Shown here piece after piece: positions 1 to 64,000 of a stretch of DNA of 64,000 bases. Under the pieces are notes generated by a model that worked only from the letters and a program-made list of their open reading frames with translations, was not told the origin of the DNA and did no database searches. The translations under genes and the position numbers were made by a program. The number at the start of each line of letters is the position of its first letter. Position 1 is the stretch's first letter. The stretch spans positions 62,001-126,000 of the forward strand of contig NZ_FOWK01000008.1 of NCBI RefSeq assembly GCF_900115435.1, given 5' to 3'. The DNA comes from Prevotella sp. tf2-5. Lineage in GTDB: Bacteria; Bacteroidota; Bacteroidia; Bacteroidales; Bacteroidaceae.

Positions 1-2011
1 TGACGAGCAGCAGGATGAGCAGTTGACCATACCATGCCTCCCAGAACGTAGGTTTGACGATGACGGTGATGCTCCGTATGTTGTCTTGCCATTCACCGTC
101 GGCATTCGTAGAGCGGATCTCCAACAGATAGGTGCCTGGCTCCATATCGAGCAGCGTTGCCGTGCGGTCATGTCCGATATAGTTCCACTGGTCGTCTGTC
201 GACAGGCGGAAGGCGTAGTTGATGCGTTCGGAGGCACTATAGTCGAGGGCGGCAAAGCGTACTGTCAGGTTGCGCTCTTGTGGTTGGAGTATCAGTGTGT
301 CGAGTGACTCTGCTCCCCAGGTACTCCTTACCTCAGCCTTCTTACCTCTTACCTCTATCTGTGTCAGCACCACCCGGGGCTTCATCGTATGGACGGTCAT
401 CTGTTGGAGGGTCGTGATGAAGGCACCGTCCATCAGTCCGAAGAGCCAGTGGTTGTTGCTGAGTGTCAGGGGATGCGCCTCACTGAAACGGTAGTCGCTG
501 TTGAAGAAATGGGCATCCAGCACACGTCCCTGCAAGGTGGAGTCTAACAACGTGACATGGTGGCTGCCTACGGCGATCAACCCTCCTTCTTTAATCGTTG
601 CGAGAGACTGTATGACATCAGAGGTGAGAGGGGAGAGATGGGAGGATAGGGGACGGAAGGAGAGCTTCTCTGCCAACAGGTCCGTACCTTCAATCAGGTT
701 GACACCGCCACTCTCCGTACCAACGAAGTACCTGTCTTGTCGGTCTTTTGTCACATCCATGACGGCACTGCAGCTCAGACTGTTCTTACGGTCCGGCTCA
801 CGCTGATGACACAGGAAGTGCATCTTGTCGGCATCACGCTCCATCTTTGCCACTACCAGTCCATTGCCTGTCGCCACCATCATGATGTCGTTTTGGGTAA
901 AGAAGAGGTATCGGCACCGGGCGTTGCTGTCTTTCGGATAGTGCTTGGGGATGAGGAACAGGGGTTTATCCGTCTTCTGCTGGGAGGTATAGAAGATGCC
1001 TCCACCCAGTGATGCCACCCACAGACGACCCCAGCGGTCTTCCTGGATATGGTAGATGTCCTGATGGGGCAGATCGGTGAAATGGGCTATCTGGTATGCC
1101 TCGGCACCGATGGGTTGCAGACGGAAGAGTCCGTCGGGCTTCGTGCCCAGCCATAGGGTGCCGTCCTTGTCTTCATACATGCAATAGACGGCGGCACCGA
1201 ACGGGGTATAGCTCTGATGCACTCTGCCGTCAGGTCCTAGATAGCCCAGAAGGTGATGGTCCATACTGTTGTAGACACGTACCGCCTTGTCGTCCTTGGT
1301 GGCGATGAAGAAATGTCCCTTGCTGTCGGCAAACAGACATTTCACCTCTGCGCGAGGCTCTATGGCAAGCCGTTGGACAGGCTGTATTCTAGTACTGAAC
1401 CTATAGATGCTGCCATAGTCTATCGCCCATAGGTTTCCTTGGTTGTCTGGTGCCACAAAGGTCAGCGTCTTAAAGGATACTGGCAAGGGATAAACAGTCT
1501 CTTTGCCGTCGTGCAGGAAGGTCAGCACACCATCGCCCTGCACGGTCCATTGTGTCTGATGACTGTCAGTCCATGTGTAGTGCTTTCCGTTGAGCAGTGA
1601 GCGGCTCTGTCTGTAATCCCAGGTATATTCCTTCGTATGCTGCCTCTCTTGGTCGGTCAGGTCGCGGAAGCGGTAGTTGTCAAGGTCGAAGATATAATAT
1701 TCTGTATCTACCTGGCACAGGATGAGTCCGCCAGGCAGTAGGTTGATGTTACGTATACGGTCTGTGGTCATGTGGCACCCGTCACCCACTTGTGGCTTGA
1801 AGGTCTGGAACTCATAACCGTCATAGCGGCAGAGTCCGTTCCAGGTGGCAAACCACATGAAGCCCTGCTCGTCCTGCAATAGTTGGGTGAGATGGGAGGA
1901 GGGAACGCCGTCGTCCTCGTCATATTGGACGACATTACACAAGGGCTGGGCCGTTGTCGTCAGACACGCCAGCCATCCTATTATCACCGTCCATATCACG
2001 TTTTTTCTCAT
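1..2011 (-). CDS. Hybrid two-component system sensor (HTCS), N-terminal part, truncated by window edge
   Basis: Reading the minus strand from an ATG at 2011 gives an uninterrupted frame to base 1, about 670 residues, with no stop. It starts MRKNVIWTVIIGWLA, a signal peptide/anchor. It continues with two-component regulator propeller repeats (QDEQGFMWFATWNGLCRYDG, YEDKDGTLWLGTKPDGLFRL, QEDRWGRLWVASLGGGIFYT) and then a Y_Y_Y-type Ig-like domain (about residues 565-645, with FRLSTDDQWNYIG and EPGTYLLEIRSTN). The frame leaves the window at the expected transmembrane helix (WYGQLLILLLV). The kinase, receiver and AraC-type HTH parts normal for HTCS proteins would lie to the left and are not seen. 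HTCS proteins sense glycan oligosaccharides in the periplasm and activate neighbouring utilisation genes. The divergent pectate lyase makes pectin fragments the likely signal (inference). Two 7-bp-period microrepeats are encoded in frame (322-356, 615-649). Confidence 0.9.
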   Translation of the reverse strand, partial: MRKNVIWTVIIGWLACLTTTAQPLCNVVQYDEDDGVPSSHLTQLLQDEQGFMWFATWNGLCRYDGYEFQTFKPQVGDGCHMTTDRIRNINLLPGGLILCQVDTEYYIFDLDNYRFRDLTDQERQHTKEYTWDYRQSRSLLNGKHYTWTDSHQTQWTVQGDGVLTFLHDGKETVYPLPVSFKTLTFVAPDNQGNLWAIDYGSIYRFSTRIQPVQRLAIEPRAEVKCLFADSKGHFFIATKDDKAVRVYNSMDHHLLGYLGPDGRVHQSYTPFGAAVYCMYEDKDGTLWLGTKPDGLFRLQPIGAEAYQIAHFTDLPHQDIYHIQEDRWGRLWVASLGGGIFYTSQQKTDKPLFLIPKHYPKDSNARCRYLFFTQNDIMMVATGNGLVVAKMERDADKMHFLCHQREPDRKNSLSCSAVMDVTKDRQDRYFVGTESGGVNLIEGTDLLAEKLSFRPLSSHLSPLTSDVIQSLATIKEGGLIAVGSHHVTLLDSTLQGRVLDAHFFNSDYRFSEAHPLTLSNNHWLFGLMDGAFITTLQQMTVHTMKPRVVLTQIEVRGKKAEVRSTWGAESLDTLILQPQERNLTVRFAALDYSASERINYAFRLSTDDQWNYIGHDRTATLLDMEPGTYLLEIRSTNADGEWQDNIRSITVIVKPTFWEAWYGQLLILLLV

Positions 2012-2032
2012 CACTTGCAGGTATATGATGGT

Positions 2033-2040
2033 GCGAAGTT
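2033..2040 (-). promoter_or_regulatory. Possible -7 element for the HTCS gene
   Basis: The minus strand reads TAACTTCG, one mismatch from the Bacteroidota -7 consensus TAnnTTTG, 21 bases before the HTCS ATG. The palindrome at 2080-2091 lies about 39 bases upstream of it, so it could affect both divergent genes. Confidence 0.4.
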
Positions 2041-2079
2041 ACTAAATTGCTTTGTAATTCCATCATGTTTTGTTAAAAA

Positions 2080-2091
2080 GTAAACGTTTAC
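2080..2091. promoter_or_regulatory. 12-bp perfect palindrome GTAAACGTTTAC, putative operator
   Basis: The palindrome sits in the divergent region between the HTCS and the lyase operon. Twelve bases (AAACGTTTACGA, 2082-2093) recur at 5393-5404, and both copies lie exactly 43 bases before a TACTTTTG -7 element. The shape (central CpG, AAACGTTT core) resembles LacI/GalR-type operators. No LacI-type gene is visible in the window. Confidence 0.6.
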
Positions 2092-2136
2092 GATGGATAT
2101 TATGTGAAAAGCGTGTTGATAATGAATAATTTTTGG

Positions 2137-2144
2137 TACTTTTG
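2137..2144 (+). promoter_or_regulatory. -7 element (TACTTTTG) of the lyase operon promoter
   Basis: TACTTTTG fits TAnnTTTG, and TTG at 2116-2118 is a suitable -33 element 18 bases upstream. Transcription would start near 2151, leaving a leader of about 25 bases before the ATG at 2177. Confidence 0.7.
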
Positions 2145-2176
2145 CAAGCAGATAGAACTACTAAAAACGAATAGCA

Positions 2177-2524
2177 ATGAAGAAATTTTTACTTTTTTGC
2201 GGATTGTTCCTGCTGTCAATGGTTGCGATGGCGGACGGGACAGAGCCTGAGAAGATCGACGTGAAGGAACTTACGAAGATTACTTTCGAGGGTGATAACG
2301 TGATCCTTCATTTCAAGGATGGTTCTAAGGCAGACTTGGAGAAAGACCTGGAGACTATCGTTATTGATTTCTCTTCAGTAACGGCTATCGAGACATTACG
2401 CCAGGTGGAGCCCATGAAGAATATGAGTGTTTACAACCTGCAGGGTCAGTGTGTAGGTCAGGGTGTTGAGGGACTGAAGAAAGGACTTTACATCGTGAAT
2501 GGAAAGAAAGTTATTATTAAATAA
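2177..2524 (+). CDS. Small secreted protein, co-transcribed with pectate lyase
   Basis: 115 residues. A signal peptide (residues 1-19, MKKFLLFCGLFLLSMVAMA) is followed by a short beta-rich module, ITFEGDNVILHFKDGSKADL (about residues 34-53). A similar module occurs near residues 220-256 of the next gene (ISFDGQDVTVNLKDQETYTF). The C-terminus (VYNLQGQCVGQGVEG...GLYIVNGKKVIIK) resembles tails common on Prevotella/Bacteroides secreted proteins (YNLxGQ...KGxYIxxGKK). No catalytic residues are recognisable. Only 19 bases separate it from the lyase gene, so both are probably transcribed from the 2137 promoter. It may be an extracellular accessory or surface-attachment protein for pectin breakdown, but that is inference. 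Confidence 0.75.
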   Translation: MKKFLLFCGLFLLSMVAMADGTEPEKIDVKELTKITFEGDNVILHFKDGSKADLEKDLETIVIDFSSVTAIETLRQVEPMKNMSVYNLQGQCVGQGVEGLKKGLYIVNGKKVIIK

Positions 2525-2543
2525 GGTATAGGAGGAACAGACG

Positions 2544-5354
2544 ATGAAAAGACATATAACGATATTGACCCTGCTCGTCCTGATGCTTGGACTGAACATG
2601 AGTGTGAAGGCCCAGACTTGGGACTTTACGAAGACACCAGACGCGGATGTCGCTCTGTTGAAAGCCGCCACCTCGGAGTGGGGGTATACTGAGACAAGCA
2701 ACCGCTATGAGAGTAAGACCGCTATCAATGGCGCTATCAAGGCTGGTGGTACGGAACTGTCTATGACCAAAGGACTGACTGTTGATGCCGCAGCGACTAA
2801 GATCCGTATCGACGTGAATAACCGCCTGCAGTTGGCTGGTAAGAATATTCCATTGTCTACTCCTATATTGAAGAAGGGACAGGTGGTGAAGATCGTCTTT
2901 GCCTCTACAGGTTCTACTGCCGTGACTTTCGACAGCAACACGAATCTGTCGGGCACCTCCGGCTTTACTGCCGCAGATAAAAATACCACCCAGACAGGAA
3001 CAGGAACAGTAACTGCTGATGGCGTGGTTAGTTTTAAATGCACTGGTGGTTCTGTCAACGTATTCAGCATTGAGGTGACTGGTGAAGGAGGTGGTGAGCA
3101 AGGTGGTGAGGATACCCCCGCAGTTGATGATTATTCCACCACGTCTAACCTGACAAAGAACCAGGCGATACTGACTTTGTCGGATCAGAGTAAGAAATAT
3201 TATAACACAGAGTCCTTGAGTGATATTTCTTTTGATGGACAGGATGTGACGGTCAATCTGAAAGACCAGGAGACTTATACTTTCAAAGCAAATGTCTCAG
3301 AGATTAATTTCCGCAAAGCCGACAATACCTCCGATGCCGCTATCAACAATACCACAGGTGGTGTACAGATTACAGAGGCAAAAGGATGGCTGGAGTCTGC
3401 CTATGTGAAATTTGATCTCTTCGAGGGAGCCAAAACATATAATGTGTATGTAAAAGGTGGACAGTATGCTGACTATACCAAGATAGATGACCAGCTCGTT
3501 CGTAACTATGGTACCTATGGGCGTGCTGATGTTGTTGGTCTGATGATGGCTGACTATGCTATTAAAGTGGTTCCTGTGGATGCCGACAAGAAAGAGCTGA
3601 CAGACAAAGGCAGTGAGGCTACTCAGATCATCGTGAAGAACTATGATCGTGCTGGTTTTGCCCATAAGGGAACGACAGGCGTAGGTGCCTATAACGATGA
3701 TGGTACGCTGAAGACAGGTGCCAAGGTGTTGTATATCACGAAGAACAACTTCAATACTGTTACTCTTGAATTGAATGTTGATAACAAACCTCAGACATTC
3801 ACAGGCTTGGGTAAGATATTGGAGGCAAAACAAAAGAAGAATCTGGACACGACTCCGTTATCCGTTAGGATTATTGGTGAGATCAGAACGTCAGATGTCG
3901 ACGCAGCACAACTCTTGAGTGATGAAAATGGTCTTCAGTTGAAAGGTAATTCCGAGACATCAGAGATGAATGTGACGTTGGAGGGTATTGGCGACGACGC
4001 AACCTTCAATGGTTTCGGAATGACATTCTATAATGGAACGAGTGTGGAGATGCGTAATATCGCTTTCATCAACTTCAATCTTGATGGTGTCCAACTGAAA
4101 GGTACTCAGCATGCTTGGATACATCATAATGACTTCTTCTATGGAAATGCAGGCGGCGACGCTGACCAGGCAAAGGGAGACGGCTCCCTTGACGTAAAGG
4201 ACAACTCACGCTATTGCACCTTCTCCTATAACCACTTCTGGGATAGTGGAAAGACCTCTCTTTGTGGTATGAAGAGTGAGAGTGGAGAGAACTGGCTGAG
4301 CTATCATCACAACTGGTTCGACCATTCCGACTCTCGTCATCCACGTGTCCGTACTATGACGGTTCACGTATGGAACAACTATTACGATGGTGTCTCAAAG
4401 ATCGGCGTAGGTGCTGTTAAAGGTGCTAATATCTTTGTGGAGAGCAACTATTTCCGCAACAGTAAGAATCCTATGCTCATCTCGGAACAGGGTACGGATG
4501 GCAGAGGTGGATTTGCTGATGATCACGATGGTGGTATGATCAAGGCTTATGGAAACGTCTTGACAGGTAAGTCTGCTACGACATTCATCCCTCATACGAA
4601 GAGTGCGACGGAGTTTGATGCATATGTCGCTGAGACCCGTGAGGAGAAGGTCCCGGACACTTACAAGTCTGTTGTTGGTTCCTATACTTATAATAATTTC
4701 GATACGGATGCCACGAAGATGTATGAATACATCCCCAATGCCGCTGATGATGTCCCTTCCGTCGTTACAGGTTTCTATGGCGCAGGTCGTATGAATCATG
4801 GTGACTTGCAGTGGACTTTCAATAATGACACAGACGATGCAAAAGATGCTATAGATACTGGACTGAAGTCAAAGGTTACTGGCTATAAGACGTCTCTCGT
4901 AGGTATCTTCGGTGAAGAGAATGCCGGAGGCGGTGAAGGCGGTGGTGACGAACCCGGTGGTGGTGACACACCTGTCCCAGAGGGTACGATTACCTGTTCG
5001 TTCGATGGAGCGTCATCGAGTACGATATTTACTGCTGCTAATAACTACGGCGATGGTAAGATTACATATAATTCAGTGTATTATAAGAAGGGTGAGAAAT
5101 TGGATTCCAAAGGTTCTATAGTCTTCACTCCGGCAAAGGATTACAATATGACTATCGTCCTGAGTCTGGCTAAGACCGGCAGAGATGTGAAGATCAATGG
5201 AACAGCCACTACCGTCGAGGGTACTACCAATACCGATGGTAATTATTACCAGATGAATGCCATCAAGGTAAATGCCAATACCCAGTATACGATTACCAAG
5301 GGTTCTGCAGAATCTATCGTCATGCTCATCATCCTTGACCCCATCTCTGAATAA
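2544..5354 (+). CDS. Secreted multidomain pectate lyase (PL1 family)
   Basis: 936 residues with a signal peptide (cleavage after SVKAQ). Apparent order: an N-terminal beta-sandwich (about 22-185), a Gly/Glu-rich linker, a small module shared with the upstream protein (about 220-256), an Fn3-like segment, a PL1 parallel beta-helix (about 420-720), a second Gly-rich linker near 795-815, and a C-terminal beta-sandwich resembling the N-terminal one. PL1 hallmarks are visible: DGSLDVKDNS (calcium-site region) and DHSDSRHPRVR near residues 592-602, which supplies the catalytic arginine of the RxPxxR type. PL1 enzymes cleave polygalacturonate by beta-elimination. The linkers and duplicated sandwich domains suggest carbohydrate-binding modules (inference). 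No SusC/SusD pair lies next to it in this window. No terminator is seen before the small RNA promoter downstream. Confidence 0.9.
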   Translation: MKRHITILTLLVLMLGLNMSVKAQTWDFTKTPDADVALLKAATSEWGYTETSNRYESKTAINGAIKAGGTELSMTKGLTVDAAATKIRIDVNNRLQLAGKNIPLSTPILKKGQVVKIVFASTGSTAVTFDSNTNLSGTSGFTAADKNTTQTGTGTVTADGVVSFKCTGGSVNVFSIEVTGEGGGEQGGEDTPAVDDYSTTSNLTKNQAILTLSDQSKKYYNTESLSDISFDGQDVTVNLKDQETYTFKANVSEINFRKADNTSDAAINNTTGGVQITEAKGWLESAYVKFDLFEGAKTYNVYVKGGQYADYTKIDDQLVRNYGTYGRADVVGLMMADYAIKVVPVDADKKELTDKGSEATQIIVKNYDRAGFAHKGTTGVGAYNDDGTLKTGAKVLYITKNNFNTVTLELNVDNKPQTFTGLGKILEAKQKKNLDTTPLSVRIIGEIRTSDVDAAQLLSDENGLQLKGNSETSEMNVTLEGIGDDATFNGFGMTFYNGTSVEMRNIAFINFNLDGVQLKGTQHAWIHHNDFFYGNAGGDADQAKGDGSLDVKDNSRYCTFSYNHFWDSGKTSLCGMKSESGENWLSYHHNWFDHSDSRHPRVRTMTVHVWNNYYDGVSKIGVGAVKGANIFVESNYFRNSKNPMLISEQGTDGRGGFADDHDGGMIKAYGNVLTGKSATTFIPHTKSATEFDAYVAETREEKVPDTYKSVVGSYTYNNFDTDATKMYEYIPNAADDVPSVVTGFYGAGRMNHGDLQWTFNNDTDDAKDAIDTGLKSKVTGYKTSLVGIFGEENAGGGEGGGDEPGGGDTPVPEGTITCSFDGASSSTIFTAANNYGDGKITYNSVYYKKGEKLDSKGSIVFTPAKDYNMTIVLSLAKTGRDVKINGTATTVEGTTNTDGNYYQMNAIKVNANTQYTITKGSAESIVMLIILDPISE

Positions 5355-5392
5355 CCGATTCTTAACTTGTGTGGGGAAACAAAGAATTGTGC

Positions 5393-5455
5393 AAACGTTT
5401 ACGAAAGTTTTTTGAAAAAAATGTATTGCTGAATGAATCTTTTTGCTTACTTTTG
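5393..5455 (+). promoter_or_regulatory. Operator plus promoter, twin of the lyase promoter
   Basis: AAACGTTTACGA (5393-5404) is followed after 43 bases by TACTTTTG (5448-5455). A TTG lies about 20 bases before the -7 element. The intervening bases also resemble those at 2094-2136 (ATTGCTGAATGAATCTTTTT against GTTGATAATGAATAATTTTT). The pair therefore looks like two copies of one regulated promoter. Confidence 0.65.
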
Positions 5456-5461
5456 CAATCA

Positions 5462-5553
5462 CAAGACGAAAGAGAAAGATTTACATTGAAAACAATATAG
5501 CTACTAATTCAAATCAAAAAGGAGCCATGCGTGATGTATGGCTCCTCTTTATT
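5462..5553 (+). ncRNA. Putative small RNA of about 90 nt
   Basis: A good promoter (5448-5455) and a strong intrinsic terminator (hairpin 5521-5545, then TCTTTATTT) enclose about 90 bases with no convincing reading frame. The only ATG before the end falls inside the terminator stem. The 5' part is A-rich and mostly unpaired by eye, as expected for a base-pairing small RNA. Because its promoter copies the pectate lyase promoter, it is probably made under the same condition. An alternative is that the hairpin simply ends the lyase mRNA and the promoter is silent. Confidence 0.55.
5521..5553 (+). terminator. Intrinsic terminator
   Basis: GGAGCCAT (5521-5528) pairs perfectly with ATGGCTCC (5538-5545) around a 9-base loop. 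The T-rich run TCTTTATTT follows and an A run precedes it. It ends the putative small RNA and perhaps the lyase mRNA. Confidence 0.85.
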
Positions 5554-5638
5554 TATAAATCGTTGTTAATAAAAGCAAACCAATGTTATAAAATATGTAA
5601 AATATAAAAGAATGATAAGGGAATGTACAAATAATAGC

Positions 5639-5646
5639 TATCTTTG
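5639..5646 (+). promoter_or_regulatory. -7 element (TATCTTTG) of the FHA/kinase operon
   Basis: TATCTTTG fits TAnnTTTG and lies 42 bases before the ATG at 5689. No clear TTG is seen at the -33 position, so strength or factor dependence is uncertain. Confidence 0.55.
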
Positions 5647-5688
5647 TGATTAGAATATAGATTAATAAAATAACCAATAACTGATAAT

Positions 5689-6393
5689 ATGAAACAAGAT
5701 GAGACTTTTGTAAAGGGTGGTAATAACCCTTATGCACGTTCCCATGGTGGTCAACGTACAGGAAGCGAGACTTATATCCCAGGTATGAACGACTATACGC
5801 CAGGCAGTGCTCCGCAGGCAGCAAGCCCACAGGCAAAACCTAATACTCCTGTGGTGGGATTCTTGTATTCCATTTCCCGCAAAGGTATTGGTGAGTACTG
5901 GCCTCTGCACCTGGGTACCAATACTATCGGCAGAGCAGACGATAATGACATCTGCCTGAAGGAAATGTCGGTGTCAAGCAAACATGCTACCTTGAGCATC
6001 AAGCAGATGAAGAGCACTCACAAACTGATCGCTAGTATCCGTGATACTGGTTCGAAGACGGGTATGTACCTGAATGATGAGGAACTGGATTATGAGAATC
6101 ATTCCTGTAAGACGAATGACATCATTACTGTGGGTGCTAATTATAAGTTGCTGCTCTTGTTGATTGACGCAGAGGAGTATGGTCTCTCCGTCGCTGAGGA
6201 GTTTGTGGAGGACAAGGATGCTGCTCCTGCTTCCAGTGGCGCATCTTTCCAAGGTGCGCGTGGCGGGTTCGGCGATGATGCCACACAGAATAATTTCCGT
6301 CCTTACAGTGCAGAACATCGTAACGTGGATACAGGAACGGTAGACTTGAGTGGTGCCGGTTTCGACGAACCAGGTGGAACGGAAATGATGTAA
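5689..6393 (+). CDS. Cytoplasmic FHA-domain protein
   Basis: 234 residues with no signal peptide or membrane helix. A disordered, Gly/Pro/Gln-rich N-terminus (1-55) precedes an FHA domain at about 75-150 with the conserved G81-R82 and S96/S97-K-H99 (VSSKH). The usual SxNGxxxNG turn is changed to SKTGMYLND. A low-complexity tail follows. FHA domains bind phosphothreonine peptides, so this is a likely partner or substrate of the two kinases that follow (21 and 20 base gaps). It opens a compact nine-gene operon. Thr6 lies in an acidic N-terminal stretch (MKQDETF) and could be a phosphosite, as in GarA-type proteins, but this is inference. Confidence 0.85.
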   Translation: MKQDETFVKGGNNPYARSHGGQRTGSETYIPGMNDYTPGSAPQAASPQAKPNTPVVGFLYSISRKGIGEYWPLHLGTNTIGRADDNDICLKEMSVSSKHATLSIKQMKSTHKLIASIRDTGSKTGMYLNDEELDYENHSCKTNDIITVGANYKLLLLLIDAEEYGLSVAEEFVEDKDAAPASSGASFQGARGGFGDDATQNNFRPYSAEHRNVDTGTVDLSGAGFDEPGGTEMM

Positions 6394-6414
6394 GACTAAT
6401 CTACAGATAATACC

Positions 6415-8037
6415 ATGTCTTTAATATATATACAAGGAGAAGAGGAAAAACGACAACACATACACTATGAGGTAGACCCGGAGTTGCCTTCGCTGGGCGA
6501 AGGTGGTATGGGACAGGTGTTGAAGGGTGTCAGGGTGAACGAGTCTAATGGACTCCGTCAGGATGTCGCTATTAAGTTCTTGTTCGAGGATCTGCCTGCC
6601 CATGCCATTGAACGTGCGAAGCGTGAGGCATCCATCCAGATTCATAACGAGAACCTGGTGGAGATGTTCGGATTCATCGAAGTGATGGAGAACCCTGACA
6701 GTGCCCGTCCCGTCAAACGCTACCATGTGGTCAGTGAGTTGTTACAAGGTGTGATGCTCTTTGACTTGCTGAATGGAAAAACAACAGATAAGAACGGCAA
6801 TGAGGTGCCTTTCGCCCAGGAACTTTATAGCAAATACCAGAACGATCGTTTTGGCTTTGCCGTCTTCATCGTGAAGAATATCCTGTCGGGTCTGATGGCA
6901 CTTCATGACAAAGGCTATATCCATCGTGACCTGGATCCAAGTAATATCATGATTACCACAGACAGAAAGGTGAAGATTATCGACTTTGGTATTGCCAAAC
7001 GGTTGGATAACTTGAATACACAAGACCAGCAGCTGACCAGTACAGGACAGTTTATCGGCAAGGCAGCCTATGCCGCCCCGGAGTTGGTACTGGGTGATGT
7101 GCATAACCAGGACAAGACGACGGATATCTATGCCGTGGGTATCATGCTCTTCCAGTTTATCACAGGTTCCATGCCCTTCGAGGGAACAATGGCGGAACTC
7201 ATCAAAAAACAGTTGAATGAGAAGATTCCCTTGAAAATGATTCCTTATAAGGCGGTGCGTAATATCGTTGCCAAGGCTACAGCCAAGAAACAGGCTGACC
7301 GCTACCAGTCGGCAGCGGAGATGCGTGTGGATATGGAGCATCTGTCGAAGAAGGATGCAATACCTTCTGCCACTAGTACAGGACAGGTAGTCGCCACTAT
7401 CGCTGATGTGAAGAAAGGTAAAGGAAAACTGATAGGTATCGTTGCCGGTGCTGTGGTTTTGCTGGGCGTAATCCTTGGTGTGGCACTGAGTGGTGGCTCT
7501 AAGGAGGAAGCCGAGGAAAAACCACAAGTTGCCGTCGTACAAGAACCTGCCTTTGACGTGGCAGCAAGTTTTACAACGGCAAAGGACAAACTGTCGAATG
7601 CTGCTACCATCCAAGAGGGTGTCAACCTGTTGAATGAGATAGCTGCTAAGCATAGTGACGACGAGAAAGCTGCTGATGCCATTGCTTTGTTGGCTGCTCT
7701 GACACAGCCCGAGGACGCGGAGATCAGTCCCGATGAAGTCAAAGAGTTCAGGTCATTGACAGCGAATATCGTCAAGCGTGATGCCAGGAAAGCTCATCAG
7801 TTGGCGGAGAAAGCTTATCAAGCTAATCCACAGAGTTATAAGGCAACCTTTGAGCTTGCCACGGACTATCTTGCTGGTGCTATCCGTACTGGTGACGCTA
7901 ATGTGCAGGATGTCGCAAAGGCAGCTAAGTTGTTTGAAGAGGGCATTAAGTTCGCCCGTCTGGGGGGTGACAAGGAGTATGTAGAGTTGTATACGACGCG
8001 TTTGGAGCAGGCTCGTAGTCTTGCGGCTAGTGAATAG
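6415..8037 (+). CDS. Transmembrane Hanks-type serine/threonine protein kinase
   Basis: 540 residues. The kinase domain spans about 25-310: Gly-rich loop LGEGGMGQV, VAIK lysine, catalytic loop HRDLDPSN (H170-N177), DFG at 190-192, and the APE-like AYAAPEL. A single helix at about 338-360 (GIVAGAVVLLGVILGVAL) is followed by about 180 residues of helical, TPR-like sequence predicted outside the cytoplasm. One feature is odd: the Lys that normally follows HRDL (HRDLKPxN) is Asp174. It is probably active otherwise, since the HRD Asp, DFG Asp and VAIK Lys are all present. No PASTA repeats. Next to a second kinase, a PP2C phosphatase and FHA proteins, it would sense an envelope signal and phosphorylate local FHA partners (inference). 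Confidence 0.92.
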   Translation: MSLIYIQGEEEKRQHIHYEVDPELPSLGEGGMGQVLKGVRVNESNGLRQDVAIKFLFEDLPAHAIERAKREASIQIHNENLVEMFGFIEVMENPDSARPVKRYHVVSELLQGVMLFDLLNGKTTDKNGNEVPFAQELYSKYQNDRFGFAVFIVKNILSGLMALHDKGYIHRDLDPSNIMITTDRKVKIIDFGIAKRLDNLNTQDQQLTSTGQFIGKAAYAAPELVLGDVHNQDKTTDIYAVGIMLFQFITGSMPFEGTMAELIKKQLNEKIPLKMIPYKAVRNIVAKATAKKQADRYQSAAEMRVDMEHLSKKDAIPSATSTGQVVATIADVKKGKGKLIGIVAGAVVLLGVILGVALSGGSKEEAEEKPQVAVVQEPAFDVAASFTTAKDKLSNAATIQEGVNLLNEIAAKHSDDEKAADAIALLAALTQPEDAEISPDEVKEFRSLTANIVKRDARKAHQLAEKAYQANPQSYKATFELATDYLAGAIRTGDANVQDVAKAAKLFEEGIKFARLGGDKEYVELYTTRLEQARSLAASE

Positions 8038-8057
8038 TATATATAAAAACAAGGTGT

Positions 8058-9008
8058 ATGCCAGGAAAGGTAACGAGAGAAGGAAACATCATCTACCTCA
8101 ACGCCTATGGCCGTTGGTATCAGTATGATGAGACACGTCCGCCACTAGGGGCGGGAGCCATGGGGGTGGTGTATCTCGGACAGGACTGTCAGACACGTGA
8201 GCCGATAGCCGTCAAAAGGGTTGTCGACCGCTATGCCAATAATCCGGAGGTGCGCCGCAGAGCGCATCAGGAGGCAGATTTGATGTTCAGTCATCCTAAC
8301 CTGGTGGAGATGCTGGGCTGTTGTGAACTGGATCCCTATCAGGGACCAATCTTTATCATCAGCCGTTTTGTGAAAGGGGAGAACATTGATAAGTTTATCA
8401 ACGCACATGTTCGTTCGCTACCGAATGCGGAGCATCGCATCTGCGAACTCTTCCTGCCCGTGCTCGACGCCCTTGCCTACATCCATTCGAAAGGGATTAT
8501 CCACATGGATATCAAACCTTCGAATATCATGATGGAACAGGGACGTAATGTGCGACTGATGGACTTGGGGATTTCTGACGTGACAGAGACCGTCAACAGC
8601 TCTACGTCGGGTATGATGGGAACTCCCAAATATGCCGCTCCAGAACAGTTCTCGGATGTGGAGAACAAGCCCCAGCTCACTTCGGCAACAGATATTTATG
8701 AGGCAGGAATCACCTTGTATGAGTTGATTACCAAACAGAACCCGTTCTCGGCAGCGACCATTGCGGAGGCGAAAGAACTACATCATGGCATGGTACTCCC
8801 GCAGGTACCAGGTATCTCTGATTCCGTCTTCGAGGTGACACGTAAGGCGACAGCCATCCATCCTTCTGACCGTTACCAGAATGCGAATGCGATGAAGGCG
8901 GCATTGAAAGCGGCACTGCCTCCCCGTAACTTCTCGAAGTTCGACAGGTTCATGAAAAAAGTACAAGACAGTAATGTGTCTGTCATAGCAAATATTCTTA
9001 AGAAATAA
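8058..9008 (+). CDS. Soluble Hanks-type serine/threonine protein kinase
   Basis: 316 residues with no membrane helix. Kinase domain about 20-290: Gly-rich LGAGAMGVVYLG, IAVK lysine, HMDIKPSN (H149-N156), DLG (169-171) in place of DFG, and KYAAPEQ. The HRD arginine is replaced by Met150, so activation by loop phosphorylation may differ from the first kinase. The catalytic Asp151 and Lys153 remain. The gene sits 20 bases after the membrane kinase and 3 bases before the phosphatase. A cascade in which kinase 1 acts on kinase 2, or two kinases sharing one phosphatase, is possible (inference). Confidence 0.92.
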   Translation: MPGKVTREGNIIYLNAYGRWYQYDETRPPLGAGAMGVVYLGQDCQTREPIAVKRVVDRYANNPEVRRRAHQEADLMFSHPNLVEMLGCCELDPYQGPIFIISRFVKGENIDKFINAHVRSLPNAEHRICELFLPVLDALAYIHSKGIIHMDIKPSNIMMEQGRNVRLMDLGISDVTETVNSSTSGMMGTPKYAAPEQFSDVENKPQLTSATDIYEAGITLYELITKQNPFSAATIAEAKELHHGMVLPQVPGISDSVFEVTRKATAIHPSDRYQNANAMKAALKAALPPRNFSKFDRFMKKVQDSNVSVIANILKK

Positions 9009-9011
9009 TAT

Positions 9012-10412
9012 ATGAATGCAATTAAGACAGCCATGCCGTTCGCAGGCTATTGGGACACCCGACAAGGAGGCCGCCCTGAGAATCAGGACTCTTGCGGTTT
9101 CCTGGATACTGACAAGGGATTGATTGCCGTAGTCTGCGATGGAATGGGAGGTGGTCCTGCAGGACGACTTGCCTCCACAATCGCTGTTCAGAAGATTGTG
9201 GAGTATGTGGTCAACGCACCCCAAGACATGCCCCGTACAGAGATGGTTGCCCAGGCGATAGAGTATGCCCATCAGTCTATCCATGCCAAGGTGGCTGAGA
9301 CTCCAGCGGTAAGGGGTATGGGCTCTACGGCTACTGTGGTACTGATTAACGACCATTCCGCAATTCTCGGACATGTGGGCGACAGTCGTATCTACCAGTT
9401 CCGCCGGGGTAGGAAAATATTCCGTACCGCCGATCACTCGATGGTGGGAGAACTGGTACGTAACGGTACATTGACAGAGGAGCAGGCAAGACTATCATCA
9501 CAATCGAATATCATCACCAAAGCACTGGGGAGTAAGTTGTCAAACCTTGCGGAAGTTACAGAACGACCTTATGAAAAAGGTGACCGTTTCATGCTCTGTA
9601 CGGATGGCATCTGGGGAGCACTTCCTGAACCAGAGCTGGTTAAGAAAGTCGCTAAGACCGTCTCTCTGTCGGGAGCCGTCGACGGCATTGTATTGGATGT
9701 GGATGAGATCGGTCGCAAAAATGGTAATAAGCATGATAACTTGACCATCGCATTATTAGAAACAAAGAAAGATTCATTATTAAAAGAGAAAATGAGTAAG
9801 ACAACATTACGAACCCTTATCGGACTGGCAGTTATCTGTCTCGTGAGCATTATCCTGAACTTCGTGCTGCTCTTCCAGCAGTCCTCCGATAAAAATGATA
9901 GTGAGATGGAGGCACTTCTTGTGGAGAACGAGGCAAGGGGGAATCGTATCAGGAACCTGGAGGACAGTATCAATGTGCTATTGGGACATGTAGCAACTTC
10001 AAAACAGGAGGCTGCCGATGCTACCATGCAGGTAGCGAAGGAAAAAGAGAATCAGGCAGAGAAGGCAAAGAGTGAAGCGGAGCAGAAAGCAAAAGAAGCT
10101 AAGGAAGCTGCCGACCAGGCAAAGCAAGCTGCCAGTCAGGCTCAGGCTGCCGCTGATGCCATCCAGAAATCACGCAGTGGTGTTATCGCACAACTGACTA
10201 AAATCAAGGATATGCAGGAGAATACTGAGCGTAAACAGTTACGTACGACAGTGGCAGAACAGTTGAAGAGTCTTGCTGCCAAAGATACTAAGAACAAGAC
10301 AACTTATGACGAGGTGAGAGAAAAACTGGGAAATAAGATTGCCACGGAGAACTCTGACAAAAGTGTGGGTCACTATAAGGCATTGATAACAAAGCTCCAA
10401 TCAATTAAATAA
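9012..10412 (+). CDS. Transmembrane PP2C-family serine/threonine phosphatase
   Basis: 466 residues. The PP2C domain (about 10-250) has RPENQDS, VVCDGMGGGPAG, GHVGDSRIYQF, DHSMVGELV and HDNLTIALL, which supply the metal-binding aspartates. A single helix at about 268-288 follows. A long Ala/Lys/Glu/Gln-rich coiled coil (about 300-400, AEQKAKEAKEAADQAKQAAS) is then predicted outside the cytoplasm. PP2C enzymes reverse Hanks-kinase phosphorylation, and here the gene follows both kinases in the operon. A membrane-anchored PP2C with a C-terminal coiled coil suggests that, like the first kinase, it may take an envelope input. Confidence 0.92.
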   Translation: MNAIKTAMPFAGYWDTRQGGRPENQDSCGFLDTDKGLIAVVCDGMGGGPAGRLASTIAVQKIVEYVVNAPQDMPRTEMVAQAIEYAHQSIHAKVAETPAVRGMGSTATVVLINDHSAILGHVGDSRIYQFRRGRKIFRTADHSMVGELVRNGTLTEEQARLSSQSNIITKALGSKLSNLAEVTERPYEKGDRFMLCTDGIWGALPEPELVKKVAKTVSLSGAVDGIVLDVDEIGRKNGNKHDNLTIALLETKKDSLLKEKMSKTTLRTLIGLAVICLVSIILNFVLLFQQSSDKNDSEMEALLVENEARGNRIRNLEDSINVLLGHVATSKQEAADATMQVAKEKENQAEKAKSEAEQKAKEAKEAADQAKQAASQAQAAADAIQKSRSGVIAQLTKIKDMQENTERKQLRTTVAEQLKSLAAKDTKNKTTYDEVREKLGNKIATENSDKSVGHYKALITKLQSIK

Positions 10413-10422
10413 CGGATAGCCT

Positions 10423-11130
10423 ATGAAAACAATTACAGTAGGACGCGGAGAGGGCTGTAACATCATCGTTGATGACGAGATGATGAGCCGCCGTCATGCA
10501 ATTATAAAGATTCCCACTTTCGGGGGTATGGAGATTGTCGATATGAGTAAGAACGGCACTTTCGTCAATGGTGTCCGTCTTCGCCCCAATGTTCCATTCC
10601 CTATCACCCGTAAGGATGTGGTGAACTTTGCAGATGTGCACCAGTTGGACTGGTCAAAGGTACCTGACCCGTTGAAATATTATAAAATAGGTGTGATGGC
10701 TGTGGGAGGACTCGTCGTGCTTTTGTTGGCGATATTCTTGTTAAAGAGTTTGCTGAGTGGTTCTAAGGAAACACCGGCAGAGCCAGCTGTTGAGCAAGTG
10801 GCAAAACCTGTTCAGACTGTAGAGGCAGAGCAACAGCAAGAGTTGACTGAGGAGAAAAAGGAGGAGGAGACTGTTCCTGAGGAGAATGTTCCAGAGGCAA
10901 CCTCACCAGAGGGTTCTGAGAACGCCTCTGCCAGCAAGAACGATGAGGTGATTGATGTCTATGGCGCTGCCCGTGCCAGCAAAAGGAAACGTGAGGCGGA
11001 GGAGCGTGCCCGTCAGCAGAAGGCAAGGGAGGCTCAGAAGGCAAAAGAGGCTCAGAAACAGCAGGACAGCAAGGCACCGTCCACCAGCAAGCCATCTGGT
11101 AAGAACAATAATAAAACAGTCGTAATGTAA
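10423..11130 (+). CDS. FHA-domain membrane protein
   Basis: 235 residues. A complete FHA domain (1-75) shows VGRGEGCNIIVDD (G7-R8), SRRH (S22-H25) and MSKNGTFVNG. A helix at about 88-108 (GVMAVGGLVVLLLAIFLL) is followed by a highly charged Glu/Lys/Gln-rich tail of about 120 residues with no recognisable fold. The intact Arg and Ser/His suggest real phosphothreonine binding, unlike the next gene. It probably recruits phosphorylated partners to the membrane. Gap of 10 bases to the phosphatase and 21 to the protease. Confidence 0.88.
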   Translation: MKTITVGRGEGCNIIVDDEMMSRRHAIIKIPTFGGMEIVDMSKNGTFVNGVRLRPNVPFPITRKDVVNFADVHQLDWSKVPDPLKYYKIGVMAVGGLVVLLLAIFLLKSLLSGSKETPAEPAVEQVAKPVQTVEAEQQQELTEEKKEEETVPEENVPEATSPEGSENASASKNDEVIDVYGAARASKRKREAEERARQQKAREAQKAKEAQKQQDSKAPSTSKPSGKNNNKTVVM

Positions 11131-11151
11131 CATAACTAAAAACTTAAGCAT

Positions 11152-12807
11152 ATGAAAATTATCAAAATTGGTAGCTCGCAATCTTGCGACATCGTGTTAG
11201 ACAGTAATTATGTTAGCAGCCTGCATGCTGAGATGACCATTCTTGACGATGGACAGATTATCCTGGAAGACAAGAATAGTAAGAACGGAACCATGGTTGG
11301 CAACAAGCGTATCGAACCTGGCAAGGAGGTCAATGTACAGCGTGGTGACCGTATCACGATTGCTGATACTCCATTAGTATGGGCAAAGGTTCCCGTAGCA
11401 GAGAAATTGACAAACTATAAGTCGGTGTATAACATCGGTTCTAACTACCGCAATGAAATTATCCTGAATAGTCAAACGGTAAGTCGCTTCCATGCTTCTG
11501 TAAGAATTGGAAAGGACGGCAAGACATATATCCATGATAATGGCAGCCGCAATGGTACTATGGTGAATGGTGTGAAGATTGGTGCAAACAAGGACGTCCG
11601 CATCAAGAAAGGTGATAACATCGTCTGTGGAACAGAGGATGTGACGGAACAGATTACAGCATTGATGCCTAAGACGAACATGACCATGATCTACGGTATC
11701 GCAGGGGCAGTAGGTGTGTTGGCACTGATTGGTATCCTCTTTGCTTTTTGGCCCAAGGGTGGCGACTCAGAGCCTGTTGCCGTTCTAAGTGACTCTACAA
11801 CTGTTGCCGCTTCCTCCACCCCATCCAGTGTTTCTCCAGAGAAATACCGCAATACGGTGGTATATGTAGGTGCACAGTATCACTATATCGCTGAGTTTGA
11901 GGATAACCCGATGCCTGACACATGGAATGGCAAGATTGAGGACATCGCCGCACAGCAGCCTTATTGTGCAACGGCATTCTTCCTTGACCGTAAGGGTTAT
12001 ATGGGTACGAACCGTCATGTTGCTGTGCCCTGGGACTATCGTTCCAAGGAAGAGGACAACTGGATTCGTGAGCGTATTGAGTATCGCATAGAACTGATGC
12101 GCCGTACTTGTATGTATATGCAGACCGGTGATGACAGGCTGACGACCAGCAACAAAGGTAGGGATTTCTCAATGCCAACGATGCAGGCTTTTGCACAGAC
12201 TGATTTGTTCAAGGCTATTAACAATCATATCCAGAAATTCGGTGCTGGATGGAGTGGGGAACTGAACAAAATCATAGATCGCCTGAACCGCTCTCGTTAT
12301 GAAATATCCGGTGCAATCGATTATATTACTGTAGGATATGCGGGCAGAAACTACACACATCTGGATGAATTCCAGCGTTGTGACGTGGTTGCTGACTCTA
12401 AGGACAAGGATATAGATATCGCTCTTCTCCAGTTGAATGACAAGAAAACTCCTCAGGAGGTTGAGATGGTGTTCAGTCCAAGCGAATTCTGTACGGAGCG
12501 TCTGGTTCCTCTCAAGGACAAACTTTTCACCATCGGTTATCCTGCAGGTTTGAACTGGGCACTTGACAGAAAGACGAAATCACTGGAGCCTAGTATCAAG
12601 GAGACGAAGTGCAGCAAGGAACCTAGCAAATATGACTTCGAGTTCCAAGAACAGTCTGTTGGTGGAAGCAGTGGTTCTCCTGTCTTCAACGAAAGTGGTC
12701 AACTCGTGGGTATTTTGTGGGGTGGAACCAGTGTTGCAGGTGGCTTTACCAAAGCTGTACAGGCTAAGTTCTTGAAGAAGATTTACGATGAAGAAGCTGT
12801 TCAATAA
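11152..12807 (+). CDS. Double-FHA transmembrane trypsin-like serine protease
   Basis: 551 residues. FHA domain A (1-75) and FHA domain B (90-165) lie before a helix at about 179-201. A chymotrypsin-like protease domain (about 225-548) follows, predicted outside the cytoplasm. The triad candidates are His289 (GTNRHVAV), Asp420 or Asp422 (DKDIDIALLQL) and Ser507 (GGSSGSPVF). In both FHA domains the conserved phosphate-contacting Arg after Gly is Ser (GS at 7-8 and 96-97), while the SxxH part remains, so phosphopeptide binding may be weak or altered. The layout joins cytoplasmic FHA modules to an envelope protease, suggesting inside-out control of proteolysis. The substrate is unknown; the two secreted proteins that follow are candidates. 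Confidence 0.9.
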   Translation: MKIIKIGSSQSCDIVLDSNYVSSLHAEMTILDDGQIILEDKNSKNGTMVGNKRIEPGKEVNVQRGDRITIADTPLVWAKVPVAEKLTNYKSVYNIGSNYRNEIILNSQTVSRFHASVRIGKDGKTYIHDNGSRNGTMVNGVKIGANKDVRIKKGDNIVCGTEDVTEQITALMPKTNMTMIYGIAGAVGVLALIGILFAFWPKGGDSEPVAVLSDSTTVAASSTPSSVSPEKYRNTVVYVGAQYHYIAEFEDNPMPDTWNGKIEDIAAQQPYCATAFFLDRKGYMGTNRHVAVPWDYRSKEEDNWIRERIEYRIELMRRTCMYMQTGDDRLTTSNKGRDFSMPTMQAFAQTDLFKAINNHIQKFGAGWSGELNKIIDRLNRSRYEISGAIDYITVGYAGRNYTHLDEFQRCDVVADSKDKDIDIALLQLNDKKTPQEVEMVFSPSEFCTERLVPLKDKLFTIGYPAGLNWALDRKTKSLEPSIKETKCSKEPSKYDFEFQEQSVGGSSGSPVFNESGQLVGILWGGTSVAGGFTKAVQAKFLKKIYDEEAVQ

Positions 12808-14126
12808 TGAGAATAAATAAAGGTCTTATCATATTACTGATGTGTCTTGCCCTGCCTATGGTGGGGCAAGCACAGTCTGCCCATTGGGCAGTAAGTCCCA
12901 TCTATCAATCTGTCACACGGTTTGCCTCGAATCTGTTTAAGATTAAGACAGCGATGAGCACTGGTATTTGTGACGAGGAGGAGAAATGGGTGGTGTCACC
13001 TTCCATGGACTCTATCACGTACTTAACCAATGGATATGCCCTTGCCATGACTAAAAACAAGGACAGATACCGTATCATCTATGTTGTCAAGGAAAATGGT
13101 ACCCGTGCGTCGCTGAAAGAGGAAGTGTACGTCAGTGAGTTTCCTTATTTCTCAGATGACCGTTGTGCGGTGGTAAACAAGAAAGGGAAATATGGTTTTA
13201 TTGACCCTTCTGGAAAGTTGGTGATTCCTTGTTCTTATACGGCTGCTGTCCCCTTCCAGAATGGGGTCGCCCAAGTGGCAAAAGGCAAAGGAAAGAAAAA
13301 GGGTGATTTTATAGAGATTAATCCCTCTGGCTCTGTTGTTCGTACTATTGATCATTTGAATAAGGTGGATATAGGATTTGTGAACAGACCGTATGAGGCT
13401 CCTGACGATCCGTCTTTCTCACGGTTTATGGATAATAAGGAGTATGGCTATAAGGCAGGAAATACCACAATCCTCCCAACTCAGTTTGAAGAGGCGGAAA
13501 AGCCCTGTGACGGTCATGCTATTGTGATGGTTGACCACATGTATGGTGTGGTAAAATTCAATAGCGCTACCATTGATTGTCATGTTAGTGAGTCTGGCGG
13601 ACAACTGAAGGTGGAAGCAGAGATACCCTCCATTTGGGAGAATAAGGTGGCGACATTATCCCGTATCGTCAATGATGCCTCTCGGAAAGAGTATGAGATG
13701 GAGGGTTCTGGTACAGAGCGTACGCTGACGACGAATGTGTCGAAGGAGAATGGTAAGAGAGTCTATGAACTTGCTTGTGATAAACTGATTCTATGGCGTA
13801 GTCAGTACAAGGTGGAGAGTTCCAAAGGGAAAGGATCTCAGGGTGGAACAGGAATCACAGTGAGTGCTCCTGCATCAGTGAAAGCCAACAAGAAAGGTGT
13901 TTGTGCAGTTCCTATCAAGGTCGTTAACCGTGGTAGTTCGGAGCGGTCAATCAGTATCTCTCTCAGTACTGGACAGAAAAGTTCTCTTAAGGTTGGTGCA
14001 GGAAAGACAGGCTCTGTGACAGTCAATGTCCCAGTGACCAAAAAGACCTCCTGTACGATTACGGCACGAGGTGGTGGCGTGTCCAGCTCATGTTCCACAA
14101 CTTTGAATCCTGCAATTGTATTGTAA
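12807..14126 (+). CDS. Secreted WG-repeat protein with C-terminal Ig-like domain
   Basis: 439 residues with a signal peptide (MRINKGLIILLMCLALPMVGQA). The middle part carries WG-type repeats (KKGKYGFIDPSGKLVIPCSY, TAAVPFQNGVAQVA, HMYGVVKFNSATI), a module often found in bacterial binding proteins. The last 90 residues form a Ser/Thr/Val-rich Ig-like domain. The start overlaps the protease stop by one base (TAATG), which points to coupled translation. It would lie in the periplasm with the protease domain and could be its ligand, inhibitor or substrate (inference). Confidence 0.82.
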   Translation: MRINKGLIILLMCLALPMVGQAQSAHWAVSPIYQSVTRFASNLFKIKTAMSTGICDEEEKWVVSPSMDSITYLTNGYALAMTKNKDRYRIIYVVKENGTRASLKEEVYVSEFPYFSDDRCAVVNKKGKYGFIDPSGKLVIPCSYTAAVPFQNGVAQVAKGKGKKKGDFIEINPSGSVVRTIDHLNKVDIGFVNRPYEAPDDPSFSRFMDNKEYGYKAGNTTILPTQFEEAEKPCDGHAIVMVDHMYGVVKFNSATIDCHVSESGGQLKVEAEIPSIWENKVATLSRIVNDASRKEYEMEGSGTERTLTTNVSKENGKRVYELACDKLILWRSQYKVESSKGKGSQGGTGITVSAPASVKANKKGVCAVPIKVVNRGSSERSISISLSTGQKSSLKVGAGKTGSVTVNVPVTKKTSCTITARGGGVSSSCSTTLNPAIVL

Positions 14127-14136
14127 AGAGAAAAAG

Positions 14137-15123
14137 ATGATGCGAAAATTCATAAGTTTCCTTTTATTTTTAGTGTCCTCATCTGTGATGGCACAGCAGA
14201 AGGTTTACGATAAACTGATCCTCATGGACGGAGACATCGTCGAGGGTCGTATCACGGTACAGCATCCGGGGAGGGATCTGGTGTTTTCAGTGGACAACCA
14301 GGAGAGAACCTACTTGTTAGAAGATGTTCTGGCAATAGAGCGTATCAAACGTACCGCTGACGATCTTTCGGGACTCAATGATATTGTTGAGACAAGGGAT
14401 GGGAAAATCTATAAGGGACAGATTTTCAAGCAGCTAGTGGGAAAGTCTGTTTATTTGTTAGATGACAACGGGGTAGAGCGGATTATCAAGAACGCTGATA
14501 TTGCCTGTCAGAAAAAAGAAAAGCTCAACCAGGCACAGACTTTGGTAGAGCAGACTCCCTTCTTGGATGTGGTGGTTACGGAGACAGGTCGTTATCAGGG
14601 TGTTATCGTTCTTCAGGATTATGGAACAGATAAGGCGCCCAGCTTCTTGTGTGTGGAAGATGCCGATGGTCAGCAGCATAAAGTAGAGATAGCTGCGATT
14701 ACGGAGATACAACGTATTCCGAATAATCAATATCTGCTCGTCAAAGAATTCAAGGTTGGTGCTGGGGAGGTTTTCTTTAATAGGAATTTGGTAATGGCAT
14801 TAAATGGTGCCACGGACGATGATGCCACCTTCAAGATTGACCGTGCGAATATACAGGCTCCTGTCGTAGACAGTCCCTTGATGATAGAGATGATGGACAC
14901 ACCTGGTAATCAGCAGGGTATATTGATCCGTGCTGACGTTCAGACCCAAAAGAAAAAAGAGATATTGTCTTTTGGTTATAAGGATATGGTACTTTCTCCA
15001 ATCCGCCCTCGTTCTACGACAACTGTCAGGCAAACATTAAGGATGGAGTACGGCGTGTCATCGGGTTTTTATGTATTTTTCATCCCACAAGGTCAGAAGG
15101 CTTATATCTGTGAAGTTAGATGA
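14137..15123 (+). CDS. Secreted protein of unknown function in the kinase/FHA operon
   Basis: 328 residues from the ATG at 14137. An upstream TTG (14116) in frame is less likely because it overlaps the previous gene and precedes the signal peptide (MRKFISFLLFLVSSSVMAQ) with charged residues. The mature part has repeated short beta-strand units of the form LILMDGDIVEGRITV, IVETRDGKIYKGQIFKQ and VTETGRYQGVIVLQDYG, suggesting three or four copies of a small beta-barrel-like module. No catalytic motif is recognised. The stop overlaps the TrmO start by four bases (ATGA). Its co-location suggests a role with the WG protein and protease. Confidence 0.7.
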   Translation: MMRKFISFLLFLVSSSVMAQQKVYDKLILMDGDIVEGRITVQHPGRDLVFSVDNQERTYLLEDVLAIERIKRTADDLSGLNDIVETRDGKIYKGQIFKQLVGKSVYLLDDNGVERIIKNADIACQKKEKLNQAQTLVEQTPFLDVVVTETGRYQGVIVLQDYGTDKAPSFLCVEDADGQQHKVEIAAITEIQRIPNNQYLLVKEFKVGAGEVFFNRNLVMALNGATDDDATFKIDRANIQAPVVDSPLMIEMMDTPGNQQGILIRADVQTQKKKEILSFGYKDMVLSPIRPRSTTTVRQTLRMEYGVSSGFYVFFIPQGQKAYICEVR

Positions 15124-15782
15124 GGATAGATCCAATCGCTTTTTTCCGATCACCTTTTACGTCGAAATTCGGAATACCACGACAGAGTGGAATAGTGAGT
15201 GAACTGAGAGGTAAAATCCTGTTTACGAATGATTATGCGCAGGCTGATGCACTGCGTGGCTTGGAGGAATATGACTATCTGTGGTTGATATGGGGTTTCT
15301 CAGAGCATATAGGAGTAGAGAAACATGCCACGGTGCGTCCACCATTATTAGGAGGAAATGAACGGGTAGGCGTTTGGGCTACCCGTTCTCCTTTCCGTCC
15401 TAATAATCTCGGACTCTCCTCCGTGCGTATCCTTGCTATTCATCCTGAGATTCCTGATATTGAGGTGTCTGGCGCTGATCTCATGGATGGCACTCCTATC
15501 TATGATATAAAACCTTACCTCCCTTATGTCGACAGCCATGCAGAAGCACGGGGTGGTTTCACGGATACTCATCAATGGAAACGACTGGAAGTGGTGATAC
15601 CCGACATGGTCCGTCCTTGCTTTGATGAAGAGCAGTGGCGAGTGATAGAGGAGATATTGTCTTTAGACCCCCGTCCTCATTATCATGAAGATGACCAGCG
15701 TATGTATGGCATGCCCTTTGCAGACAGGGATATCCATTTCAGGGTGAGTAACGGGGTATTGACAATTGATAAGATAGTTTAA
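15120..15782 (+). CDS. trmO: tRNA (adenine(37)-N6)-methyltransferase TrmO (TsaA/YaeB family)
   Basis: 220 residues. Family signatures are clear: IAFFRSPFTSKFGIPRQSG near the N-terminus, LEEYDYLWLIWGFSEH, and GVWATRSPFRPNNLGLSSVR, the SAM-binding core. Family members methylate N6-threonylcarbamoyladenosine at position 37 of tRNA-Thr. It overlaps the preceding operon gene by four bases, so it is transcribed with the signalling cassette, though its role is housekeeping. No terminator is seen after it. Confidence 0.93.
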   Translation: MRIDPIAFFRSPFTSKFGIPRQSGIVSELRGKILFTNDYAQADALRGLEEYDYLWLIWGFSEHIGVEKHATVRPPLLGGNERVGVWATRSPFRPNNLGLSSVRILAIHPEIPDIEVSGADLMDGTPIYDIKPYLPYVDSHAEARGGFTDTHQWKRLEVVIPDMVRPCFDEEQWRVIEEILSLDPRPHYHEDDQRMYGMPFADRDIHFRVSNGVLTIDKIV

Positions 15783-15833
15783 TTTATTTTACAGAAAAAG
15801 GAGGAAAAATTTGCATGGTTGGAGAATAATCCA

Positions 15834-15841
15834 TATATTTG
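15834..15841 (+). promoter_or_regulatory. -7 element (TATATTTG) of the orphan histidine kinase
   Basis: TATATTTG, with TTG at 15811-15813 twenty bases upstream, matches the Bacteroidota promoter pattern and precedes the ATG at 15874. Confidence 0.65.
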
Positions 15842-15873
15842 CAGCAAAGTAATGAACGTAGAGGATAAAAATC

Positions 15874-16671
15874 ATGTTGATGATCTTAGTTGCATTTATA
15901 ATTATTTTGATGGCATTGGTATGCTGTTTGTGGTATATCAAGACATTGAAAGACCGACTGAGGGAGAATGCTAAGTCAGAGAAAATGAAGAAGGCATTCC
16001 TCCAGAATATCCATCATGAGATATGTGTACCCTTGAAAGCTGTGAAGGACTTGGCGGGTGTGGTAGGGAAAGAGGACTTGTACCTCTCGAAGAATGAGAA
16101 GCGCAATATCTCTGATCAGCTAACCTATAATGCTAATCTGGTGGACACCTTGTTTGATGAAGTGGTTATGTTCTCCGAGAATGTTTATGAGAAACACCAG
16201 TTACATTTGGAGTCATTCAGTCCGAATGCACTTTGTCGCCGATGTCTAGAAGCCAATATGTTTAGTATCTATCACCGTCAGGCGGTGAAATTGAATTTCA
16301 AGCGTGAGTTGAATGATGAGTTCTTTGTGAAGAACGACCGCCATATGGTGGAACTGGTGCTTAACAAACTGATATTAAATGCTTGTCGTTTCACGGAGGT
16401 CGGCGAGGTGTTGGTAGGGTGTAATACCAGTGAGAACACTGACCAGTTGACTTTCTTCGTGGAAGATACAGGAAACGGGGTTCCAGAGAATCGTCGTAAT
16501 AAACTCTTCACATGGTTTGAGAAGCCAGAGGAGATGGCTGATGAAGTGGAGCTTGACTTGAGTATTTGTCACCGTATCGCTATCAAGGTGGGAGGAGCAC
16601 TTTATATGGATGAGAACTACCACCGTCGTGGTACTCGTTTTGTATTCATTCTTCCATTGAGGCATTCTTAA
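15874..16671 (+). CDS. Small orphan membrane-bound histidine kinase
   Basis: 265 residues. One N-terminal helix (about 2-24) leads directly into a dimerisation/phosphoacceptor helix, FLQNIHHEICVPLKAV (normally SHEhRTPL). A HATPase_c domain follows with an N box (LVLNKLILNACRFT), a G1 box (VEDTGNGVPENRRNKLFTWF) and GGALYMDENYHRRGTRFVFILP. There is no periplasmic sensor, PAS or HAMP domain and no response regulator gene next to it. Homologues of this layout are common in Bacteroidota, where they often contact an unlinked regulator. The 3' end overlaps the convergent AGCS gene by four bases. Confidence 0.82.
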   Translation: MLMILVAFIIILMALVCCLWYIKTLKDRLRENAKSEKMKKAFLQNIHHEICVPLKAVKDLAGVVGKEDLYLSKNEKRNISDQLTYNANLVDTLFDEVVMFSENVYEKHQLHLESFSPNALCRRCLEANMFSIYHRQAVKLNFKRELNDEFFVKNDRHMVELVLNKLILNACRFTEVGEVLVGCNTSENTDQLTFFVEDTGNGVPENRRNKLFTWFEKPEEMADEVELDLSICHRIAIKVGGALYMDENYHRRGTRFVFILPLRHS

Positions 16672-18029
16672 TCTTCGGAATCTTCAGTTTGATCTAGTTG
16701 ATTCTGCCATAAGTATTTGCGGGTTTCGTGGACGATAATACCATTTAGTGCTAATAGGGATATCAAATTGGGTATCGCCATAAGAGCATTCATACAATCA
16801 GCAAGATTCCATACGATATCAAGTTGTATAACGCTTCCTATGAATACCACAATGACGAAAGCGATGCGGTAGGGTATGACCCAGCGGCTTCCTTTGAGAT
16901 ATTCCATAGCTTTCTCGCCATAATAGCTCCACCCTAGAATGGTAGTGAAGGCAAACGTTAGCAGACCGAATATTAACAAAGGTTCTCCTACTATTGGTAT
17001 TTTGGAAAATGCCATGTGTGTCAGTGTAGCACCGTTGCTGAATGAGATATCGGGATAGTGTAGCACACTGCTCACAATCACAATACCCGTCATGGCACAG
17101 ATGACCACAGTGTCCCAGAAAGTACCACTGCTTGATACAAGTGCCTGCCGGACAGGGTTACGCGTTTGAGCTGCTGCGGCAACGATAGGTGCGGAACCCA
17201 ATCCCGATTCATTACTAAACAGACCTCGCGCAATACCATAGCGGGCTGCCGTCATCACAGCGGCTCCTACGAAACCACTTCCCGCAGCCTGGGGGGTGAA
17301 CGCACATTTAACAATCATTTTGATGGCAGGCCATACAAAGTCGATGTTGACAAAAATAATATAGATGCAACCCACGACATAAAAAACTGCCATCATAGGC
17401 ACTAAGGCAGAACATACCCGTGCAATGCTCTTCACACCACCTAATATCACTGATGCTATTAACAAGGCGATAATGGTTCCCGTGAAATAGGGCGATATGG
17501 CATATGTCTCCTTAGTTACGGTGGCTATGGCATTAGCTTGTACGGTATTACCGATGCCAAAGGCTGCAATTGCCGTAAAGATGGCAAACAAAATAGCGAG
17601 CCATTTCCATTTCAGTCCGTATTCCAAGGCGTACATCGGCCCGCCGATGAACTGTCCGTCTTCTTTCTTCTTACGGTATTTGATGGCAAGCAGACCTTCT
17701 GCATATTTCGTGGCAATACCGAATACACCTGTCAGCCAGCACCACAGCACAGCGCCAGGACCTCCCAGTGCGATGGCTGTAGCCACGCCGATGATGTTAC
17801 CAGTGCCAATCGTGGCAGCAAGAGCGGTTGCAAGGGAAGCAAACTGCGATACGTCACCAGTCGCCTCCGTGTCTTTTTTTACTGAAATGCGTATTGCTTT
17901 GAATATATAGCGTTGGGGTACACGCAGTCTTATCGTCAGATATATATGTGTTCCTAGTAAGAGGATAATCATGGGCCATCCCCATAACAATCCACTGAGG
18001 TCTGCAAAAAAATGATTGAGTTGCTCCAT
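16668..18029 (-). CDS. Sodium:alanine/glycine symporter, AGCS family
   Basis: 453 residues with about ten hydrophobic helices. AGCS hallmarks are visible: GDVSQFASLATALAATIGTG near residues 58-77, GGPGAVLWCWLTGVFGIATK, and GLFSNESGLGSAPIVAAAA. These carriers import alanine, glycine or serine with Na+ across the inner membrane. The gene follows two DUF4230 genes on the same strand with a 6-base gap, so it is probably the last gene of that transcript. The exact substrate cannot be read from the sequence. Confidence 0.93.
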   Translation of the reverse strand: MEQLNHFFADLSGLLWGWPMIILLLGTHIYLTIRLRVPQRYIFKAIRISVKKDTEATGDVSQFASLATALAATIGTGNIIGVATAIALGGPGAVLWCWLTGVFGIATKYAEGLLAIKYRKKKEDGQFIGGPMYALEYGLKWKWLAILFAIFTAIAAFGIGNTVQANAIATVTKETYAISPYFTGTIIALLIASVILGGVKSIARVCSALVPMMAVFYVVGCIYIIFVNIDFVWPAIKMIVKCAFTPQAAGSGFVGAAVMTAARYGIARGLFSNESGLGSAPIVAAAAQTRNPVRQALVSSSGTFWDTVVICAMTGIVIVSSVLHYPDISFSNGATLTHMAFSKIPIVGEPLLIFGLLTFAFTTILGWSYYGEKAMEYLKGSRWVIPYRIAFVIVVFIGSVIQLDIVWNLADCMNALMAIPNLISLLALNGIIVHETRKYLWQNQLDQTEDSED

Positions 18030-18035
18030 CTTTTC

Positions 18036-18632
18036 CTATTCTTTATACAGTATTTTCACATGCTTAAATCCCATACCCTGCATCACTTGACGTACCTGTC
18101 CTTGGCCATTTTGCTCTGCAATTTGCAGGTTTTGGCGAGTCATTCCACGCCGTAGCATCATTTGGTATGCTTTGCGAAGCATCGCTTCACGGTCTTTTGC
18201 CGTCCAACTGCCACTCTCATAAAAACTCTTGGTACGTGCCTCGTCTATGAAATCATGGTCAAGGAGACTGATTTGGGGCAGGGTAATCTCGATGGTGTCA
18301 CCTCGTGTTACAATCCATCCTGGTTCAACCTGTTTGAGATTGACCCCCAGACGCATCGTACCATAATAGATTCTTACCAAATGGTCATCGGAAAAGATCC
18401 CGTGACGGATAGTGTCCACCATCTCTTCGTCACTGATGGAAAGGAACTCCCATTCTCCAATCTCTTTGATGCTTTGTATCTGTTGTGGAGTGATGTCTAT
18501 CTTCTGGTCGGCACCAATTCTCAGACGTGTGGTCTTGATGTCACGATAGACCCACCCAACCAGAAGCACCAGTAGGATAAGTACTATGCCGATGGCGGTC
18601 AGACTCAGTAAGGGATTATTGATTCTTCTCAT
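18036..18632 (-). CDS. DUF4230 membrane-anchored protein
   Basis: 198 residues when started at the ATG at 18632 (MRRINNPLLSLTAIGIVLIL). A longer in-frame start at 18677 would run far into the upstream gene. One N-terminal helix is followed by a soluble domain predicted outside the cytoplasm, with the DUF4230-like pattern ...RIYYGTMRLGVNLKQVEPGW...ITLPQISLLDHDFIDEARTK. Function is unknown for the family. It overlaps the next paralogue by 17 bases, and the pair looks like a tandem duplication that has diverged strongly. Confidence 0.75.
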   Translation of the reverse strand: MRRINNPLLSLTAIGIVLILLVLLVGWVYRDIKTTRLRIGADQKIDITPQQIQSIKEIGEWEFLSISDEEMVDTIRHGIFSDDHLVRIYYGTMRLGVNLKQVEPGWIVTRGDTIEITLPQISLLDHDFIDEARTKSFYESGSWTAKDREAMLRKAYQMMLRRGMTRQNLQIAEQNGQGQVRQVMQGMGFKHVKILYKE

Positions 18633-19293
18633 GTTCGATATCCAGATGAATAAGTGACTGAAGGTCACGTAACCCATATTCCTTACGGAACTGAATGATA
18701 ATATCCTCTTCCTGATAGCCCATTTGTTTGATGAGTGGTACTAGAACACGCGCAGCATTCTCTTGAGCTGTGTGAAGGATGTTCAATTGTGGAATACTCT
18801 CTATGATGGCAGCACGACCTTGTCGCTCATAATTCGTCATCTCCGCATCAGTGAAATGGGAACGTACCAATCCTATATATTCCTTGATGTTCTTTTGGTC
18901 AATCTTCGAGCTGGTCATGATTACCTGAGGGTCGGGCAGGATGATAATAATCTTTCCATCGGTCTTCTCAACATTACGTTCAGAGAAGTTACTCATATCA
19001 ATATATGCCTTTAATGTCGCATCCATCGGAATAGCTATCTTCCGGTCTCCCAAGGGCATCTTGAGATTGAAGTCTTGGGCAAGGAAAGTACCTTTAAGTC
19101 GAATCACATCATCGTGGGTCACTATCTTGTGAATCTTGTATTCAGTAGTATAGATACGGGAACATTGCCGGATATGGGTGACAAGGGATGGAAGTGTGTC
19201 GGCAGGAACAGACACAATCTCTTCCTTTTGCTGTTGATGACAACCGCAAAGACTAAAGAGGATGATGGCAAATATGAGAATATATCTTGTCAT
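18616..19293 (-). CDS. DUF4230 lipoprotein
   Basis: 225 residues from ATG 19293 (MTRYILIFAIILFSLCGC), a signal peptide with lipobox LCGC. The in-frame codon at 19314 is upstream of the likely transcription start (-7 element 19312-19319), which supports 19293. The domain shows MPLGDRKIAIPMDATLKAYI and KIIIILPDPQVIMTSSKID, parallel to the following paralogue (ITLPQISLL). Function is unknown. First gene of a transcript with the second DUF4230 gene and the AGCS transporter. Confidence 0.75.
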   Translation of the reverse strand: MTRYILIFAIILFSLCGCHQQQKEEIVSVPADTLPSLVTHIRQCSRIYTTEYKIHKIVTHDDVIRLKGTFLAQDFNLKMPLGDRKIAIPMDATLKAYIDMSNFSERNVEKTDGKIIIILPDPQVIMTSSKIDQKNIKEYIGLVRSHFTDAEMTNYERQGRAAIIESIPQLNILHTAQENAARVLVPLIKQMGYQEEDIIIQFRKEYGLRDLQSLIHLDIEHEKNQ

Positions 19294-19311
19294 TTTATAT
19301 ATTATTGGGTA

Positions 19312-19319
19312 CAAAGTTA
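19312..19319 (-). promoter_or_regulatory. -7 element (TAACTTTG) for the DUF4230-AGCS operon
   Basis: The minus strand reads TAACTTTG, 18 bases before the ATG at 19293, giving a very short leader. Confidence 0.6.
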
Positions 19320-19396
19320 GTTAAAATTTATCAAATTGCTATCGTTCTCCCCCTTTTTTTAGACTAACATTAAACTTTTTCTCTTCTTTTGCGTCA

Positions 19397-19529
19397 GAAA
19401 GATAACAAAAGACTTAATAAGCAAAAAGACACTCTCAACCAAAATACACAAAAACTGATTAATAGATGATATCATAGTGATTTAGGTTAACATAGTGTTT
19501 TCATGGGGGGCAAGCGTGCCCCTTTTTTT
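19397..19529 (+). other. Gene-free region with a strong terminator; possible small RNA
   Basis: The gene-free region 19320-19720 holds an intrinsic terminator: GGGGCA (19507-19512), a 4-base loop, TGCCCC (19517-19522) and seven Ts (19523-19529). No plus-strand gene precedes it, because the neighbouring genes to the left run the other way. A transcript starting near 19397, after the near-consensus TTCTTTTG at 19384-19391, would be about 130 nt with no credible reading frame. The promoter match is imperfect and no -33 TTG is visible, so the small RNA is tentative while the terminator is solid. Confidence 0.4.
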
Positions 19530-19624
19530 CTGTATAATCATCAAACTCCTTGTAGAATATACAAAAACAGAGTAACTTTTTAAACAATTTAGATTTTCTT
19601 TTGTTCGGTTCTTAATTTATTTCG

Positions 19625-19632
19625 TAACTTTG
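19625..19632 (+). promoter_or_regulatory. Distal promoter (TAACTTTG) of the Ca2+ ATPase
   Basis: TAACTTTG has TTG at 19601-19603, 21 bases upstream. A small perfect hairpin, GCCATC-AGA-GATGGC (19632-19646), would lie at the 5' end of the transcript. Confidence 0.6.
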
Positions 19633-19707
19633 CCATCAGAGATGGCGAACTTACTCCGTCTCGGCATAAAAAAGATTAAAATCTTTTGTTCTACTCTCGA
19701 CTTTTCG

Positions 19708-19715
19708 TAACTTTG
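19708..19715 (+). promoter_or_regulatory. Proximal promoter (TAACTTTG) of the Ca2+ ATPase
   Basis: The same TTCGTAACTTTGC context as the distal promoter, with TTG at 19686-19688. The ATG is at 19721, so a transcript from here would be leaderless or nearly so. Confidence 0.6.
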
Positions 19716-19720
19716 CAACC

Positions 19721-22336
19721 ATGAAGCAACATCATTATGAAGGATTGACAAAGGAAGAGGTGTTGGAAAGTCGTCTGCGGTATGGCACGAATGTTTTTTC
19801 TGAGCCGGAAAAAGTACCTTTGTGGATTCGTTTTCTCCAGAAGTTCAAAGATCCTTTAATTATTATTTTGCTAGTGGCAGGTGTCTTGTCAGTTAGTATT
19901 TCTTTCTATGAGTATTTTGTCTTGCGGGAAGATACTACCGTTTTCTTTGAGCCCGTAGGAATCTTTATCGCAATCCTGCTTGCTACGGGACTGGCTTTTC
20001 TTTTTGAGGTGAAAGCCGACCGTGAGTTTGCGATTCTCAATCAGGTAAATGATGAGGAACCCGTTGTGGTCATTCGTGAGGGGCGAAGACTGCAAATTCC
20101 TAAATGTGATGTTGTTGTTGGCGATATTGTATTAATCAATACAGGTGACGAGATACCTGCTGATGGATTGTTACTGGAAGCTGTGTCGATGAATGTTGAT
20201 GAATCGACGTTGACAGGAGAACCAGTATGTTATAAAAGTGTGGCAGATCAGGATTTTGACCCCGAGGCTACTTTCCCCACTAATCAGGTTTTGCGTGGAA
20301 CGAAAGTAATGGAGGGTCATGGTATTTTCCGAGTTCAGGCTGTTGGTGATGCCACTGAGAATGGCAAGGTCTATGAGGCGGCGCGAATTGATGACAGTGT
20401 GAAGACACCGTTAAATGAACAGTTAGAGCGTTTGGGAATTCTTATCGCAAGGGTAAGCTATGGTATTGCTTTCTTGGTGATTGTTGGTCGTGTTATGATG
20501 TATTTTCATCATTACGACTTTGAATGGGTTCATTTCGTGTCCTATGTTTTGCAGACAGTGATGATAGCCGTGACATTGATTGTCGTTGCTGTCCCTGAGG
20601 GACTTCCCATGGCGGTGACATTGAGCCTTGCTTATAGCATGCGTCGTATGTTGAAGACGAATAATCTGGTGCGGAAGATGCATGCCTGTGAGACTATGGG
20701 GGCAGCTACCGTTATCTGTACGGATAAAACGGGAACACTGACACAGAACGTCATGCATGTTTATGAGACATGTTTTGAGACAGAAGGAGAGCAGTGCCAA
20801 CATCGGGTCTGTCAGGGAATCGCGGTGAATACAACAGCGTCGTTACAGATAGATGAGGGGACATCACCAAAGGTCTTGGGTAATCCGACAGAGGGCGCCT
20901 TGCTGTTATGGTTGTATGATCAGGGTATTGACTATCGGGCATTGAAAGAGGAAGTGGTCTATGAGATGGAGCTCCCTTTCTCTACAGAGCGTAAGTTGAT
21001 GGCGGTGGTTATCAAGACGGATCAGGAAAGAATCCTCTATGTAAAGGGTGCTCCTGAGATTGTATATGAGAAGTGCGTGTTGTCTGATCAGAAAAAGGAG
21101 GATATACAGAAACGGTTACTTACCTATCAGGAGCAAGGGATGCGTACATTAGGATTTGCTTACCAGCGATTAGATGATACAGAGATGCCTATCGTAGGAC
21201 AGCAATTGGTTGCAAATCAGATGACATTCCTGGGTGTGGTGGCTATCTCTGATCCTGTCCGTCCCGATGTGCCGCAAGCAGTCCGTGAATGTATGGAAGC
21301 GGGTATCGCCGTGAAAATAGTGACGGGTGATACCGCTGCCACTGCCCGGGAGATTGCCCGTCAGGTGGGACTGTGGTCGGATGATGATACGGATCGTCAG
21401 TTGATAACCGGTCCGGAGTTTGCCGCCTTGTCAGATACGGAGCTACTGGAACGGTTGATGGATCTGAAGGTAATAGCTCGTGCCCGACCGATGGATAAGA
21501 AACGATTGGTGGAGGCATTGCAGTTATTAGGACAAGTGGTTGCTGTAACCGGTGATGGTACCAATGACGCTCCAGCTTTAAAAGCGGCTCATGTAGGACT
21601 CTCCATGGGAGATGGAACCTCGGTGGCAAAAGAGGCTTCGGACATTACTATTATTGACAATTCTTTCAGTAGCATTGGCAGAGCGGTCATGTGGGGACGT
21701 TCCCTCTATCGGAATATCCAACGTTTTATTCTGTTCCAGATGACAGTTAATGTAGTGGCATGTCTGATCGTCCTGGTAGGTGCTTTCATGGGTACAGAGG
21801 TGCCGCTGACAGTGACACAGATGTTGTGGGTAAATCTGATTATGGATACTTTTGCTGCCATGGCATTGGCTTCCCTGCCACCATCTACCTCGGTGATGAA
21901 GGAGAAACCTCGTGATCGTCGCTCTTTCATCATCAATCGTGATATGGCAAGACAGATTATAGGGGTAGGGTGTACCTTCTTTATAGTGTTGATATGCCTT
22001 CTATACCATTATGAGAGGAATGGGTGGTCGCCTTATGAGCAGAGTTTGTTCTTTACAATCTTTGTCATGCTCCAGTTTTGGAATATGTTTAATGCCCGTG
22101 CCTTTGCAACAAGGGAGAGTGCTTTGAAGATAAGCGGTTGTCGTGGTTTCCTGCTGATAGCCCATCTGGTATTTTTTGGACAGCTCCTGATTGTCACGTT
22201 GGGTGGCAGGATGTTCAATGTAACACCTTTGCGTTGGCAGGACTGGTTATTGATTATCAGTGCTACCTCTGTTGTGTTATGGATCGGGGAAATCGGTCGC
22301 TTGAGAGTAAAAAGAACTGCCAACCAAAGAAAATAA
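19721..22336 (+). CDS. Calcium-translocating P-type ATPase (P2B-like)
   Basis: 871 residues, the usual length. Domains in order: N-terminal cation ATPase domain (LTKEEVLESRLRYGTNVF), two membrane helices, actuator domain with DESTLTGEPV, helices M3-M4 with VPEGLPMAVTLSLA, the phosphorylation motif CTDKTGTLT (Asp335), the nucleotide domain with KGAPE, hinge VTGDGTNDAPALKAAHVGLS, and C-terminal helices. The PEGLP motif in M4 is typical of Ca2+ pumps. It would export Ca2+ from the cytoplasm. Two tandem promoters with the same core precede it, and transcription is monocistronic or reads into the next lipoprotein gene. Confidence 0.95.
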   Translation: MKQHHYEGLTKEEVLESRLRYGTNVFSEPEKVPLWIRFLQKFKDPLIIILLVAGVLSVSISFYEYFVLREDTTVFFEPVGIFIAILLATGLAFLFEVKADREFAILNQVNDEEPVVVIREGRRLQIPKCDVVVGDIVLINTGDEIPADGLLLEAVSMNVDESTLTGEPVCYKSVADQDFDPEATFPTNQVLRGTKVMEGHGIFRVQAVGDATENGKVYEAARIDDSVKTPLNEQLERLGILIARVSYGIAFLVIVGRVMMYFHHYDFEWVHFVSYVLQTVMIAVTLIVVAVPEGLPMAVTLSLAYSMRRMLKTNNLVRKMHACETMGAATVICTDKTGTLTQNVMHVYETCFETEGEQCQHRVCQGIAVNTTASLQIDEGTSPKVLGNPTEGALLLWLYDQGIDYRALKEEVVYEMELPFSTERKLMAVVIKTDQERILYVKGAPEIVYEKCVLSDQKKEDIQKRLLTYQEQGMRTLGFAYQRLDDTEMPIVGQQLVANQMTFLGVVAISDPVRPDVPQAVRECMEAGIAVKIVTGDTAATAREIARQVGLWSDDDTDRQLITGPEFAALSDTELLERLMDLKVIARARPMDKKRLVEALQLLGQVVAVTGDGTNDAPALKAAHVGLSMGDGTSVAKEASDITIIDNSFSSIGRAVMWGRSLYRNIQRFILFQMTVNVVACLIVLVGAFMGTEVPLTVTQMLWVNLIMDTFAAMALASLPPSTSVMKEKPRDRRSFIINRDMARQIIGVGCTFFIVLICLLYHYERNGWSPYEQSLFFTIFVMLQFWNMFNARAFATRESALKISGCRGFLLIAHLVFFGQLLIVTLGGRMFNVTPLRWQDWLLIISATSVVLWIGEIGRLRVKRTANQRK

Positions 22337-22368
22337 CGCCTTTTGTACTTATTTAACCGATTTTTTTG

Positions 22369-22376
22369 TATCTTTG
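22369..22376 (+). promoter_or_regulatory. -7 element (TATCTTTG) of the DUF4738 gene
   Basis: TATCTTTG with TTG at 22343-22345, 24 bases before the ATG at 22400. Confidence 0.6.
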
Positions 22377-22399
22377 CAACATTATAAAGAATAAAAAAG

Positions 22400-22966
22400 A
22401 TGAAAACGAACAGATGCTATTTCTTCCTGATGGTATGCCTCGCTTTGGCTATGATGGCTTGTGGTGGAAAGAAAAAGAGTGACAATATTATCACAGAGCG
22501 TGCGGAAATCCCCAAGCCACAGGAGCCTGTACGTTTACAACCTTATTCTGATAGCAGGGATGTCAATTGGATAGGACGTTCCTATCATCTGGACATCAAT
22601 CGTCAGCCCAGTGATTCCTTACCAATGGTCAAGGATGAGATTGGTCAGCAGTTTGTGGATAACTGTATCACATTGGTAGTCTCTCGTCAGGATGGTTCCA
22701 AGTTTTATAGTCATAAATTTACCAAAAAGGATTTCGACAAATATCTTGATGATGACTATCGGAAGACGGGTATTTTGGAAGGATTGGTGTTTGATAAAGC
22801 AGAAGGAGACTGGTTGGAGTTTGCTGCTAGTGTCAGTCATCCCCAAACAGATGAGTATATCCCTTTGATTGTCCGTCTCTCACGAATGGGGGAGATATCT
22901 ATCAAGCGTGATTCTCAGATGGATACAAATGCCATTGAAGAGGAAAAAGAAGAGGAAGGTGTTTAA
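22400..22966 (+). CDS. DUF4738 lipoprotein
   Basis: 188 residues. Signal peptide with lipobox (LALAMMAC, Cys21), then a polar linker and a soluble domain with YHLDINRQPSDSLPMVKDE, ITLVVSRQDGSKFYSHKFTK and SVSHPQTDEYIPLIVRLSRM. This agrees with the DUF4738 family of Bacteroidota lipoproteins as I recall it. Function is unknown. It has its own promoter 63 bases after the ATPase, and the acidic C-terminus (EEEKEEEGV) ends 4 bases before the convergent HAD gene. Confidence 0.75.
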   Translation: MKTNRCYFFLMVCLALAMMACGGKKKSDNIITERAEIPKPQEPVRLQPYSDSRDVNWIGRSYHLDINRQPSDSLPMVKDEIGQQFVDNCITLVVSRQDGSKFYSHKFTKKDFDKYLDDDYRKTGILEGLVFDKAEGDWLEFAASVSHPQTDEYIPLIVRLSRMGEISIKRDSQMDTNAIEEEKEEEGV

Positions 22967-22970
22967 TATT

Positions 22971-23696
22971 TTACTTATTTCCTGAAAATAAAGATTCCCA
23001 TAGTCGGGAGAAGGTACTCATGTTGGGCATGATGATATCTGCTCCTTTGCTCTTTAGCGCCTCATCGGGTAAAGGACCGGTGTTGACGGCAACCGTGAAA
23101 CACTTTGCGGCAACGGCAGCCTGTACCCCCAAAGGAGCGTTCTCTACGACAATTGTTTCCCAGGGATTAGTGCCTACCTTCCTCATACCTGCCAGATAAG
23201 GTTCTGGAGCGGGTTTCCCATGTGTGACATCGAAACTGGTGACAATCAGATCCTGTTGGATCAATCCATTATAATCTGTCACTAATTTGTCTAATAAGGT
23301 ATGTTGTCCACTTCCTGTTACGACGCATATCTTTAAACCGTCAGCCTTGATTTGTCGCATGAGGTCCTCGGTGCCTTCCATCTTGTGGGCAGGGGGGCAT
23401 TGACTGAAAAGAGAAGCTTTGATCTCATAAATCCGTTGTGCTTCCTCATCACTGATCTCGCGGTTCCATTGTTGGCGTGCTTTCAGTTTAATCGTCTCAA
23501 CTCCTCGCATACCCTCATAAAGATATGCTTCACTCTCCTCCATTTGTATACCGACGGAACTCATCGCCTGATGCCATGAACGGGCATGGTTGGGCATTGA
23601 GTCATAAATGACCCCGTCCATATCGAAAAGCACGGCTTTCGGACAAAATTGTCTGAAGCCGTGCTTTGCTAAGTATTTCTTAATTGCCAGTTCCAT
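22971..23696 (-). CDS. HAD-superfamily hydrolase, beta-phosphoglucomutase-like
   Basis: 241 residues. HAD motif I is VLFDMDGVIYDSMPNH (nucleophile Asp in FDMDG), motif II VVTGSGQ, motif III KPAPEPYL, motif IV VVENAPLGVQAA. The cap domain is helical, as in the PGM/phosphatase subfamily. It may be a sugar-phosphate phosphatase or mutase; the substrate cannot be assigned. It is last in the lysS-gpsA-pgi-HAD run, 34 bases after pgi, and those bases contain a 9-bp-period repeat. Confidence 0.88.
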   Translation of the reverse strand: MELAIKKYLAKHGFRQFCPKAVLFDMDGVIYDSMPNHARSWHQAMSSVGIQMEESEAYLYEGMRGVETIKLKARQQWNREISDEEAQRIYEIKASLFSQCPPAHKMEGTEDLMRQIKADGLKICVVTGSGQHTLLDKLVTDYNGLIQQDLIVTSFDVTHGKPAPEPYLAGMRKVGTNPWETIVVENAPLGVQAAVAAKCFTVAVNTGPLPDEALKSKGADIIMPNMSTFSRLWESLFSGNK

Positions 23697-23701
23697 TGTC
23701 T

Positions 23702-23725
23702 TCTAGATATGCTAGAGACTCTAGA
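23702..23725. repeat. 9-bp-period microrepeat (TCTAGA core)
   Basis: CTAGA occurs at 23703, 23712 and 23721, exactly nine bases apart, inside TCTAGA-like 6-mer palindromes separated by three bases. The build matches the CTATAG repeats in aroB. It fills most of the 34-base gap between pgi and the HAD gene. Confidence 0.7.
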
Positions 23726-23730
23726 CATTT

Positions 23731-25083
23731 TTACTTCTCTTTGGCAAGACGCTCCTTGATGGTCTTTGAGTCAGCCTCATAACCAGGTTTATCAAGTAAG
23801 GCAAACATATTCTTCTTGTAAGCCTCCACACCAGGTTGGTTGAAGGGGTTAACGCCCAATACATTACCGCTGATACCGCATCCAATCTCGAAGAAGTAGA
23901 TCAATTGCCCAATATAATATTCATTCAGTTTGGGAACACTGATCCGGATGTTGGGAACACCACCGTCCACATGGGCAAGACGGGTACCGAGCTCTGCCAT
24001 TTTATTAACTTCGTCAACTCGTTTACCAGCCAGGAAGTTCAAACCATCCAGATTCTCTTCGTCCTCTGGGAACAACAGTTTCTTCTCAGGTTCCTCAATG
24101 GATATTACGGTCTCAAAAATAGTGCGTTCACCGTCTTGAATCCACTGACCCATGGAGTGAAGGTCGGTAGTGAAATCCACTGAAGCAGGGAATATACCCT
24201 TCTTGTCCTTACCCTCAGACTCTCCGTAGAGCTGTTTCCACCACTCACTGACGAAATGCAGCTTGGGCTGGTAGTTCACCATAATCTCTATCTTTTTCCC
24301 TTTACCATAGAGGGCGTTACGAACTGCGGCATACTGAGCTGCCGGGTTCTCGTCAAAGGCAACATCTTTTCCGCAAGCCTTTTCCATGTCCTGAGCACCA
24401 GCAACCAACTGTTTGATGTCAAAACCAGCGCAAGCAATAGGCAGGAGTCCAACTGGAGTAAGAACAGAGAAACGTCCACCAACGTTGTCGGGGATGATGA
24501 AACTCTTATAACCTTCCTTGTCGGCGCAGGTACGGGCAGCACCACGCTTGGCATCTGTAACAGCTACGATTACTTTTTTCGCTTCTTCCTTACCACGTTG
24601 TGCCTCACATTGCTTCTTCAGCAGACGGAAGGTCAATGCCGTCTCTGTTGTCGTACCCGATTTAGAGATGTTGATGACGCCAAACTTCTTGTTTTTGAGG
24701 TATTCTGTCAGTTCATACAGATAGTCCTCACCGATGTTGTTACCTGCAAATAGGATAGTGGGGTTCTTCTGATCTTGAATCAGCCAACCGAATGAGTTGC
24801 TCAATGCCTCGATAACGGCACGCGCACCTAAATAAGAACCACCGATACCTGCTACAACCACTGCCTCGCAGTTGTCACGAAGGACCTTGGCGGTAGCCTC
24901 AATCTCATCGAGGAATGCGGGAGTAATCTCTGTGGGCAGATGCAGCCAACCTAAGAAATCGTTACCAGGGCATGTGCCATTTTCCAAAGCCTCTTGAGCG
25001 GCTTTTACTTTCGGTTCGAAAGATTTTACAGCGCCTGCTTCCAAGAAACAAGCAGCCTTTGTGATGTCAAGTTTAATACTCAT
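23731..25083 (-). CDS. pgi: Glucose-6-phosphate isomerase
   Basis: 450 residues, the short bacterial form. Signatures are visible: [40 protein letters not shown] and the C-terminal [23 protein letters not shown]. It interconverts glucose-6-phosphate and fructose-6-phosphate in the cytoplasm. Ten bases separate it from gpsA, so it is part of the lysS-gpsA-pgi operon, a common Bacteroidota order. Confidence 0.97.
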
Positions 25084-25093
25084 AGTTTTATTA

Positions 25094-26089
25094 TTATCTA
25101 AATGAATCTGTTAATAGCTTAATCTCAATCTGTGGGGAAATGCGCTCATAAAGAATATTATAGACCGCATCAAGTATGGGCATGTTGACATGACAGTGAC
25201 GGTTAATCTCCTTCATGCACTTTGTTCCAAAATAGCCTTCTGCGATCATCTCCATCTCTATCTGTGCCGATTTGACGGAATAACCTTTTCCAATCATCGT
25301 TCCAAAAGTACGGTTACGGGAGAAATTGGAATAACCTGTCACCAGAAGGTCACCTAGGTAAACGCTGTCCACGATATTACGTTCGATGGGGTGTACCACT
25401 TTCAAGAACCGTGCCATCTCCTGTACGGCATTCGCCATTAGTACAGCCTGGAAGTTGTCGCCGAATTTCAAACCATTACAGATACCAGCAGCAATAGCGT
25501 ATACATTCTTTAATACGGAGGAATATTCAATACCAATCACATCGGTTGATGTCTTGGTCTTGATATAGTCACTGCTCATAATGTCTGCAAAAGCCTCAGC
25601 CTTTTCTCTGTCGGCACATCCTACCGTTAGGTAGCTGAGTCGTTCCAATGCCACTTCTTCCGCATGGGAAGGTCCTCCAATGCAAGCGAGGTTCTCATAA
25701 GGCACATCATAAACCTGGTGGAAATATTCCGAGCATACCAGATTCTCGTCTGGTACGATACCTTTGATGGCGGTAATGATGAATTTGTCGCGGATACGGG
25801 TCTTCAGTTTCTTCAGATGACTCTTCAGATAAGGAGATGGGGTGACAAACACCAGTGTATCATACATCTGCACTATCTTATTAAGGTCACTAGAGAAGAA
25901 TATCTCGTCAGTATTGAAACGGACACTCATCAGATAAGCGGGGTTATGCCCTAGGCGCTTGAAATCATCAATACGATCGTCACGACGCATGTACCATCCA
26001 ATGTGGTGAGTATGTCCCACCACAATTTTGGCAATTGCCGTAGCCCAGCTACCGCCGCCAATGATGGCTATTTTCCCGCAGTTGTACAT
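25094..26089 (-). CDS. gpsA: Glycerol-3-phosphate dehydrogenase [NAD(P)+]
   Basis: 331 residues. An N-terminal Rossmann fold with [17 protein letters not shown] (GxGxxxxA type), [15 protein letters not shown], and [26 protein letters not shown] containing the catalytic Lys (KNVYA). It makes sn-glycerol-3-phosphate for phospholipids from dihydroxyacetone phosphate. The place downstream of lysS (28-base gap) and before pgi is typical of the group. Confidence 0.96.
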
Positions 26090-26117
26090 GACAACAATAA
26101 ACGTTATACCATAAACA

Positions 26118-27848
26118 TCAGGCTTGTGCCTTCTCTATCCATGCTGCGATGTCATCGACAGAGGGCTTCTGCATGTCAAGCTTATATTTCTTTACGATGT
26201 CTCCAATTTTCTGCTGTAACCCTTGAGCCTTCTCGTCCTTGATGTTCTGAACGAGGTTGAAACCTGCTTTGCGGAGCACGGGAACCCACTCTTCAGGGAC
26301 TCCTATCTCTGCCCACTCGGCAGAAGTGCTCTGAGGAATCTTCTTCTCAGGTTTCATTTGAGGGAAGAACAATACTTCCTGAATGAAGGTCTTTCCTGTC
26401 ATAAGCATAACTAAACGGTCGATACCGATACCGATACCACTTGTCGGCGGCATACCGTACTGCAAAGCACGAAGGAAATCCTGATCGATAATCATTGCTT
26501 CGTCGTCACCCTTGTCAGCAAGCTTCATCTGCTCAATGAAGCGTTCCTCTTGATCAATGGGGTCGTTTAGCTCAGAGTAAGCGTTGGCGAGTTCCTTGCC
26601 ATTCACCATCAGTTCGAAGCGCTCGGTGAGTCCGGGCTTAGAACGATGCATTTTGGTAAGAGGTGACATCTCAACAGGGTAATCGGTGATGAAGGTGGGT
26701 TGGATGAAGGTTCCCTCACAGAACTCACCAAAGAGCTCGTCGATAAGCTTTCCCTTACCCATCGTCTCGTCAACATCCATGCCCTTAGAGAGACAGAATG
26801 CCCGAATCTCCTCCTCACTCTTACCATTGCAGTCGAAACCTGTCTTCTCCTCGATGGCCTCAAGGATTGGTAACCGACGATAAGGAGCCTTGAATGAAAC
26901 GATGTTACCATCAATCTCTCGCTCGGGCTTGCCGTTGACAGCGATACAGATGGTCTCCAAGAGTTTCTCTGTGAACGACATCATCCAGTTGTAATCCTTA
27001 TACTGTACATAAAGTTCCATACAGGTGAACTCTGGGTTATGATTGCGGTCCATACCCTCGTTGCGGAAGTTCTTGCCAATCTCGTAGACACCCTCGAAGC
27101 CACCCACGATGAGACGCTTTAAATAAAGCTCAGTGGCAATACGCATATACATATCTTGATCAAGTGCGTTGAAGTGGGTGATAAAAGGACGTGCGGAAGC
27201 GCCACCGGCAATCATCTGTAAGGTAGGAGTCTCCACCTCCGTATAGCCCGCTTCATCCAATACTCTGCGTAATGTGCGAATCACCGTGGCTCGCTGTAGG
27301 AATGTGTCCTTGACTCCTTCGTTAACCACCAAGTCGACATAGCGTTGGCGATAACGCAACTCGGGATCGTCAAATTTATCATAAGCCACACCATCTTTGT
27401 ATTTTACGATAGGTAAAGGCTTCAATGATTTCGATAATAAAGTCAACTCTTGGGCATGGACGGAAATCTCACCTGTCTGGGTGCGGAAGACAAAACCTTT
27501 GACGCCGATGAAATCACCGATGTCCAGTAGTCGCTTAAACACCTTATTATATATGTCTTTATCTTCCCCGGGACATAGGTCATCGCGGGAGATATATACC
27601 TGTATTCTGCCTTTGCTGTCCTGAATTTCCGCAAAGCTTGCCTTTCCCATGACACGACGGCTCATCATACGTCCTGCGATACATACCTGGCGCTGTTCGT
27701 CATCGTCACGGAAGTTTTCAAGGATATCGGTAGAGAAAGCGTTTGTCGGATATTCTGCTGCAGGGTAGGGATTGATACCCATCTGGCGCAGTTCCTGAAG
27801 ACTCTCGCGTCTTCCAATCTCCTGTTCACTGAGTTCTAAAACGTTCAT
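26118..27848 (-). CDS. lysS: Lysyl-tRNA synthetase, class II
   Basis: 576 residues from ATG 27848 (MNVLELSEQEIGRRESLQEL). An in-frame TTG at 27860 is less likely. An OB-fold anticodon domain with GRMMSRRVMGKASFAEIQD is followed by class II motif 1, motif 2 (FRNEGMDRNHNPEFTCMELY) and motif 3 (GIGIGIDRLVMLMTGK). A C-terminal extension of about 70 residues (ending MQKPSVDDIAAWIEKAQA) after motif 3 is typical of Bacteroidota. It charges tRNA-Lys. First gene of the operon, with one or two promoters upstream. Confidence 0.97.
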   Translation of the reverse strand: MNVLELSEQEIGRRESLQELRQMGINPYPAAEYPTNAFSTDILENFRDDDEQRQVCIAGRMMSRRVMGKASFAEIQDSKGRIQVYISRDDLCPGEDKDIYNKVFKRLLDIGDFIGVKGFVFRTQTGEISVHAQELTLLSKSLKPLPIVKYKDGVAYDKFDDPELRYRQRYVDLVVNEGVKDTFLQRATVIRTLRRVLDEAGYTEVETPTLQMIAGGASARPFITHFNALDQDMYMRIATELYLKRLIVGGFEGVYEIGKNFRNEGMDRNHNPEFTCMELYVQYKDYNWMMSFTEKLLETICIAVNGKPEREIDGNIVSFKAPYRRLPILEAIEEKTGFDCNGKSEEEIRAFCLSKGMDVDETMGKGKLIDELFGEFCEGTFIQPTFITDYPVEMSPLTKMHRSKPGLTERFELMVNGKELANAYSELNDPIDQEERFIEQMKLADKGDDEAMIIDQDFLRALQYGMPPTSGIGIGIDRLVMLMTGKTFIQEVLFFPQMKPEKKIPQSTSAEWAEIGVPEEWVPVLRKAGFNLVQNIKDEKAQGLQQKIGDIVKKYKLDMQKPSVDDIAAWIEKAQA

Positions 27849-27878
27849 ATTGTTTTTCAATTACTATTATAATGGTTG

Positions 27879-27886
27879 CAAAGATA
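27879..27886 (-). promoter_or_regulatory. Promoter (TATCTTTG) of lysS
   Basis: The minus strand reads TATCTTTG 31 bases before the lysS ATG. A second TATCTTTG lies at 27963-27970 on the same strand, suggesting tandem promoters. The rest of the 27849-28123 gap is AT-rich with no gene seen. Confidence 0.65.
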
Positions 27887-28084
27887 GTGCAAACTGAGTG
27901 AAAAACCAAATTTTATTTGAGTTTTTCCGAGGTGCGGCCTATTTTCGCTGGATTTTATTCAGCAAAGATACTAAATTATTCTGAGATAGTCTCCTTTTTA
28001 GCTTTTTTTTCATTATTCTGGAAGCAGTACATTAAATAATTGCTAAAAAAGCGGACAATATTTGGTTGGATGAGGATTTCTTTT

Positions 28085-28092
28085 TATATTTG
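28085..28092 (+). promoter_or_regulatory. Promoter (TATATTTG) of the ROK-men gene run
   Basis: TATATTTG with TTG at 28062-28064, twenty bases upstream, and the ATG at 28124. No further promoter is obvious until after menE. Confidence 0.65.
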
Positions 28093-28123
28093 CCAAATTA
28101 AAGATTAATACTAACACATTAAA

Positions 28124-29104
28124 ATGATAGACAACAATTTCAAGACCAAGGTCATAGGGGTGGATATCCGTGTTGACAGAACGGTCTATGCCTTGGTTAA
28201 TATTCGAGGTGAGGTGCTGGCTCGTGATGAGATAGTCACTTCGGATTATCCTGTTATCAGTGATTTTGTCACTAAATTGTCAGAGAAGATTGTCTTATTG
28301 ATGGAGGCAAACGGAGGTTTTGACAGTGTCCGCTCCATAGGTGTCAGCGCTCCGAGTGGAAATTTTCATACAGGATGTATTGAGAACTCCCCGAACCTTC
28401 CTTGGAAGGGTATCGTGCCACTGGCAGCGATGCTGCGTGACCGTATGGGACTGGCTGTTGCTGTCGATAACAATGCGAATGTCATAGCGATGGCGGAACA
28501 TGCTTTTGGAGCCGCCCATGGTCTGAAAGATTTTGTGCTAGTCAACCTCGGAAGTGGAATGGGTAGCTGTATCTATAGCAAAGGGGTGATTTATCAAGGA
28601 ACGAATGGGTTCTCTGGAGAGATAGGTCACACGACATATATTGCCGGAGGACGTCAGTGTGGTTGTGGAAAACAGGGATGCCTGGAAGCATATACCGCAT
28701 CAAAAGGAGTCCTGCAAACTGCTAAGGAGGTCTTGGAAGAATATGACACTCCTTCCTTGATGCGCCAATCCCAGCAATTGACAGTGAAACAGATTGTAGA
28801 GTTCTGCCATGAAGGTGACCAGTTGGCGATAGAGGTAATGCGTCGTACGGGACATGCTTTGGGAGTTGGTCTTGCCAACTATGCCTCTTTGTTTAATCCT
28901 GAGGCAATCATCCTTTCTGGTGCTGTCTCCAAGGCGGGAAAATGGCTGCTGGAACCGACTGATGAGGCTTTTGAAGAACATGTGTTCCATAATATGAAAG
29001 GGAAAATCAAGTTGGTATGCTCTCTCTATGAAGATAGGGAACTCATCGTGTTAGGAGCCAGTGTACTTGCTTGGACAGTGAAAGAATATTCTCTTTTTAA
29101 ATAA
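28124..29104 (+). CDS. ROK-family protein, copy 1 (probably catalytically altered)
   Basis: 326 residues with no HTH, so it is built like a sugar kinase rather than a NagC-type repressor. The ROK zinc motif is intact: GEIGH (His169) and CGCGKQGC (Cys179, Cys181, Cys186). However, the phosphate-binding DIGGT motif reads DIRVDRT, and the catalytic base position in the (E/N)NDAN motif is Asn117 (VDNNAN). Copies 2 and 3 keep Asp there. The GTGIG-type motif reads GSGMGSC. The protein may bind sugar without phosphorylating it. First of three tandem paralogues, 19 bases before the next. Confidence 0.85.
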   Translation: MIDNNFKTKVIGVDIRVDRTVYALVNIRGEVLARDEIVTSDYPVISDFVTKLSEKIVLLMEANGGFDSVRSIGVSAPSGNFHTGCIENSPNLPWKGIVPLAAMLRDRMGLAVAVDNNANVIAMAEHAFGAAHGLKDFVLVNLGSGMGSCIYSKGVIYQGTNGFSGEIGHTTYIAGGRQCGCGKQGCLEAYTASKGVLQTAKEVLEEYDTPSLMRQSQQLTVKQIVEFCHEGDQLAIEVMRRTGHALGVGLANYASLFNPEAIILSGAVSKAGKWLLEPTDEAFEEHVFHNMKGKIKLVCSLYEDRELIVLGASVLAWTVKEYSLFK

Positions 29105-29123
29105 TAGAAGACGACCAATCCAA

Positions 29124-30104
29124 ATGAACGAAAATATCATTAAAAGACATGTAGTAGGCGTGGATGTAAGTACTGATCTTACGACTTATGCCATCGTGGA
29201 TATGCAAGGTGGGATACTGGCGAAAGAAACATTCGCCACCTCTGATTATCTGAATGTGAATGAATATGTGTCAGTTCTATGTGAGAAAATTATTGCGTTA
29301 GTTGAGCAACATGTAGGCTATGAGAGTATCCGTTCGGTGGGCGTCAGTGTACCAAGTGGTAATTTTATCACAGGTAGTATGGAGAATGCCTCAAATATGC
29401 CTTGGAAAGGACATGTTCCGTTGGCAGCGATGTTGCGTGACCGCTTGGGACTTTCCGTTGCCTTGGGTAATGATGCACATGTGACGGCAGTCGCTGAGAG
29501 AGCCTTCGGAGCAGCTCATGGCTTGTCGAATTTCATCGTGGTGACTATCAGTCATGGCGGACTGGGCAGTTGTATATTCCTGGATGGTCATCCGCATCTG
29601 GGAGCGGAGGGCTTTGCCGGTGAGTTCGGTCATATTTGCATCTACGAGGATGGTCGCCAGTGTAGTTGTGGTCATCGGGGGTGCTTGGAAGAATATGCTT
29701 CTGCCCGTGGGTTGGTACGTACAGTACGGGAGATTGTCGAAGAAGGAAGAGACAGTTCCCTTAAGGACAAGGGTGAGCTGACTCCTCAGTTGATCGCCAT
29801 TGCTTGTGAGCAGGGTGACGAGGTAGCCATTGAGGCTTTCAAGAGAACAGGGCGTATCCTGGGCGGAGCGTTGGCGACTTATGCGTCATTGGTCGACCCG
29901 GAGGCGATCATCCTGACGGGTGACATGACAGCTTATAGTAAGTGGATGATGAGTGATCTGAAAGAGACTTTTGAGTCCAATATCTTCCAAAATCTTAAGG
30001 GTAAGGTAAATATTACCATCTCTCCATTGAACAATGGTGAGCGTGACGTACTTGGGGCAAGTGCTTTGGCATGGTATGTAAAAGAATACTCTTTATTCAA
30101 ATAA
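29124..30104 (+). CDS. ROK-family protein, copy 2
   Basis: 326 residues, colinear with copy 1. Asp117 is kept (GNDAH) and so is the zinc motif (GEFGH, CSCGHRGCLE). The DIGGT motif reads DVSTDLT, and the adenosine/phosphate-2 loop is changed to ISHGGLGSC, one residue longer. C-terminal VKEYSLFK matches copy 1 exactly, showing duplication. It may be a divergent glucose/N-acyl-hexosamine kinase or a sugar-binding regulator; the sequence does not decide. Gap of 30 bases to copy 3. Confidence 0.85.
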   Translation: MNENIIKRHVVGVDVSTDLTTYAIVDMQGGILAKETFATSDYLNVNEYVSVLCEKIIALVEQHVGYESIRSVGVSVPSGNFITGSMENASNMPWKGHVPLAAMLRDRLGLSVALGNDAHVTAVAERAFGAAHGLSNFIVVTISHGGLGSCIFLDGHPHLGAEGFAGEFGHICIYEDGRQCSCGHRGCLEEYASARGLVRTVREIVEEGRDSSLKDKGELTPQLIAIACEQGDEVAIEAFKRTGRILGGALATYASLVDPEAIILTGDMTAYSKWMMSDLKETFESNIFQNLKGKVNITISPLNNGERDVLGASALAWYVKEYSLFK

Positions 30105-30134
30105 AATAGGTAACTAAATTATTATAATACTTTC

Positions 30135-31112
30135 ATGGAAGAAAACATCAAAACACGAGTTGTCGGAGTCGACATTAGTAATGAGCTTACCACTTTTGCG
30201 ATTGTGGATATCAGGGGTAACATTATTGCAGAAGATAGTTTTGTGACAATAGACTATCAGGATGTCAATAATTTCGTATCGACGTTAAGTGAGAGAATCG
30301 TCTCATTAGTGGAGGAACATGTCGGGTATGAGAAAATCCGTTCTGTGGGAGTCAGTTGTCCGAGTGCCAGCTTTATCTCAGGGAATGTTGTTAACGCGCC
30401 TAACTTACCATGGAAAGGTGTGATCCCTATGGCAGCGATGTTACGAGACCGGCTTGGATTGGCTGTCGCATTGGCGAATGACGCCCATGTCTCTGCCCTT
30501 GGTGAGCGTACCTTTGGATCGGCACATGGTATGAAGGATTTTATCGTGATCAATATCGGAGTAGGCTTGGGCAGTTGTTTCTTCTCTAATGGGCACGAGC
30601 ATCAAGGTTTTGAAGGTTTCGCTGGTGAGATTGGTCATACTTGCGTGGTCGGTAATGGTCGTGTTTGCGGATGTGGTAAGAAAGGATGTCTGGAGGCTTA
30701 TGTAGCAGCAAAGGGAATTATCCGTACGGCGCAGGAATTAATGGAAGCCTCCAATGAGCCCTCTTTGATGCGGGACTTGGAAAAACTGACACCTCGTACG
30801 ATTACTGAATGTTGTAACAAAGGAGATGCAATGGCGATAGAGGTGTACCGTCGTACAGGTCATATGTTTGGAGTGGGATTAGCCAACTATGCCAGTATTG
30901 TCGATCCTCAGGCGATTATCTTGACAGGTGGTATCTCTCATGCTGGTAAATGGTTGTTGGATCCCACCCGAGAGTCTTTTGAGGACAATATCTTTGGTAA
31001 TATGAAAGGTAAGGTGAAGATTATCGTGTCACAACTCGACGACCGTGAGCGTGATGTCTTAGGTGCCAGTGCCCTTGCCTGGGAAGTTCCTGAATATTCT
31101 CTTTTTAAATAA
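30135..31112 (+). CDS. ROK-family protein, copy 3
   Basis: 325 residues. Asp116 (ANDAH) and the zinc motif (GEIGH, CGCGKKGCLEAY) are present. DIGGT reads DISNELT and the second loop GVGLGSC. The C-terminus ends PEYSLFK like the other copies. The stop overlaps the menI start by one base (TAATG), which couples the ROK set to the menaquinone genes. No functional link between ROK proteins and menaquinone synthesis is known to me, so this may be shared transcription only. Confidence 0.85.
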   Translation: MEENIKTRVVGVDISNELTTFAIVDIRGNIIAEDSFVTIDYQDVNNFVSTLSERIVSLVEEHVGYEKIRSVGVSCPSASFISGNVVNAPNLPWKGVIPMAAMLRDRLGLAVALANDAHVSALGERTFGSAHGMKDFIVINIGVGLGSCFFSNGHEHQGFEGFAGEIGHTCVVGNGRVCGCGKKGCLEAYVAAKGIIRTAQELMEASNEPSLMRDLEKLTPRTITECCNKGDAMAIEVYRRTGHMFGVGLANYASIVDPQAIILTGGISHAGKWLLDPTRESFEDNIFGNMKGKVKIIVSQLDDRERDVLGASALAWEVPEYSLFK

Positions 31113-31525
31113 TGAACGTAGAAAGAATCAACGAGATTATTAACGCTAAACCCAATTTGAGTACTGCCCTCGGGATGGAGTTTATCTCCACGCCCGAGGA
31201 CGATACTTGTATGGCGCGGATGAAGGTGGATGAGCGCAACCGTCAGCCTTTCGGGTTTTTGAGTGGTGGCGCCTCCCTTGCCCTTGCAGAGAATGTGGCG
31301 GGAGTAGGCTCCTCCGCTTTGTGTGCAGACTGTGCCTGTGTGGGCATTGAAGTGAGTGGCAGTCATGTAAGGGCGGTCAGCGAGGGTGACACTGTCACCG
31401 CTTATGCCCGTCTGCAGCATCGTGGTAATACACTTCATGTATGGAATGTGGATATCAAGAATACTGCGGGAGAACTGATCTCCACAGTCCGGGTGACTAA
31501 TTATATCATCAAAAATCATAAGTAG
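31112..31525 (+). CDS. menI: Hotdog-fold thioesterase, probable DHNA-CoA thioesterase
   Basis: 137 residues. The PaaI/YdiI-type core is QPFGFLSGGASLALAENVAG, with catalytic Glu60 and Gln45. The His that precedes GG in E. coli YdiI (LLHGGAS) is Ser51 here. Its position ahead of menF-D-B-C-E supports hydrolysis of 1,4-dihydroxy-2-naphthoyl-CoA, the step after MenB. Another acyl-CoA specificity cannot be excluded. Two bases separate it from menF. Confidence 0.85.
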   Translation: MNVERINEIINAKPNLSTALGMEFISTPEDDTCMARMKVDERNRQPFGFLSGGASLALAENVAGVGSSALCADCACVGIEVSGSHVRAVSEGDTVTAYARLQHRGNTLHVWNVDIKNTAGELISTVRVTNYIIKNHK

Positions 31526-31526
31526 T

Positions 31527-32540
31527 ATGTCGTGTTTCGCCCTTTTCCGTTTGCCGTATCAACAGCAGGTTACACTTGTCATGCAAACATCGGGTGAACC
31601 ACTCGAAGTATCGTCTTGTATGGAGTTGAGCGGGAAAACGGGATTTGTGGTTGCACCCTTCGCTCCTTCCAGCGAACGTCCTATTCTGGTGATCCGTCCT
31701 GATGTGGTGACGCATGAGATACCTTGGGATCAGTTACAGGTAATGCCTCATCATGTATCCCCTTCTGTCCATACGGATCCGAGGATGGATTATCATATCG
31801 ACTTTGCCAATTTCCATGCTCATCTGGAGAATCACGACTTTGCCAAGTTGGTGCTCTCACGGAGTATCTTCATTCCTGCTGATAGTACTGTGTCACCGAT
31901 TACACTTTATCAGCGAGCCTGTGCCAGTTATCCGCGTATGATGATCATGCTGGTGTCGACATCTCGCAGTGGGATGTGGCTGGTGTCAACTCCCGAGATA
32001 TTGTTGTCGGGTGGAGAGGAAGACTGGCAGACGGTTGCCCTGGCTGGTACAATGCCTTTCAGCGAGGAGGTGTTATGGAGTGATAAGAATATCCAGGAGC
32101 AGCGTTATGTGGCGACTTATATCATAGAACAGCTGGAGCAGTTCACATCAGATTTCAAGGAGACGGGACCTCGTACTATCCGTGCTGGTCATCTTGCCCA
32201 TCTGCGTAGTGATTTTCATTTTCAGTTAAATAATAGTCAAAATATCGGAGAGCTGATACAGGCTCTTCATCCCACACCCGCCGTTTGTGGTCTACCCAAA
32301 CAGGAAGCCTTCCGTTTTATCCAGCATAACGAGCATCATGACCGGAGTTACTATAGTGGTTTTATGGGACCGTTACAGGTGGCAGGAAATACTAACCTCT
32401 TTGTCACCCTCCGTTGTATGGAGATATTTGCTGATGGTTACCGTCTGTATGCAGGTGGTGGTATTCTGAAAGACAGTCAGGAGGAGCAAGAATGGCAGGA
32501 GACGGAAATCAAACTCGATACTATGAGACGTGTTATTTAG
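31527..32540 (+). CDS. menF: Isochorismate synthase
   Basis: 337 residues, shorter than E. coli MenF (about 430) because the N-terminal half is reduced, as in other Bacteroidota. The C-terminal chorismate-binding fold is clear: FAKLVLSRSIFIP, STPEILLSG, ALAGTMPF, LHPTPAVCGLPKQEAFRFI, DRSYYSGFMG, LFVTLRCMEI and YAGGGIL. It converts chorismate to isochorismate, the first menaquinone step. It ends 35 bases before menD, with a 7-bp-period repeat between. Confidence 0.93.
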   Translation: MSCFALFRLPYQQQVTLVMQTSGEPLEVSSCMELSGKTGFVVAPFAPSSERPILVIRPDVVTHEIPWDQLQVMPHHVSPSVHTDPRMDYHIDFANFHAHLENHDFAKLVLSRSIFIPADSTVSPITLYQRACASYPRMMIMLVSTSRSGMWLVSTPEILLSGGEEDWQTVALAGTMPFSEEVLWSDKNIQEQRYVATYIIEQLEQFTSDFKETGPRTIRAGHLAHLRSDFHFQLNNSQNIGELIQALHPTPAVCGLPKQEAFRFIQHNEHHDRSYYSGFMGPLQVAGNTNLFVTLRCMEIFADGYRLYAGGGILKDSQEEQEWQETEIKLDTMRRVI

Positions 32541-32541
32541 G

Positions 32542-32576
32542 GTTTACAGTTTAAAGTTTACGGTTTACAGTTGTTA
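32542..32576. repeat. 7-bp-period microrepeat between menF and menD
   Basis: GTTTACA, GTTTAAA, GTTTACG, GTTTACA, GTTGTTA are consecutive 7-base units that reach the menD ATG, leaving no room for a Shine-Dalgarno site. Confidence 0.8.
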
Positions 32577-34114
32577 TGTATAGCAATAAAGAAAATGTCA
32601 ATATACTCACCGCCTTGTTAGTGGCACATGGAGTCCGTCATGCTGTCGTATGTCCGGGGAGCAGGAATTCTCCTGTCGTACATAACCTCAATGAGTGTCC
32701 TGATATCCATTGTTACCCTGTGACAGACGAGCGTTCGGCAGGGTTCTATGCTTTAGGAATGGCACAGGCAACAAATACTCCTGTTGTCGTCTGCGTCACC
32801 AGTGGTACGGCATTGCTGAATCTTGCTCCTGCAGTCGCTGAGGCATATTACCAGCATCAACCGTTGGTCGTGATCTCCGCCGACCGTCCTGCCGCATGGA
32901 TAGACCAGTTAGATGGTCAGACCATACCACAGCCCGATGCCTTAGGACGATTTGTCAAAAAAGCAGTATCGTTGCCAGAGCCACATGATGAGGAAGAGCG
33001 TTGGTATTGCAATCGTTTGGTCAACGAGACATTGATGGCGCGTCATGCTCCTGTGCATATCAATGTCCCCATCAGCGAACCCTTGTTTGACTTCTCTGTG
33101 TCTTCCTTGCCTGTGGAACGGAAGATAGAGCTTCTTCCTGCTGATACACCGGCGCATACCCTCAGTCATGTCGTACGGATGTTCATGCAGGCAAAGCGTC
33201 CGATGCTGATAGCCGGACAACCGATGAATCCGAATATGGACGAGGCTGTCTGTTTGGTAGAAGATGATGAGCGTTATGTCCCTGATTTCGTATTATATAT
33301 CGGAAACTCTATTGTCAGCAAACGGGTTAAGCGTTTTTTACGGAAGGCAAAGGAAACATGGGCAGTGAATGAGACTGGTGAGGTGAATGACACGTTCATG
33401 AACTTGACACATGTCGTTCAAGGTGATGGAGATGTTGTTGCCGACCAGGTCCGTTTCATGCTGGAGCAACAGCCGCATCCTTTCGTTCAGCGCTGGGATG
33501 AGCTTTTGGAGAGAGCGCGTCAGCATGCTGTCGCTTATGAGCCTCCCTATTCCCAAATGGCTGTCGTGAAGTGTCTTAATGCTCATTCAACAACTCTCCA
33601 TTTACAATTCGCCAACAGTACCGCTATCCGTCTCGCCAATATCTATGCCTGTCATAATGTCTATTGTAATCGTGGGGTGAACGGTATTGATGGGTCACTC
33701 AGTACTGCCGCAGGCTTTTCCCTTGTTACGGACGCCCCGGTGTTATGTGTCATTGGTGACCTGAGTTTCTTCTACGACCAGAACGCATTATGGAACCAGA
33801 ACCTGCGTGGGAATTTCCGTATCCTGTTGATGAATAATGGCAAAGGGGGTATCTTTAACATGCTGTCAGGCTTGGAACAAAGTCCGGCCCGTGACAAGTT
33901 CGTGGCAGCAGAGCATCATACCTCCGCCAAAGGAATCTGTGAACAGAATGATATCGTCTATATGAGAGCGGATGATATGGTGGAGATGCAGGAGGGTGTT
34001 GACCGGCTGCTGCAGGAACAGAGTGACCGTCCAATGCTTCTGGAGGTGTTTACCGATGCCGCTGAGGATGAGCGGGTCTTCAAAGATTATTATGCGCAAT
34101 TCAAAAAGAAATAA
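32576..34114 (+). CDS. menD: 2-succinyl-5-enolpyruvyl-6-hydroxy-3-cyclohexene-1-carboxylate synthase
   Basis: 512 residues, a thiamine diphosphate enzyme. [15 protein letters not shown] and [14 protein letters not shown] with [18 protein letters not shown] mark the N-terminal PYR domain, [17 protein letters not shown] follows, and [13 protein letters not shown]...[11 protein letters not shown] is the diphosphate/Mg site. It joins isochorismate and 2-oxoglutarate. A short segment at 33584-33611 ([10 protein letters not shown]) looks like a degenerate 7-bp microrepeat within the gene. Two bases from menB. Confidence 0.96.
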
Positions 34115-34116
34115 AT

Positions 34117-34938
34117 ATGGCACAAAGAGAATGGAAAGAGATTAGGAAGTTCGAGGAGATCCTCTTTGAGGAGTATCATGGTATAGCGAAGATCACCATC
34201 AATCGTCCTCGATATCGTAATGCGTTCACGCCTAAGACGACATTGGAGTTGTCACAGGCTTTTGCCCTTTGCCGGGAGATGCAGAATATCCGTGTGGTGT
34301 TGTTGACAGGTGCCGGCGACAAGGCATTCTGCTCTGGTGGTGATATGCATGTCAAGGGACGTGGTGGTTATGTGGATGACGAGGGCGTTCCTCGTCTGAG
34401 TGTCCTCGATGTACAGATGCAGATTCGTCGCTTGCCCAAACCCGTTATCGCAATGGTTAATGGTTATGCCATCGGTGGCGGTCATGTGCTCCATCTGGTA
34501 TGTGATCTGACCATCGCCTCTGAGAATGCCATCTTCGGACAGACAGGTCCGAAGGTAGGTTCTTTTGACGCAGGCTTCGGCTCCAGCTATCTCGCCCGTA
34601 TCGTCGGACAGAAGAAAGCCCGTGAGATATGGTTCCTCTGTCGTCAGTACTCTGCCAAGGAGGCTGAGGAGATGGGGATGGTCAATAAGGTGGTACCTTT
34701 CGACCAGTTGGAGGATGAGTGTGTCGCTTGGGCAGAGGAGATGATGGAGCGTAGTCCTATCGCCCTCCGCATGATCAAGGCAGGACTGAATGCCGAACTC
34801 GATGGACAGGCAGGTATCCAGCAGTTGGCTGGTGATGCAACCATGTTGTATTATTTCTTGGATGAGGCTCAGGAAGGTGGAAAGGCGTTCTTGGAGAAGC
34901 GCAAGCCCGACTTCGAGCAATATCCTAAGATTCCGTGA
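34117..34938 (+). CDS. menB: 1,4-dihydroxy-2-naphthoyl-CoA synthase
   Basis: 273 residues, crotonase fold. [56 protein letters not shown] and [20 protein letters not shown], with the C-terminal [13 protein letters not shown], are all MenB signatures. It closes the second ring of the naphthoate from o-succinylbenzoyl-CoA. Three bases separate it from the menC TTG start. Confidence 0.97.
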
Positions 34939-34941
34939 TAG

Positions 34942-35979
34942 TTGAAAGTGAAAATTGATATAGAGGAGCGAGTGCTCCATTTCAAACAGCCGGCAGGAAC
35001 TTCCCGTGGGGTATACACGGAACGGAGAATCTGGCTGGTGACGATATCCGATGGGGAGCGTATCGGAGTAGGGGAGTGTGCGCCGTTACCGAACCTCAGC
35101 TGCGACGATATCCCCAACTATACCGAGGTACTCCGTCGTTTCTGCGATGAGGTGGAGCGGACAGGCGAGCTTGATACCGAGGCTCTGCGTGACTATCCCT
35201 CCATGCTCTTCGGCTTGGAGACAGCACTGATGGATGTCAGATGTAAGATGGAAGATGGAAGAAGTTTGTTGTTTGACAACGCTTTTTCTCGTGGTGAAGT
35301 CGGTATCCCCATCAACGGACTGGTATGGATGGGCTCCTTCGAGGAGATGAGGGAGCGCATCGAACAGAAACTGGCACAGGGCTTCCATTGTGTCAAACTG
35401 AAGATTGGTGCCATCGACTTTGATGCCGAACTGGAACTCGTCAGGAGAATCCGTGAGCGTTTCAGTCTTCATGAGGTGGAATTGCGGGTGGATGCCAATG
35501 GGGCTTTTCCTTTCGAAGAGGCTCTTTATAAGATGGAGCTGCTCTCGCAATATGCGTTACACTCCATCGAACAACCTATCAAGGCAAAGCAGTGGGCGAA
35601 CATGGCGGAGCTCTGTCGGGAGTCACCTCTGCCTATCGCATTGGACGAGGAACTGATTGGTGTCAACGACCCTGACCAGAAACGGCAGATGCTGAATATC
35701 ATCCGTCCTCGCTACATCATCCTGAAACCGTCCTTGCATGGGGGGATGATGGGTGTCCGTGAGTGGATAGACATCGCTAATGATATGGGTATCGGTTCTT
35801 GGATCACCTCTGCCTTGGAGAGTAATATCGGTCTGAACGCCATCGCACAGCTGGCGGCAGATATCTATGGTCCTCATATCCGTATGCCACAAGGGTTGGG
35901 GACTGGACAACTTTTTACAGATAATATCCCCATGCCCCTGGAAATACGAGGGGAAAAACTTTGGAGAGTTCATAGTTGA
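34942..35979 (+). CDS. menC: o-Succinylbenzoate synthase
   Basis: 345 residues, enolase superfamily. CVKLKIG gives the catalytic KxK lysine, VDANGAF, EQPI and LDEELIG the metal ligands, and ILKPSLHGG the second lysine. No ATG is available near the N-terminus: the frame opens with TTG at 34942, with GTG at 34948 as an alternative. An in-frame 7-bp microrepeat (35233-35267) encodes DVRCKMEDGRSL between conserved blocks. It overlaps menE by four bases. Confidence 0.93.
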   Translation: MKVKIDIEERVLHFKQPAGTSRGVYTERRIWLVTISDGERIGVGECAPLPNLSCDDIPNYTEVLRRFCDEVERTGELDTEALRDYPSMLFGLETALMDVRCKMEDGRSLLFDNAFSRGEVGIPINGLVWMGSFEEMRERIEQKLAQGFHCVKLKIGAIDFDAELELVRRIRERFSLHEVELRVDANGAFPFEEALYKMELLSQYALHSIEQPIKAKQWANMAELCRESPLPIALDEELIGVNDPDQKRQMLNIIRPRYIILKPSLHGGMMGVREWIDIANDMGIGSWITSALESNIGLNAIAQLAADIYGPHIRMPQGLGTGQLFTDNIPMPLEIRGEKLWRVHS

Positions 35980-36977
35980 CACTGAAGGAATTCCTTGAAG
36001 AGTGGAATAACTCTTCGGAAACAATACTGGTGCATACCAGTGGGTCGACAGGTAAACCGAAACCAATGCTGGTGGAGAAACGACGCATGGAGGCCTCGGC
36101 ACGTATCACCTGTCAGTTCTTAGGACTGAAAGAAGGTGACACCGCCCTGCTTTGTATGCCCCTCGATTATATCGCTGGAAAGATGATGGTGGTGCGTTCG
36201 CTGGTTTGGAGCCTTCATTTGATGTGTTTGGAGCCTTCAAGTCACCCGTTTGGAGCCTCCAAACACCCCGAATGTAACGTCCCCATAGATTTCGCGGCAA
36301 TGGTACCCATGCAGGTATGGAATACACTACAGGTACCAGAGGAGCGGGAGCGATTGATGCAGGTCCGTCACCTGATTATCGGTGGCGGTGCCATCAATAA
36401 CGAGTTGGCGGAAGCGTTAAAGGACTTCCCAAATGCTGTGTGGAGTACGTATGGGATGACGGAGACGCTGTCGCATATCGCCTTGCGACGACTGAACGGT
36501 CCTGAGCGCAGCGATTGGTACACACCCTTCGAGGGTGTTGAGGTGTCACTGAGTGAGGAAGGTTGTCTCGTCATCCATGCTCCTGCCGTCCACGACGGTC
36601 TCTTGGTCACTAATGATATCGCAGAACTGTCACCTGTCAACTCTCACTTGTCACCTAACCAATTCCGCATCCTCGGCAGAAAGGATAATGTCATCTGCTC
36701 AGGTGGTATCAAGATACAGATAGAAGAGGTGGAGCGACTATTGTATCCGCATCTCCATGAGCCTTTTATGATTACCAAGGCACCAGATCAGAAACTCGGT
36801 GAACAGGTCGTTCTGCTCATCGAGTCCCACGATATACCTGCTGTTCAGGATATCTGTCGTCAGGTGTTGCCCAAATACTGGCAACCCCGTCAATACCTTT
36901 CCGTTGACCATATCCCTCTCACAGAGACAGGCAAGCCTGCCCGTGCAGAGGCAGAGCGTTTGGCAAGATTGTATTAA
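35976..36977 (+). CDS. menE: o-Succinylbenzoate-CoA ligase
   Basis: 333 residues, short for an ANL ligase but normal for Bacteroidota MenE. LVHTSGSTGKPKPMLVEKR is the P-loop-like motif, STYGMTETLSHIALR and GRKDNVICSGGIKIQIEEVE are core motifs, and TGKPARAEAERL the C-terminal lysine region. Start TTG at 35976 overlaps the menC stop (TTGA); the next ATG would remove the nucleotide loop. Two microrepeats lie inside: a 22-bp-period array (36204-36262, residues 77-97) and a 7-bp-period array (36627-36661, LSPVNSHLSPN). MenE activates o-succinylbenzoate. Last gene of the men run; menH and menA are not in the window. Confidence 0.92.
   Translation: MTLKEFLEEWNNSSETILVHTSGSTGKPKPMLVEKRRMEASARITCQFLGLKEGDTALLCMPLDYIAGKMMVVRSLVWSLHLMCLEPSSHPFGASKHPECNVPIDFAAMVPMQVWNTLQVPEERERLMQVRHLIIGGGAINNELAEALKDFPNAVWSTYGMTETLSHIALRRLNGPERSDWYTPFEGVEVSLSEEGCLVIHAPAVHDGLLVTNDIAELSPVNSHLSPNQFRILGRKDNVICSGGIKIQIEEVERLLYPHLHEPFMITKAPDQKLGEQVVLLIESHDIPAVQDICRQVLPKYWQPRQYLSVDHIPLTETGKPARAEAERLARLY
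36204..36262. repeat. 22-bp-period palindromic repeat inside menE
   Basis: GTTTGGAGCCTTCA, GTTTGGAGCCTTCAA and GTTTGGAGCCTCCAA start at 36204, 36226 and 36248. The third copy contains the palindrome TTTGGA-GCC-TCCAAA. Three units of 22 make 66 bases, which keeps the frame. Confidence 0.85.
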
Positions 36978-37003
36978 TCAAGGAGCTATATCGTTCATTT
37001 TCC

Positions 37004-37040
37004 CTAACCTCGCAACAAAAAAAGTTTGTTAAGGGGTTAG
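37004..37040 (+). terminator. Nested inverted repeat after menE, possible terminator
   Basis: CTAACC (37004) pairs with GGTTAG (37035-37040) and AACAAA (37014) with TTTGTT (37025-37030), separated by 4-base internal loops. No good T run follows, so it may be a weak terminator or a control site for the sigma gene. Confidence 0.4.
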
Positions 37041-37080
37041 CATTTTGAACGGCTGAAGGGTATTACTATAAAAAGACGTG

Positions 37081-37596
37081 ATGGAAAGACATGAAAGGCT
37101 ACGGGTAGGCGAGCAAAGCTCAGGAATGATCCAAAGGCTGTTCAAACAGCACTACGCCAAGATGCTGAGGGTGGCACGTACGATCCTCTACGATGAGCAG
37201 GAAAGTAAAGATGTGGTCAGTGACATCTTTGAGAGTCTGCTTCATGGACAGACAGAACTGATGCCTGACACAGAGGAGCGTTACTTGCTTACGAGCGTTC
37301 GTAACCAATGCTTGAAACGTATCCGCCATCAGGAAACAAGGCTCCGCTTGGAGACTTCACCTGCAGAGAAGCCGTCTGATGCAGAGAATGAAGACGAGCG
37401 CATAACCGACATCGTCGAGTTTGTCGTCAGCCATCTGACAGAACAAGAGCAACGCATCTTCCACTTTCGTTTCACTGAAGGGTATAGCTATGAGGAGATC
37501 GCTTCTTCTGAAGGCATCAGTCGCGTAGCTGTATGGAAACATCTTTCACACGCCTTGAAAGAAATCAGGAACCGTTTTAATCCGAAAGGCTTATGA
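37081..37596 (+). CDS. ECF-type RNA polymerase sigma factor
   Basis: 171 residues from ATG 37081, preceded by an in-frame GTG. Region 2 is LFKQHYAKMLRVARTILYDE...VVSDIFESLLHG and region 4 is LTEQEQRIFHFRFTEGYSYE with EEIASSEGISRVAVWKHLSHALKEIR. The gene overlaps a FecR-like anti-sigma by four bases, which in turn overlaps a TonB receptor. The set resembles FecI-FecR-FecA: the receptor signals through the anti-sigma to release the sigma factor. No standard TAnnTTTG -7 element is clear upstream. Confidence 0.92.
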   Translation: MERHERLRVGEQSSGMIQRLFKQHYAKMLRVARTILYDEQESKDVVSDIFESLLHGQTELMPDTEERYLLTSVRNQCLKRIRHQETRLRLETSPAEKPSDAENEDERITDIVEFVVSHLTEQEQRIFHFRFTEGYSYEEIASSEGISRVAVWKHLSHALKEIRNRFNPKGL

Positions 37597-38195
37597 AAAA
37601 AAACTACCACAACAAACAGCTTTGCCGCGATATGCAGGAAGAGCCCGACAAGTATTCCGATCAGGAGATAGAGGAAATGATAGACGATCTTGACCAAATG
37701 CCTGACGTTGATGAAGCATGGCAGCAGTTCACCCGGCAGCATATACCCTCAGAACGTCCTATACATACGTGGCGTAAGATCGCAGCCATACTCATTGGCA
37801 TATTAACACTATCAGGTATTGCCATCGCAGCAGTTCAAATGATGCGTCAGTCCCAGCATGAGGAACAACCTGTAACAGCGGTAGAAAAGCCTCAGTCTGC
37901 AATCATCGTATCTCAAACCCTTCCAGCTGATACCATCGTCAAGTCTGGACCTGTCGTTTTCGACAATGTCCCACTCGATAGCATTGCCAAGGACATTGCT
38001 ACCTATCATCACCTTGATGTGGACTTACAGAATGAAAGGCAACGGGTAGGCGCGTCAGCGGGAATGCATGCTAGTCAACTCCGTTTCTATTTCGTATGGA
38101 ATCAGGAAGAGAGTCTGCAAGAGGTCATAGAGAAGTTGAATATGTTCGAACATGTCAATATGGTTGTAGAGAACGGAAAACTGATTGTCAGATGA
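37593..38195 (+). CDS. FecR-like anti-sigma factor with C-terminal DUF4974
   Basis: 200 residues, shorter than typical FecR proteins of Bacteroidota (about 300-390). An acidic cytoplasmic part (1-60) and a helix at about 66-86 (IAAILIGILTLSGIAIAAVQ) precede a periplasmic C-terminus. That part shows VFDNVPLDSIAKDIATYHHL and RFYFVWNQEESLQEVIEKLN, the DUF4974/STN-like fold. The central FecR beta domain seems missing, so it may be a reduced form. Its place between an ECF sigma and a receptor with an STN domain supports the anti-sigma role. Confidence 0.82.
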   Translation: MKKNYHNKQLCRDMQEEPDKYSDQEIEEMIDDLDQMPDVDEAWQQFTRQHIPSERPIHTWRKIAAILIGILTLSGIAIAAVQMMRQSQHEEQPVTAVEKPQSAIIVSQTLPADTIVKSGPVVFDNVPLDSIAKDIATYHHLDVDLQNERQRVGASAGMHASQLRFYFVWNQEESLQEVIEKLNMFEHVNMVVENGKLIVR

Positions 38196-40762
38196 TGAAG
38201 CACTTCATGATGCCCCTTATTACCCTGTTCTGTTTCATCAACGTTCAGGCGCAGAAGATCACGCGCAGTTATGATAATGTATCAATGTCTGAGGCTTTGC
38301 GTGACCTCAACGAGCAATTGCGGGACTATACCATCAGTTTTATGTACAATGAGTTGGAAGACTTCCGTGTGACCACTAATATCAAGCATAAGTCTGTCAC
38401 AGATGCTATCATGCAGATTGTCGCCTTCTATCCTATCCGTGTCGTGAAGCATGGAGAGCATGAGTTATATGTGGAATGTACCCACAAGACAAATCTCCAT
38501 CTGACAGGCACCATTATTGACGAAAACCGCCAGCCTGTGCCCTACGCCAATGTTTACCTGCTTCATCCATCAGACTCAACCATCATCGGTGGAGGCGTGA
38601 GCAACGAGGCTGGCGTTTTTGTCATTCCATACAATCAGCCAACCGTTCTTGCCCGCATTTCATACGTCGGCTACAAGACAGTCTATCACCTATGCAACAA
38701 CGAACAAGTCGGAACCATTCAGATGAAGCCCGAGACGATGACTATCAAAGGTGTAGTTGTGACAGGTGAGCGTCCCAAGGTACAATTGCAGGGCAATTCG
38801 CTCGTGATGAATGTGGAGGGAACGGTGATGGAACGAATGGGCACCGCTGAAGATGTGCTCTCGCGGGTGCCTACCATTTCAAAGAAAGGAGATGTGTTTG
38901 AGATTCTGGGGAAAGGGGTACCGTTGATTTACCTGAATAATCGTAAGTTGACCGACTTGCAGGAACTGAAGAACATCCAGTCAGACAACATCAAGAACAT
39001 AGAAGTAATTCAGAATCCTGGTGCCCGGTATGACGCATCCGTCAATGCTGTTATCATCATTCACACCAAGCGCACGGCAGGTGAGGGTCTTGGTGTAGAA
39101 CTGAACTCATGGAGCCGCAAAGATCGTGGATACGTAAACAACGAGCGCATCAACCTGACTTACCGCACTGGCAGGCTGGAATTATTCGCCAACCTTTTCG
39201 GAGCTTATAACAAGAAGTGGAGCCGCAGTGAGTTTGAACAGACCGTCTTTGCCGACACGCTGTGGGTTATTACCAACAGAGAGGAAGAGCATGTACGCAA
39301 TCCATTCCTTGAGGGCCGCTTCGGCTTCAACTATCAGCTGAACGATAACAACTCTTTTGGCGGTTTCTATCAGAACACCTACGACTATATGAAAGTGTCG
39401 TTTGAGGATGATGATGACCTGCAAGCCGACGGTTCCCCTTATGACCACTTGCAGAACAGTAGCGTCAAAAGAGCCAAAGGCACACCCAAACACCAAGTGA
39501 ATATATACTACACGGGTAAGATTGGAAAGTTCAGCATCGACTTCAATGCCGACTATACCTATCGTAATCAGCGTAACCGCAACCGGCAACAGGAACTGAG
39601 CGACGAGTATGATGACCGCGACGTCAACACCTATGCCCTGACGCGCAGCCGCCTGATGGCAGAGAAACTCTTCGTGACGCATCCAATAGGGAAAGGACAG
39701 ATTGAGATTGGAGAGGAATATACCAATACCCGCTGGAACAGCAGTTTCGAGAACACGGAAGGCTACATTGCCAACAGCAACAACGAGCAGCATGAGCAAG
39801 CCATAGCCCCCTTCATGGAACTACGCCAGCAGATTGGCCGTCTGCAGTTGGCTGCAGGTTTGCGCTATGAGCACGTGACGTCGGAATACTTCGTTGGCGG
39901 CATCCGTCGCGATGACCAGAGCCGTACCTATAACGACTTCTTTCCATCGGTGTCCCTGTCAACTTCTGTGAAGAAGGTGCAACTGTCGTTCAGCTATGCC
40001 AAGCGCATCAGGCGTCCGTCTTACTGGCAGTTGAGTAGTGATGTCATCTATGAGAACCGTTTGAACATGCAGACGGGAAATCCCTATCTGAAGCCCGTTA
40101 AGTATCATAATGCGAATGCGATGGCTATGTGGAAGTGGCTATATCTCAACGTCAACTATAGCCATTGTATCGACCCCATCCTCTACACGGTAGAAAGCTT
40201 GGAGAGTGACAGCAAGGTGAACCTTGTGACCCACAAGAACTACGACCATGCCGATTGGATCACCATCACGCTGGGGGCACAGAAGAATGTCAAATTGGGT
40301 CACGAAGTCACATGGACGCCGCAATACAACATATCACTGATGAAGCCGTGGCTTAAAGCGGAGTTTCTGGGCGAACAGAAGAGTTTCAATCAGCCTATGC
40401 TGTCCCTGCAATTGGGCAACATAGTCACCCTGTCTCACGACTGGCTTGTGCAGGCAGACTTCAACGTGCATACACACGGTGACACTGGCTCGAATGCCAA
40501 TTTCGACTGTACTAACCCTATCCTATCGCTTAGTGTCAGCAAGGACTTTTGCAAACGCCGCCTTAACATCAAACTCTCAGGCAATGACCTTTTCAATGGA
40601 GGCATTAATCGCTTCACGCTCTACAGTAATCGCATGATGTTCCGCAAGACAGAGGACAACGACTCGCGCTGCGTTACCCTCTCCCTGCGCTACCGTTTCA
40701 ATGTCACACCGTCGAAATACAAAGGTACAGGTGCAGGTAATGCAGAGAGAAACCGACTGTAA
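38192..40762 (+). CDS. TonB-dependent outer-membrane receptor with STN domain
   Basis: 856 residues from ATG 38192, which overlaps the anti-sigma stop; an earlier in-frame start at 38096 lacks a signal peptide. Signal MMKHFMMPLITLFCFINVQAQ, STN domain (about 25-95, SEALRDLNEQL), carboxypeptidase-like domain (LTGTIIDENRQPVPYANVYL), plug (GVVVTGERPKVQLQGNSLVM) and a beta-barrel with many Tyr/Asn-rich strands. The STN domain is the part that contacts FecR-type anti-sigmas. The ligand is not known; no SusD or transport partner is adjacent. Confidence 0.9.
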   Translation: MMKHFMMPLITLFCFINVQAQKITRSYDNVSMSEALRDLNEQLRDYTISFMYNELEDFRVTTNIKHKSVTDAIMQIVAFYPIRVVKHGEHELYVECTHKTNLHLTGTIIDENRQPVPYANVYLLHPSDSTIIGGGVSNEAGVFVIPYNQPTVLARISYVGYKTVYHLCNNEQVGTIQMKPETMTIKGVVVTGERPKVQLQGNSLVMNVEGTVMERMGTAEDVLSRVPTISKKGDVFEILGKGVPLIYLNNRKLTDLQELKNIQSDNIKNIEVIQNPGARYDASVNAVIIIHTKRTAGEGLGVELNSWSRKDRGYVNNERINLTYRTGRLELFANLFGAYNKKWSRSEFEQTVFADTLWVITNREEEHVRNPFLEGRFGFNYQLNDNNSFGGFYQNTYDYMKVSFEDDDDLQADGSPYDHLQNSSVKRAKGTPKHQVNIYYTGKIGKFSIDFNADYTYRNQRNRNRQQELSDEYDDRDVNTYALTRSRLMAEKLFVTHPIGKGQIEIGEEYTNTRWNSSFENTEGYIANSNNEQHEQAIAPFMELRQQIGRLQLAAGLRYEHVTSEYFVGGIRRDDQSRTYNDFFPSVSLSTSVKKVQLSFSYAKRIRRPSYWQLSSDVIYENRLNMQTGNPYLKPVKYHNANAMAMWKWLYLNVNYSHCIDPILYTVESLESDSKVNLVTHKNYDHADWITITLGAQKNVKLGHEVTWTPQYNISLMKPWLKAEFLGEQKSFNQPMLSLQLGNIVTLSHDWLVQADFNVHTHGDTGSNANFDCTNPILSLSVSKDFCKRRLNIKLSGNDLFNGGINRFTLYSNRMMFRKTEDNDSRCVTLSLRYRFNVTPSKYKGTGAGNAERNRL

Positions 40763-40764
40763 TT

Positions 40765-42411
40765 TTACTTCCCTCGGGATTTGATCCTTGAGCGCATACT
40801 GCGGACGGATGTGCGCTTCACATTGAGGGCGGCAGCGATGGCTTCATCATCGTAGTGTAGGTCGTCTTGCATGATGAGGAATATGTATTGTGCGGTGGAG
40901 AGACCTCTGTATTTGCGCTCCCACTCCTGCCATCGCTTCGGGCGCAACTGGGCGAAGTAGTCCACCAGGCATAGCTGCTCCTTGGCGGTGGCTTCCGCGA
41001 TACACTGGTGCTGCTGTAGTTGACTGTACATCTGCGTGCCGATCAGTAGTGCTCCAGATATGCGCTCCATACGGCTTTCCATTTCTTCTTTCATTCGTTC
41101 CATCTCCTGCCCGTTCTCTTGACCGTCCTTCTCCTGCTGCTCAATCTTCGTGCGCAGTTCGCTGATACGCTTGGTGTCCTCATCCAGTCGAAAACTCAGC
41201 CTGTGCATCTTCTTACGGTGCCATCTCATGCCAATTCCAATGGCGAGTACCACTAATACGATCAGAACGATAATCAACCCCTGCATCCATGATAAGCGAT
41301 GGTAGAAATCTTTCGTCTGCCGCACCTCATCAAACTTCTGTTGCCACTCAGTCATTTGCATGAGCTGATTGACATGCTCTATAGAGTCTTTGTACAATTT
41401 TACAAGTCTTCTTGCCTCCAATGCCTGCTCATGACTGCCCGTCAATTCATAGAGTTCTGATAGAAGTTCCATGCTTTTCATGCGAGTCTTTTGGTCATTG
41501 CCTGCCATCCCCACTTCTAATTCTGCCAGTCTGATGGCCTTCTCATATTGTCCTTGGGCTTTCCTTATGCGGGCCAATGTCAAGTTTCCTAAAGAGCTGT
41601 GTGTTTCCATCCATGCTCCATCTCTTGTCGGGAAGCATATATTGACGTAGGCGCCATTTCCCTCCCACTTCTTAATATATTCCTCAGCCTTTGCAGTATC
41701 ACCCTTCTCCTCATATATCAATGCTATGGTGCTATATATATTAGCCAGCAAGTCCTCGCTTGCATATTTTTTCAGTTTAAGACATTTCGTCAGATAGGTG
41801 TATGCACTGTCCTGCTGGTTCATGTCTGCGTATGCTGTGGCACACATGAAAAGACTCCTTAGTATCATCATACTATCTTTGAGCTCGATACTGCTGTCGA
41901 GCCATTTATGTGCATATTTCAAGGCTTGCGGATGATTATTGATGATGATGTTGACATAGTGTAGCCTGTTATAGATGTGGTTTTTCAGTTCCTCATCGTC
42001 AGCTGCTTCCGATATGATCTCTGCCACTTTGAAGTCTTTGACGGCATCGGGTAGATTACCAAGTTTAGACATCCTGATAACACCACGATAAAGATAGGCT
42101 CGACCACGGTGCCAGTCATCACCATGCTGGTTGTAGTAGGCTATACAAGCAGATATGAGCGAGTCGTTATCAATCATTCCATAAACCTTATAAATCCCAT
42201 TGGTCTTGGAGACCAGTATCGTTTTCAGCAGTCCGTATTCTGCTTTGTCTTTCTCTGTCAGGGAGTTCATGTGTACCTTCGCTAAAACGACTTTGGCTGA
42301 TTCTGGATTTTCTTCTAACAGCTCCCAGACCTGTCTTAGCAGGGGATGCTGCTGCTCAGTACATCCGAACATAGCGGTCAAGAAAGCCAGTAAGATGAAT
42401 AGTTTTTTCAT
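40765..42411 (-). CDS. Membrane TPR protein with C-terminal HTH-like domain (putative one-component regulator)
   Basis: 548 residues. Signal peptide with a lipobox-like LTAMFGC, then TPR-type helical repeats (about 80-340), a transmembrane helix at about 383-402 (IIVLIVLVVLAIGIGMRW), a coiled coil (about 405-460), and a C-terminal cytoplasmic region ending in YDDEAIAAALNVKRTSVRSM. That end resembles a helix-turn-helix of the LuxR/C-terminal-effector type. Such TPR-TM-HTH proteins occur widely in Bacteroidota, but their signals are unknown. It diverges from the thioredoxin-like gene, a possible target. Confidence 0.78.
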   Translation of the reverse strand: MKKLFILLAFLTAMFGCTEQQHPLLRQVWELLEENPESAKVVLAKVHMNSLTEKDKAEYGLLKTILVSKTNGIYKVYGMIDNDSLISACIAYYNQHGDDWHRGRAYLYRGVIRMSKLGNLPDAVKDFKVAEIISEAADDEELKNHIYNRLHYVNIIINNHPQALKYAHKWLDSSIELKDSMMILRSLFMCATAYADMNQQDSAYTYLTKCLKLKKYASEDLLANIYSTIALIYEEKGDTAKAEEYIKKWEGNGAYVNICFPTRDGAWMETHSSLGNLTLARIRKAQGQYEKAIRLAELEVGMAGNDQKTRMKSMELLSELYELTGSHEQALEARRLVKLYKDSIEHVNQLMQMTEWQQKFDEVRQTKDFYHRLSWMQGLIIVLIVLVVLAIGIGMRWHRKKMHRLSFRLDEDTKRISELRTKIEQQEKDGQENGQEMERMKEEMESRMERISGALLIGTQMYSQLQQHQCIAEATAKEQLCLVDYFAQLRPKRWQEWERKYRGLSTAQYIFLIMQDDLHYDDEAIAAALNVKRTSVRSMRSRIKSRGK

Positions 42412-42430
42412 ATTGATGATTATTTGCCTG

Positions 42431-42438
42431 CAAAATTA
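42431..42438 (-). promoter_or_regulatory. -7 element (TAATTTTG) of the TPR regulator
   Basis: The minus strand reads TAATTTTG 19 bases before the ATG at 42411, giving a very short leader. The rest of the 42412-42678 gap holds this and one forward promoter and nothing else recognised. Confidence 0.55.
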
Positions 42439-42627
42439 CGGCTATTTCATCATATTAGCAAGCCTTTTTATGTGTTTTAGCAGCTTTTCCCCGTTCCTCT
42501 CAGCCACTTTTTTCTTCGTTCGTTTCTGTCCATCTTACTTGTTTTCAATACTTTAGGGGCAAAAAGTATGCAACACCTCCAATGACGAATTCCCATTCAA
42601 ATCCTTGTGCGATTCATATATTCATCC

Positions 42628-42635
42628 TAACTTTG
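42628..42635 (+). promoter_or_regulatory. -7 element (TAACTTTG) of the thioredoxin-like gene
   Basis: TAACTTTG with TTG at about 42605, 43 bases before the ATG at 42679. Confidence 0.6.
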
Positions 42636-42678
42636 CCATCGCATTAAGTCAAGCAAATCACTAAAAATCAAAACGACT

Positions 42679-44136
42679 ATGAACAAGAAAAGTATTATGA
42701 CGATGATGCTCGCCCTCGTCACAATGACGGGGCTGGCACAGACAAAGACAGCAACTGTCACTGGTTATTCACCCGCACTGAAAGACGGCACTTTGGTACT
42801 TGCCGGTACTGGTACTATTGGAAATGTTGTAGACACCGTCCAAGCAGGACGTTTTGCCTTTACTCTACCAGTAGAAGAGCTTTCTAGTGGTTTCCTCTCT
42901 TTTATGGGCGAAGGCTTTCCCAATTTTAATTTAACCCTCTTCCTGCGTCCAGATGTGACCGTTAATGTGACAGGTAATGACAGTTCCTACCCTTTTTGGA
43001 AAGTGGAGAGTCCGCTGTCTGAACAGCAGACTCAGAACCGTATGATGGAGTATTGCCGAGATGTAATAACAGAATTAATACAGAAAGACTTGGCTCATGC
43101 GCCTTGGGCAGAGAGAGAACCTGTTGAGATGAAATATATGAAGCAACAAATGGACATCCTGCCATCACTACCAGTAGATGCTGCCACAATCCGTGCACTA
43201 TGGGGCATAGCCATGACGGCAAAGAATACCAAGGACTTCCCACACATGGATCAGTTGAGTAAATTGGAAAAGACCATCGCAGCCCGTGCACCTAAAGGGT
43301 TTGAAGAGACATTGGCAGAGATACACAACTATGTCTATCCACCACGTGTCTTGAAGGTGGGGGAAGAAGCGGTGGATGCTGAACTTTTCGATATGCAAGG
43401 ACAAAAGCATCATCTATTTGAAGCCTTTACCAATAGCAAATATGTGCTGCTCGACTTCTGGGCCATTGGCTGTGGTCCTTGTATGATGTCTGAGCCAGAG
43501 ATGAGAGTATTCTATGAGAAAGTGAAGGATAAACTGGAGATTATCGCTATTAATCAGAATAAGCTCTCAGAATGGCAGAAGCATGAATTCAGCAAGCGTA
43601 TTGTTGGGAAGAACTGGAATAACGCCATGAAGGATATCAGTAGCAGATACTGTGACATCGGTGCCATTCCTTATTATGTACTGATTTCACCTGACAAACG
43701 TATCGTCTGGAAGGCAATGGGCTATCAACCTGGAGATTTTATGGGACTTGCTGAAGCCCTCAACGGTCCCAGACAGGACAATAGTTCCAATCTCCAGTTC
43801 GCTATCCGGAAAGTCGAGACCAAAGCTAACGGTACCATTATCAGTTTCCGCTATTATGCAAAGAAAGGCTACTGGTTCCGCATTGCCAAAGACTCCTATC
43901 TCACAGCTAATGGTAAGAGATATAAGTTGACAGCAGCCGATGGTATCAAGCTCGACGTTGATAATTATGCTGAGATAAATGTCTTTACTGCCAAAGAGGA
44001 CTATATTAGCGAAATAAACTACAGCGATTTCACGCTGACCTTTGAGCCATTTGAGACCATTCCCGAAACCTTCGACTTCATAGAGGGTGATGTACAGGGT
44101 GCCTTCGTCATCCGTAATATTCATTGTAACTTATGA
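42679..44136 (+). CDS. Secreted TlpA/thioredoxin-like disulfide reductase
   Basis: 485 residues. Signal peptide (MNKKSIMTMMLALVTMTGLAQ), an N-terminal beta domain of the DUF4369 kind seen in Bacteroidota thiol reductases (GTLVLAGTGTIGNVVDTVQA), a helical segment, and a thioredoxin fold at about 225-350. The active-site motif CGPC is in LLDFWAIGCGPCMMSEPEM, with the cis-Pro region GAIPYYVLISPD. A beta-rich C-terminal domain of about 125 residues is unusual for the family and unassigned. Likely a periplasmic or surface thiol-disulfide enzyme. Confidence 0.88.
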   Translation: MNKKSIMTMMLALVTMTGLAQTKTATVTGYSPALKDGTLVLAGTGTIGNVVDTVQAGRFAFTLPVEELSSGFLSFMGEGFPNFNLTLFLRPDVTVNVTGNDSSYPFWKVESPLSEQQTQNRMMEYCRDVITELIQKDLAHAPWAEREPVEMKYMKQQMDILPSLPVDAATIRALWGIAMTAKNTKDFPHMDQLSKLEKTIAARAPKGFEETLAEIHNYVYPPRVLKVGEEAVDAELFDMQGQKHHLFEAFTNSKYVLLDFWAIGCGPCMMSEPEMRVFYEKVKDKLEIIAINQNKLSEWQKHEFSKRIVGKNWNNAMKDISSRYCDIGAIPYYVLISPDKRIVWKAMGYQPGDFMGLAEALNGPRQDNSSNLQFAIRKVETKANGTIISFRYYAKKGYWFRIAKDSYLTANGKRYKLTAADGIKLDVDNYAEINVFTAKEDYISEINYSDFTLTFEPFETIPETFDFIEGDVQGAFVIRNIHCNL

Positions 44137-44165
44137 AATGTCAAACCACGTAAATTTTTAAACCC

Positions 44166-44242
44166 TTGTCACCGTTGCCGCCTTGCAAAACTGTTTGGGA
44201 ATCAGGTGGTTGTGGGTAACAACGAGGTGGCAACGGTGACAA
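44166..44242. repeat. Inverted repeat in intergenic region
   Basis: TTGTCACCGTTGCC (44166-44179) and GGCAACGGTGACAA (44229-44242) are exact reverse complements, 14 bases each, with further partial pairing inward (CCGCC/AGGTGG). The 49-base interior has no reading frame. It opens a gene-free stretch (44137-44537) rich in repeats. Confidence 0.75.
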
Positions 44243-44284
44243 CGATTGGCGGTTTTGCCCTTATAATGTATTTCCTATGAAAGT

Positions 44285-44346
44285 AAATTCAGTGTGTTTA
44301 CTTAGTAAATTCAGTGAATTTACTCACCAAATTCAGTGAATTTACT
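44285..44346. repeat. 22-bp-period palindromic repeat, AAATTCAGTGAATTT core
   Basis: AAATTCAGTG cores start at 44285, 44307 and 44329, 22 bases apart. Copies 2 and 3 contain the palindrome AAATTC-AGT-GAATTT. The build (6-3-6 palindrome, 7-base spacer) matches the array inside menE although the sequence differs. Confidence 0.85.
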
Positions 44347-44404
44347 GAGATAGGAGATATCGGAATAAAAAGCAACTGACAGGGGTGTTTTACGAAGGTG
44401 GTTT

Positions 44405-44457
44405 GTCGGTAGGAAAGCACCCTTTAGTCGGTAGGAAACTATCCTTTTGTTACCGAC
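44405..44457. repeat. 22-bp-period direct repeat GTCGGTAGGAAA
   Basis: GTCGGTAGGAAA occurs at 44405-44416 and 44427-44438, 22 bases apart. The next 22-base step (44449) holds TACCGAC, the reverse complement of GTCGGTA. It lies just upstream of the promoter of the lid-only PepD-like gene. Confidence 0.7.
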
Positions 44458-44495
44458 AGATTATTTGTGAATTTGGTTGTTTGTAATATTATTAG

Positions 44496-44503
44496 TATAT
44501 TTG
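44496..44503 (+). promoter_or_regulatory. -7 element (TATATTTG) of the PepD-like fragment gene
   Basis: TATATTTG with TTG at 44473-44475, 20 bases upstream, and the ATG at 44538. This intact promoter argues that the partial gene is expressed. Confidence 0.6.
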
Positions 44504-44537
44504 CAACAAGATTACTAAGTAATATTAACAGTGAAAT

Positions 44538-45284
44538 ATGAAACAGCCTACATCTGAACGTGTTTTGAGTAATTCCCGTGAGCGTAAAGTCATCAACCTT
44601 GACTCAGAGGACAATGACACCAACACTACTGATGCCGCAGGAGCTTGTCTGCAATTCCACAGACTACCGATGAAGCCGGAGCCAGCCCCCACAGGTAAGT
44701 ACCGTTGGTATCATATCCGTTTCGAGGGTGGTCTTGGAGGACAATCCGATGTCGACATCAACAAAGGACGTTGCAGTGCCGTCATTCCAGCATGGGCTCT
44801 CCTTGCCGCAGTTTATAACGAGTATGACTTCCATCTTGCCAGTATCGAGGTGGGTGAGTCAAATGCCTCTATCGCCACTACTGCCGACCTGATTGTCTGT
44901 GTCCGTTCTGGTGAGGCTGCTGAGTTTGTCAAAGCACAGGAGGAGAGTATCAACGAGTGGTTGCGTGAGGAATATGGAGCGAACGATCCCCATATACACT
45001 GTACCATCGAGAAATGCGACAAGCGGGAGACGGTCATCCCCACAGCCACCTTCGAGGCACTGATGAGTTGTCTGGAGCAGATCCCGCAAGGGGTTGTCAA
45101 GATGAGTGAGACGATGAAGGATACGGTGGAGACCTCGAATAATGTGGGACGTATCAGTACGGAGGGCGACCATCTCCTCGTCAGTACCCAGACCCGCAGC
45201 ATCATCGATGCCGACATGCAACAGCTCAGTCAGGATATCGCCGACACCTTCGCCTCCTTCGGTGGTCAGTCAGAGATAGTCTGA
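44538..45284 (+). CDS. Stand-alone lid/dimerisation domain of a PepD-like (M20) dipeptidase
   Basis: 248 residues matching only the middle of aminoacyl-histidine dipeptidase (about 485 residues). VINLDSED, YHIRFEGGLGGQSDVDINKG, and GVVKMSETMKDTVETSNNVG with STQTRSIIDADMQQLSQDIA correspond to PepD segments LLNLDSED, GLKGGHSGxDINKG, and VETSxNL followed by STSxRS. Both flanking catalytic segments with the metal ligands (HxD, EE) are absent, and no remnants are seen on either side. The HSG histidine is Gln. The frame is intact and has its own promoter. It is either a remnant or a domesticated domain that might pair with full-length PepD. Confidence 0.75.
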   Translation: MKQPTSERVLSNSRERKVINLDSEDNDTNTTDAAGACLQFHRLPMKPEPAPTGKYRWYHIRFEGGLGGQSDVDINKGRCSAVIPAWALLAAVYNEYDFHLASIEVGESNASIATTADLIVCVRSGEAAEFVKAQEESINEWLREEYGANDPHIHCTIEKCDKRETVIPTATFEALMSCLEQIPQGVVKMSETMKDTVETSNNVGRISTEGDHLLVSTQTRSIIDADMQQLSQDIADTFASFGGQSEIV

Positions 45285-45340
45285 CGACACCCGCAGGACT
45301 ATCTCTGATGGAACAGCTCAGGCATTTGAGGTAACAGAGC

Positions 45341-47140
45341 CTACGGATGTAGTGGCGTGAGCGGGTAGATGATGTTCACGATGAGGATGTTGGCAGCGAG
45401 GATGATGATGTTCATCAAGATACCAATACGCATGAAGTCGCTGAACCGGTAACCACCAGGACCATATATCAGCATGTGGGTAGGAGAGCCGATAGGTGTG
45501 GCGAAGCTACAGCTGACACTGATCATGAGGGCGATGAGGAAGGTATACGGATCATAACCCAGTTTCACTGCCGCCTCGTACATAATCGGGAAGAACATGG
45601 CACCCGCTGCCGTGTTGGAGATAAACTCCGTGATGAAGGTACCCACCAGACAAATCGCTGTCATGACGACAAGCGGGTTGCTGCCACAAACATCCAGGAT
45701 GCCAAAGGCAAGGCGCTCGGCTATTCCCGTTTTCTGAATGGCAAGTCCCAGCACGACACTACCAGCGAACACCATCAGTATCTCACCATTGATAGACCTG
45801 ACAGCCTGCTCTGGTGTACAACAGCCGATGAGGAGCATGATGGCGGCAGCGATAAAGGCACATTGCAACAAAGGCATGATGTTAAAAGCTGACACAATCA
45901 TCATCGCCAGCATGACGATGGTCGAGGCAATGGTCCTCCAACTGATGTTAGGCAGTTGCAGGTTATCAAAGAAATGGAGTTCCGACGACAGCTTCTCGGT
46001 ATTGATAACCAGATGTGGGGGACACTCCAGGAGTAAGGTGTCACCAGCCTGCAGTATCACCTGGCGGGGAATCTTGTCAAGACGTTTCCCTCTGCGGGCG
46101 ACAGCCACCAGTGTCATGTTGTTGTCACGCTCAAACGAGTTTTCCTCGATGGTAGTGCCTATCAGGGGACTGCCAAAGGTGACATAAGCGGTGCGTAGCT
46201 GACGGTTCTTGTCCAGTTCATCCAAGGAGAAAACATGATGATTGGCACTCACCAGTCCGTGTGTCTTTTTCAGTTCCAATAACTCGTTGATCTGTCCGGC
46301 ATAGACCAGATGGTCACCCCCCAGGATGAACTCTTCTTTGGTAACGGGGGACGGCACGTTGTCAAAGTGGTAGAACTCCAACAGGGAGCCACCCTTGACT
46401 TTGAAGAGTCCTGCCTCTCCCAGTGTCTGACCGATATACGGATTATCTGACGGTACCAACAACTCAACGGTATATTCTGATGTCGCCTCGAAGGCTGACT
46501 CTGGCACTTTACGCTCTGGTAACAGCTTCTGCAAGGCGATGACAGAGAGTATTCCGACGAAAAGACAGAACAGTCCGGGAATCGTTGTCGCTAACACGTT
46601 CATCGCTACCCCCGTCTTCTCGGCATACAGTCCGGAGATAATCAGGTTCGGAGGAGTACCGATCAATGTACAGATACCACCCAGTCCTGATGCGTAACTC
46701 AACGGAATCAACAGTTTGGAGGGGGATATCCCTAATTTCTTTGACCACATCTTCACGATGTTGACGAACATGGCGACTACCGTGGTGTTACTCAAGAACG
46801 AGCTGAGTACCGCTACGGGGAGCATCAGTCTGGCTACCGCTTTCGTATAGGACTCAGGTTGTCCTAACAGGTTCTTGGTAATCCATTGCAGTACCCCTGT
46901 GTAAGTCAGTCCCGCGACGACGATAAACAATACTCCGACGATGACTACCGATGTCGAGCTGAAGCCTGAGAACGCCTCTTTCGCATCCAGTACCCCCGTG
47001 ACATACAATATACCGATAGCACAGATGAATACGAGGTCTGTACGTATCTTGGTACAAAGGAGGGTGGTGAACAACCCCAATACTGTCACAATAGTAATCC
47101 ACGCCTGAAGATTGAATCCCCAGAGAAGTTCTGTTTCCAT
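45341..47140 (-). CDS. SLC13/DASS-type permease with two TrkA-C (RCK_C) domains
   Basis: 599 residues. An N-terminal helix bundle (LVFICAIGILYVTGVLDAKE) and SNTTVVAMFVNIVKMW plus IGTPPNLIISGL are the first half-repeat; SNTAAGAMFFPIMYEAAVKL and PIGSPTHMLIYGPGGY are the second. Two RCK_C domains (about 215-300 and 310-385) sit between. This layout is shared by sodium-coupled anion (sulfate, dicarboxylate) carriers. The RCK_C domains suggest ligand control from the cytoplasm. It stands 13 bases after the UDP-glucuronate decarboxylase gene on the same strand. Confidence 0.9.
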   Translation of the reverse strand: METELLWGFNLQAWITIVTVLGLFTTLLCTKIRTDLVFICAIGILYVTGVLDAKEAFSGFSSTSVVIVGVLFIVVAGLTYTGVLQWITKNLLGQPESYTKAVARLMLPVAVLSSFLSNTTVVAMFVNIVKMWSKKLGISPSKLLIPLSYASGLGGICTLIGTPPNLIISGLYAEKTGVAMNVLATTIPGLFCLFVGILSVIALQKLLPERKVPESAFEATSEYTVELLVPSDNPYIGQTLGEAGLFKVKGGSLLEFYHFDNVPSPVTKEEFILGGDHLVYAGQINELLELKKTHGLVSANHHVFSLDELDKNRQLRTAYVTFGSPLIGTTIEENSFERDNNMTLVAVARRGKRLDKIPRQVILQAGDTLLLECPPHLVINTEKLSSELHFFDNLQLPNISWRTIASTIVMLAMMIVSAFNIMPLLQCAFIAAAIMLLIGCCTPEQAVRSINGEILMVFAGSVVLGLAIQKTGIAERLAFGILDVCGSNPLVVMTAICLVGTFITEFISNTAAGAMFFPIMYEAAVKLGYDPYTFLIALMISVSCSFATPIGSPTHMLIYGPGGYRFSDFMRIGILMNIIILAANILIVNIIYPLTPLHP

Positions 47141-47153
47141 GGTATTTAGTGTT

Positions 47154-48092
47154 TTATAATTTCAGATACTCTCGGAAATAAGCGATGATGTGATCCAGTC
47201 CTTCATCCAGTTTGACCTTCGGCTCCCATCCTAACTCCCGTTTTGCAACGGTGATATCCGGACGGCGCATCTTCGGGTCGTCACTGGGCAATGGACGGAA
47301 CACGATCTTACTCTTACCACCGATCTTCTGAATGACCTTCTCTGCCAGTTCGAGCATGGTGAACTCACCAGGGTTGCCCAGATTGACAGGACCTGTGAAA
47401 CTGTCGTCTGTGTCCATCACGCGGAGCATACCCTCAATCAAGTCACTCACATATTGGAAAGAACGGGTCTGCTGACCGTCTCCATAGATGGTCAGGTCCT
47501 CACCACGCAGTGCCTGGACGACAAAGTTAGATACTACACGACCATCGTTGACAGCCATACGGGGACCGTAGGTGTTGAAGATACGGATGACCTTGGTACG
47601 TACGTTATGCAGACGATGATAGTCGAAGAAGAGCGTCTCGGCGACACGCTTACCCTCATCATAGCAGGAACGTAGTCCGATGGGGTTCACATTACCCCAG
47701 TAGCTCTCTGGCTGTGGGTGTACGTTAGGGTCACCATAGACCTCACTGGTCGATGACTGCAGGATCTTAGCCTTTGTGCGGCGTGCCAGTCCCAACATGT
47801 GATATGCTCCGAAGAAACTCGTCTTGGTGGTCTGTATCGGGTCTGTCTGGTAGTAGATAGGAGAGGCAGGACAGGCGAGGTTGTAAATCTCATCCACCTC
47901 AGCCCAATAGGGGTTGATGACATCATGGCGCACCAACTCGAAATTGGGTTTCCCAATCAGGTGCCATACGTTCTCTTTAGAACCGCTATAGAAGTTATCG
48001 ATACAGATGACATCGTTGCCCTCATTGACGAGGCGTTCACAGAGGTGGGAGCCAATAAAACCTGCTCCACCAGTAACTAAGACTCTCTTCAT
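47154..48092 (-). CDS. UDP-glucuronate decarboxylase (UDP-xylose synthase)
   Basis: 312 residues from ATG 48092 ([20 protein letters not shown]); a longer frame from 48179 lacks support because the promoter lies at 48120-48127. NAD site [34 protein letters not shown], the YxxxK pair in SCYDEGKR, and IFNTYGPRM with [13 protein letters not shown] are hallmarks of UXS enzymes. It makes UDP-xylose from UDP-glucuronate for surface glycans. Co-directional with the SLC13 gene; no glycan cluster is adjacent. Confidence 0.93.
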
Positions 48093-48119
48093 GATTGTTT
48101 TTATGTTTATAAGTTTTTG

Positions 48120-48127
48120 CAAAGATA
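48120..48127 (-). promoter_or_regulatory. -7 element (TATCTTTG) of the UDP-xylose synthase gene
   Basis: The minus strand reads TATCTTTG 28 bases before the ATG at 48092, which supports the short start. Confidence 0.65.
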
Positions 48128-48248
48128 CTAATTTTTCGGATAACACCAACGATTTTAGAAAAAAATATAAGCGGAACACGTCCTCACGGATGAGTCCCGC
48201 CTTCGGTTGTTAGCAATCTAAATAGGTAGTAGTATCTTGTATCAGGGA

Positions 48249-49319
48249 TTAATATTCCCTGTAAAAGTCTAATGCGTCCTTGATCTCCTCCTCTGTAGCT
48301 GTCTGGTTGATACGGATGTCTCCGATACCACCTAACAAGGTGAAGTTGATCCCTGAGCCCTGGTTCTTCTTGTCGTGATGCATAAGCTCCAGAAGATAAG
48401 GATAGTCATCACAGGTGATCGTCATACGACCATAATGCTCCTTGATGAAGTTGACGGTCTGTCGCATCTTATCCTGTGGGAATCCCGTCTTGACGCAACA
48501 GAGGTAGAGCTCGACGACCAGTCCGTAGGCGACGGCATAGCCATGAAGGACAGGCTTGTGTTTCAGCGCATACGACTCGAAAGCGTGTCCTGCGGTATGT
48601 CCGAGGTTCAGTGCCTTACGAAGCCCTTTCTCCGTAGGGTCCTCTGTGACGATATGCTGTTTGACGGCAACACTCTTGGCGAGGAGGTGGGATAGATGGT
48701 CTATAGTATCTATAGTGCCTATAGTTCCTATAGTATCTATAGGGTTATTGAGCAGTTCTGCCCAATGCTCTTCATTGTCAATCAGACCGTGTTTGAGCAT
48801 CTCCGCATAGCCGGAGAGGATATTCTCATGGTCGAGGGTACGCAGGAACGTGGTGTCGATGATGACACAATGGGCGTTGTTGAAGACCCCGATCTCGTTC
48901 TTCAGACCTCCGAAGTTGATACCTGTCTTACCCCCCACGCTGGCATCCACCATAGAGAGTAGGGTGGTGGGTATATTAATATAAGGTATACCACGCTTGA
49001 AGGTGGAGGCTGCAAAACCACCCAGGTCTGTCACCATACCGCCTCCCAGGTTGATCATGAGGGAATGACGGGTGGCTCCCATCTGCTGCATCTCACTCCA
49101 GACATGGGAGAGTGACTCCAGCGTCTTGTGGGTGTCTGTGGCTCCAATCGTGATGACCTGAGCCTCCCGCATGCAGCTGAGGTTGCTGACCACTGGCAGA
49201 CAACAGTCACGGGTGGTCTCGTCGACGAGCACCAACAAGCGGTCGTGGGCACATTCACTCACGGCTTGCTCCAGCGTCGTAGGCAGGTTTTGGGAGAATA
49301 TAACCTTCTGTGGTTTCAT
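48249..49319 (-). CDS. aroB: 3-Dehydroquinate synthase
   Basis: 356 residues. NLGGGMVTDLGGFAASTFKR, IPTTLLSMVDASVGGKTGIN, GYAEMLKHGLI and LNLGHTAGHAFE are the NAD/substrate and metal-binding motifs. It makes 3-dehydroquinate in the shikimate route, which feeds chorismate to menF. Residues 193-207 (IDTIGTIGTIDTIDT-like) are encoded by five 9-base repeats (48701-48745) between two conserved blocks. The promoter TAATTTTG at 49328-49335 lies only eight bases from the ATG, so the mRNA is nearly leaderless. Confidence 0.95.
   Translation of the reverse strand: MKPQKVIFSQNLPTTLEQAVSECAHDRLLVLVDETTRDCCLPVVSNLSCMREAQVITIGATDTHKTLESLSHVWSEMQQMGATRHSLMINLGGGMVTDLGGFAASTFKRGIPYINIPTTLLSMVDASVGGKTGINFGGLKNEIGVFNNAHCVIIDTTFLRTLDHENILSGYAEMLKHGLIDNEEHWAELLNNPIDTIGTIGTIDTIDHLSHLLAKSVAVKQHIVTEDPTEKGLRKALNLGHTAGHAFESYALKHKPVLHGYAVAYGLVVELYLCCVKTGFPQDKMRQTVNFIKEHYGRMTITCDDYPYLLELMHHDKKNQGSGINFTLLGGIGDIRINQTATEEEIKDALDFYREY
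48701..48745. repeat. 9-bp-period repeat inside aroB, CTATAG core
   Basis: Five consecutive 9-base units (CTATAGTAT, CTATAGTGC, CTATAGTTC, CTATAGTAT, CTATAGGGT). Each is the 6-bp palindrome CTATAG plus three bases. The period keeps the reading frame and gives an Ile-Asp/Gly-Thr tripeptide repeat. Confidence 0.9.
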
Positions 49320-49327
49320 TGCGGTTG

Positions 49328-49335
49328 CAAAATTA
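49328..49335 (-). promoter_or_regulatory. -7 element (TAATTTTG) of aroB
   Basis: The minus strand reads TAATTTTG ending eight bases before the ATG, which predicts a leaderless or near-leaderless mRNA. The remainder of 49320-49459 is AT-rich; no clear forward TAnnTTTG element is seen for the next gene. Confidence 0.55.
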
Positions 49336-49459
49336 CTATAAAATTTGTAAATACTTCTATAAAAATGTGGAATAATTGTCAGGAATACAATTTTTTTGAT
49401 TTATATCGTTAAACTTTTCAACATGGGGAACGTCCAAAAGACATAATTTATACAATAGA

Positions 49460-52414
49460 ATGAAGAAAATAGCGCTGGTTTTGCTCATGATAGTATCTGC
49501 TATACAGGTCATGGCACAAAAGAATATTACAGGTAAGGTGATAGAGAGTGACTCTCAGGAACCTGTGGCACAGACCACCGTCCGACTCCTGAAGACGGAC
49601 AGTACGATGGTGACAGGGTCACTGACAGATCTGAACGGACATTTCCGTGTGAAGGCTCCCGCTGCCGGTACCTATATCCTGCAGATCACTTGTGTGGGTT
49701 TCAAGGCATACACCAAGACGGTCAAGGTGACAGCCGATAAAGACATCGCCCTAGGAACGGTGGAGATGAAACCCGATGCTATCATGCTGAAAGGAGCGAC
49801 GGTGACAGGACAGGCCGCCAAGGTAACCTTGAAAGAGGACACCTTTGTCTATAACGCCTCAGCCTATCGTACCCCAGAGGGCTCTGTGATAGAGGAACTG
49901 GTACGCAAACTGCCTGGAGCACAGGTGGATAATGATGGTAAGGTGACCATCAATGGTAAGGAGGTGAAGAAAATCCTCATTGATGGTAAGGAATTCATGA
50001 CTGGTGATACGAAGACTGCCATGAAGAACCTGCCGACCTCTATCGTGGAGCGTGTGAAGGCTTACGACCAGAAGAGTGACCTTGCCCGTGTCAGTGGTAT
50101 TGACGATGGCGAGGAGGAGACGGTGCTCGACTTTGGTATCAAGCGGGGTATGAACAAGGGCTTTATGCTGAATGCCGATCTGGCGGCAGGTACCAGAAAA
50201 CGCTATAGCGGACGTGTCTTCGCTGGTATGCAGAGCTCAGACTTGAAGATCTTTGTCCCGTTGAGTGCTAACAACGTCAACGATATGGGCTTCCCTGGTG
50301 GCGGCGGTCGTTTCGGTGGTGGCAGACAAGGACTGACTGCTACGAAGATGGCAGGTTTCAACCTGAACTACGAGAAGAAAGACCTCCTGAAACTGGATGC
50401 CAGTATCCGTTGGAACCATCGTGACGGGGACGCTGTCGTACGAAGCTCTACGGAGAATTTCATGACTGGTTCTTCCTCGACGTTTGGCAATAGCTTAAAC
50501 AGTAATCTCTCCAGGAGCAACAGCTGGGATGCCCGTTTCCGTCTGGAATGGACACCTGACTCGATGACGAATATCATGATGCGTCCGCAGTTTAACTACA
50601 ACTCCAGTGACGGACTGAGCGAGGGACTGTCCCTGACCTTTGACGAGGATCCGTATAAGACGGTGACAGCCCCCCTGGATCCTGAGGTACTGCAAATATT
50701 GGTGGACAAGGGAATCGTCAAGAACAGAAACTTCAACAACTCGATATCCTATAGTGACTCCAAGAGTGCAGGCGGATGGCTGCAACTGAACCGACGGTTG
50801 AATAACAAGGGACGTAATGTCACCCTGCGTTTCTCTGGTAATGTGGGCGAAGGAATGAGCAGGTCATTCACCAATAGTCTGGTGGAGTATTATCAGTTGC
50901 TGAACCAGCAGGGAGAGGACTCTACTTATCAGGCGAACCGTTATGCCGTGACACCCACCAAGAACTGGAACTATGGTATCCGTGCCACTTATAGTGAGCC
51001 CATCTTCCGCCAGACTTACCTGCAGTTCAGTTACCAGTATCAATATAGTTATACGAAGAGCGACCGTGCGACATATGACTTCAGCCTGTTCCCTGCGGAT
51101 TTCTTTGGCGTAACACCTGTCTATCGGGGATGGGACGATTATCTTTCTTTGTTAGGCGGTCTTCCACTGGAGGGTTTCAGGGATGACGACCTGAGTCGCT
51201 TCTCGGAGTATCGTAACTATAACCATACGGCGGAGATCATGCTGCGTATCGTCCGTAAGGCATATAACTTGAACGTAGGTTTCCAGGTACTGCCACAACG
51301 CTCCCATTTCACACAGGACTACCAAGGAGTTCATACGGATACTGTCCGTACGGTGACGAATTTCGCGCCGACAGCCGATTTCCGTTGGAAGATCTCCAAG
51401 GTGAGCCAGTTGCGCTTTACCTATCGTGCCAATAGTAGTCAGCCCTCGATGTCTGACTTGCTGGATATCACAGACAATAGTGACCCGTTGAATATCCGGA
51501 AGGGTAATCCTGGGTTGAAGCCATCGTTCACCCAGAACTTCCGTATGTTCTATAATAATTATATCCAGAACCATCAGCGGAGTATCATGGCACATTTGAA
51601 TTTCTCGACAACCAGTAATTCGATATCCAATATGGTGAGGTATGACGAGAAAACGGGTGGACGTACTGTCAGACCAGAGAATATCAACGGAAACTGGAAC
51701 ACCTTCGGTATGTTTATGTTTAATACTGCCATCGACTCTGCTGGCTTCTTCAATGTCAACACGTTTACGACGCTCCGTTATAACAACAGTGTGGGTTATG
51801 TGAGTGTCAAGAGGGATGCTGACTCTGAGAAATCCACAACACGTACGACAACTTTGGGTGAGCGTCTTGCCGCAAGTTACCGTAATGACTGGTTGGAGGT
51901 CGAGCTCAACGGTTCGTTGGAGTATATGCATGCCCGCAGTGAGTTACAGAGCAATAACAACCTCGACACATGGACCTTCTCCTACGGTGGTAGTATCCTG
52001 CTGACGGCACCATGGGGAACCCAGTTGTCAACCAGTATGAATATGAACAGTCGTCGTGGCTATAACGATAAGTCGATGAATACCAACGAACTGATCTGGA
52101 ACGCCCAGTTGTCACACTCCTTCCTGCGTGGCAATGCGCTGACCCTCTCACTCCAGTTATATGATATCCTGCATCAGCAGTCAACTTTCAGTCGTACGGT
52201 AGATGCCATGCGTCGCAGCGATACCGAATATAATGCCATTACCAACTATGCCATGTTGCATGTCATCTATCGCCTGAATATTTTCGGAGGAGGCAGCAAC
52301 AGAGGTCCTCAGGGTGGTCCCGGAGAAAATGGTGGTCGTCGTGGAGGAGGCTTCGGTGGTGGACGTCCTGGCGGTGGTCGCCCTGGTGGCGGCTTCGGAG
52401 GTCCGAGGTTCTAA
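49460..52414 (+). CDS. TonB-receptor-like outer-membrane beta-barrel protein with Gly/Arg-rich tail
   Basis: 984 residues. Signal peptide (MKKIALVLLMIVSAIQVMAQ), carboxypeptidase-regulatory-like domain (NITGKVIESDSQEPVAQTTV), plug (about 115-215, DGKVTINGKEVKKILIDGKE), then a long barrel. A Gly-rich loop (FPGGGGRFGGGRQG) occurs near residues 278-291. The C-terminal 45 residues are Gly/Arg/Pro-rich, with RGGGFGGG and RPGGG repeats and a final Phe. No ordinary TonB box is obvious, so it may belong to the transporter-like barrels of unknown cargo. Monocistronic, with a terminator after it. Confidence 0.85.
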   Translation: MKKIALVLLMIVSAIQVMAQKNITGKVIESDSQEPVAQTTVRLLKTDSTMVTGSLTDLNGHFRVKAPAAGTYILQITCVGFKAYTKTVKVTADKDIALGTVEMKPDAIMLKGATVTGQAAKVTLKEDTFVYNASAYRTPEGSVIEELVRKLPGAQVDNDGKVTINGKEVKKILIDGKEFMTGDTKTAMKNLPTSIVERVKAYDQKSDLARVSGIDDGEEETVLDFGIKRGMNKGFMLNADLAAGTRKRYSGRVFAGMQSSDLKIFVPLSANNVNDMGFPGGGGRFGGGRQGLTATKMAGFNLNYEKKDLLKLDASIRWNHRDGDAVVRSSTENFMTGSSSTFGNSLNSNLSRSNSWDARFRLEWTPDSMTNIMMRPQFNYNSSDGLSEGLSLTFDEDPYKTVTAPLDPEVLQILVDKGIVKNRNFNNSISYSDSKSAGGWLQLNRRLNNKGRNVTLRFSGNVGEGMSRSFTNSLVEYYQLLNQQGEDSTYQANRYAVTPTKNWNYGIRATYSEPIFRQTYLQFSYQYQYSYTKSDRATYDFSLFPADFFGVTPVYRGWDDYLSLLGGLPLEGFRDDDLSRFSEYRNYNHTAEIMLRIVRKAYNLNVGFQVLPQRSHFTQDYQGVHTDTVRTVTNFAPTADFRWKISKVSQLRFTYRANSSQPSMSDLLDITDNSDPLNIRKGNPGLKPSFTQNFRMFYNNYIQNHQRSIMAHLNFSTTSNSISNMVRYDEKTGGRTVRPENINGNWNTFGMFMFNTAIDSAGFFNVNTFTTLRYNNSVGYVSVKRDADSEKSTTRTTTLGERLAASYRNDWLEVELNGSLEYMHARSELQSNNNLDTWTFSYGGSILLTAPWGTQLSTSMNMNSRRGYNDKSMNTNELIWNAQLSHSFLRGNALTLSLQLYDILHQQSTFSRTVDAMRRSDTEYNAITNYAMLHVIYRLNIFGGGSNRGPQGGPGENGGRRGGGFGGGRPGGGRPGGGFGGPRF

Positions 52415-52435
52415 GATAAGCTAGGATATAAAAAA

Positions 52436-52459
52436 GGCACTCAAAACTGAGTGCCTTTT
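52436..52459. terminator. Bidirectional intrinsic terminator
   Basis: GGCACTCA (52436-52443) pairs with TGAGTGCC (52448-52455) around a 4-base loop, with As on the left and Ts on the right. It serves the barrel gene (plus) and the DUF5606 gene (minus), which converge here. Confidence 0.92.
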
Positions 52460-52469
52460 CTGTTGGTTG

Positions 52470-52913
52470 TTATTCTGCTTTCCGGTCGTCGATATTATCA
52501 CCCTCCGTGGGAGCTAAGTCCTCCTCAAAATCGGTGATACCCGCTGTAACAAGGATGTCATACCACTGGAGCAACTTCTTGATGTCACTGTTGTGGACAC
52601 GTTCCTGATCCCACTCAGGCAGTACCTTGGTGAAATAGTTGTGCAGCTCTTTGGGAGATGCTTTCTTGTAGTTGACACTTGCGGTCTTTCCTTTCTCCAA
52701 GTCACGCAGGGAAGCAAGCACTTTCATCAGAGGCACGTCGTCTGTCTCTGTGAACATGGCGATGTCAGCAAGTGAAGTGATACGGTCTGTACCGAAAGCC
52801 GGCATACGCTTGCCTGTCCCGTCAAGTGCCTCTACGATGAGGCTGTTCTTGGAACGTGATACCAGTTTGTAAAGTCCCGGTTTTCCCGAGATGGCTAAAA
52901 TAGTCTGTTTCAT
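52470..52913 (-). CDS. DUF5606 protein
   Basis: 147 residues with no signal or membrane segment. MKQTILAISGKPGLYKLVSR and NSLIVEALDGTGKRMPAFGTDRI give a small beta N-terminal domain. A helical part follows (LASLRDLEKG, DIKKLLQWYDIL), with an acidic tail. The family is confined to Bacteroidota and lacks a known function. Last in the nusB-yajC-ybbR-coaE-DUF5606 run, the usual order in this phylum. Confidence 0.85.
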   Translation of the reverse strand: MKQTILAISGKPGLYKLVSRSKNSLIVEALDGTGKRMPAFGTDRITSLADIAMFTETDDVPLMKVLASLRDLEKGKTASVNYKKASPKELHNYFTKVLPEWDQERVHNSDIKKLLQWYDILVTAGITDFEEDLAPTEGDNIDDRKAE

Positions 52914-52937
52914 ATTGTTTTCTTTTTTGTTATGTTG

Positions 52938-52993
52938 TTTCGATGTTTCGTTATTTCGATATTCCGATGTTCCGATGTTCTGATATTTCGGGG
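52938..52993. repeat. 8-bp-period microrepeat reaching into the coaE 3' end
   Basis: Seven 8-base units (TTTCGATG, TTTCGTTA, TTTCGATA, TTCCGATG, TTCCGATG, TTCTGATA, TTTCGGGG). The coaE stop is at 52951, so about the last 14 residues of CoaE are encoded by the repeat. The same family occurs at 54893-54924. Confidence 0.85.
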
Positions 52994-53529
52994 ATTTGCG
53001 CTATCTGTGCGTCGATATCGGCTTTGCCATCGTTAATAATCTCGTAATGGGCACGCTTTCTTACCTCTTCCTGTGGTAGTTGGCGTTGCATCCACTGTAA
53101 CACTTTCTCCCGGGTGATATGGTCACGCTGCATCACACGGTCGATACGTACTTCCAGAGGAGCGGTCACCACGATGACTTTGTCTACTAACCGGTAGATG
53201 CCCGACTCATACATAATAGCACTTTCCATCCATGTCATGCCACTCTCCTCGAAGTCCTGGAAGACAGCAGGATGGACAATAGCGTCTATCGCCTTGGCAT
53301 GGTCGTCACTCTGCAACAGAAACTGTGCCACAGCGGCTTTGTTGAGCGTACCGTTTATATAAGTGTCACACCCGATGAGTGTCGTCAGCTCCTGCCGTAT
53401 CTTCGGAGAAGTGCGGATGAGCCGCTTGGCAGCGGCATCACAGTCATAGACCTCAATCCCATAGCGAGCCAGTTGTCGACAGACAAAACTCTTGCCAGAG
53501 CCGATCCCCCCAGTAATCCCTATCTTCAT
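52951..53529 (-). CDS. coaE: Dephospho-CoA kinase
   Basis: 192 residues from ATG 53529 (MKIGITGGIGSGKSFVCRQL). The longer frame from 53619 overlaps ybbR heavily and lacks homology. Walker A GGIGSGKS, YDCDAAAKRLI, HPAVFQDF and the lid RVMQRDHITREKVLQWMQRQ are CoaE features. It phosphorylates dephospho-CoA in the last CoA step. It overlaps ybbR by four bases. The C-terminus (EISEHRNIGISK) is made by an 8-bp microrepeat. Confidence 0.95.
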   Translation of the reverse strand: MKIGITGGIGSGKSFVCRQLARYGIEVYDCDAAAKRLIRTSPKIRQELTTLIGCDTYINGTLNKAAVAQFLLQSDDHAKAIDAIVHPAVFQDFEESGMTWMESAIMYESGIYRLVDKVIVVTAPLEVRIDRVMQRDHITREKVLQWMQRQLPQEEVRKRAHYEIINDGKADIDAQIAQIPEISEHRNIGISK

Positions 53530-54503
53530 TCCACTTCCTCTATGAGATAATCCACTTGTTTGAGGGGTAATGTCGCCCTGCTGATGCCTTGAGGAATCTC
53601 CTTCAAGTAGATGTTGCACTTATCTGAAGGGCGTTGACTGATCTCATTATAATCGGCAATCACGGTGAAGTCTTCAGGACGTAATGTGCGGAACTGACTG
53701 ACACCTGTGACAAAACGGATACTGATCTTAGGTGGGAAGGTGCGCAGCACTTTTCCTGGTGGCATATTAATCGCCTTGATAGTTACACCATCTATGCTCT
53801 CTTCTGTCAGTACGTCCGTATAAAAACCGATACGCAGTTGTTCTGGGACAACTTTGACATCTTTGGGATGGGAGGCTTTGCAATTGACGATCAGGGTGTC
53901 TCGGAATCCTACGTAGTTGAGGGCTTCAGAGTAGATGACGCTGATACTATCCAGTTTCTCCCTGGAGGAATAGATGTCCACACTGTCTGGCCAGTATTGT
54001 ACGTGGGAGATGAAATAGAGTTGCTCAGGAATCACCCGTCCTGTCCATCTGACAGGTACACGCTTCCGCTCACCATTATTATAAAAGAACTCGACACGGT
54101 CCGGTTTCACGGAACTGATATGGGTCGTCATCTCTATTTGCTGTGTGATCAGTCGTTTGAGATCAGACGAGGACACCATACCATAGCCGTTTCCTCTGTC
54201 ATAGTTCTTATACGAGATATTGATGTTGCGGTTTTTCTCGTAGAGGTATCTGATGAGGATCCATCCTTTGTCGCGCATTATCACCCGAAGGGTGTCTGTC
54301 TCGTTGGAGGTGAGCACCACATTCTTGGGAATACCGACTATCTTCATGGTGATCTTGACTTCCTTCTCGTAAGACTCATTCAAAGTCAGAATCAACCAGA
54401 AGATGCCCGACAGGATGAGGAAGAATGCGAATACCAGGAATTCCCTGCTCGTCCTATTGAACAAGAAACGCTTGATATAAAGTGATATCCGCCGTGTCTC
54501 CAC
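53526..54503 (-). CDS. YbbR-domain membrane protein
   Basis: 325 residues. Short cytoplasmic N-terminus, one helix at about 20-42 (EFLVFAFFLILSGIFWLILT), then extracytoplasmic repeats with the YbbR pattern (KEVKITMKIVGIPKNVVLTS, RKRVPVRWTGRVIPEQLYFI, YVGFRDTLIVNCKASHPKDV). YbbR proteins of other phyla regulate the cyclic-di-AMP synthase CdaA; no cdaA gene lies here. It is placed between yajC and coaE, as usual for the phylum. Confidence 0.85.
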   Translation of the reverse strand: METRRISLYIKRFLFNRTSREFLVFAFFLILSGIFWLILTLNESYEKEVKITMKIVGIPKNVVLTSNETDTLRVIMRDKGWILIRYLYEKNRNINISYKNYDRGNGYGMVSSSDLKRLITQQIEMTTHISSVKPDRVEFFYNNGERKRVPVRWTGRVIPEQLYFISHVQYWPDSVDIYSSREKLDSISVIYSEALNYVGFRDTLIVNCKASHPKDVKVVPEQLRIGFYTDVLTEESIDGVTIKAINMPPGKVLRTFPPKISIRFVTGVSQFRTLRPEDFTVIADYNEISQRPSDKCNIYLKEIPQGISRATLPLKQVDYLIEEVE

Positions 54504-54551
54504 CTGTCCTCCCTTCTTATCTTTTATTTCTCACCTCATGCCCCTTCCGAC

Positions 54552-54875
54552 TTACTTTTGCGTCGGTGTGCTTGCCATGTCTTTGAAGACAGAGCCTTTG
54601 TCAACGCGGATTACCACACCGTCGGCGATCTTCACCTCGATGACACCTGTCGCAAGGTCGATTTTCTTGACGGTACCATAGATACCTCCGCCTGTTACCA
54701 CAGAAGTACCCTCTGTCAGCGAGTTCTGGAAATTCTGAATTTCCTTCTGGCGCTTCTGCTGAGGCTTGATCATGAAGAAATACATGATGGCAAAGATTGC
54801 CACCATCATAATAATAAAACTGGTCATGCTGCCACCGCCTTGGGCGGCTTGAGCAGCGAGAATCATTTGTGTCAT
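54552..54875 (-). CDS. yajC: Preprotein translocase subunit YajC
   Basis: 107 residues. One N-terminal helix (SFIIMMVAIFAIMYFFMI), then the YajC signature KPQQKRQKEIQNFQNSLTEG, TSVVTGGGIYGTVKKID and VIRVDKGSVFKDM. It is an accessory of the SecDF complex in the inner membrane. The nusB-yajC gap contains an 8-bp microrepeat. Confidence 0.95.
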   Translation of the reverse strand: MTQMILAAQAAQGGGSMTSFIIMMVAIFAIMYFFMIKPQQKRQKEIQNFQNSLTEGTSVVTGGGIYGTVKKIDLATGVIEVKIADGVVIRVDKGSVFKDMASTPTQK

Positions 54876-54892
54876 TTTATGTTATAATTTTT

Positions 54893-54924
54893 TTTTGATA
54901 TTTCGATATTCCGATGTTTCGAGG
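54893..54924. repeat. 8-bp-period microrepeat between nusB and yajC
   Basis: Units TTTTGATA, TTTCGATA, TTCCGATG, TTTCGAGG belong to the same family as the array at 52938-52993, placed immediately after the nusB stop. Confidence 0.8.
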
Positions 54925-54925
54925 G

Positions 54926-55864
54926 TTAACTCCTTTCCTCCATATGCTTCAGCAGTCTTCCACTTTCTATCAGATGACGTGCGATAGCGTCCAGCATACC
55001 ATTGATATAGCCGCCACTACGTGGGGTGGAGTATAATTTGGCAATCTCTACAAACTCGTTGATGGTTACTGATATGGGAATACTGGGGAAGGTGAGCATC
55101 TCGGCAATGGCAATCTGCATAATAACGATGTCCATATAGGCGAGACGGGAGAAGTCCCAGTTGCGTGAAGCCTCCGTCATGTACCGCTGATAGTCGTCTG
55201 CGTTCATAATCGTGGCGCGGAACAGTTTCCGGGCATAGTCCTTGTCCTCGTCGTTACTGTATTCTGGGAGTAGCTCTTGTTTCGAGTGTTGTTTCTCCTC
55301 AAAGCGCTTGATGGTCTTTAATACAAAGGTGTCCACCACTTCCTTGTCGTCATTCCAATAAAGACTCTGTTCTTCCAGGAGGGCATCCAGGTCGTTGTTG
55401 TCTTGTATCAGCGTACGATATAACTTACGCCACAACTCACGGTCTGTCTCGTAATTGTCCTCTTCGGACTCCATGTATTCTTTGTAAACTTGACTCTCAA
55501 TAATCAGATGATAGATTTTCTTGAGAAATTCCGGCTCGTCATCCCAATTCAATTTCTTTGTTTCCAGAAACTCGTTCAGCATCTTGTTCTCCTCCAGTTG
55601 GAGCGCAAAACGGTTATAGGCGAATTTCTGTGACGGCATCTCCGTCCCCTCGCGCTTTGCTCTCGACTGAGCCACCTCCAGATAACGGCGTGACTCTCTG
55701 GTAATCGCAACGATGAGCGCTAAGAGATAATTATACAGGTCATACGCCTTTGAAAGACTGAAGAGAAGCTCTTTCTCCGCCGTCTCAATGTTTTTGTTGC
55801 CGTTTTGGTAGTAGGCATAGGTTAACTGGACTACCTTAATTCTTATTAACTCGCGATTAATCAT
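54926..55864 (-). CDS. nusB: Transcription antitermination protein NusB (long form)
   Basis: 312 residues, more than twice E. coli NusB (139). The first part begins INRELIRIKVVQLTYAYYQ and includes helices rich in Glu/Asp. The NusB fold occupies the C-terminal half: DKDYARKLFRATIMNADDYQ, LAYMDIVIMQIAIAEMLTFP, SVTINEFVEIAKLYSTPRSG and YINGMLDAIARHL. The long N-terminal extension is normal for Bacteroidota. It works in the rRNA antitermination complex. First gene of a minus-strand run. Confidence 0.93.
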   Translation of the reverse strand: MINRELIRIKVVQLTYAYYQNGNKNIETAEKELLFSLSKAYDLYNYLLALIVAITRESRRYLEVAQSRAKREGTEMPSQKFAYNRFALQLEENKMLNEFLETKKLNWDDEPEFLKKIYHLIIESQVYKEYMESEEDNYETDRELWRKLYRTLIQDNNDLDALLEEQSLYWNDDKEVVDTFVLKTIKRFEEKQHSKQELLPEYSNDEDKDYARKLFRATIMNADDYQRYMTEASRNWDFSRLAYMDIVIMQIAIAEMLTFPSIPISVTINEFVEIAKLYSTPRSGGYINGMLDAIARHLIESGRLLKHMEERS

Positions 55865-55902
55865 ATTCTATAGAATAGCTAGTTTGATACTCTTATCACC
55901 TG

Positions 55903-55910
55903 CAAAGGTA
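55903..55910 (-). promoter_or_regulatory. -7 element (TACCTTTG) of the nusB operon
   Basis: The minus strand reads TACCTTTG 38 bases before the nusB ATG. Confidence 0.65.
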
Positions 55911-55985
55911 CAAAGAAGTGATTGAAAAACCAAAGGAAAATCCATTTTTCTTCTGATTTTTCTTGCATAATATAGGAATAATTCG

Positions 55986-55993
55986 TACCTTTG
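55986..55993 (+). promoter_or_regulatory. -7 element (TACCTTTG) of rplY
   Basis: TACCTTTG 74 bases before the rplY ATG. It has the same core as the divergent nusB promoter. The leader of about 65 nt could hold an autoregulatory structure, but none is clear by eye. Confidence 0.65.
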
Positions 55994-56067
55994 CACCCGC
56001 TTTTCGCATCGTGTGATGGTGAATTAAGCAAAAATGTATAACTTAATTTAGAGTAACACAGTTTATT

Positions 56068-56667
56068 ATGAGAGAAATTAGTGTAAACGGTCAGAAGCGT
56101 GCCGAGACAGGTAAGAAAGCCTCAAAACTGCTTCGCAAGGAGGGTCTGGTACCCTGTAATTTGTATGGTGAGACAAAGGGTGAGAAGGGTCTTCCCGAGG
56201 CATTCTCTTTCGCCGTTCCAATGGCAGAGATGCGTAAGGTGATTTATTCTCCTCATGTATATGTTGTCAATATCACTATTGACGGCAAGGAGCACAAGGC
56301 TATCATTAAGGAGCTCCAGTTCCATCCCACGACAGACGCGCTGATTCACGCTGACTTCTATGAGATCAACGAGAAGAAGAACATCACTGTCGGTATTCCA
56401 GTGAAGCTCACTGGTCACGCTCAGGGTGTACGTGATGGTGGTAAGCTCCAGTTGCAGATCCGTAAGATCAACGTTACCGCTCCTTATAAGAATATCCCCG
56501 AGTTACTCGAGATTGACGTCACTTCTTTGGAACTTGGCAAGAGCATCAAGGTTGGTTCACTGAGCTTCGAGGGTCTGGAGATTGCTACTCCGAAGGAGGT
56601 TATCGTATGCTCTGTAAGGGCTACACGTGCTTCTCGTTCGGCAGCTGCAGCAGAGGATGCTCAGTAA
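56068..56667 (+). CDS. rplY: 50S ribosomal protein L25/general stress protein CTC
   Basis: 199 residues, the two-domain CTC form. The L25 domain (1-95) has GKKASKLLRKEGLVPCNLYG and IIKELQFHPTTDALIHADFY, and the CTC beta domain (96-185) has VGIPVKLTGHAQGVRDGGKL and LEIDVTSLELGKSIKVGSLS. It binds 5S rRNA. It leads an operon with pth, an S4 protein and a Ca2+ antiporter, a common order. Confidence 0.96.
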   Translation: MREISVNGQKRAETGKKASKLLRKEGLVPCNLYGETKGEKGLPEAFSFAVPMAEMRKVIYSPHVYVVNITIDGKEHKAIIKELQFHPTTDALIHADFYEINEKKNITVGIPVKLTGHAQGVRDGGKLQLQIRKINVTAPYKNIPELLEIDVTSLELGKSIKVGSLSFEGLEIATPKEVIVCSVRATRASRSAAAAEDAQ

Positions 56668-56685
56668 TAGCCAGTTGGCAATAGA

Positions 56686-57273
56686 ATGGACAAGTATTTA
56701 ATTGTCGGTCTGGGTAACGTCGGCGACGAGTACGACATGACCCGCCACAATACTGGATTTATGGTATTGGACGCTTTCGCAAAGGCGTCCAATATCGTTT
56801 TTGAGGATAAACGCTATGGCTTTGTAGGTGAGACGAGTCTCAAGGGTCGTAAGGTGTTTCTCCTCAAACCTTCTACGTATATGAACCTCAGTGGTAACGC
56901 GGTGCGTTACTGGCTCAACAAGGAGAATATCGACCAGAGCCGTCTGTTGGTCATCAGCGATGATGTGGCAATCCCCTTGGGACAGTTCCGCCTGAAGGCT
57001 AACGGCTCCAATGGTGGGCATAACGGCTTGGGACATATCCAGCAGCTCATCGGACAGAACTATGCTCGTCTGCGGATGGGAATAGGTAATGACTATCCTC
57101 AGGGGATGCAGATAGACTATGTCTTAGGGCGTTATGGCGAGGAGGAGATGAAGGTGTTACAGCCTGCCATCGACTTAGGGGTGGATATCATCAAGAGTTT
57201 TGTGCTCGCCGGGATTGATATCACCATGAACCAATACAATAAATTAGGTAAGAATGGAGGAAGCAAGAGTTGA
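56686..57273 (+). CDS. pth: Peptidyl-tRNA hydrolase
   Basis: 195 residues. [20 protein letters not shown] contains the catalytic His region (RHNTG), [16 protein letters not shown] and [20 protein letters not shown] (catalytic Asp), then [14 protein letters not shown]. It frees tRNAs from peptidyl-tRNA. It overlaps the next gene by 20 bases, implying coupled translation. Confidence 0.97.
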
Positions 57274-57673
57274 CAAGTGGCTGTGGGCAGCCCGTATCTT
57301 CAAGACACGCAGTATCGCCGTCGATGCCATCAAGAACGGACGTGTGACGATGAACGGTATGAACGTCAAGCCCTCCCGGATGGTGAAGGTGGGTGAGGTC
57401 GTCAGTGTCCGCAAACCTCCTGTGACCTATTCCTTTAAGATATTAAAGACCATCGAGCAAAGGGTAGGGGCAAAACTTATCCCGGAAATTTATGAGAATA
57501 TAACGCCAGCCGACCAATATGAGTTGTTGGAGATGAACCGTATCAGCGGTTTTATTGATCGTGCCCGTGGCACAGGTCGTCCCACCAAGAAAGAGCGTCG
57601 TGCGTTGGATGAGTTTATCGGTCCTTCTCTGGAGGGCTTTGACGAATTTGATTTTGACGAAGATGATATTTGA
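57254..57673 (+). CDS. S4-domain RNA-binding protein, Hsp15-like
   Basis: 139 residues. S4 domain at the N-terminus: [40 protein letters not shown]. The C-terminal tail has [13 protein letters not shown] and an acidic end (EFDFDEDDI). E. coli Hsp15 (HslR) binds stalled 50S subunits carrying peptidyl-tRNA, which fits its overlap with pth. The overlap with the antiporter start is 11 bases. Confidence 0.88.
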
Positions 57674-58592
57674 TATCCTATTGATTATAGCCGGTGTGGC
57701 GATGGTGCTCTATGGAGCCGACCGTCTGACGGAGGGAGCCTCTGCCTTGGCTCGTAGTATGAATGTGCCGGAGATTATCATCGGCTTGACGATAGTTGCC
57801 GCAGGGACCTCTGCCCCAGAGCTCTTTGTCAGCATGGTATCCGCCTTGAAAGGTACGCCAGATATGGCTATTGGTAATGTGGTGGGTTCCAATACCATGA
57901 ATGCCATGCTGATAGTCGGTTGTGCTGCCATGGTAGCCCCGATGACGATCAGCAAGAGCACTGTCCGTAAGGATATCCCTTTCTCTGTCTTTGCCTCTGT
58001 GCTGTTGGTACTCCTGAGTCTTAACAGCTTTTTGGGACGCTTGGACGGTATCTTCCTGCTTGCGGGTTTCGCTTTATTTATGTATTACACCTTATCACAG
58101 GCAAAAGTCGGAGAGACAGCATCTGTGTCAGAAGTCAAAAGCGTGAAACCTTGGCTGAGTGCCTTTTTCGTGTTGTTGGGTCTTGCCCTCCTCGTTATCG
58201 GCAGTAATATCTTTGTCGACTCAGCCTCTCGTGTAGCCTATTCCTTAGGTATCAGTGAGGGTGTCGTCGGCTTGACGATAGTGGCAGGAGGAACCTCCCT
58301 TCCGGAACTTGCCACCAGTGTCGTAGCGGCACGTAAGGGACAGTCTGCCATTGCCATCGGTAATGTCATCGGCTCGAATGTCTTTAATATCCTGTTAATA
58401 TTAGGACTCACCGCCACCATCAGTCCTATGCAGATACAGGGTGTCACCCTTGTGGATATGGGAATGATGTTAGGTTCCGTATCACTGGTGTGGCTGTTCT
58501 CCTATACCCGTTATACGGTGGAGCGCTGGGAAGGTGCCCTCCTCGTTATCGGTTACCTCGTCTATCTTGGTTGGTTGCTGAGTAACGTGTAA
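57663..58592 (+). CDS. Calcium/sodium antiporter (YrbG-like, CaCA family)
   Basis: 309 residues from ATG 57663 ([20 protein letters not shown]). The earlier frame from 57555 is a shadow of the S4 gene. Two inverted half-repeats carry the alpha motifs: LTIVAAGTSAPELFVSMVSA with GNVVGSNTMN, and LTIVAGGTSLPELATSVVAA with GNVIGSNVFN. It exchanges Ca2+ for Na+ across the inner membrane. Last gene of the rplY run; it converges on an outer-membrane receptor gene with 4 bases between. Confidence 0.93.
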   Translation: MIFDILLIIAGVAMVLYGADRLTEGASALARSMNVPEIIIGLTIVAAGTSAPELFVSMVSALKGTPDMAIGNVVGSNTMNAMLIVGCAAMVAPMTISKSTVRKDIPFSVFASVLLVLLSLNSFLGRLDGIFLLAGFALFMYYTLSQAKVGETASVSEVKSVKPWLSAFFVLLGLALLVIGSNIFVDSASRVAYSLGISEGVVGLTIVAGGTSLPELATSVVAARKGQSAIAIGNVIGSNVFNILLILGLTATISPMQIQGVTLVDMGMMLGSVSLVWLFSYTRYTVERWEGALLVIGYLVYLGWLLSNV

Positions 58593-58596
58593 CCTT

Positions 58597-60804
58597 TTAG
58601 TTCCCTTTTGTGATACCTCCTACCACATCATCGTTCTCGATGCTGTGCTCCGCCTTTTTGACACTTGCCTTCAGGGAACCGAAACGGTAGCTGATGGAAA
58701 TGGCAAACTGACGCCCACGATTCCATGAGGTGCCAAGATCGCGGAAGTCACCGTTGACGGCTTCGTCACAGTATTTGGTATAACGGTCAAACGGGTCGTT
58801 GGTCATGATGCGCACCGTCAACCGGTCGTCTTTCAGGAACGAGCGTTGTAACGATGCGTAATAGCCGTACCACCCGTGCATCTTGTAATATACATTAGTG
58901 GGGTTGTGTCCTATCTTGCCATAGGCACTGAGTGACAGCTGTAGTCGCCATGGCAGCTTCTGGGTGATGTTGATGTAAATATTATCCGACCACCCAAAGT
59001 TCCGATAACCGAGGTTGGGATTCTCGTAATGCTCATAGCGCAGGTTATTATTGAAGACGAGGGTAGTGGTCTCGAATGGTTTCCATTGCGCATACTGCTC
59101 AAAGGAAGCACGGCGATAGCGTTGGATATTGTCATAGGTCAGATAGCGGATATCCCCCTCTGCTGTCTGGATGGAGGCGATGCCCCCATTACTGAACTGG
59201 TAGCCGGGAGCCAGTTGAAGGGTCAGATGCTTACCTACAAACATATAGATGAGGTTGAGGCGTTGGGAGTGAGAACTTTCCAGTTGGGGGTTACCACTCT
59301 GTATAATCGTTGGTGAGATGACTACGGCAGGATTCAGGTAGGAGATACCCGGACGGTTGATACTGGTGGTATAGTTCAGTTTCAGCGACTGTGTCTCTGT
59401 CATCTGGTATTTCAGACTTGCCTGTGGCACCCAGTCACTGAGCCGTTGGTGAAAAGTCTCTCCCTTCCCGTCAGGATAACTACCCTCCATATAACTGTAT
59501 TCATAGCGTAGTCCCGCACGTGCCGACCATTGATTTTTATTAAGGATATAATCCGCATAGCCGGCAAGGACACGGGTGGTGTGCTCGAACTGATAATCTG
59601 TCATTGGCAGGGCATCCCGATAGTCCTGTGTGTTATGACTGTTGTTATTGCGATAAATATACTTCGTTCCAATCTCTATCTGATGTCCTTTTCCAAGGGG
59701 TCGCAGCCAGTCTGCTTGAAAGGTGTGCTCCGTAAATCGCTCCCGTTCCGTTTGCAGGGTGTTGGTATAAGGGAAAGGGCGATCTCCCTTGAGGATGACA
59801 TATTCATTCTCCTGATCCGTATGTTGACGCGTCAGGGCGAGCATGTAAGAGAGTGTGAGTCGCTCGCCCTCCCGCCGCGTCTTATGCTCGAAGTCCAGTC
59901 GTCCGTTCCAAGACTGATGACTGTACCCTGGCATCCAGTATTTGTTGTTGTAACTATAGAGGAGATTCTCCCCTGATGGAGGTAGGAGTTCTGTCCAGCC
60001 GTCCCCTTGCACGTTCAATTTATAGAAATAACCACCAAATGAGGCAGACAGCAGGTTAAGGGAGTCGATGTCATAACTGGCATTGATGTCCCCAAAATGA
60101 ATGCCGCCGGGGTTGCTGCCCTCGCTATGGGAAAGCAGTCTGTTGCCTGTCTGTAGAAAGGTACGCTCTGTGTCATTGATATTCTCCGTCTCACGTCTTG
60201 ACATCCCGCCATAACCATAGTTGGCAGACAGTAGTAGTTTGCCGACCTGTCCTGTCAGGGAGGTGTAGAGGTTAGGATGATTCAAGGTGTTATAATACAG
60301 GTTGACGACCCCCGTCACCCCGTCAAGTTTCGAGTCGTCCATCATCACGATATTCAGGATAGCGTCCACACCTTCCGCATCCTCACGGGCACCAGGGTCT
60401 GTGATGACCTCGATACGCTTGACCATCGAAGCTGGCATCGCCTTCAGGACCTCCTTGGCATTCTTTGTCAGACTAGGGTCGTAATGTCCGTTCTTATAAA
60501 TCTTGAAACTGCTGTTGCCCTTCACTTTGATGTTATCATCACCGTCGACCGTCACCATCGGTACCTTGCGCAGCATATCCATCACGGTTTGTGTCTTTGA
60601 CTCCTCGTCGCCCTGTACGTCATAACCGATACGGTCTATCTCCTGCTTGATGAGTTGGCGTTGCGCCTTCACCTCGATACCCTCCAACTGCTGATCCCAA
60701 GTGATGGAGTCGTTTCCCACTTTCAGACTATCCGTCTGAGCCATAGCAACCCCTGCTTTCGCTGCCATCAGGAGCGAAAGACATACTGTTTCCCAATATT
60801 TCAT
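58597..60804 (-). CDS. TonB-receptor-like outer-membrane beta-barrel protein in ECF operon
   Basis: 735 residues. Signal peptide (MKYWETVCLSLLMAAKAGVA), plug domain (about 35-150, QTVMDMLRKVPMVTVDGDDN, IKRFxTDPGARE-like RIEVITDPGAREDAEGVDAI), then a barrel of many amphipathic strands ending YRFG...GN. There is no N-terminal carboxypeptidase or STN domain. It is last in a minus-strand run headed by an ECF sigma gene, so its expression may depend on that sigma factor. The ligand is unknown. Confidence 0.87.
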   Translation of the reverse strand: MKYWETVCLSLLMAAKAGVAMAQTDSLKVGNDSITWDQQLEGIEVKAQRQLIKQEIDRIGYDVQGDEESKTQTVMDMLRKVPMVTVDGDDNIKVKGNSSFKIYKNGHYDPSLTKNAKEVLKAMPASMVKRIEVITDPGAREDAEGVDAILNIVMMDDSKLDGVTGVVNLYYNTLNHPNLYTSLTGQVGKLLLSANYGYGGMSRRETENINDTERTFLQTGNRLLSHSEGSNPGGIHFGDINASYDIDSLNLLSASFGGYFYKLNVQGDGWTELLPPSGENLLYSYNNKYWMPGYSHQSWNGRLDFEHKTRREGERLTLSYMLALTRQHTDQENEYVILKGDRPFPYTNTLQTERERFTEHTFQADWLRPLGKGHQIEIGTKYIYRNNNSHNTQDYRDALPMTDYQFEHTTRVLAGYADYILNKNQWSARAGLRYEYSYMEGSYPDGKGETFHQRLSDWVPQASLKYQMTETQSLKLNYTTSINRPGISYLNPAVVISPTIIQSGNPQLESSHSQRLNLIYMFVGKHLTLQLAPGYQFSNGGIASIQTAEGDIRYLTYDNIQRYRRASFEQYAQWKPFETTTLVFNNNLRYEHYENPNLGYRNFGWSDNIYINITQKLPWRLQLSLSAYGKIGHNPTNVYYKMHGWYGYYASLQRSFLKDDRLTVRIMTNDPFDRYTKYCDEAVNGDFRDLGTSWNRGRQFAISISYRFGSLKASVKKAEHSIENDDVVGGITKGN

Positions 60805-60810
60805 ATCGTC

Positions 60811-61647
60811 TTACTTTTTGAGTCGTTCGATGCTCATGTCAAACAACTGCTGTATAAACTCGTCCTTTGTTTTCTTTTTTAATTTCACAATCTCTGTTGC
60901 CACTATGTTCTTCTCCACATCCTCCAACGATTTGGTATCCTTGCAAAGACGATAGATCTGTGTGGCATAGCTATTGGCTGCTGTTCCGTCTGGATTCTTC
61001 AGAAAGAGGTTCTTGTAGGTGTTGAACTCTGATAGCCATGTCTCAGACGGTTTGGTGTCAGCATCGGAGAAGAAACTGCCAAATGCGAAATTGTTGCCAT
61101 TGACCGTGATGGTTCTTGACTGCTTCTTTTCCTGTCGGAACTTCAGCGTCGTAGCATAGGTCTTGACGATACGTCCTCTGATCTTGTTGCCATTCTCTGC
61201 CCATTCCAACGCATAGGCATAGCGATGCTGACGTAGTGTGTCATTGGGGTCGAGGAAGCAAGCGTAGATCCATTTCGAGTCTTTGATCAGTCCGATGGCA
61301 ACACCTCCTTTATTACTGTCACCAACAGCGAGAGAGACAAAGTCCTCACTATTGCCATTCGACCCAGTACTGACACTATAGGCATGAGCCTCGTCCAGCT
61401 CGAAAGCCTTCCGGATATTGTCTATCAGTCGTTTATCCCGATTGTCAGTTAACTCAAAGTCGTAGGTGTCTTCCAGTCCTTCCATCGTTCCTAAATCAGG
61501 ATCCTTCTCCACACTGTGTCTTGAGCTTATTTCTTTGATGTTACTATTCCTCAGGGCATCGAATGCCTGTTGGATGTGTTGCTGTGCGAGTACTGCCGAA
61601 GGGAGTAGCATCAGCAAACCCGTGATAAGGATGTTTTTACTCTTCAT
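60811..61647 (-). CDS. Secreted protein of unknown function in ECF operon
   Basis: 278 residues with a signal peptide (MKSKNILITGLLMLLPSAVLAQ). Two parts are visible: an N-terminal half with ISSRHSVEKDPDLGTMEGLE and FVSLAVGDSNKGGVAIGLIK, and a C-terminal helical, Lys-rich half. The family is not recognised with confidence. It overlaps the upstream gene by 11 bases and precedes the barrel gene by 6 bases, so it is a co-expressed envelope partner. Confidence 0.72.
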   Translation of the reverse strand: MKSKNILITGLLMLLPSAVLAQQHIQQAFDALRNSNIKEISSRHSVEKDPDLGTMEGLEDTYDFELTDNRDKRLIDNIRKAFELDEAHAYSVSTGSNGNSEDFVSLAVGDSNKGGVAIGLIKDSKWIYACFLDPNDTLRQHRYAYALEWAENGNKIRGRIVKTYATTLKFRQEKKQSRTITVNGNNFAFGSFFSDADTKPSETWLSEFNTYKNLFLKNPDGTAANSYATQIYRLCKDTKSLEDVEKNIVATEIVKLKKKTKDEFIQQLFDMSIERLKK

Positions 61648-62254
61648 ATGCGAAATATTCTTTTGGTTCTTCTACATAAATAATGGTTCCGTCTTCCTGC
61701 ATTACTGGAACGAAGCCTGCTGCTGTCAACTGGACATGGGCAACCTCCTGTCTTGCTTGTTCTATCTGTTGTCTGACAGCCTGCTGCTCTTGTTCCATCT
61801 CCGCCATCAACGTATAAGCCTTGTCGTAGTCGTGGATAGTAGGTTTAGGCTTGCGCAGTCGTGAGCGTTGCTGTTTGACAGGCTGTTGTTTGCGCAGTGC
61901 TGTAGTATCAGGCAGAGGTTGCTCGTTGGGAGCCTCTGGACGTAGCACTGTTGTAGAATCTGCCTTCGCAGTCAAGGGGGTGGGCAGAGGAGAAGGTTGC
62001 CATAACATGGTAACAGGCAGAATCGCCATTCCAACCACTGCGGCAGCGATACTCCATCCTATCCATCGCTTTCGGTTCTTCTGGGGTTTCATCCCTTCCA
62101 TTTCCGCAAACAGCAGGCGATACTCCTCCCATTCCGCAGGCACGTTGCCTTGGGTGAAATACTGGTTAAGAATATCCTCCTCTTCCAGTGTTGTCGTACC
62201 ATCCATAAACTCGGTCAACAATAGTTGGATGTATTCCTTGGTGTATTGTATCAT
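61637..62254 (-). CDS. Putative transmembrane anti-sigma factor
   Basis: 205 residues. A cytoplasmic N-terminus (1-63) with FMDGTTTLEEEDILNQYFTQ resembles the start of small anti-sigma domains. A helix at 64-85 (WIGWSIAAAVVGMAILPVTM) is followed by a Pro/Arg/Gln-rich periplasmic tail with a coiled coil. The start overlaps the ECF sigma gene by four bases, the usual arrangement for a cognate anti-sigma. It lacks the FecR and DUF4974 domains of the other ECF locus and the zinc ligands of ZAS proteins. Confidence 0.75.
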   Translation of the reverse strand: MIQYTKEYIQLLLTEFMDGTTTLEEEDILNQYFTQGNVPAEWEEYRLLFAEMEGMKPQKNRKRWIGWSIAAAVVGMAILPVTMLWQPSPLPTPLTAKADSTTVLRPEAPNEQPLPDTTALRKQQPVKQQRSRLRKPKPTIHDYDKAYTLMAEMEQEQQAVRQQIEQARQEVAHVQLTAAGFVPVMQEDGTIIYVEEPKEYFAYEE

Positions 62255-62745
62255 ATCTTGTTCCTTCGTTTGATGTCTTCTAATAAAGACCGTCGTGCTC
62301 GTGCCAGTAGTGTACTGACGGAGGTAATTTCTATACCCAGCAGACTGGCTATCTCCTCATGGCTTCGTCGCTCCACTTGTCGCATGTATAATAAGGTGCG
62401 TTGGGTGGTGGGTAGTTGCTCCAGTTTCCTTGTCAGCCATTCCTCGTTCTCCTTTGTCTCCAAGAGTTCCTGAGGACTGAGGGTCAGTAGTATCACGCTC
62501 TCTGCATTCAGTGGCTCCATCGACCGTCGTCGTTGGTGGTTTCTTACCAAGTGGCGGGTCATCAGTGTTACCAAAGCCTCCACCGACTGGTAGTTGTCCA
62601 GTTCGTCGCGCATCTGCCACAGGTGGAGCATCACATCCTGTGCGATGTCCTCTGCCTCCTCGTTGCCCGCCCCACTGCTGCGTCCTACGCTCAAGGACTT
62701 CTGATGCCATGTGCGGGCTTGTTGTTCAAATGCGCCTTTGTCCAT
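62251..62745 (-). CDS. ECF-type RNA polymerase sigma factor
   Basis: 164 residues. Region 2 is EAEDIAQDVMLHLWQMRDEL and region 4 is LEQLPTTQRTLLYMRQVERR with SHEEIASLLGIEITSVSTLL and ARARRSLLEDI. It heads the run sigma, anti-sigma, secreted protein, outer-membrane receptor. Upstream lies a TACCTTTG -7 element and an 18-bp direct-repeat site also found at 63885, so it is probably controlled by an OmpR-type regulator, perhaps the winged-helix protein at 63362-63676. Confidence 0.9.
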   Translation of the reverse strand: MDKGAFEQQARTWHQKSLSVGRSSGAGNEEAEDIAQDVMLHLWQMRDELDNYQSVEALVTLMTRHLVRNHQRRRSMEPLNAESVILLTLSPQELLETKENEEWLTRKLEQLPTTQRTLLYMRQVERRSHEEIASLLGIEITSVSTLLARARRSLLEDIKRRNKI

Positions 62746-62823
62746 TTTATCTCATTGTCATTAATAAGACACTCAACGTCTCCAAAACCAAACAGGAATT
62801 AGTAAACCTTAACAAATTTGTCG

Positions 62824-62881
62824 CAAAGGTAGAAGGATTAAATGAAACGACCTAAAATAAAGACTGACATTTGTCTGACAA
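62824..62881 (-). promoter_or_regulatory. Promoter and direct-repeat operator of the ECF sigma operon
   Basis: The minus strand carries TTGTCAGACAAATGTCAG (62881-62864), two TGTCAG half-sites with an 11-base period, then 32 bases, then the -7 element TACCTTTG (62831-62824). The 18-mer is identical to the one at 63885-63902 and the 32-base distance to the -7 element is the same. Confidence 0.7.
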
Positions 62882-62897
62882 ATCAATCTGCTATCAA

Positions 62898-63362
62898 TTA
62901 ATAGTTGTCAAGTATCTGTTTCAGTTTCTCATGCTCTCGCTCCCTCTTTGATTTTCGATGTGGGAATAGTTTACTGATGAAATAGCCGATAAGGGATATT
63001 GGATTGACACCTGTCATCATGGCTCCACCCTGCTGTTCCTTTCGTCGTTCCTCCAGCCAATGGCTTTGATAAGCGAGTCGCATATCCGTTCTCAATGCTG
63101 GCGTTATGATATTTATGTTGACTTTGGGGCGCTCAGGTATCTGTTCTAAGGGGTTGATGGTGGAAATATGCGGTTCCATCGGGGTTATTGTCTGACTGTC
63201 ATGGGGTGTGGACCTCAAGGGCTCATTGCGTAGCCATTCCTCATAGTCGCTTTTTAACGAGTCTGTTTTCATGTGACGTTTATCATCGTCAGGACCTTGA
63301 GCACAACAGGTGGTTGTCACCAACAGAAGGGTAAAGGATAATATATAAAAAAGGTGAGACAT
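62898..63362 (-). CDS. Small secreted or membrane-anchored hypothetical protein
   Basis: 154 residues. An N-terminal hydrophobic segment (LFYILSFTLLLVTTTCCAQ) is a signal peptide, with a possible lipobox at TTCC. The mature part is polar and Pro-rich, then has one short hydrophobic stretch (NPISLIGYFISKLFP) and a Lys/Arg-rich end. I do not recognise the family with confidence; a DUF4858-type protein is possible. Its start overlaps the winged-helix gene stop by one base, so the two are translated together. Confidence 0.65.
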   Translation of the reverse strand: MSHLFYILSFTLLLVTTTCCAQGPDDDKRHMKTDSLKSDYEEWLRNEPLRSTPHDSQTITPMEPHISTINPLEQIPERPKVNINIITPALRTDMRLAYQSHWLEERRKEQQGGAMMTGVNPISLIGYFISKLFPHRKSKREREHEKLKQILDNY

Positions 63363-63676
63363 TAGAATTGTATCAAGCGATAACCAAGTCCACGTGCGTT
63401 GATGATTTTGAGGGAAGGGTCTGCCGATAGGATATGTTTCATACGTGACATGAAGACATAGAGTGAATTCAAGTTATAGATATTGTCATCATCCCAAAAT
63501 TCAATTAAGAGGATATGGTTCTCTACGATGTCACCTTGTGCCTCTATCAGCATACCAAGGATAGATGCCTCGCGAAACGACAGTTTTCTGGAAGAAAGTG
63601 TCCCGTCAAGTGCATGGAACCGTAGTTCCTGTTTCTGCAGGTTTAATTCAAAGCGTCCGATTTGTAATACGTTCAT
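63362..63676 (-). CDS. Stand-alone OmpR/PhoB-type winged-helix DNA-binding protein
   Basis: 104 residues. It consists only of the trans_reg_C domain: FELNLQKQELRFHALDG, LSFREASILGMLIEAQGDIV, and YVFMSRMKHILSADPSLKII with the wing ARGLGYRLIQF. There is no receiver domain, so it is not a standard response regulator; no sensor kinase is adjacent. OmpR-type domains bind tandem half-sites with 10-11 base spacing, and such sites flank this gene on both sides. It may be active by default, or be controlled by the co-translated membrane-type neighbour. Confidence 0.82.
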   Translation of the reverse strand: MNVLQIGRFELNLQKQELRFHALDGTLSSRKLSFREASILGMLIEAQGDIVENHILLIEFWDDDNIYNLNSLYVFMSRMKHILSADPSLKIINARGLGYRLIQF

Positions 63677-63718
63677 GACTTTGCGTTATTTGATGGGTCA
63701 GTAATATAAATGACGGCG

Positions 63719-63775
63719 CAAAGTTATAGTGAATAAACAAAACAGGAAGGCAGATTTTCCTTACAAAACCTTACA
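63719..63775 (-). promoter_or_regulatory. Promoter and possible autoregulatory direct repeat of the winged-helix gene
   Basis: The minus strand carries TGTAAGG-TTT-TGTAAGG (63775-63759), then 32 bases, then TAACTTTG (63726-63719). The half-site TGTAAG differs by one base from TGTCAG at the two outer sites, and the spacing to the -7 element is the same within a base. Confidence 0.55.
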
Positions 63776-63884
63776 GATGATTAAATTAAGGCTTTCTTAA
63801 AATATTTTTGGTTTAAAAGTCTTTCATCAAAGTAATAAAGATTAATACCTTTACTTTTGATCATGATTTAACTAAACAAATGAA

Positions 63885-63942
63885 TTGTCAGACAAATGTC
63901 AGGAATTTATTTCCCTTGTCATCGCCTGTTTTCATAACTTTG
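63885..63942 (+). promoter_or_regulatory. Direct-repeat operator and promoter facing the right edge
   Basis: TTGTCAGACAAATGTCAG (63885-63902), 32 bases, then TAACTTTG (63935-63942). This is the same unit as at 62824-62881 in the opposite orientation. The stretch 63677-63884 has no gene and is AT-rich. Confidence 0.7.
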
Positions 63943-63979
63943 CAGGAAAAACCTATATAAAGTTAAATAGTACAAACAG

Positions 63980-64000
63980 ATGATATTGTTTAGAAACAAA
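63980..64000 (+). CDS. Possible start of a plus-strand gene cut by the window edge
   Basis: ATG at 63980 opens a frame (MILFRNK) to the last base, about 30 bases after the start expected from the 63935 promoter. Too short to identify; included because a promoter and operator point at it. Confidence 0.35.

Follow-up and report, generated by a model that had tools for sequence, protein, structure and literature searches.

Among the described regulators closest to the one considered here are ToxR and CadC, in which an N-terminal winged helix is followed by a transmembrane segment and then by a C-terminal periplasmic domain. The sites of the OmpR/PhoB response regulators are typically direct repeats with a period of about 11 bp. 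Transmembrane one-component regulators are already a known kind, and in Bacteroides, according to the available part of a survey (PMC10269533), hybrid two-component proteins account for most of the membrane transcription regulators. A study of P. gingivalis (PMC10101095, available in part) lists the genes PG0214-PG0218 as up 5- to 11-fold under peroxide stress in FLL361, a strain that is presumably its PG_0686 mutant.

The locus described here lies in the window, the whole stretch of 64,000 nucleotides analysed, and carries two identical 18-mers that face divergent operons. The leftward operon encodes an ECF sigma factor and the rightward one a 223-amino acid protein, designated mWH; a stand-alone winged-helix protein of 104 residues (WH104) and a 154-residue partner are encoded between the promoters. 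Like ToxR and CadC, mWH has an OmpR-type winged helix, a membrane segment and a periplasmic part and no receiver or kinase domain, as far as the accessible portions of PMC10269533, PMC5430869 and PMC8517210 describe those proteins. Its order is reversed, with two predicted membrane helices and the periplasmic part ahead of the C-terminal winged helix, and mWH is therefore not a member of the ToxR/CadC family proper. Also unlike ToxR and CadC, it is strictly linked, throughout a genus, to a single operator-promoter geometry. The DNA-binding fold of mWH is shared with the OmpR/PhoB response regulators, with PF00486 above the cut-off in both mWH and WH104, but both proteins lack the receiver domain. 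A search of the open-licence literature found no description of an mWH-like family, of the reversed order, of a genus-wide fixed operator or of the WH104 arrangement.

The repeats and their promoters

The 18-mer TTGTCAGACAAATGTCAG is present in exact form at 62864-62881 (minus strand), where it precedes the ECF sigma operon, and at 63885-63902 (plus strand), in front of the operon encoding mWH; both are putative mWH sites. These are the only exact copies in the 3.51-Mb genome, where the next-best site is 2 mismatches off, and a scan of the window allowing up to 3 mismatches found no third site (0.09 matches expected by chance). Each copy reads TGTCAG-N5-TGTCAG with an 11-base period, and the 17-mer core of the left box is identical in G035, G257, G186 and G325. 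At both sites TAnnTTTG, which we take to be the Bacteroidota-type -7 box, is reached after 32 nt: TACCTTTG at 62831-62824 (minus strand) for the ECF operon and TAACTTTG at 63935-63942 (plus strand) for the rightward promoter. The identity, period and spacing had all been recorded in the sequence-only reading, and each was found again. In having at least two equal half-sites, a period of 10-11 bp and a fixed promoter distance, the 18-mer resembles an OmpR-type direct-repeat operator, and the TGTCAG boxes share the period of about 11 bp with OmpR/PhoB sites. The two copies thus look like real control sites at which binding is predicted, which supports the earlier description of operator-like repeats of the OmpR/PhoB kind at a fixed distance from two divergent promoters. 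Promoters of the sigma-70 type (TTGACA/TATAAT) were not enriched in L007 6700-9800 (3 observed against 6.6 in shuffles), and window positions 58000-64000 gave no Rfam match to a structured RNA at the gathering score.

The same box promoter was found in 86 of 99 loci selected by mWH and is absent from the other 13; first-order Markov copies of 60 such loci contained 0. The 99 loci comprise a set of 20 and a set of 79 (from the best 80 of 440 matches), and the sets share places (e.g. L121 is the contig of L068). Altogether, one or more box promoters were found in 107 of the 120 fetched loci, giving 100 unique sites. With 28-38 nt allowed, the distance from repeat to -7 box at these sites is 32 nt in 80, 33 nt in 19 and 31 nt in 1. 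AAW stands before the half-sites, a third TGTCAG lies 11 bp upstream (62-72% per base), and 20 nt ahead of the -7 box there is a TTNG element compatible with a -33 box.

In a set of 20 box-selected loci, picked by choice among the box matches listed, tblastn found the mWH gene in 18, and one more, L097, has a C-terminal fragment of it. The box comes after the mWH stop codon on the same strand, at most 433 bp away or overlapping, in 16 of these loci. The gene behind the box depends on the species and may be an ECF operon, a gene for a protein of about 680 residues, a TMEM260-like transferase or a protein of about 184 residues. Some of the ~680-residue proteins resemble by BLAST the 735-residue barrel described below, and a 679-residue one (L090) had no Pfam match at E ≤ 0.05. 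The large membrane protein behind the box at L141 843-3713 matches PF11028 (TMEM260-like O-mannosyl-transferase). A large membrane protein behind the box at L188 6768-9296 is, by eye, like that of L141. The ~184-residue protein has one hydrophobic N-terminal segment and no Pfam match at E ≤ 0.05, and the same search found none for a relative of the 269-residue protein encoded by the rightward operon. Behind the right promoter, at window positions 63945-63952 (L007 7946-7953), 548 bp are missing relative to G035; in G035 and the other close relatives G257, G186, G325 and L120 this segment holds the gene for the ~184-residue protein. The gap sits at a GGAAAAAC repeat, which is present on both sides of the segment in G035.

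The left operon begins with the ECF sigma factor (62251..62745, minus strand), assigned to the PG0214/GFO_1088 family (NF058625, 131.9 bits against a cut-off of 130). It is followed by a 205-residue protein (61637..62254, minus strand) with one hydrophobic segment and no family match above cut-off, a probable anti-sigma factor to judge from its position and that segment. The operon continues with a 278-residue protein (60811..61647, minus strand) without a Pfam or NCBIfam match, whose N-terminus suggests that it is exported, and with a 735-residue outer-membrane beta-barrel (58597..60804, minus strand; OMP_b-brl_3, TonB-receptor-like). The order resembles PG0214-PG0218 of P. gingivalis, where a putative anti-sigma gene and others come after a sigma factor of the NF058625 family; it differs in that PG_0216 is labelled DUF4252 in the available text (PMC10101095) and no Pfam match was found for the third gene here. 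By analogy, the induction of PG0214-PG0218 in that partly available study hints at an envelope or oxidative stress signal, a loose link as the species differs.

mWH and its proposed action

The rightward operon is cut by the window edge. The sequence beyond the edge contains the gene for a 269-residue protein (L007 8022-8831), first in the operon, followed by that for mWH (L007 8843-9514, which is G000:C7:126842-127513). The location of a winged-helix protein in the operon behind the right 18-mer makes mWH a candidate reader of the repeat. Hydrophobic stretches begin at residues 6 and 101, ahead of the winged helix (PF00486, residues 147-219, above cut-off). This Trans_reg_C domain is the only one in mWH to pass the Pfam cut-off, and no receiver or histidine-kinase domain was found. 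A DNA-binding domain and a membrane segment are thus joined in one polypeptide, as in transmembrane one-component regulators, the membrane location being predicted.

An AlphaFold model was made from 36 sequences for the relative at L120, which is 93% identical to mWH (mean pLDDT 84, pTM 0.53). In it, a long N-terminal helix (3-46) leads through a small alpha/beta part (53-96) to another long helix (100-127), which is followed by the DNA-binding domain. In a fold search with this model, the matches listed include the DNA-binding domains of PhoP, PhoB and VanR (VIA-align Z about 12), with those of ToxR lower down; the listed matches span residues 117-221 only, so that the periplasmic part is barely covered. 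In its own genome, no second copy of the mWH sensor region was found at E ≤ 10.

We consider it likely, from the sequence comparisons, that the 18-mers are mWH operators at the two divergent operons and that WH104 and its partner stand apart from them, as a pair that probably governs no promoter but its own. In this scheme, mWH would be held in the inner membrane by its two helices, with a periplasmic part of about 75 residues sensing an envelope signal. The cytoplasmic winged helix would bind tandem AAWTGTCAG half-sites with an 11-bp period, often three of them. The half-site array ends 8 bp short of the -33-like element, with 32 or 33 nt left to the -7 box, from where mWH could touch RNA polymerase. 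A box directly upstream of the -33-like element and on a fixed helical face suits an activator, and mWH probably activates both divergent promoters. Its leftward targets would be the ECF sigma factor, the probable anti-sigma factor, the 278-residue protein and the outer-membrane barrel, and its rightward targets the 269-residue protein and mWH itself, implying autoregulation. WH104 and the 154-residue partner, encoded between the promoters, would form a separate pair whose own promoter is governed by the TGTAAG repeat described below. If correct, this provides a regulator family whose operator, promoter geometry and candidate targets are available for one genus, in about 200 of the 398 genomes sampled.

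A more far-reaching proposal, which we put forward tentatively, is that mWH founds an undescribed 'inverted ToxR' family in Prevotella, with one nearly invariant operator and usually one adjacent envelope target (an outer-membrane protein, an ECF operon or a TMEM260-like transferase). In the clade of the present genome, WH104 and the 154-residue protein, possibly a split regulator, would then have settled between the divergent operators and add a second input to the same switch.

Co-occurrence of the box and mWH

The pattern TGTCAG-N5-TGTCAG-N30-35-TANNTTTG was searched for in 398 genomes drawn evenly from the larger genus and was present in 204; the backwards pattern, used as a control, gave 0. 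Relatives of mWH (E ≤ 1e-10) are present in 231 of the 398. Both were found in 194 genomes, neither in 157, mWH only in 37 and the box only in 10 (Fisher P 1.7e-60, uncorrected for shared descent). The near-complete genomes (completeness at least 97%, in handle order up to G316, G032 and G224 being missed) number 77, and of these 48 have the box and mWH, 9 mWH only, 20 neither and 0 the box only. Box presence therefore looks to track mWH.

The mWH-only genomes include 13 of 37 in which all homologues are remote (best E above 1e-24). Some boxes narrowly miss the strict pattern, being one base off in L061 and G303 and an exact repeat without TAnnTTTG in L083 and G079; the fetched stretches of L085 (an mWH locus of G028) and G508 contain no box. 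As for the 10 box-only genomes, the sites in G188 and G096 are off-spacing (31 and 34) and chance-like, and those in G115, G134, G245 and G062 lie at most 523 bp from a contig end. An mWH-like C-terminus was recognised by eye in G115 and G134, and an mWH-like remnant in G129, none of them reported by hmmsearch. The remaining three (G013, G377 and G421) showed no trace of mWH.

Of 237 genomes sampled from the order, 4 have a member of the mWH family (E ≤ 1e-15), the genome described here among them; at most 11 first-look candidates per genome were scored, and two genomes of other genera of the same family were included. G608, which belongs to another family, also has a box beside mWH, and the box of G502 is degenerate. 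The 79 mWH loci from the best 80 of 440 matches are mostly from Prevotella or Prevotellaceae, many of them from the rumen, with a few Bacteroidales and Bacteroidaceae bins.

The box could be read by some other conserved regulator of the genus, such as a response regulator encoded elsewhere, with mWH a mere linked neighbour. We regard this as unlikely. Box, mWH and targets may be co-inherited as one block, and G013, G377 and G421 fit such a reading; the genes behind the box, however, vary by species, the pair recurs in another family, and the near-complete genomes contain no case of a box without mWH.

Two further observations concern the mWH family. Remote relatives (E about 1e-20) occur in genomes that lack a strict TGTCAG box (G009, G060, G073, G087, G094 and others) and may be a subfamily that uses another operator. 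C-terminal remnants of mWH appear to lie ahead of intact boxes at L097 7006-7212 (by hmmsearch) and upstream of the box in L208 and L213 (by eye), which points to decay of the regulator gene on more than one occasion.

WH104 and the separation of its repeat from the boxes

WH104 (63362..63676, minus strand) is a winged helix with an RprY-like DNA-binding domain and no receiver. PF00486 is its only Pfam domain, which bears out the earlier view of a receiver-less protein, and the gene is intact, the close orthologues having 104-106 residues. It aligns with the C-terminal DNA-binding half of the Bacteroidales regulator RprY (NF051850, E 2.3e-15) but lacks the receiver half, scoring 56.6 bits against a cut-off of 370, and so does not count as an RprY. 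Close, stand-alone orthologues (at least 67% identity) are present in 8 of the 398 genomes. The gene for the 154-residue, probably exported protein (62898..63362, minus strand) directly follows that for WH104 in all eight, and the two are likewise kept together in a remote orthologue (L118), so the partner may be sensory. A search for viral relatives of WH104 gave 13 candidate stretches, none of which was confirmed.

The WH104 promoter has a repeat of its own, TGTAAG-N4-TGTAAG (TGTAAGGTTTTGTAAGG, 63775-63759, minus strand), a putative WH104 auto-operator, followed by the -7 box TAACTTTG (63719..63726, minus strand). The related repeat proposed earlier for this promoter thus exists, although not at the same distance: with 33 nt to the -7 box and a 10-base period, it is similar to the TGTCAG box without being the same. 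One core base also differs. The eight WH104 promoters have in common GTAAG-N2-TTTGTAAG, from which the -7 box is 32 or 33 nt away. The pattern was built from those promoters and its presence there is by construction; the test is its absence from the other 390 genomes, and it was found once each in exactly the eight WH104 genomes. WH104 thus looks to carry a separate, different repeat, and the simplest reading is that it autoregulates through this repeat, apart from the TGTCAG boxes.

The arrangement of the genes varies. The WH104 pair lies between the two boxes in G000, G035, G186 and G325 and elsewhere in G162, G212, G264 and G412. In G412 a box promoter and relatives of the 184- and 269-residue proteins come first, the pair being about 1.7 kb behind that promoter, and at L112, L113 and L115 the fetched stretch around the pair has no box. 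In G257 the same divergent operons are separated by both boxes, placed back to back with 30 bp between them; WH104 and its partner are gone from the site, and the genome is not among the carriers of a WH104 orthologue. G162 has WH104 and the TGTAAG repeat and neither mWH nor a TGTCAG box.

A two-layer control, in which mWH is the ancestral reader of the box and WH104, in this clade, also touches or competes at the boxes, is compatible with the mWH-operator explanation and, in our estimation, quite unlikely. The location of the pair between the boxes in four genomes (G000, G035, G186 and G325) and behind a box promoter in G412 favours it, as does the relatedness of the two DNA-binding domains (24% identity over 83 residues). 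Against it, the pair occurs without a box in the stretches of L112, L113 and L115, and the segments LYVFMSRMK and LYTLIRRLK, presumably the recognition helix regions of the two proteins, differ.

The sequence-only reading had assigned all three repeats to WH104, as a local three-promoter regulon. The position of the gene between the sites, the OmpR-type winged helix and the similar repeat at 33 nt before its own -7 box speak for this, but we now hold it to be very unlikely: a close WH104 orthologue is missing from 197 of the 204 genomes with the box, the TGTAAG element goes with WH104 alone, and the repeats differ in core base and period. WH104 was rejected as the reader of the TGTCAG box on the double dissociation between G257 and G162 together with the separate GTAAG element. 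If this is right, the locus is a clean case of a small regulator that is encoded between two operators and yet is not their reader.

That the ECF sigma factor reads the repeat as its own promoter element is highly improbable. One box does precede the ECF operon, but what follows the box is an ordinary promoter with -33-like and -7 elements, and ECF relatives (E ≤ 1e-25) are found in 14 of the 48 box-positive near-complete genomes and missing from the other 34, on which ground this candidate was rejected. Equally hard to credit is the idea that WH104 and its partner ride on an invertible or mobile segment with the 18-mers as its inverted ends, an outcome that the earlier reading had named as fatal to its regulon. 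The 18-mers are indeed inverted copies on either side of about 1 kb, but the boxes occur without the segment in G257 and the pair occurs without adjacent boxes in G162 and G264 (C66), arrangements on which this candidate was rejected, and the -7 spacing is fixed in about 200 genomes.

Two further features of the WH104 region were also observed. At window positions 62898-63676, WH104 is 98% identical to its orthologue in G035 and the 154-residue partner 82%. Upstream of the TGTAAG repeat, at window positions 63777-63840, there is an A/T-rich block (TTTAAGAAAG ... TTTAA, minus strand); most WH104 promoters seem to conserve it, and additional half-sites may lie within it.
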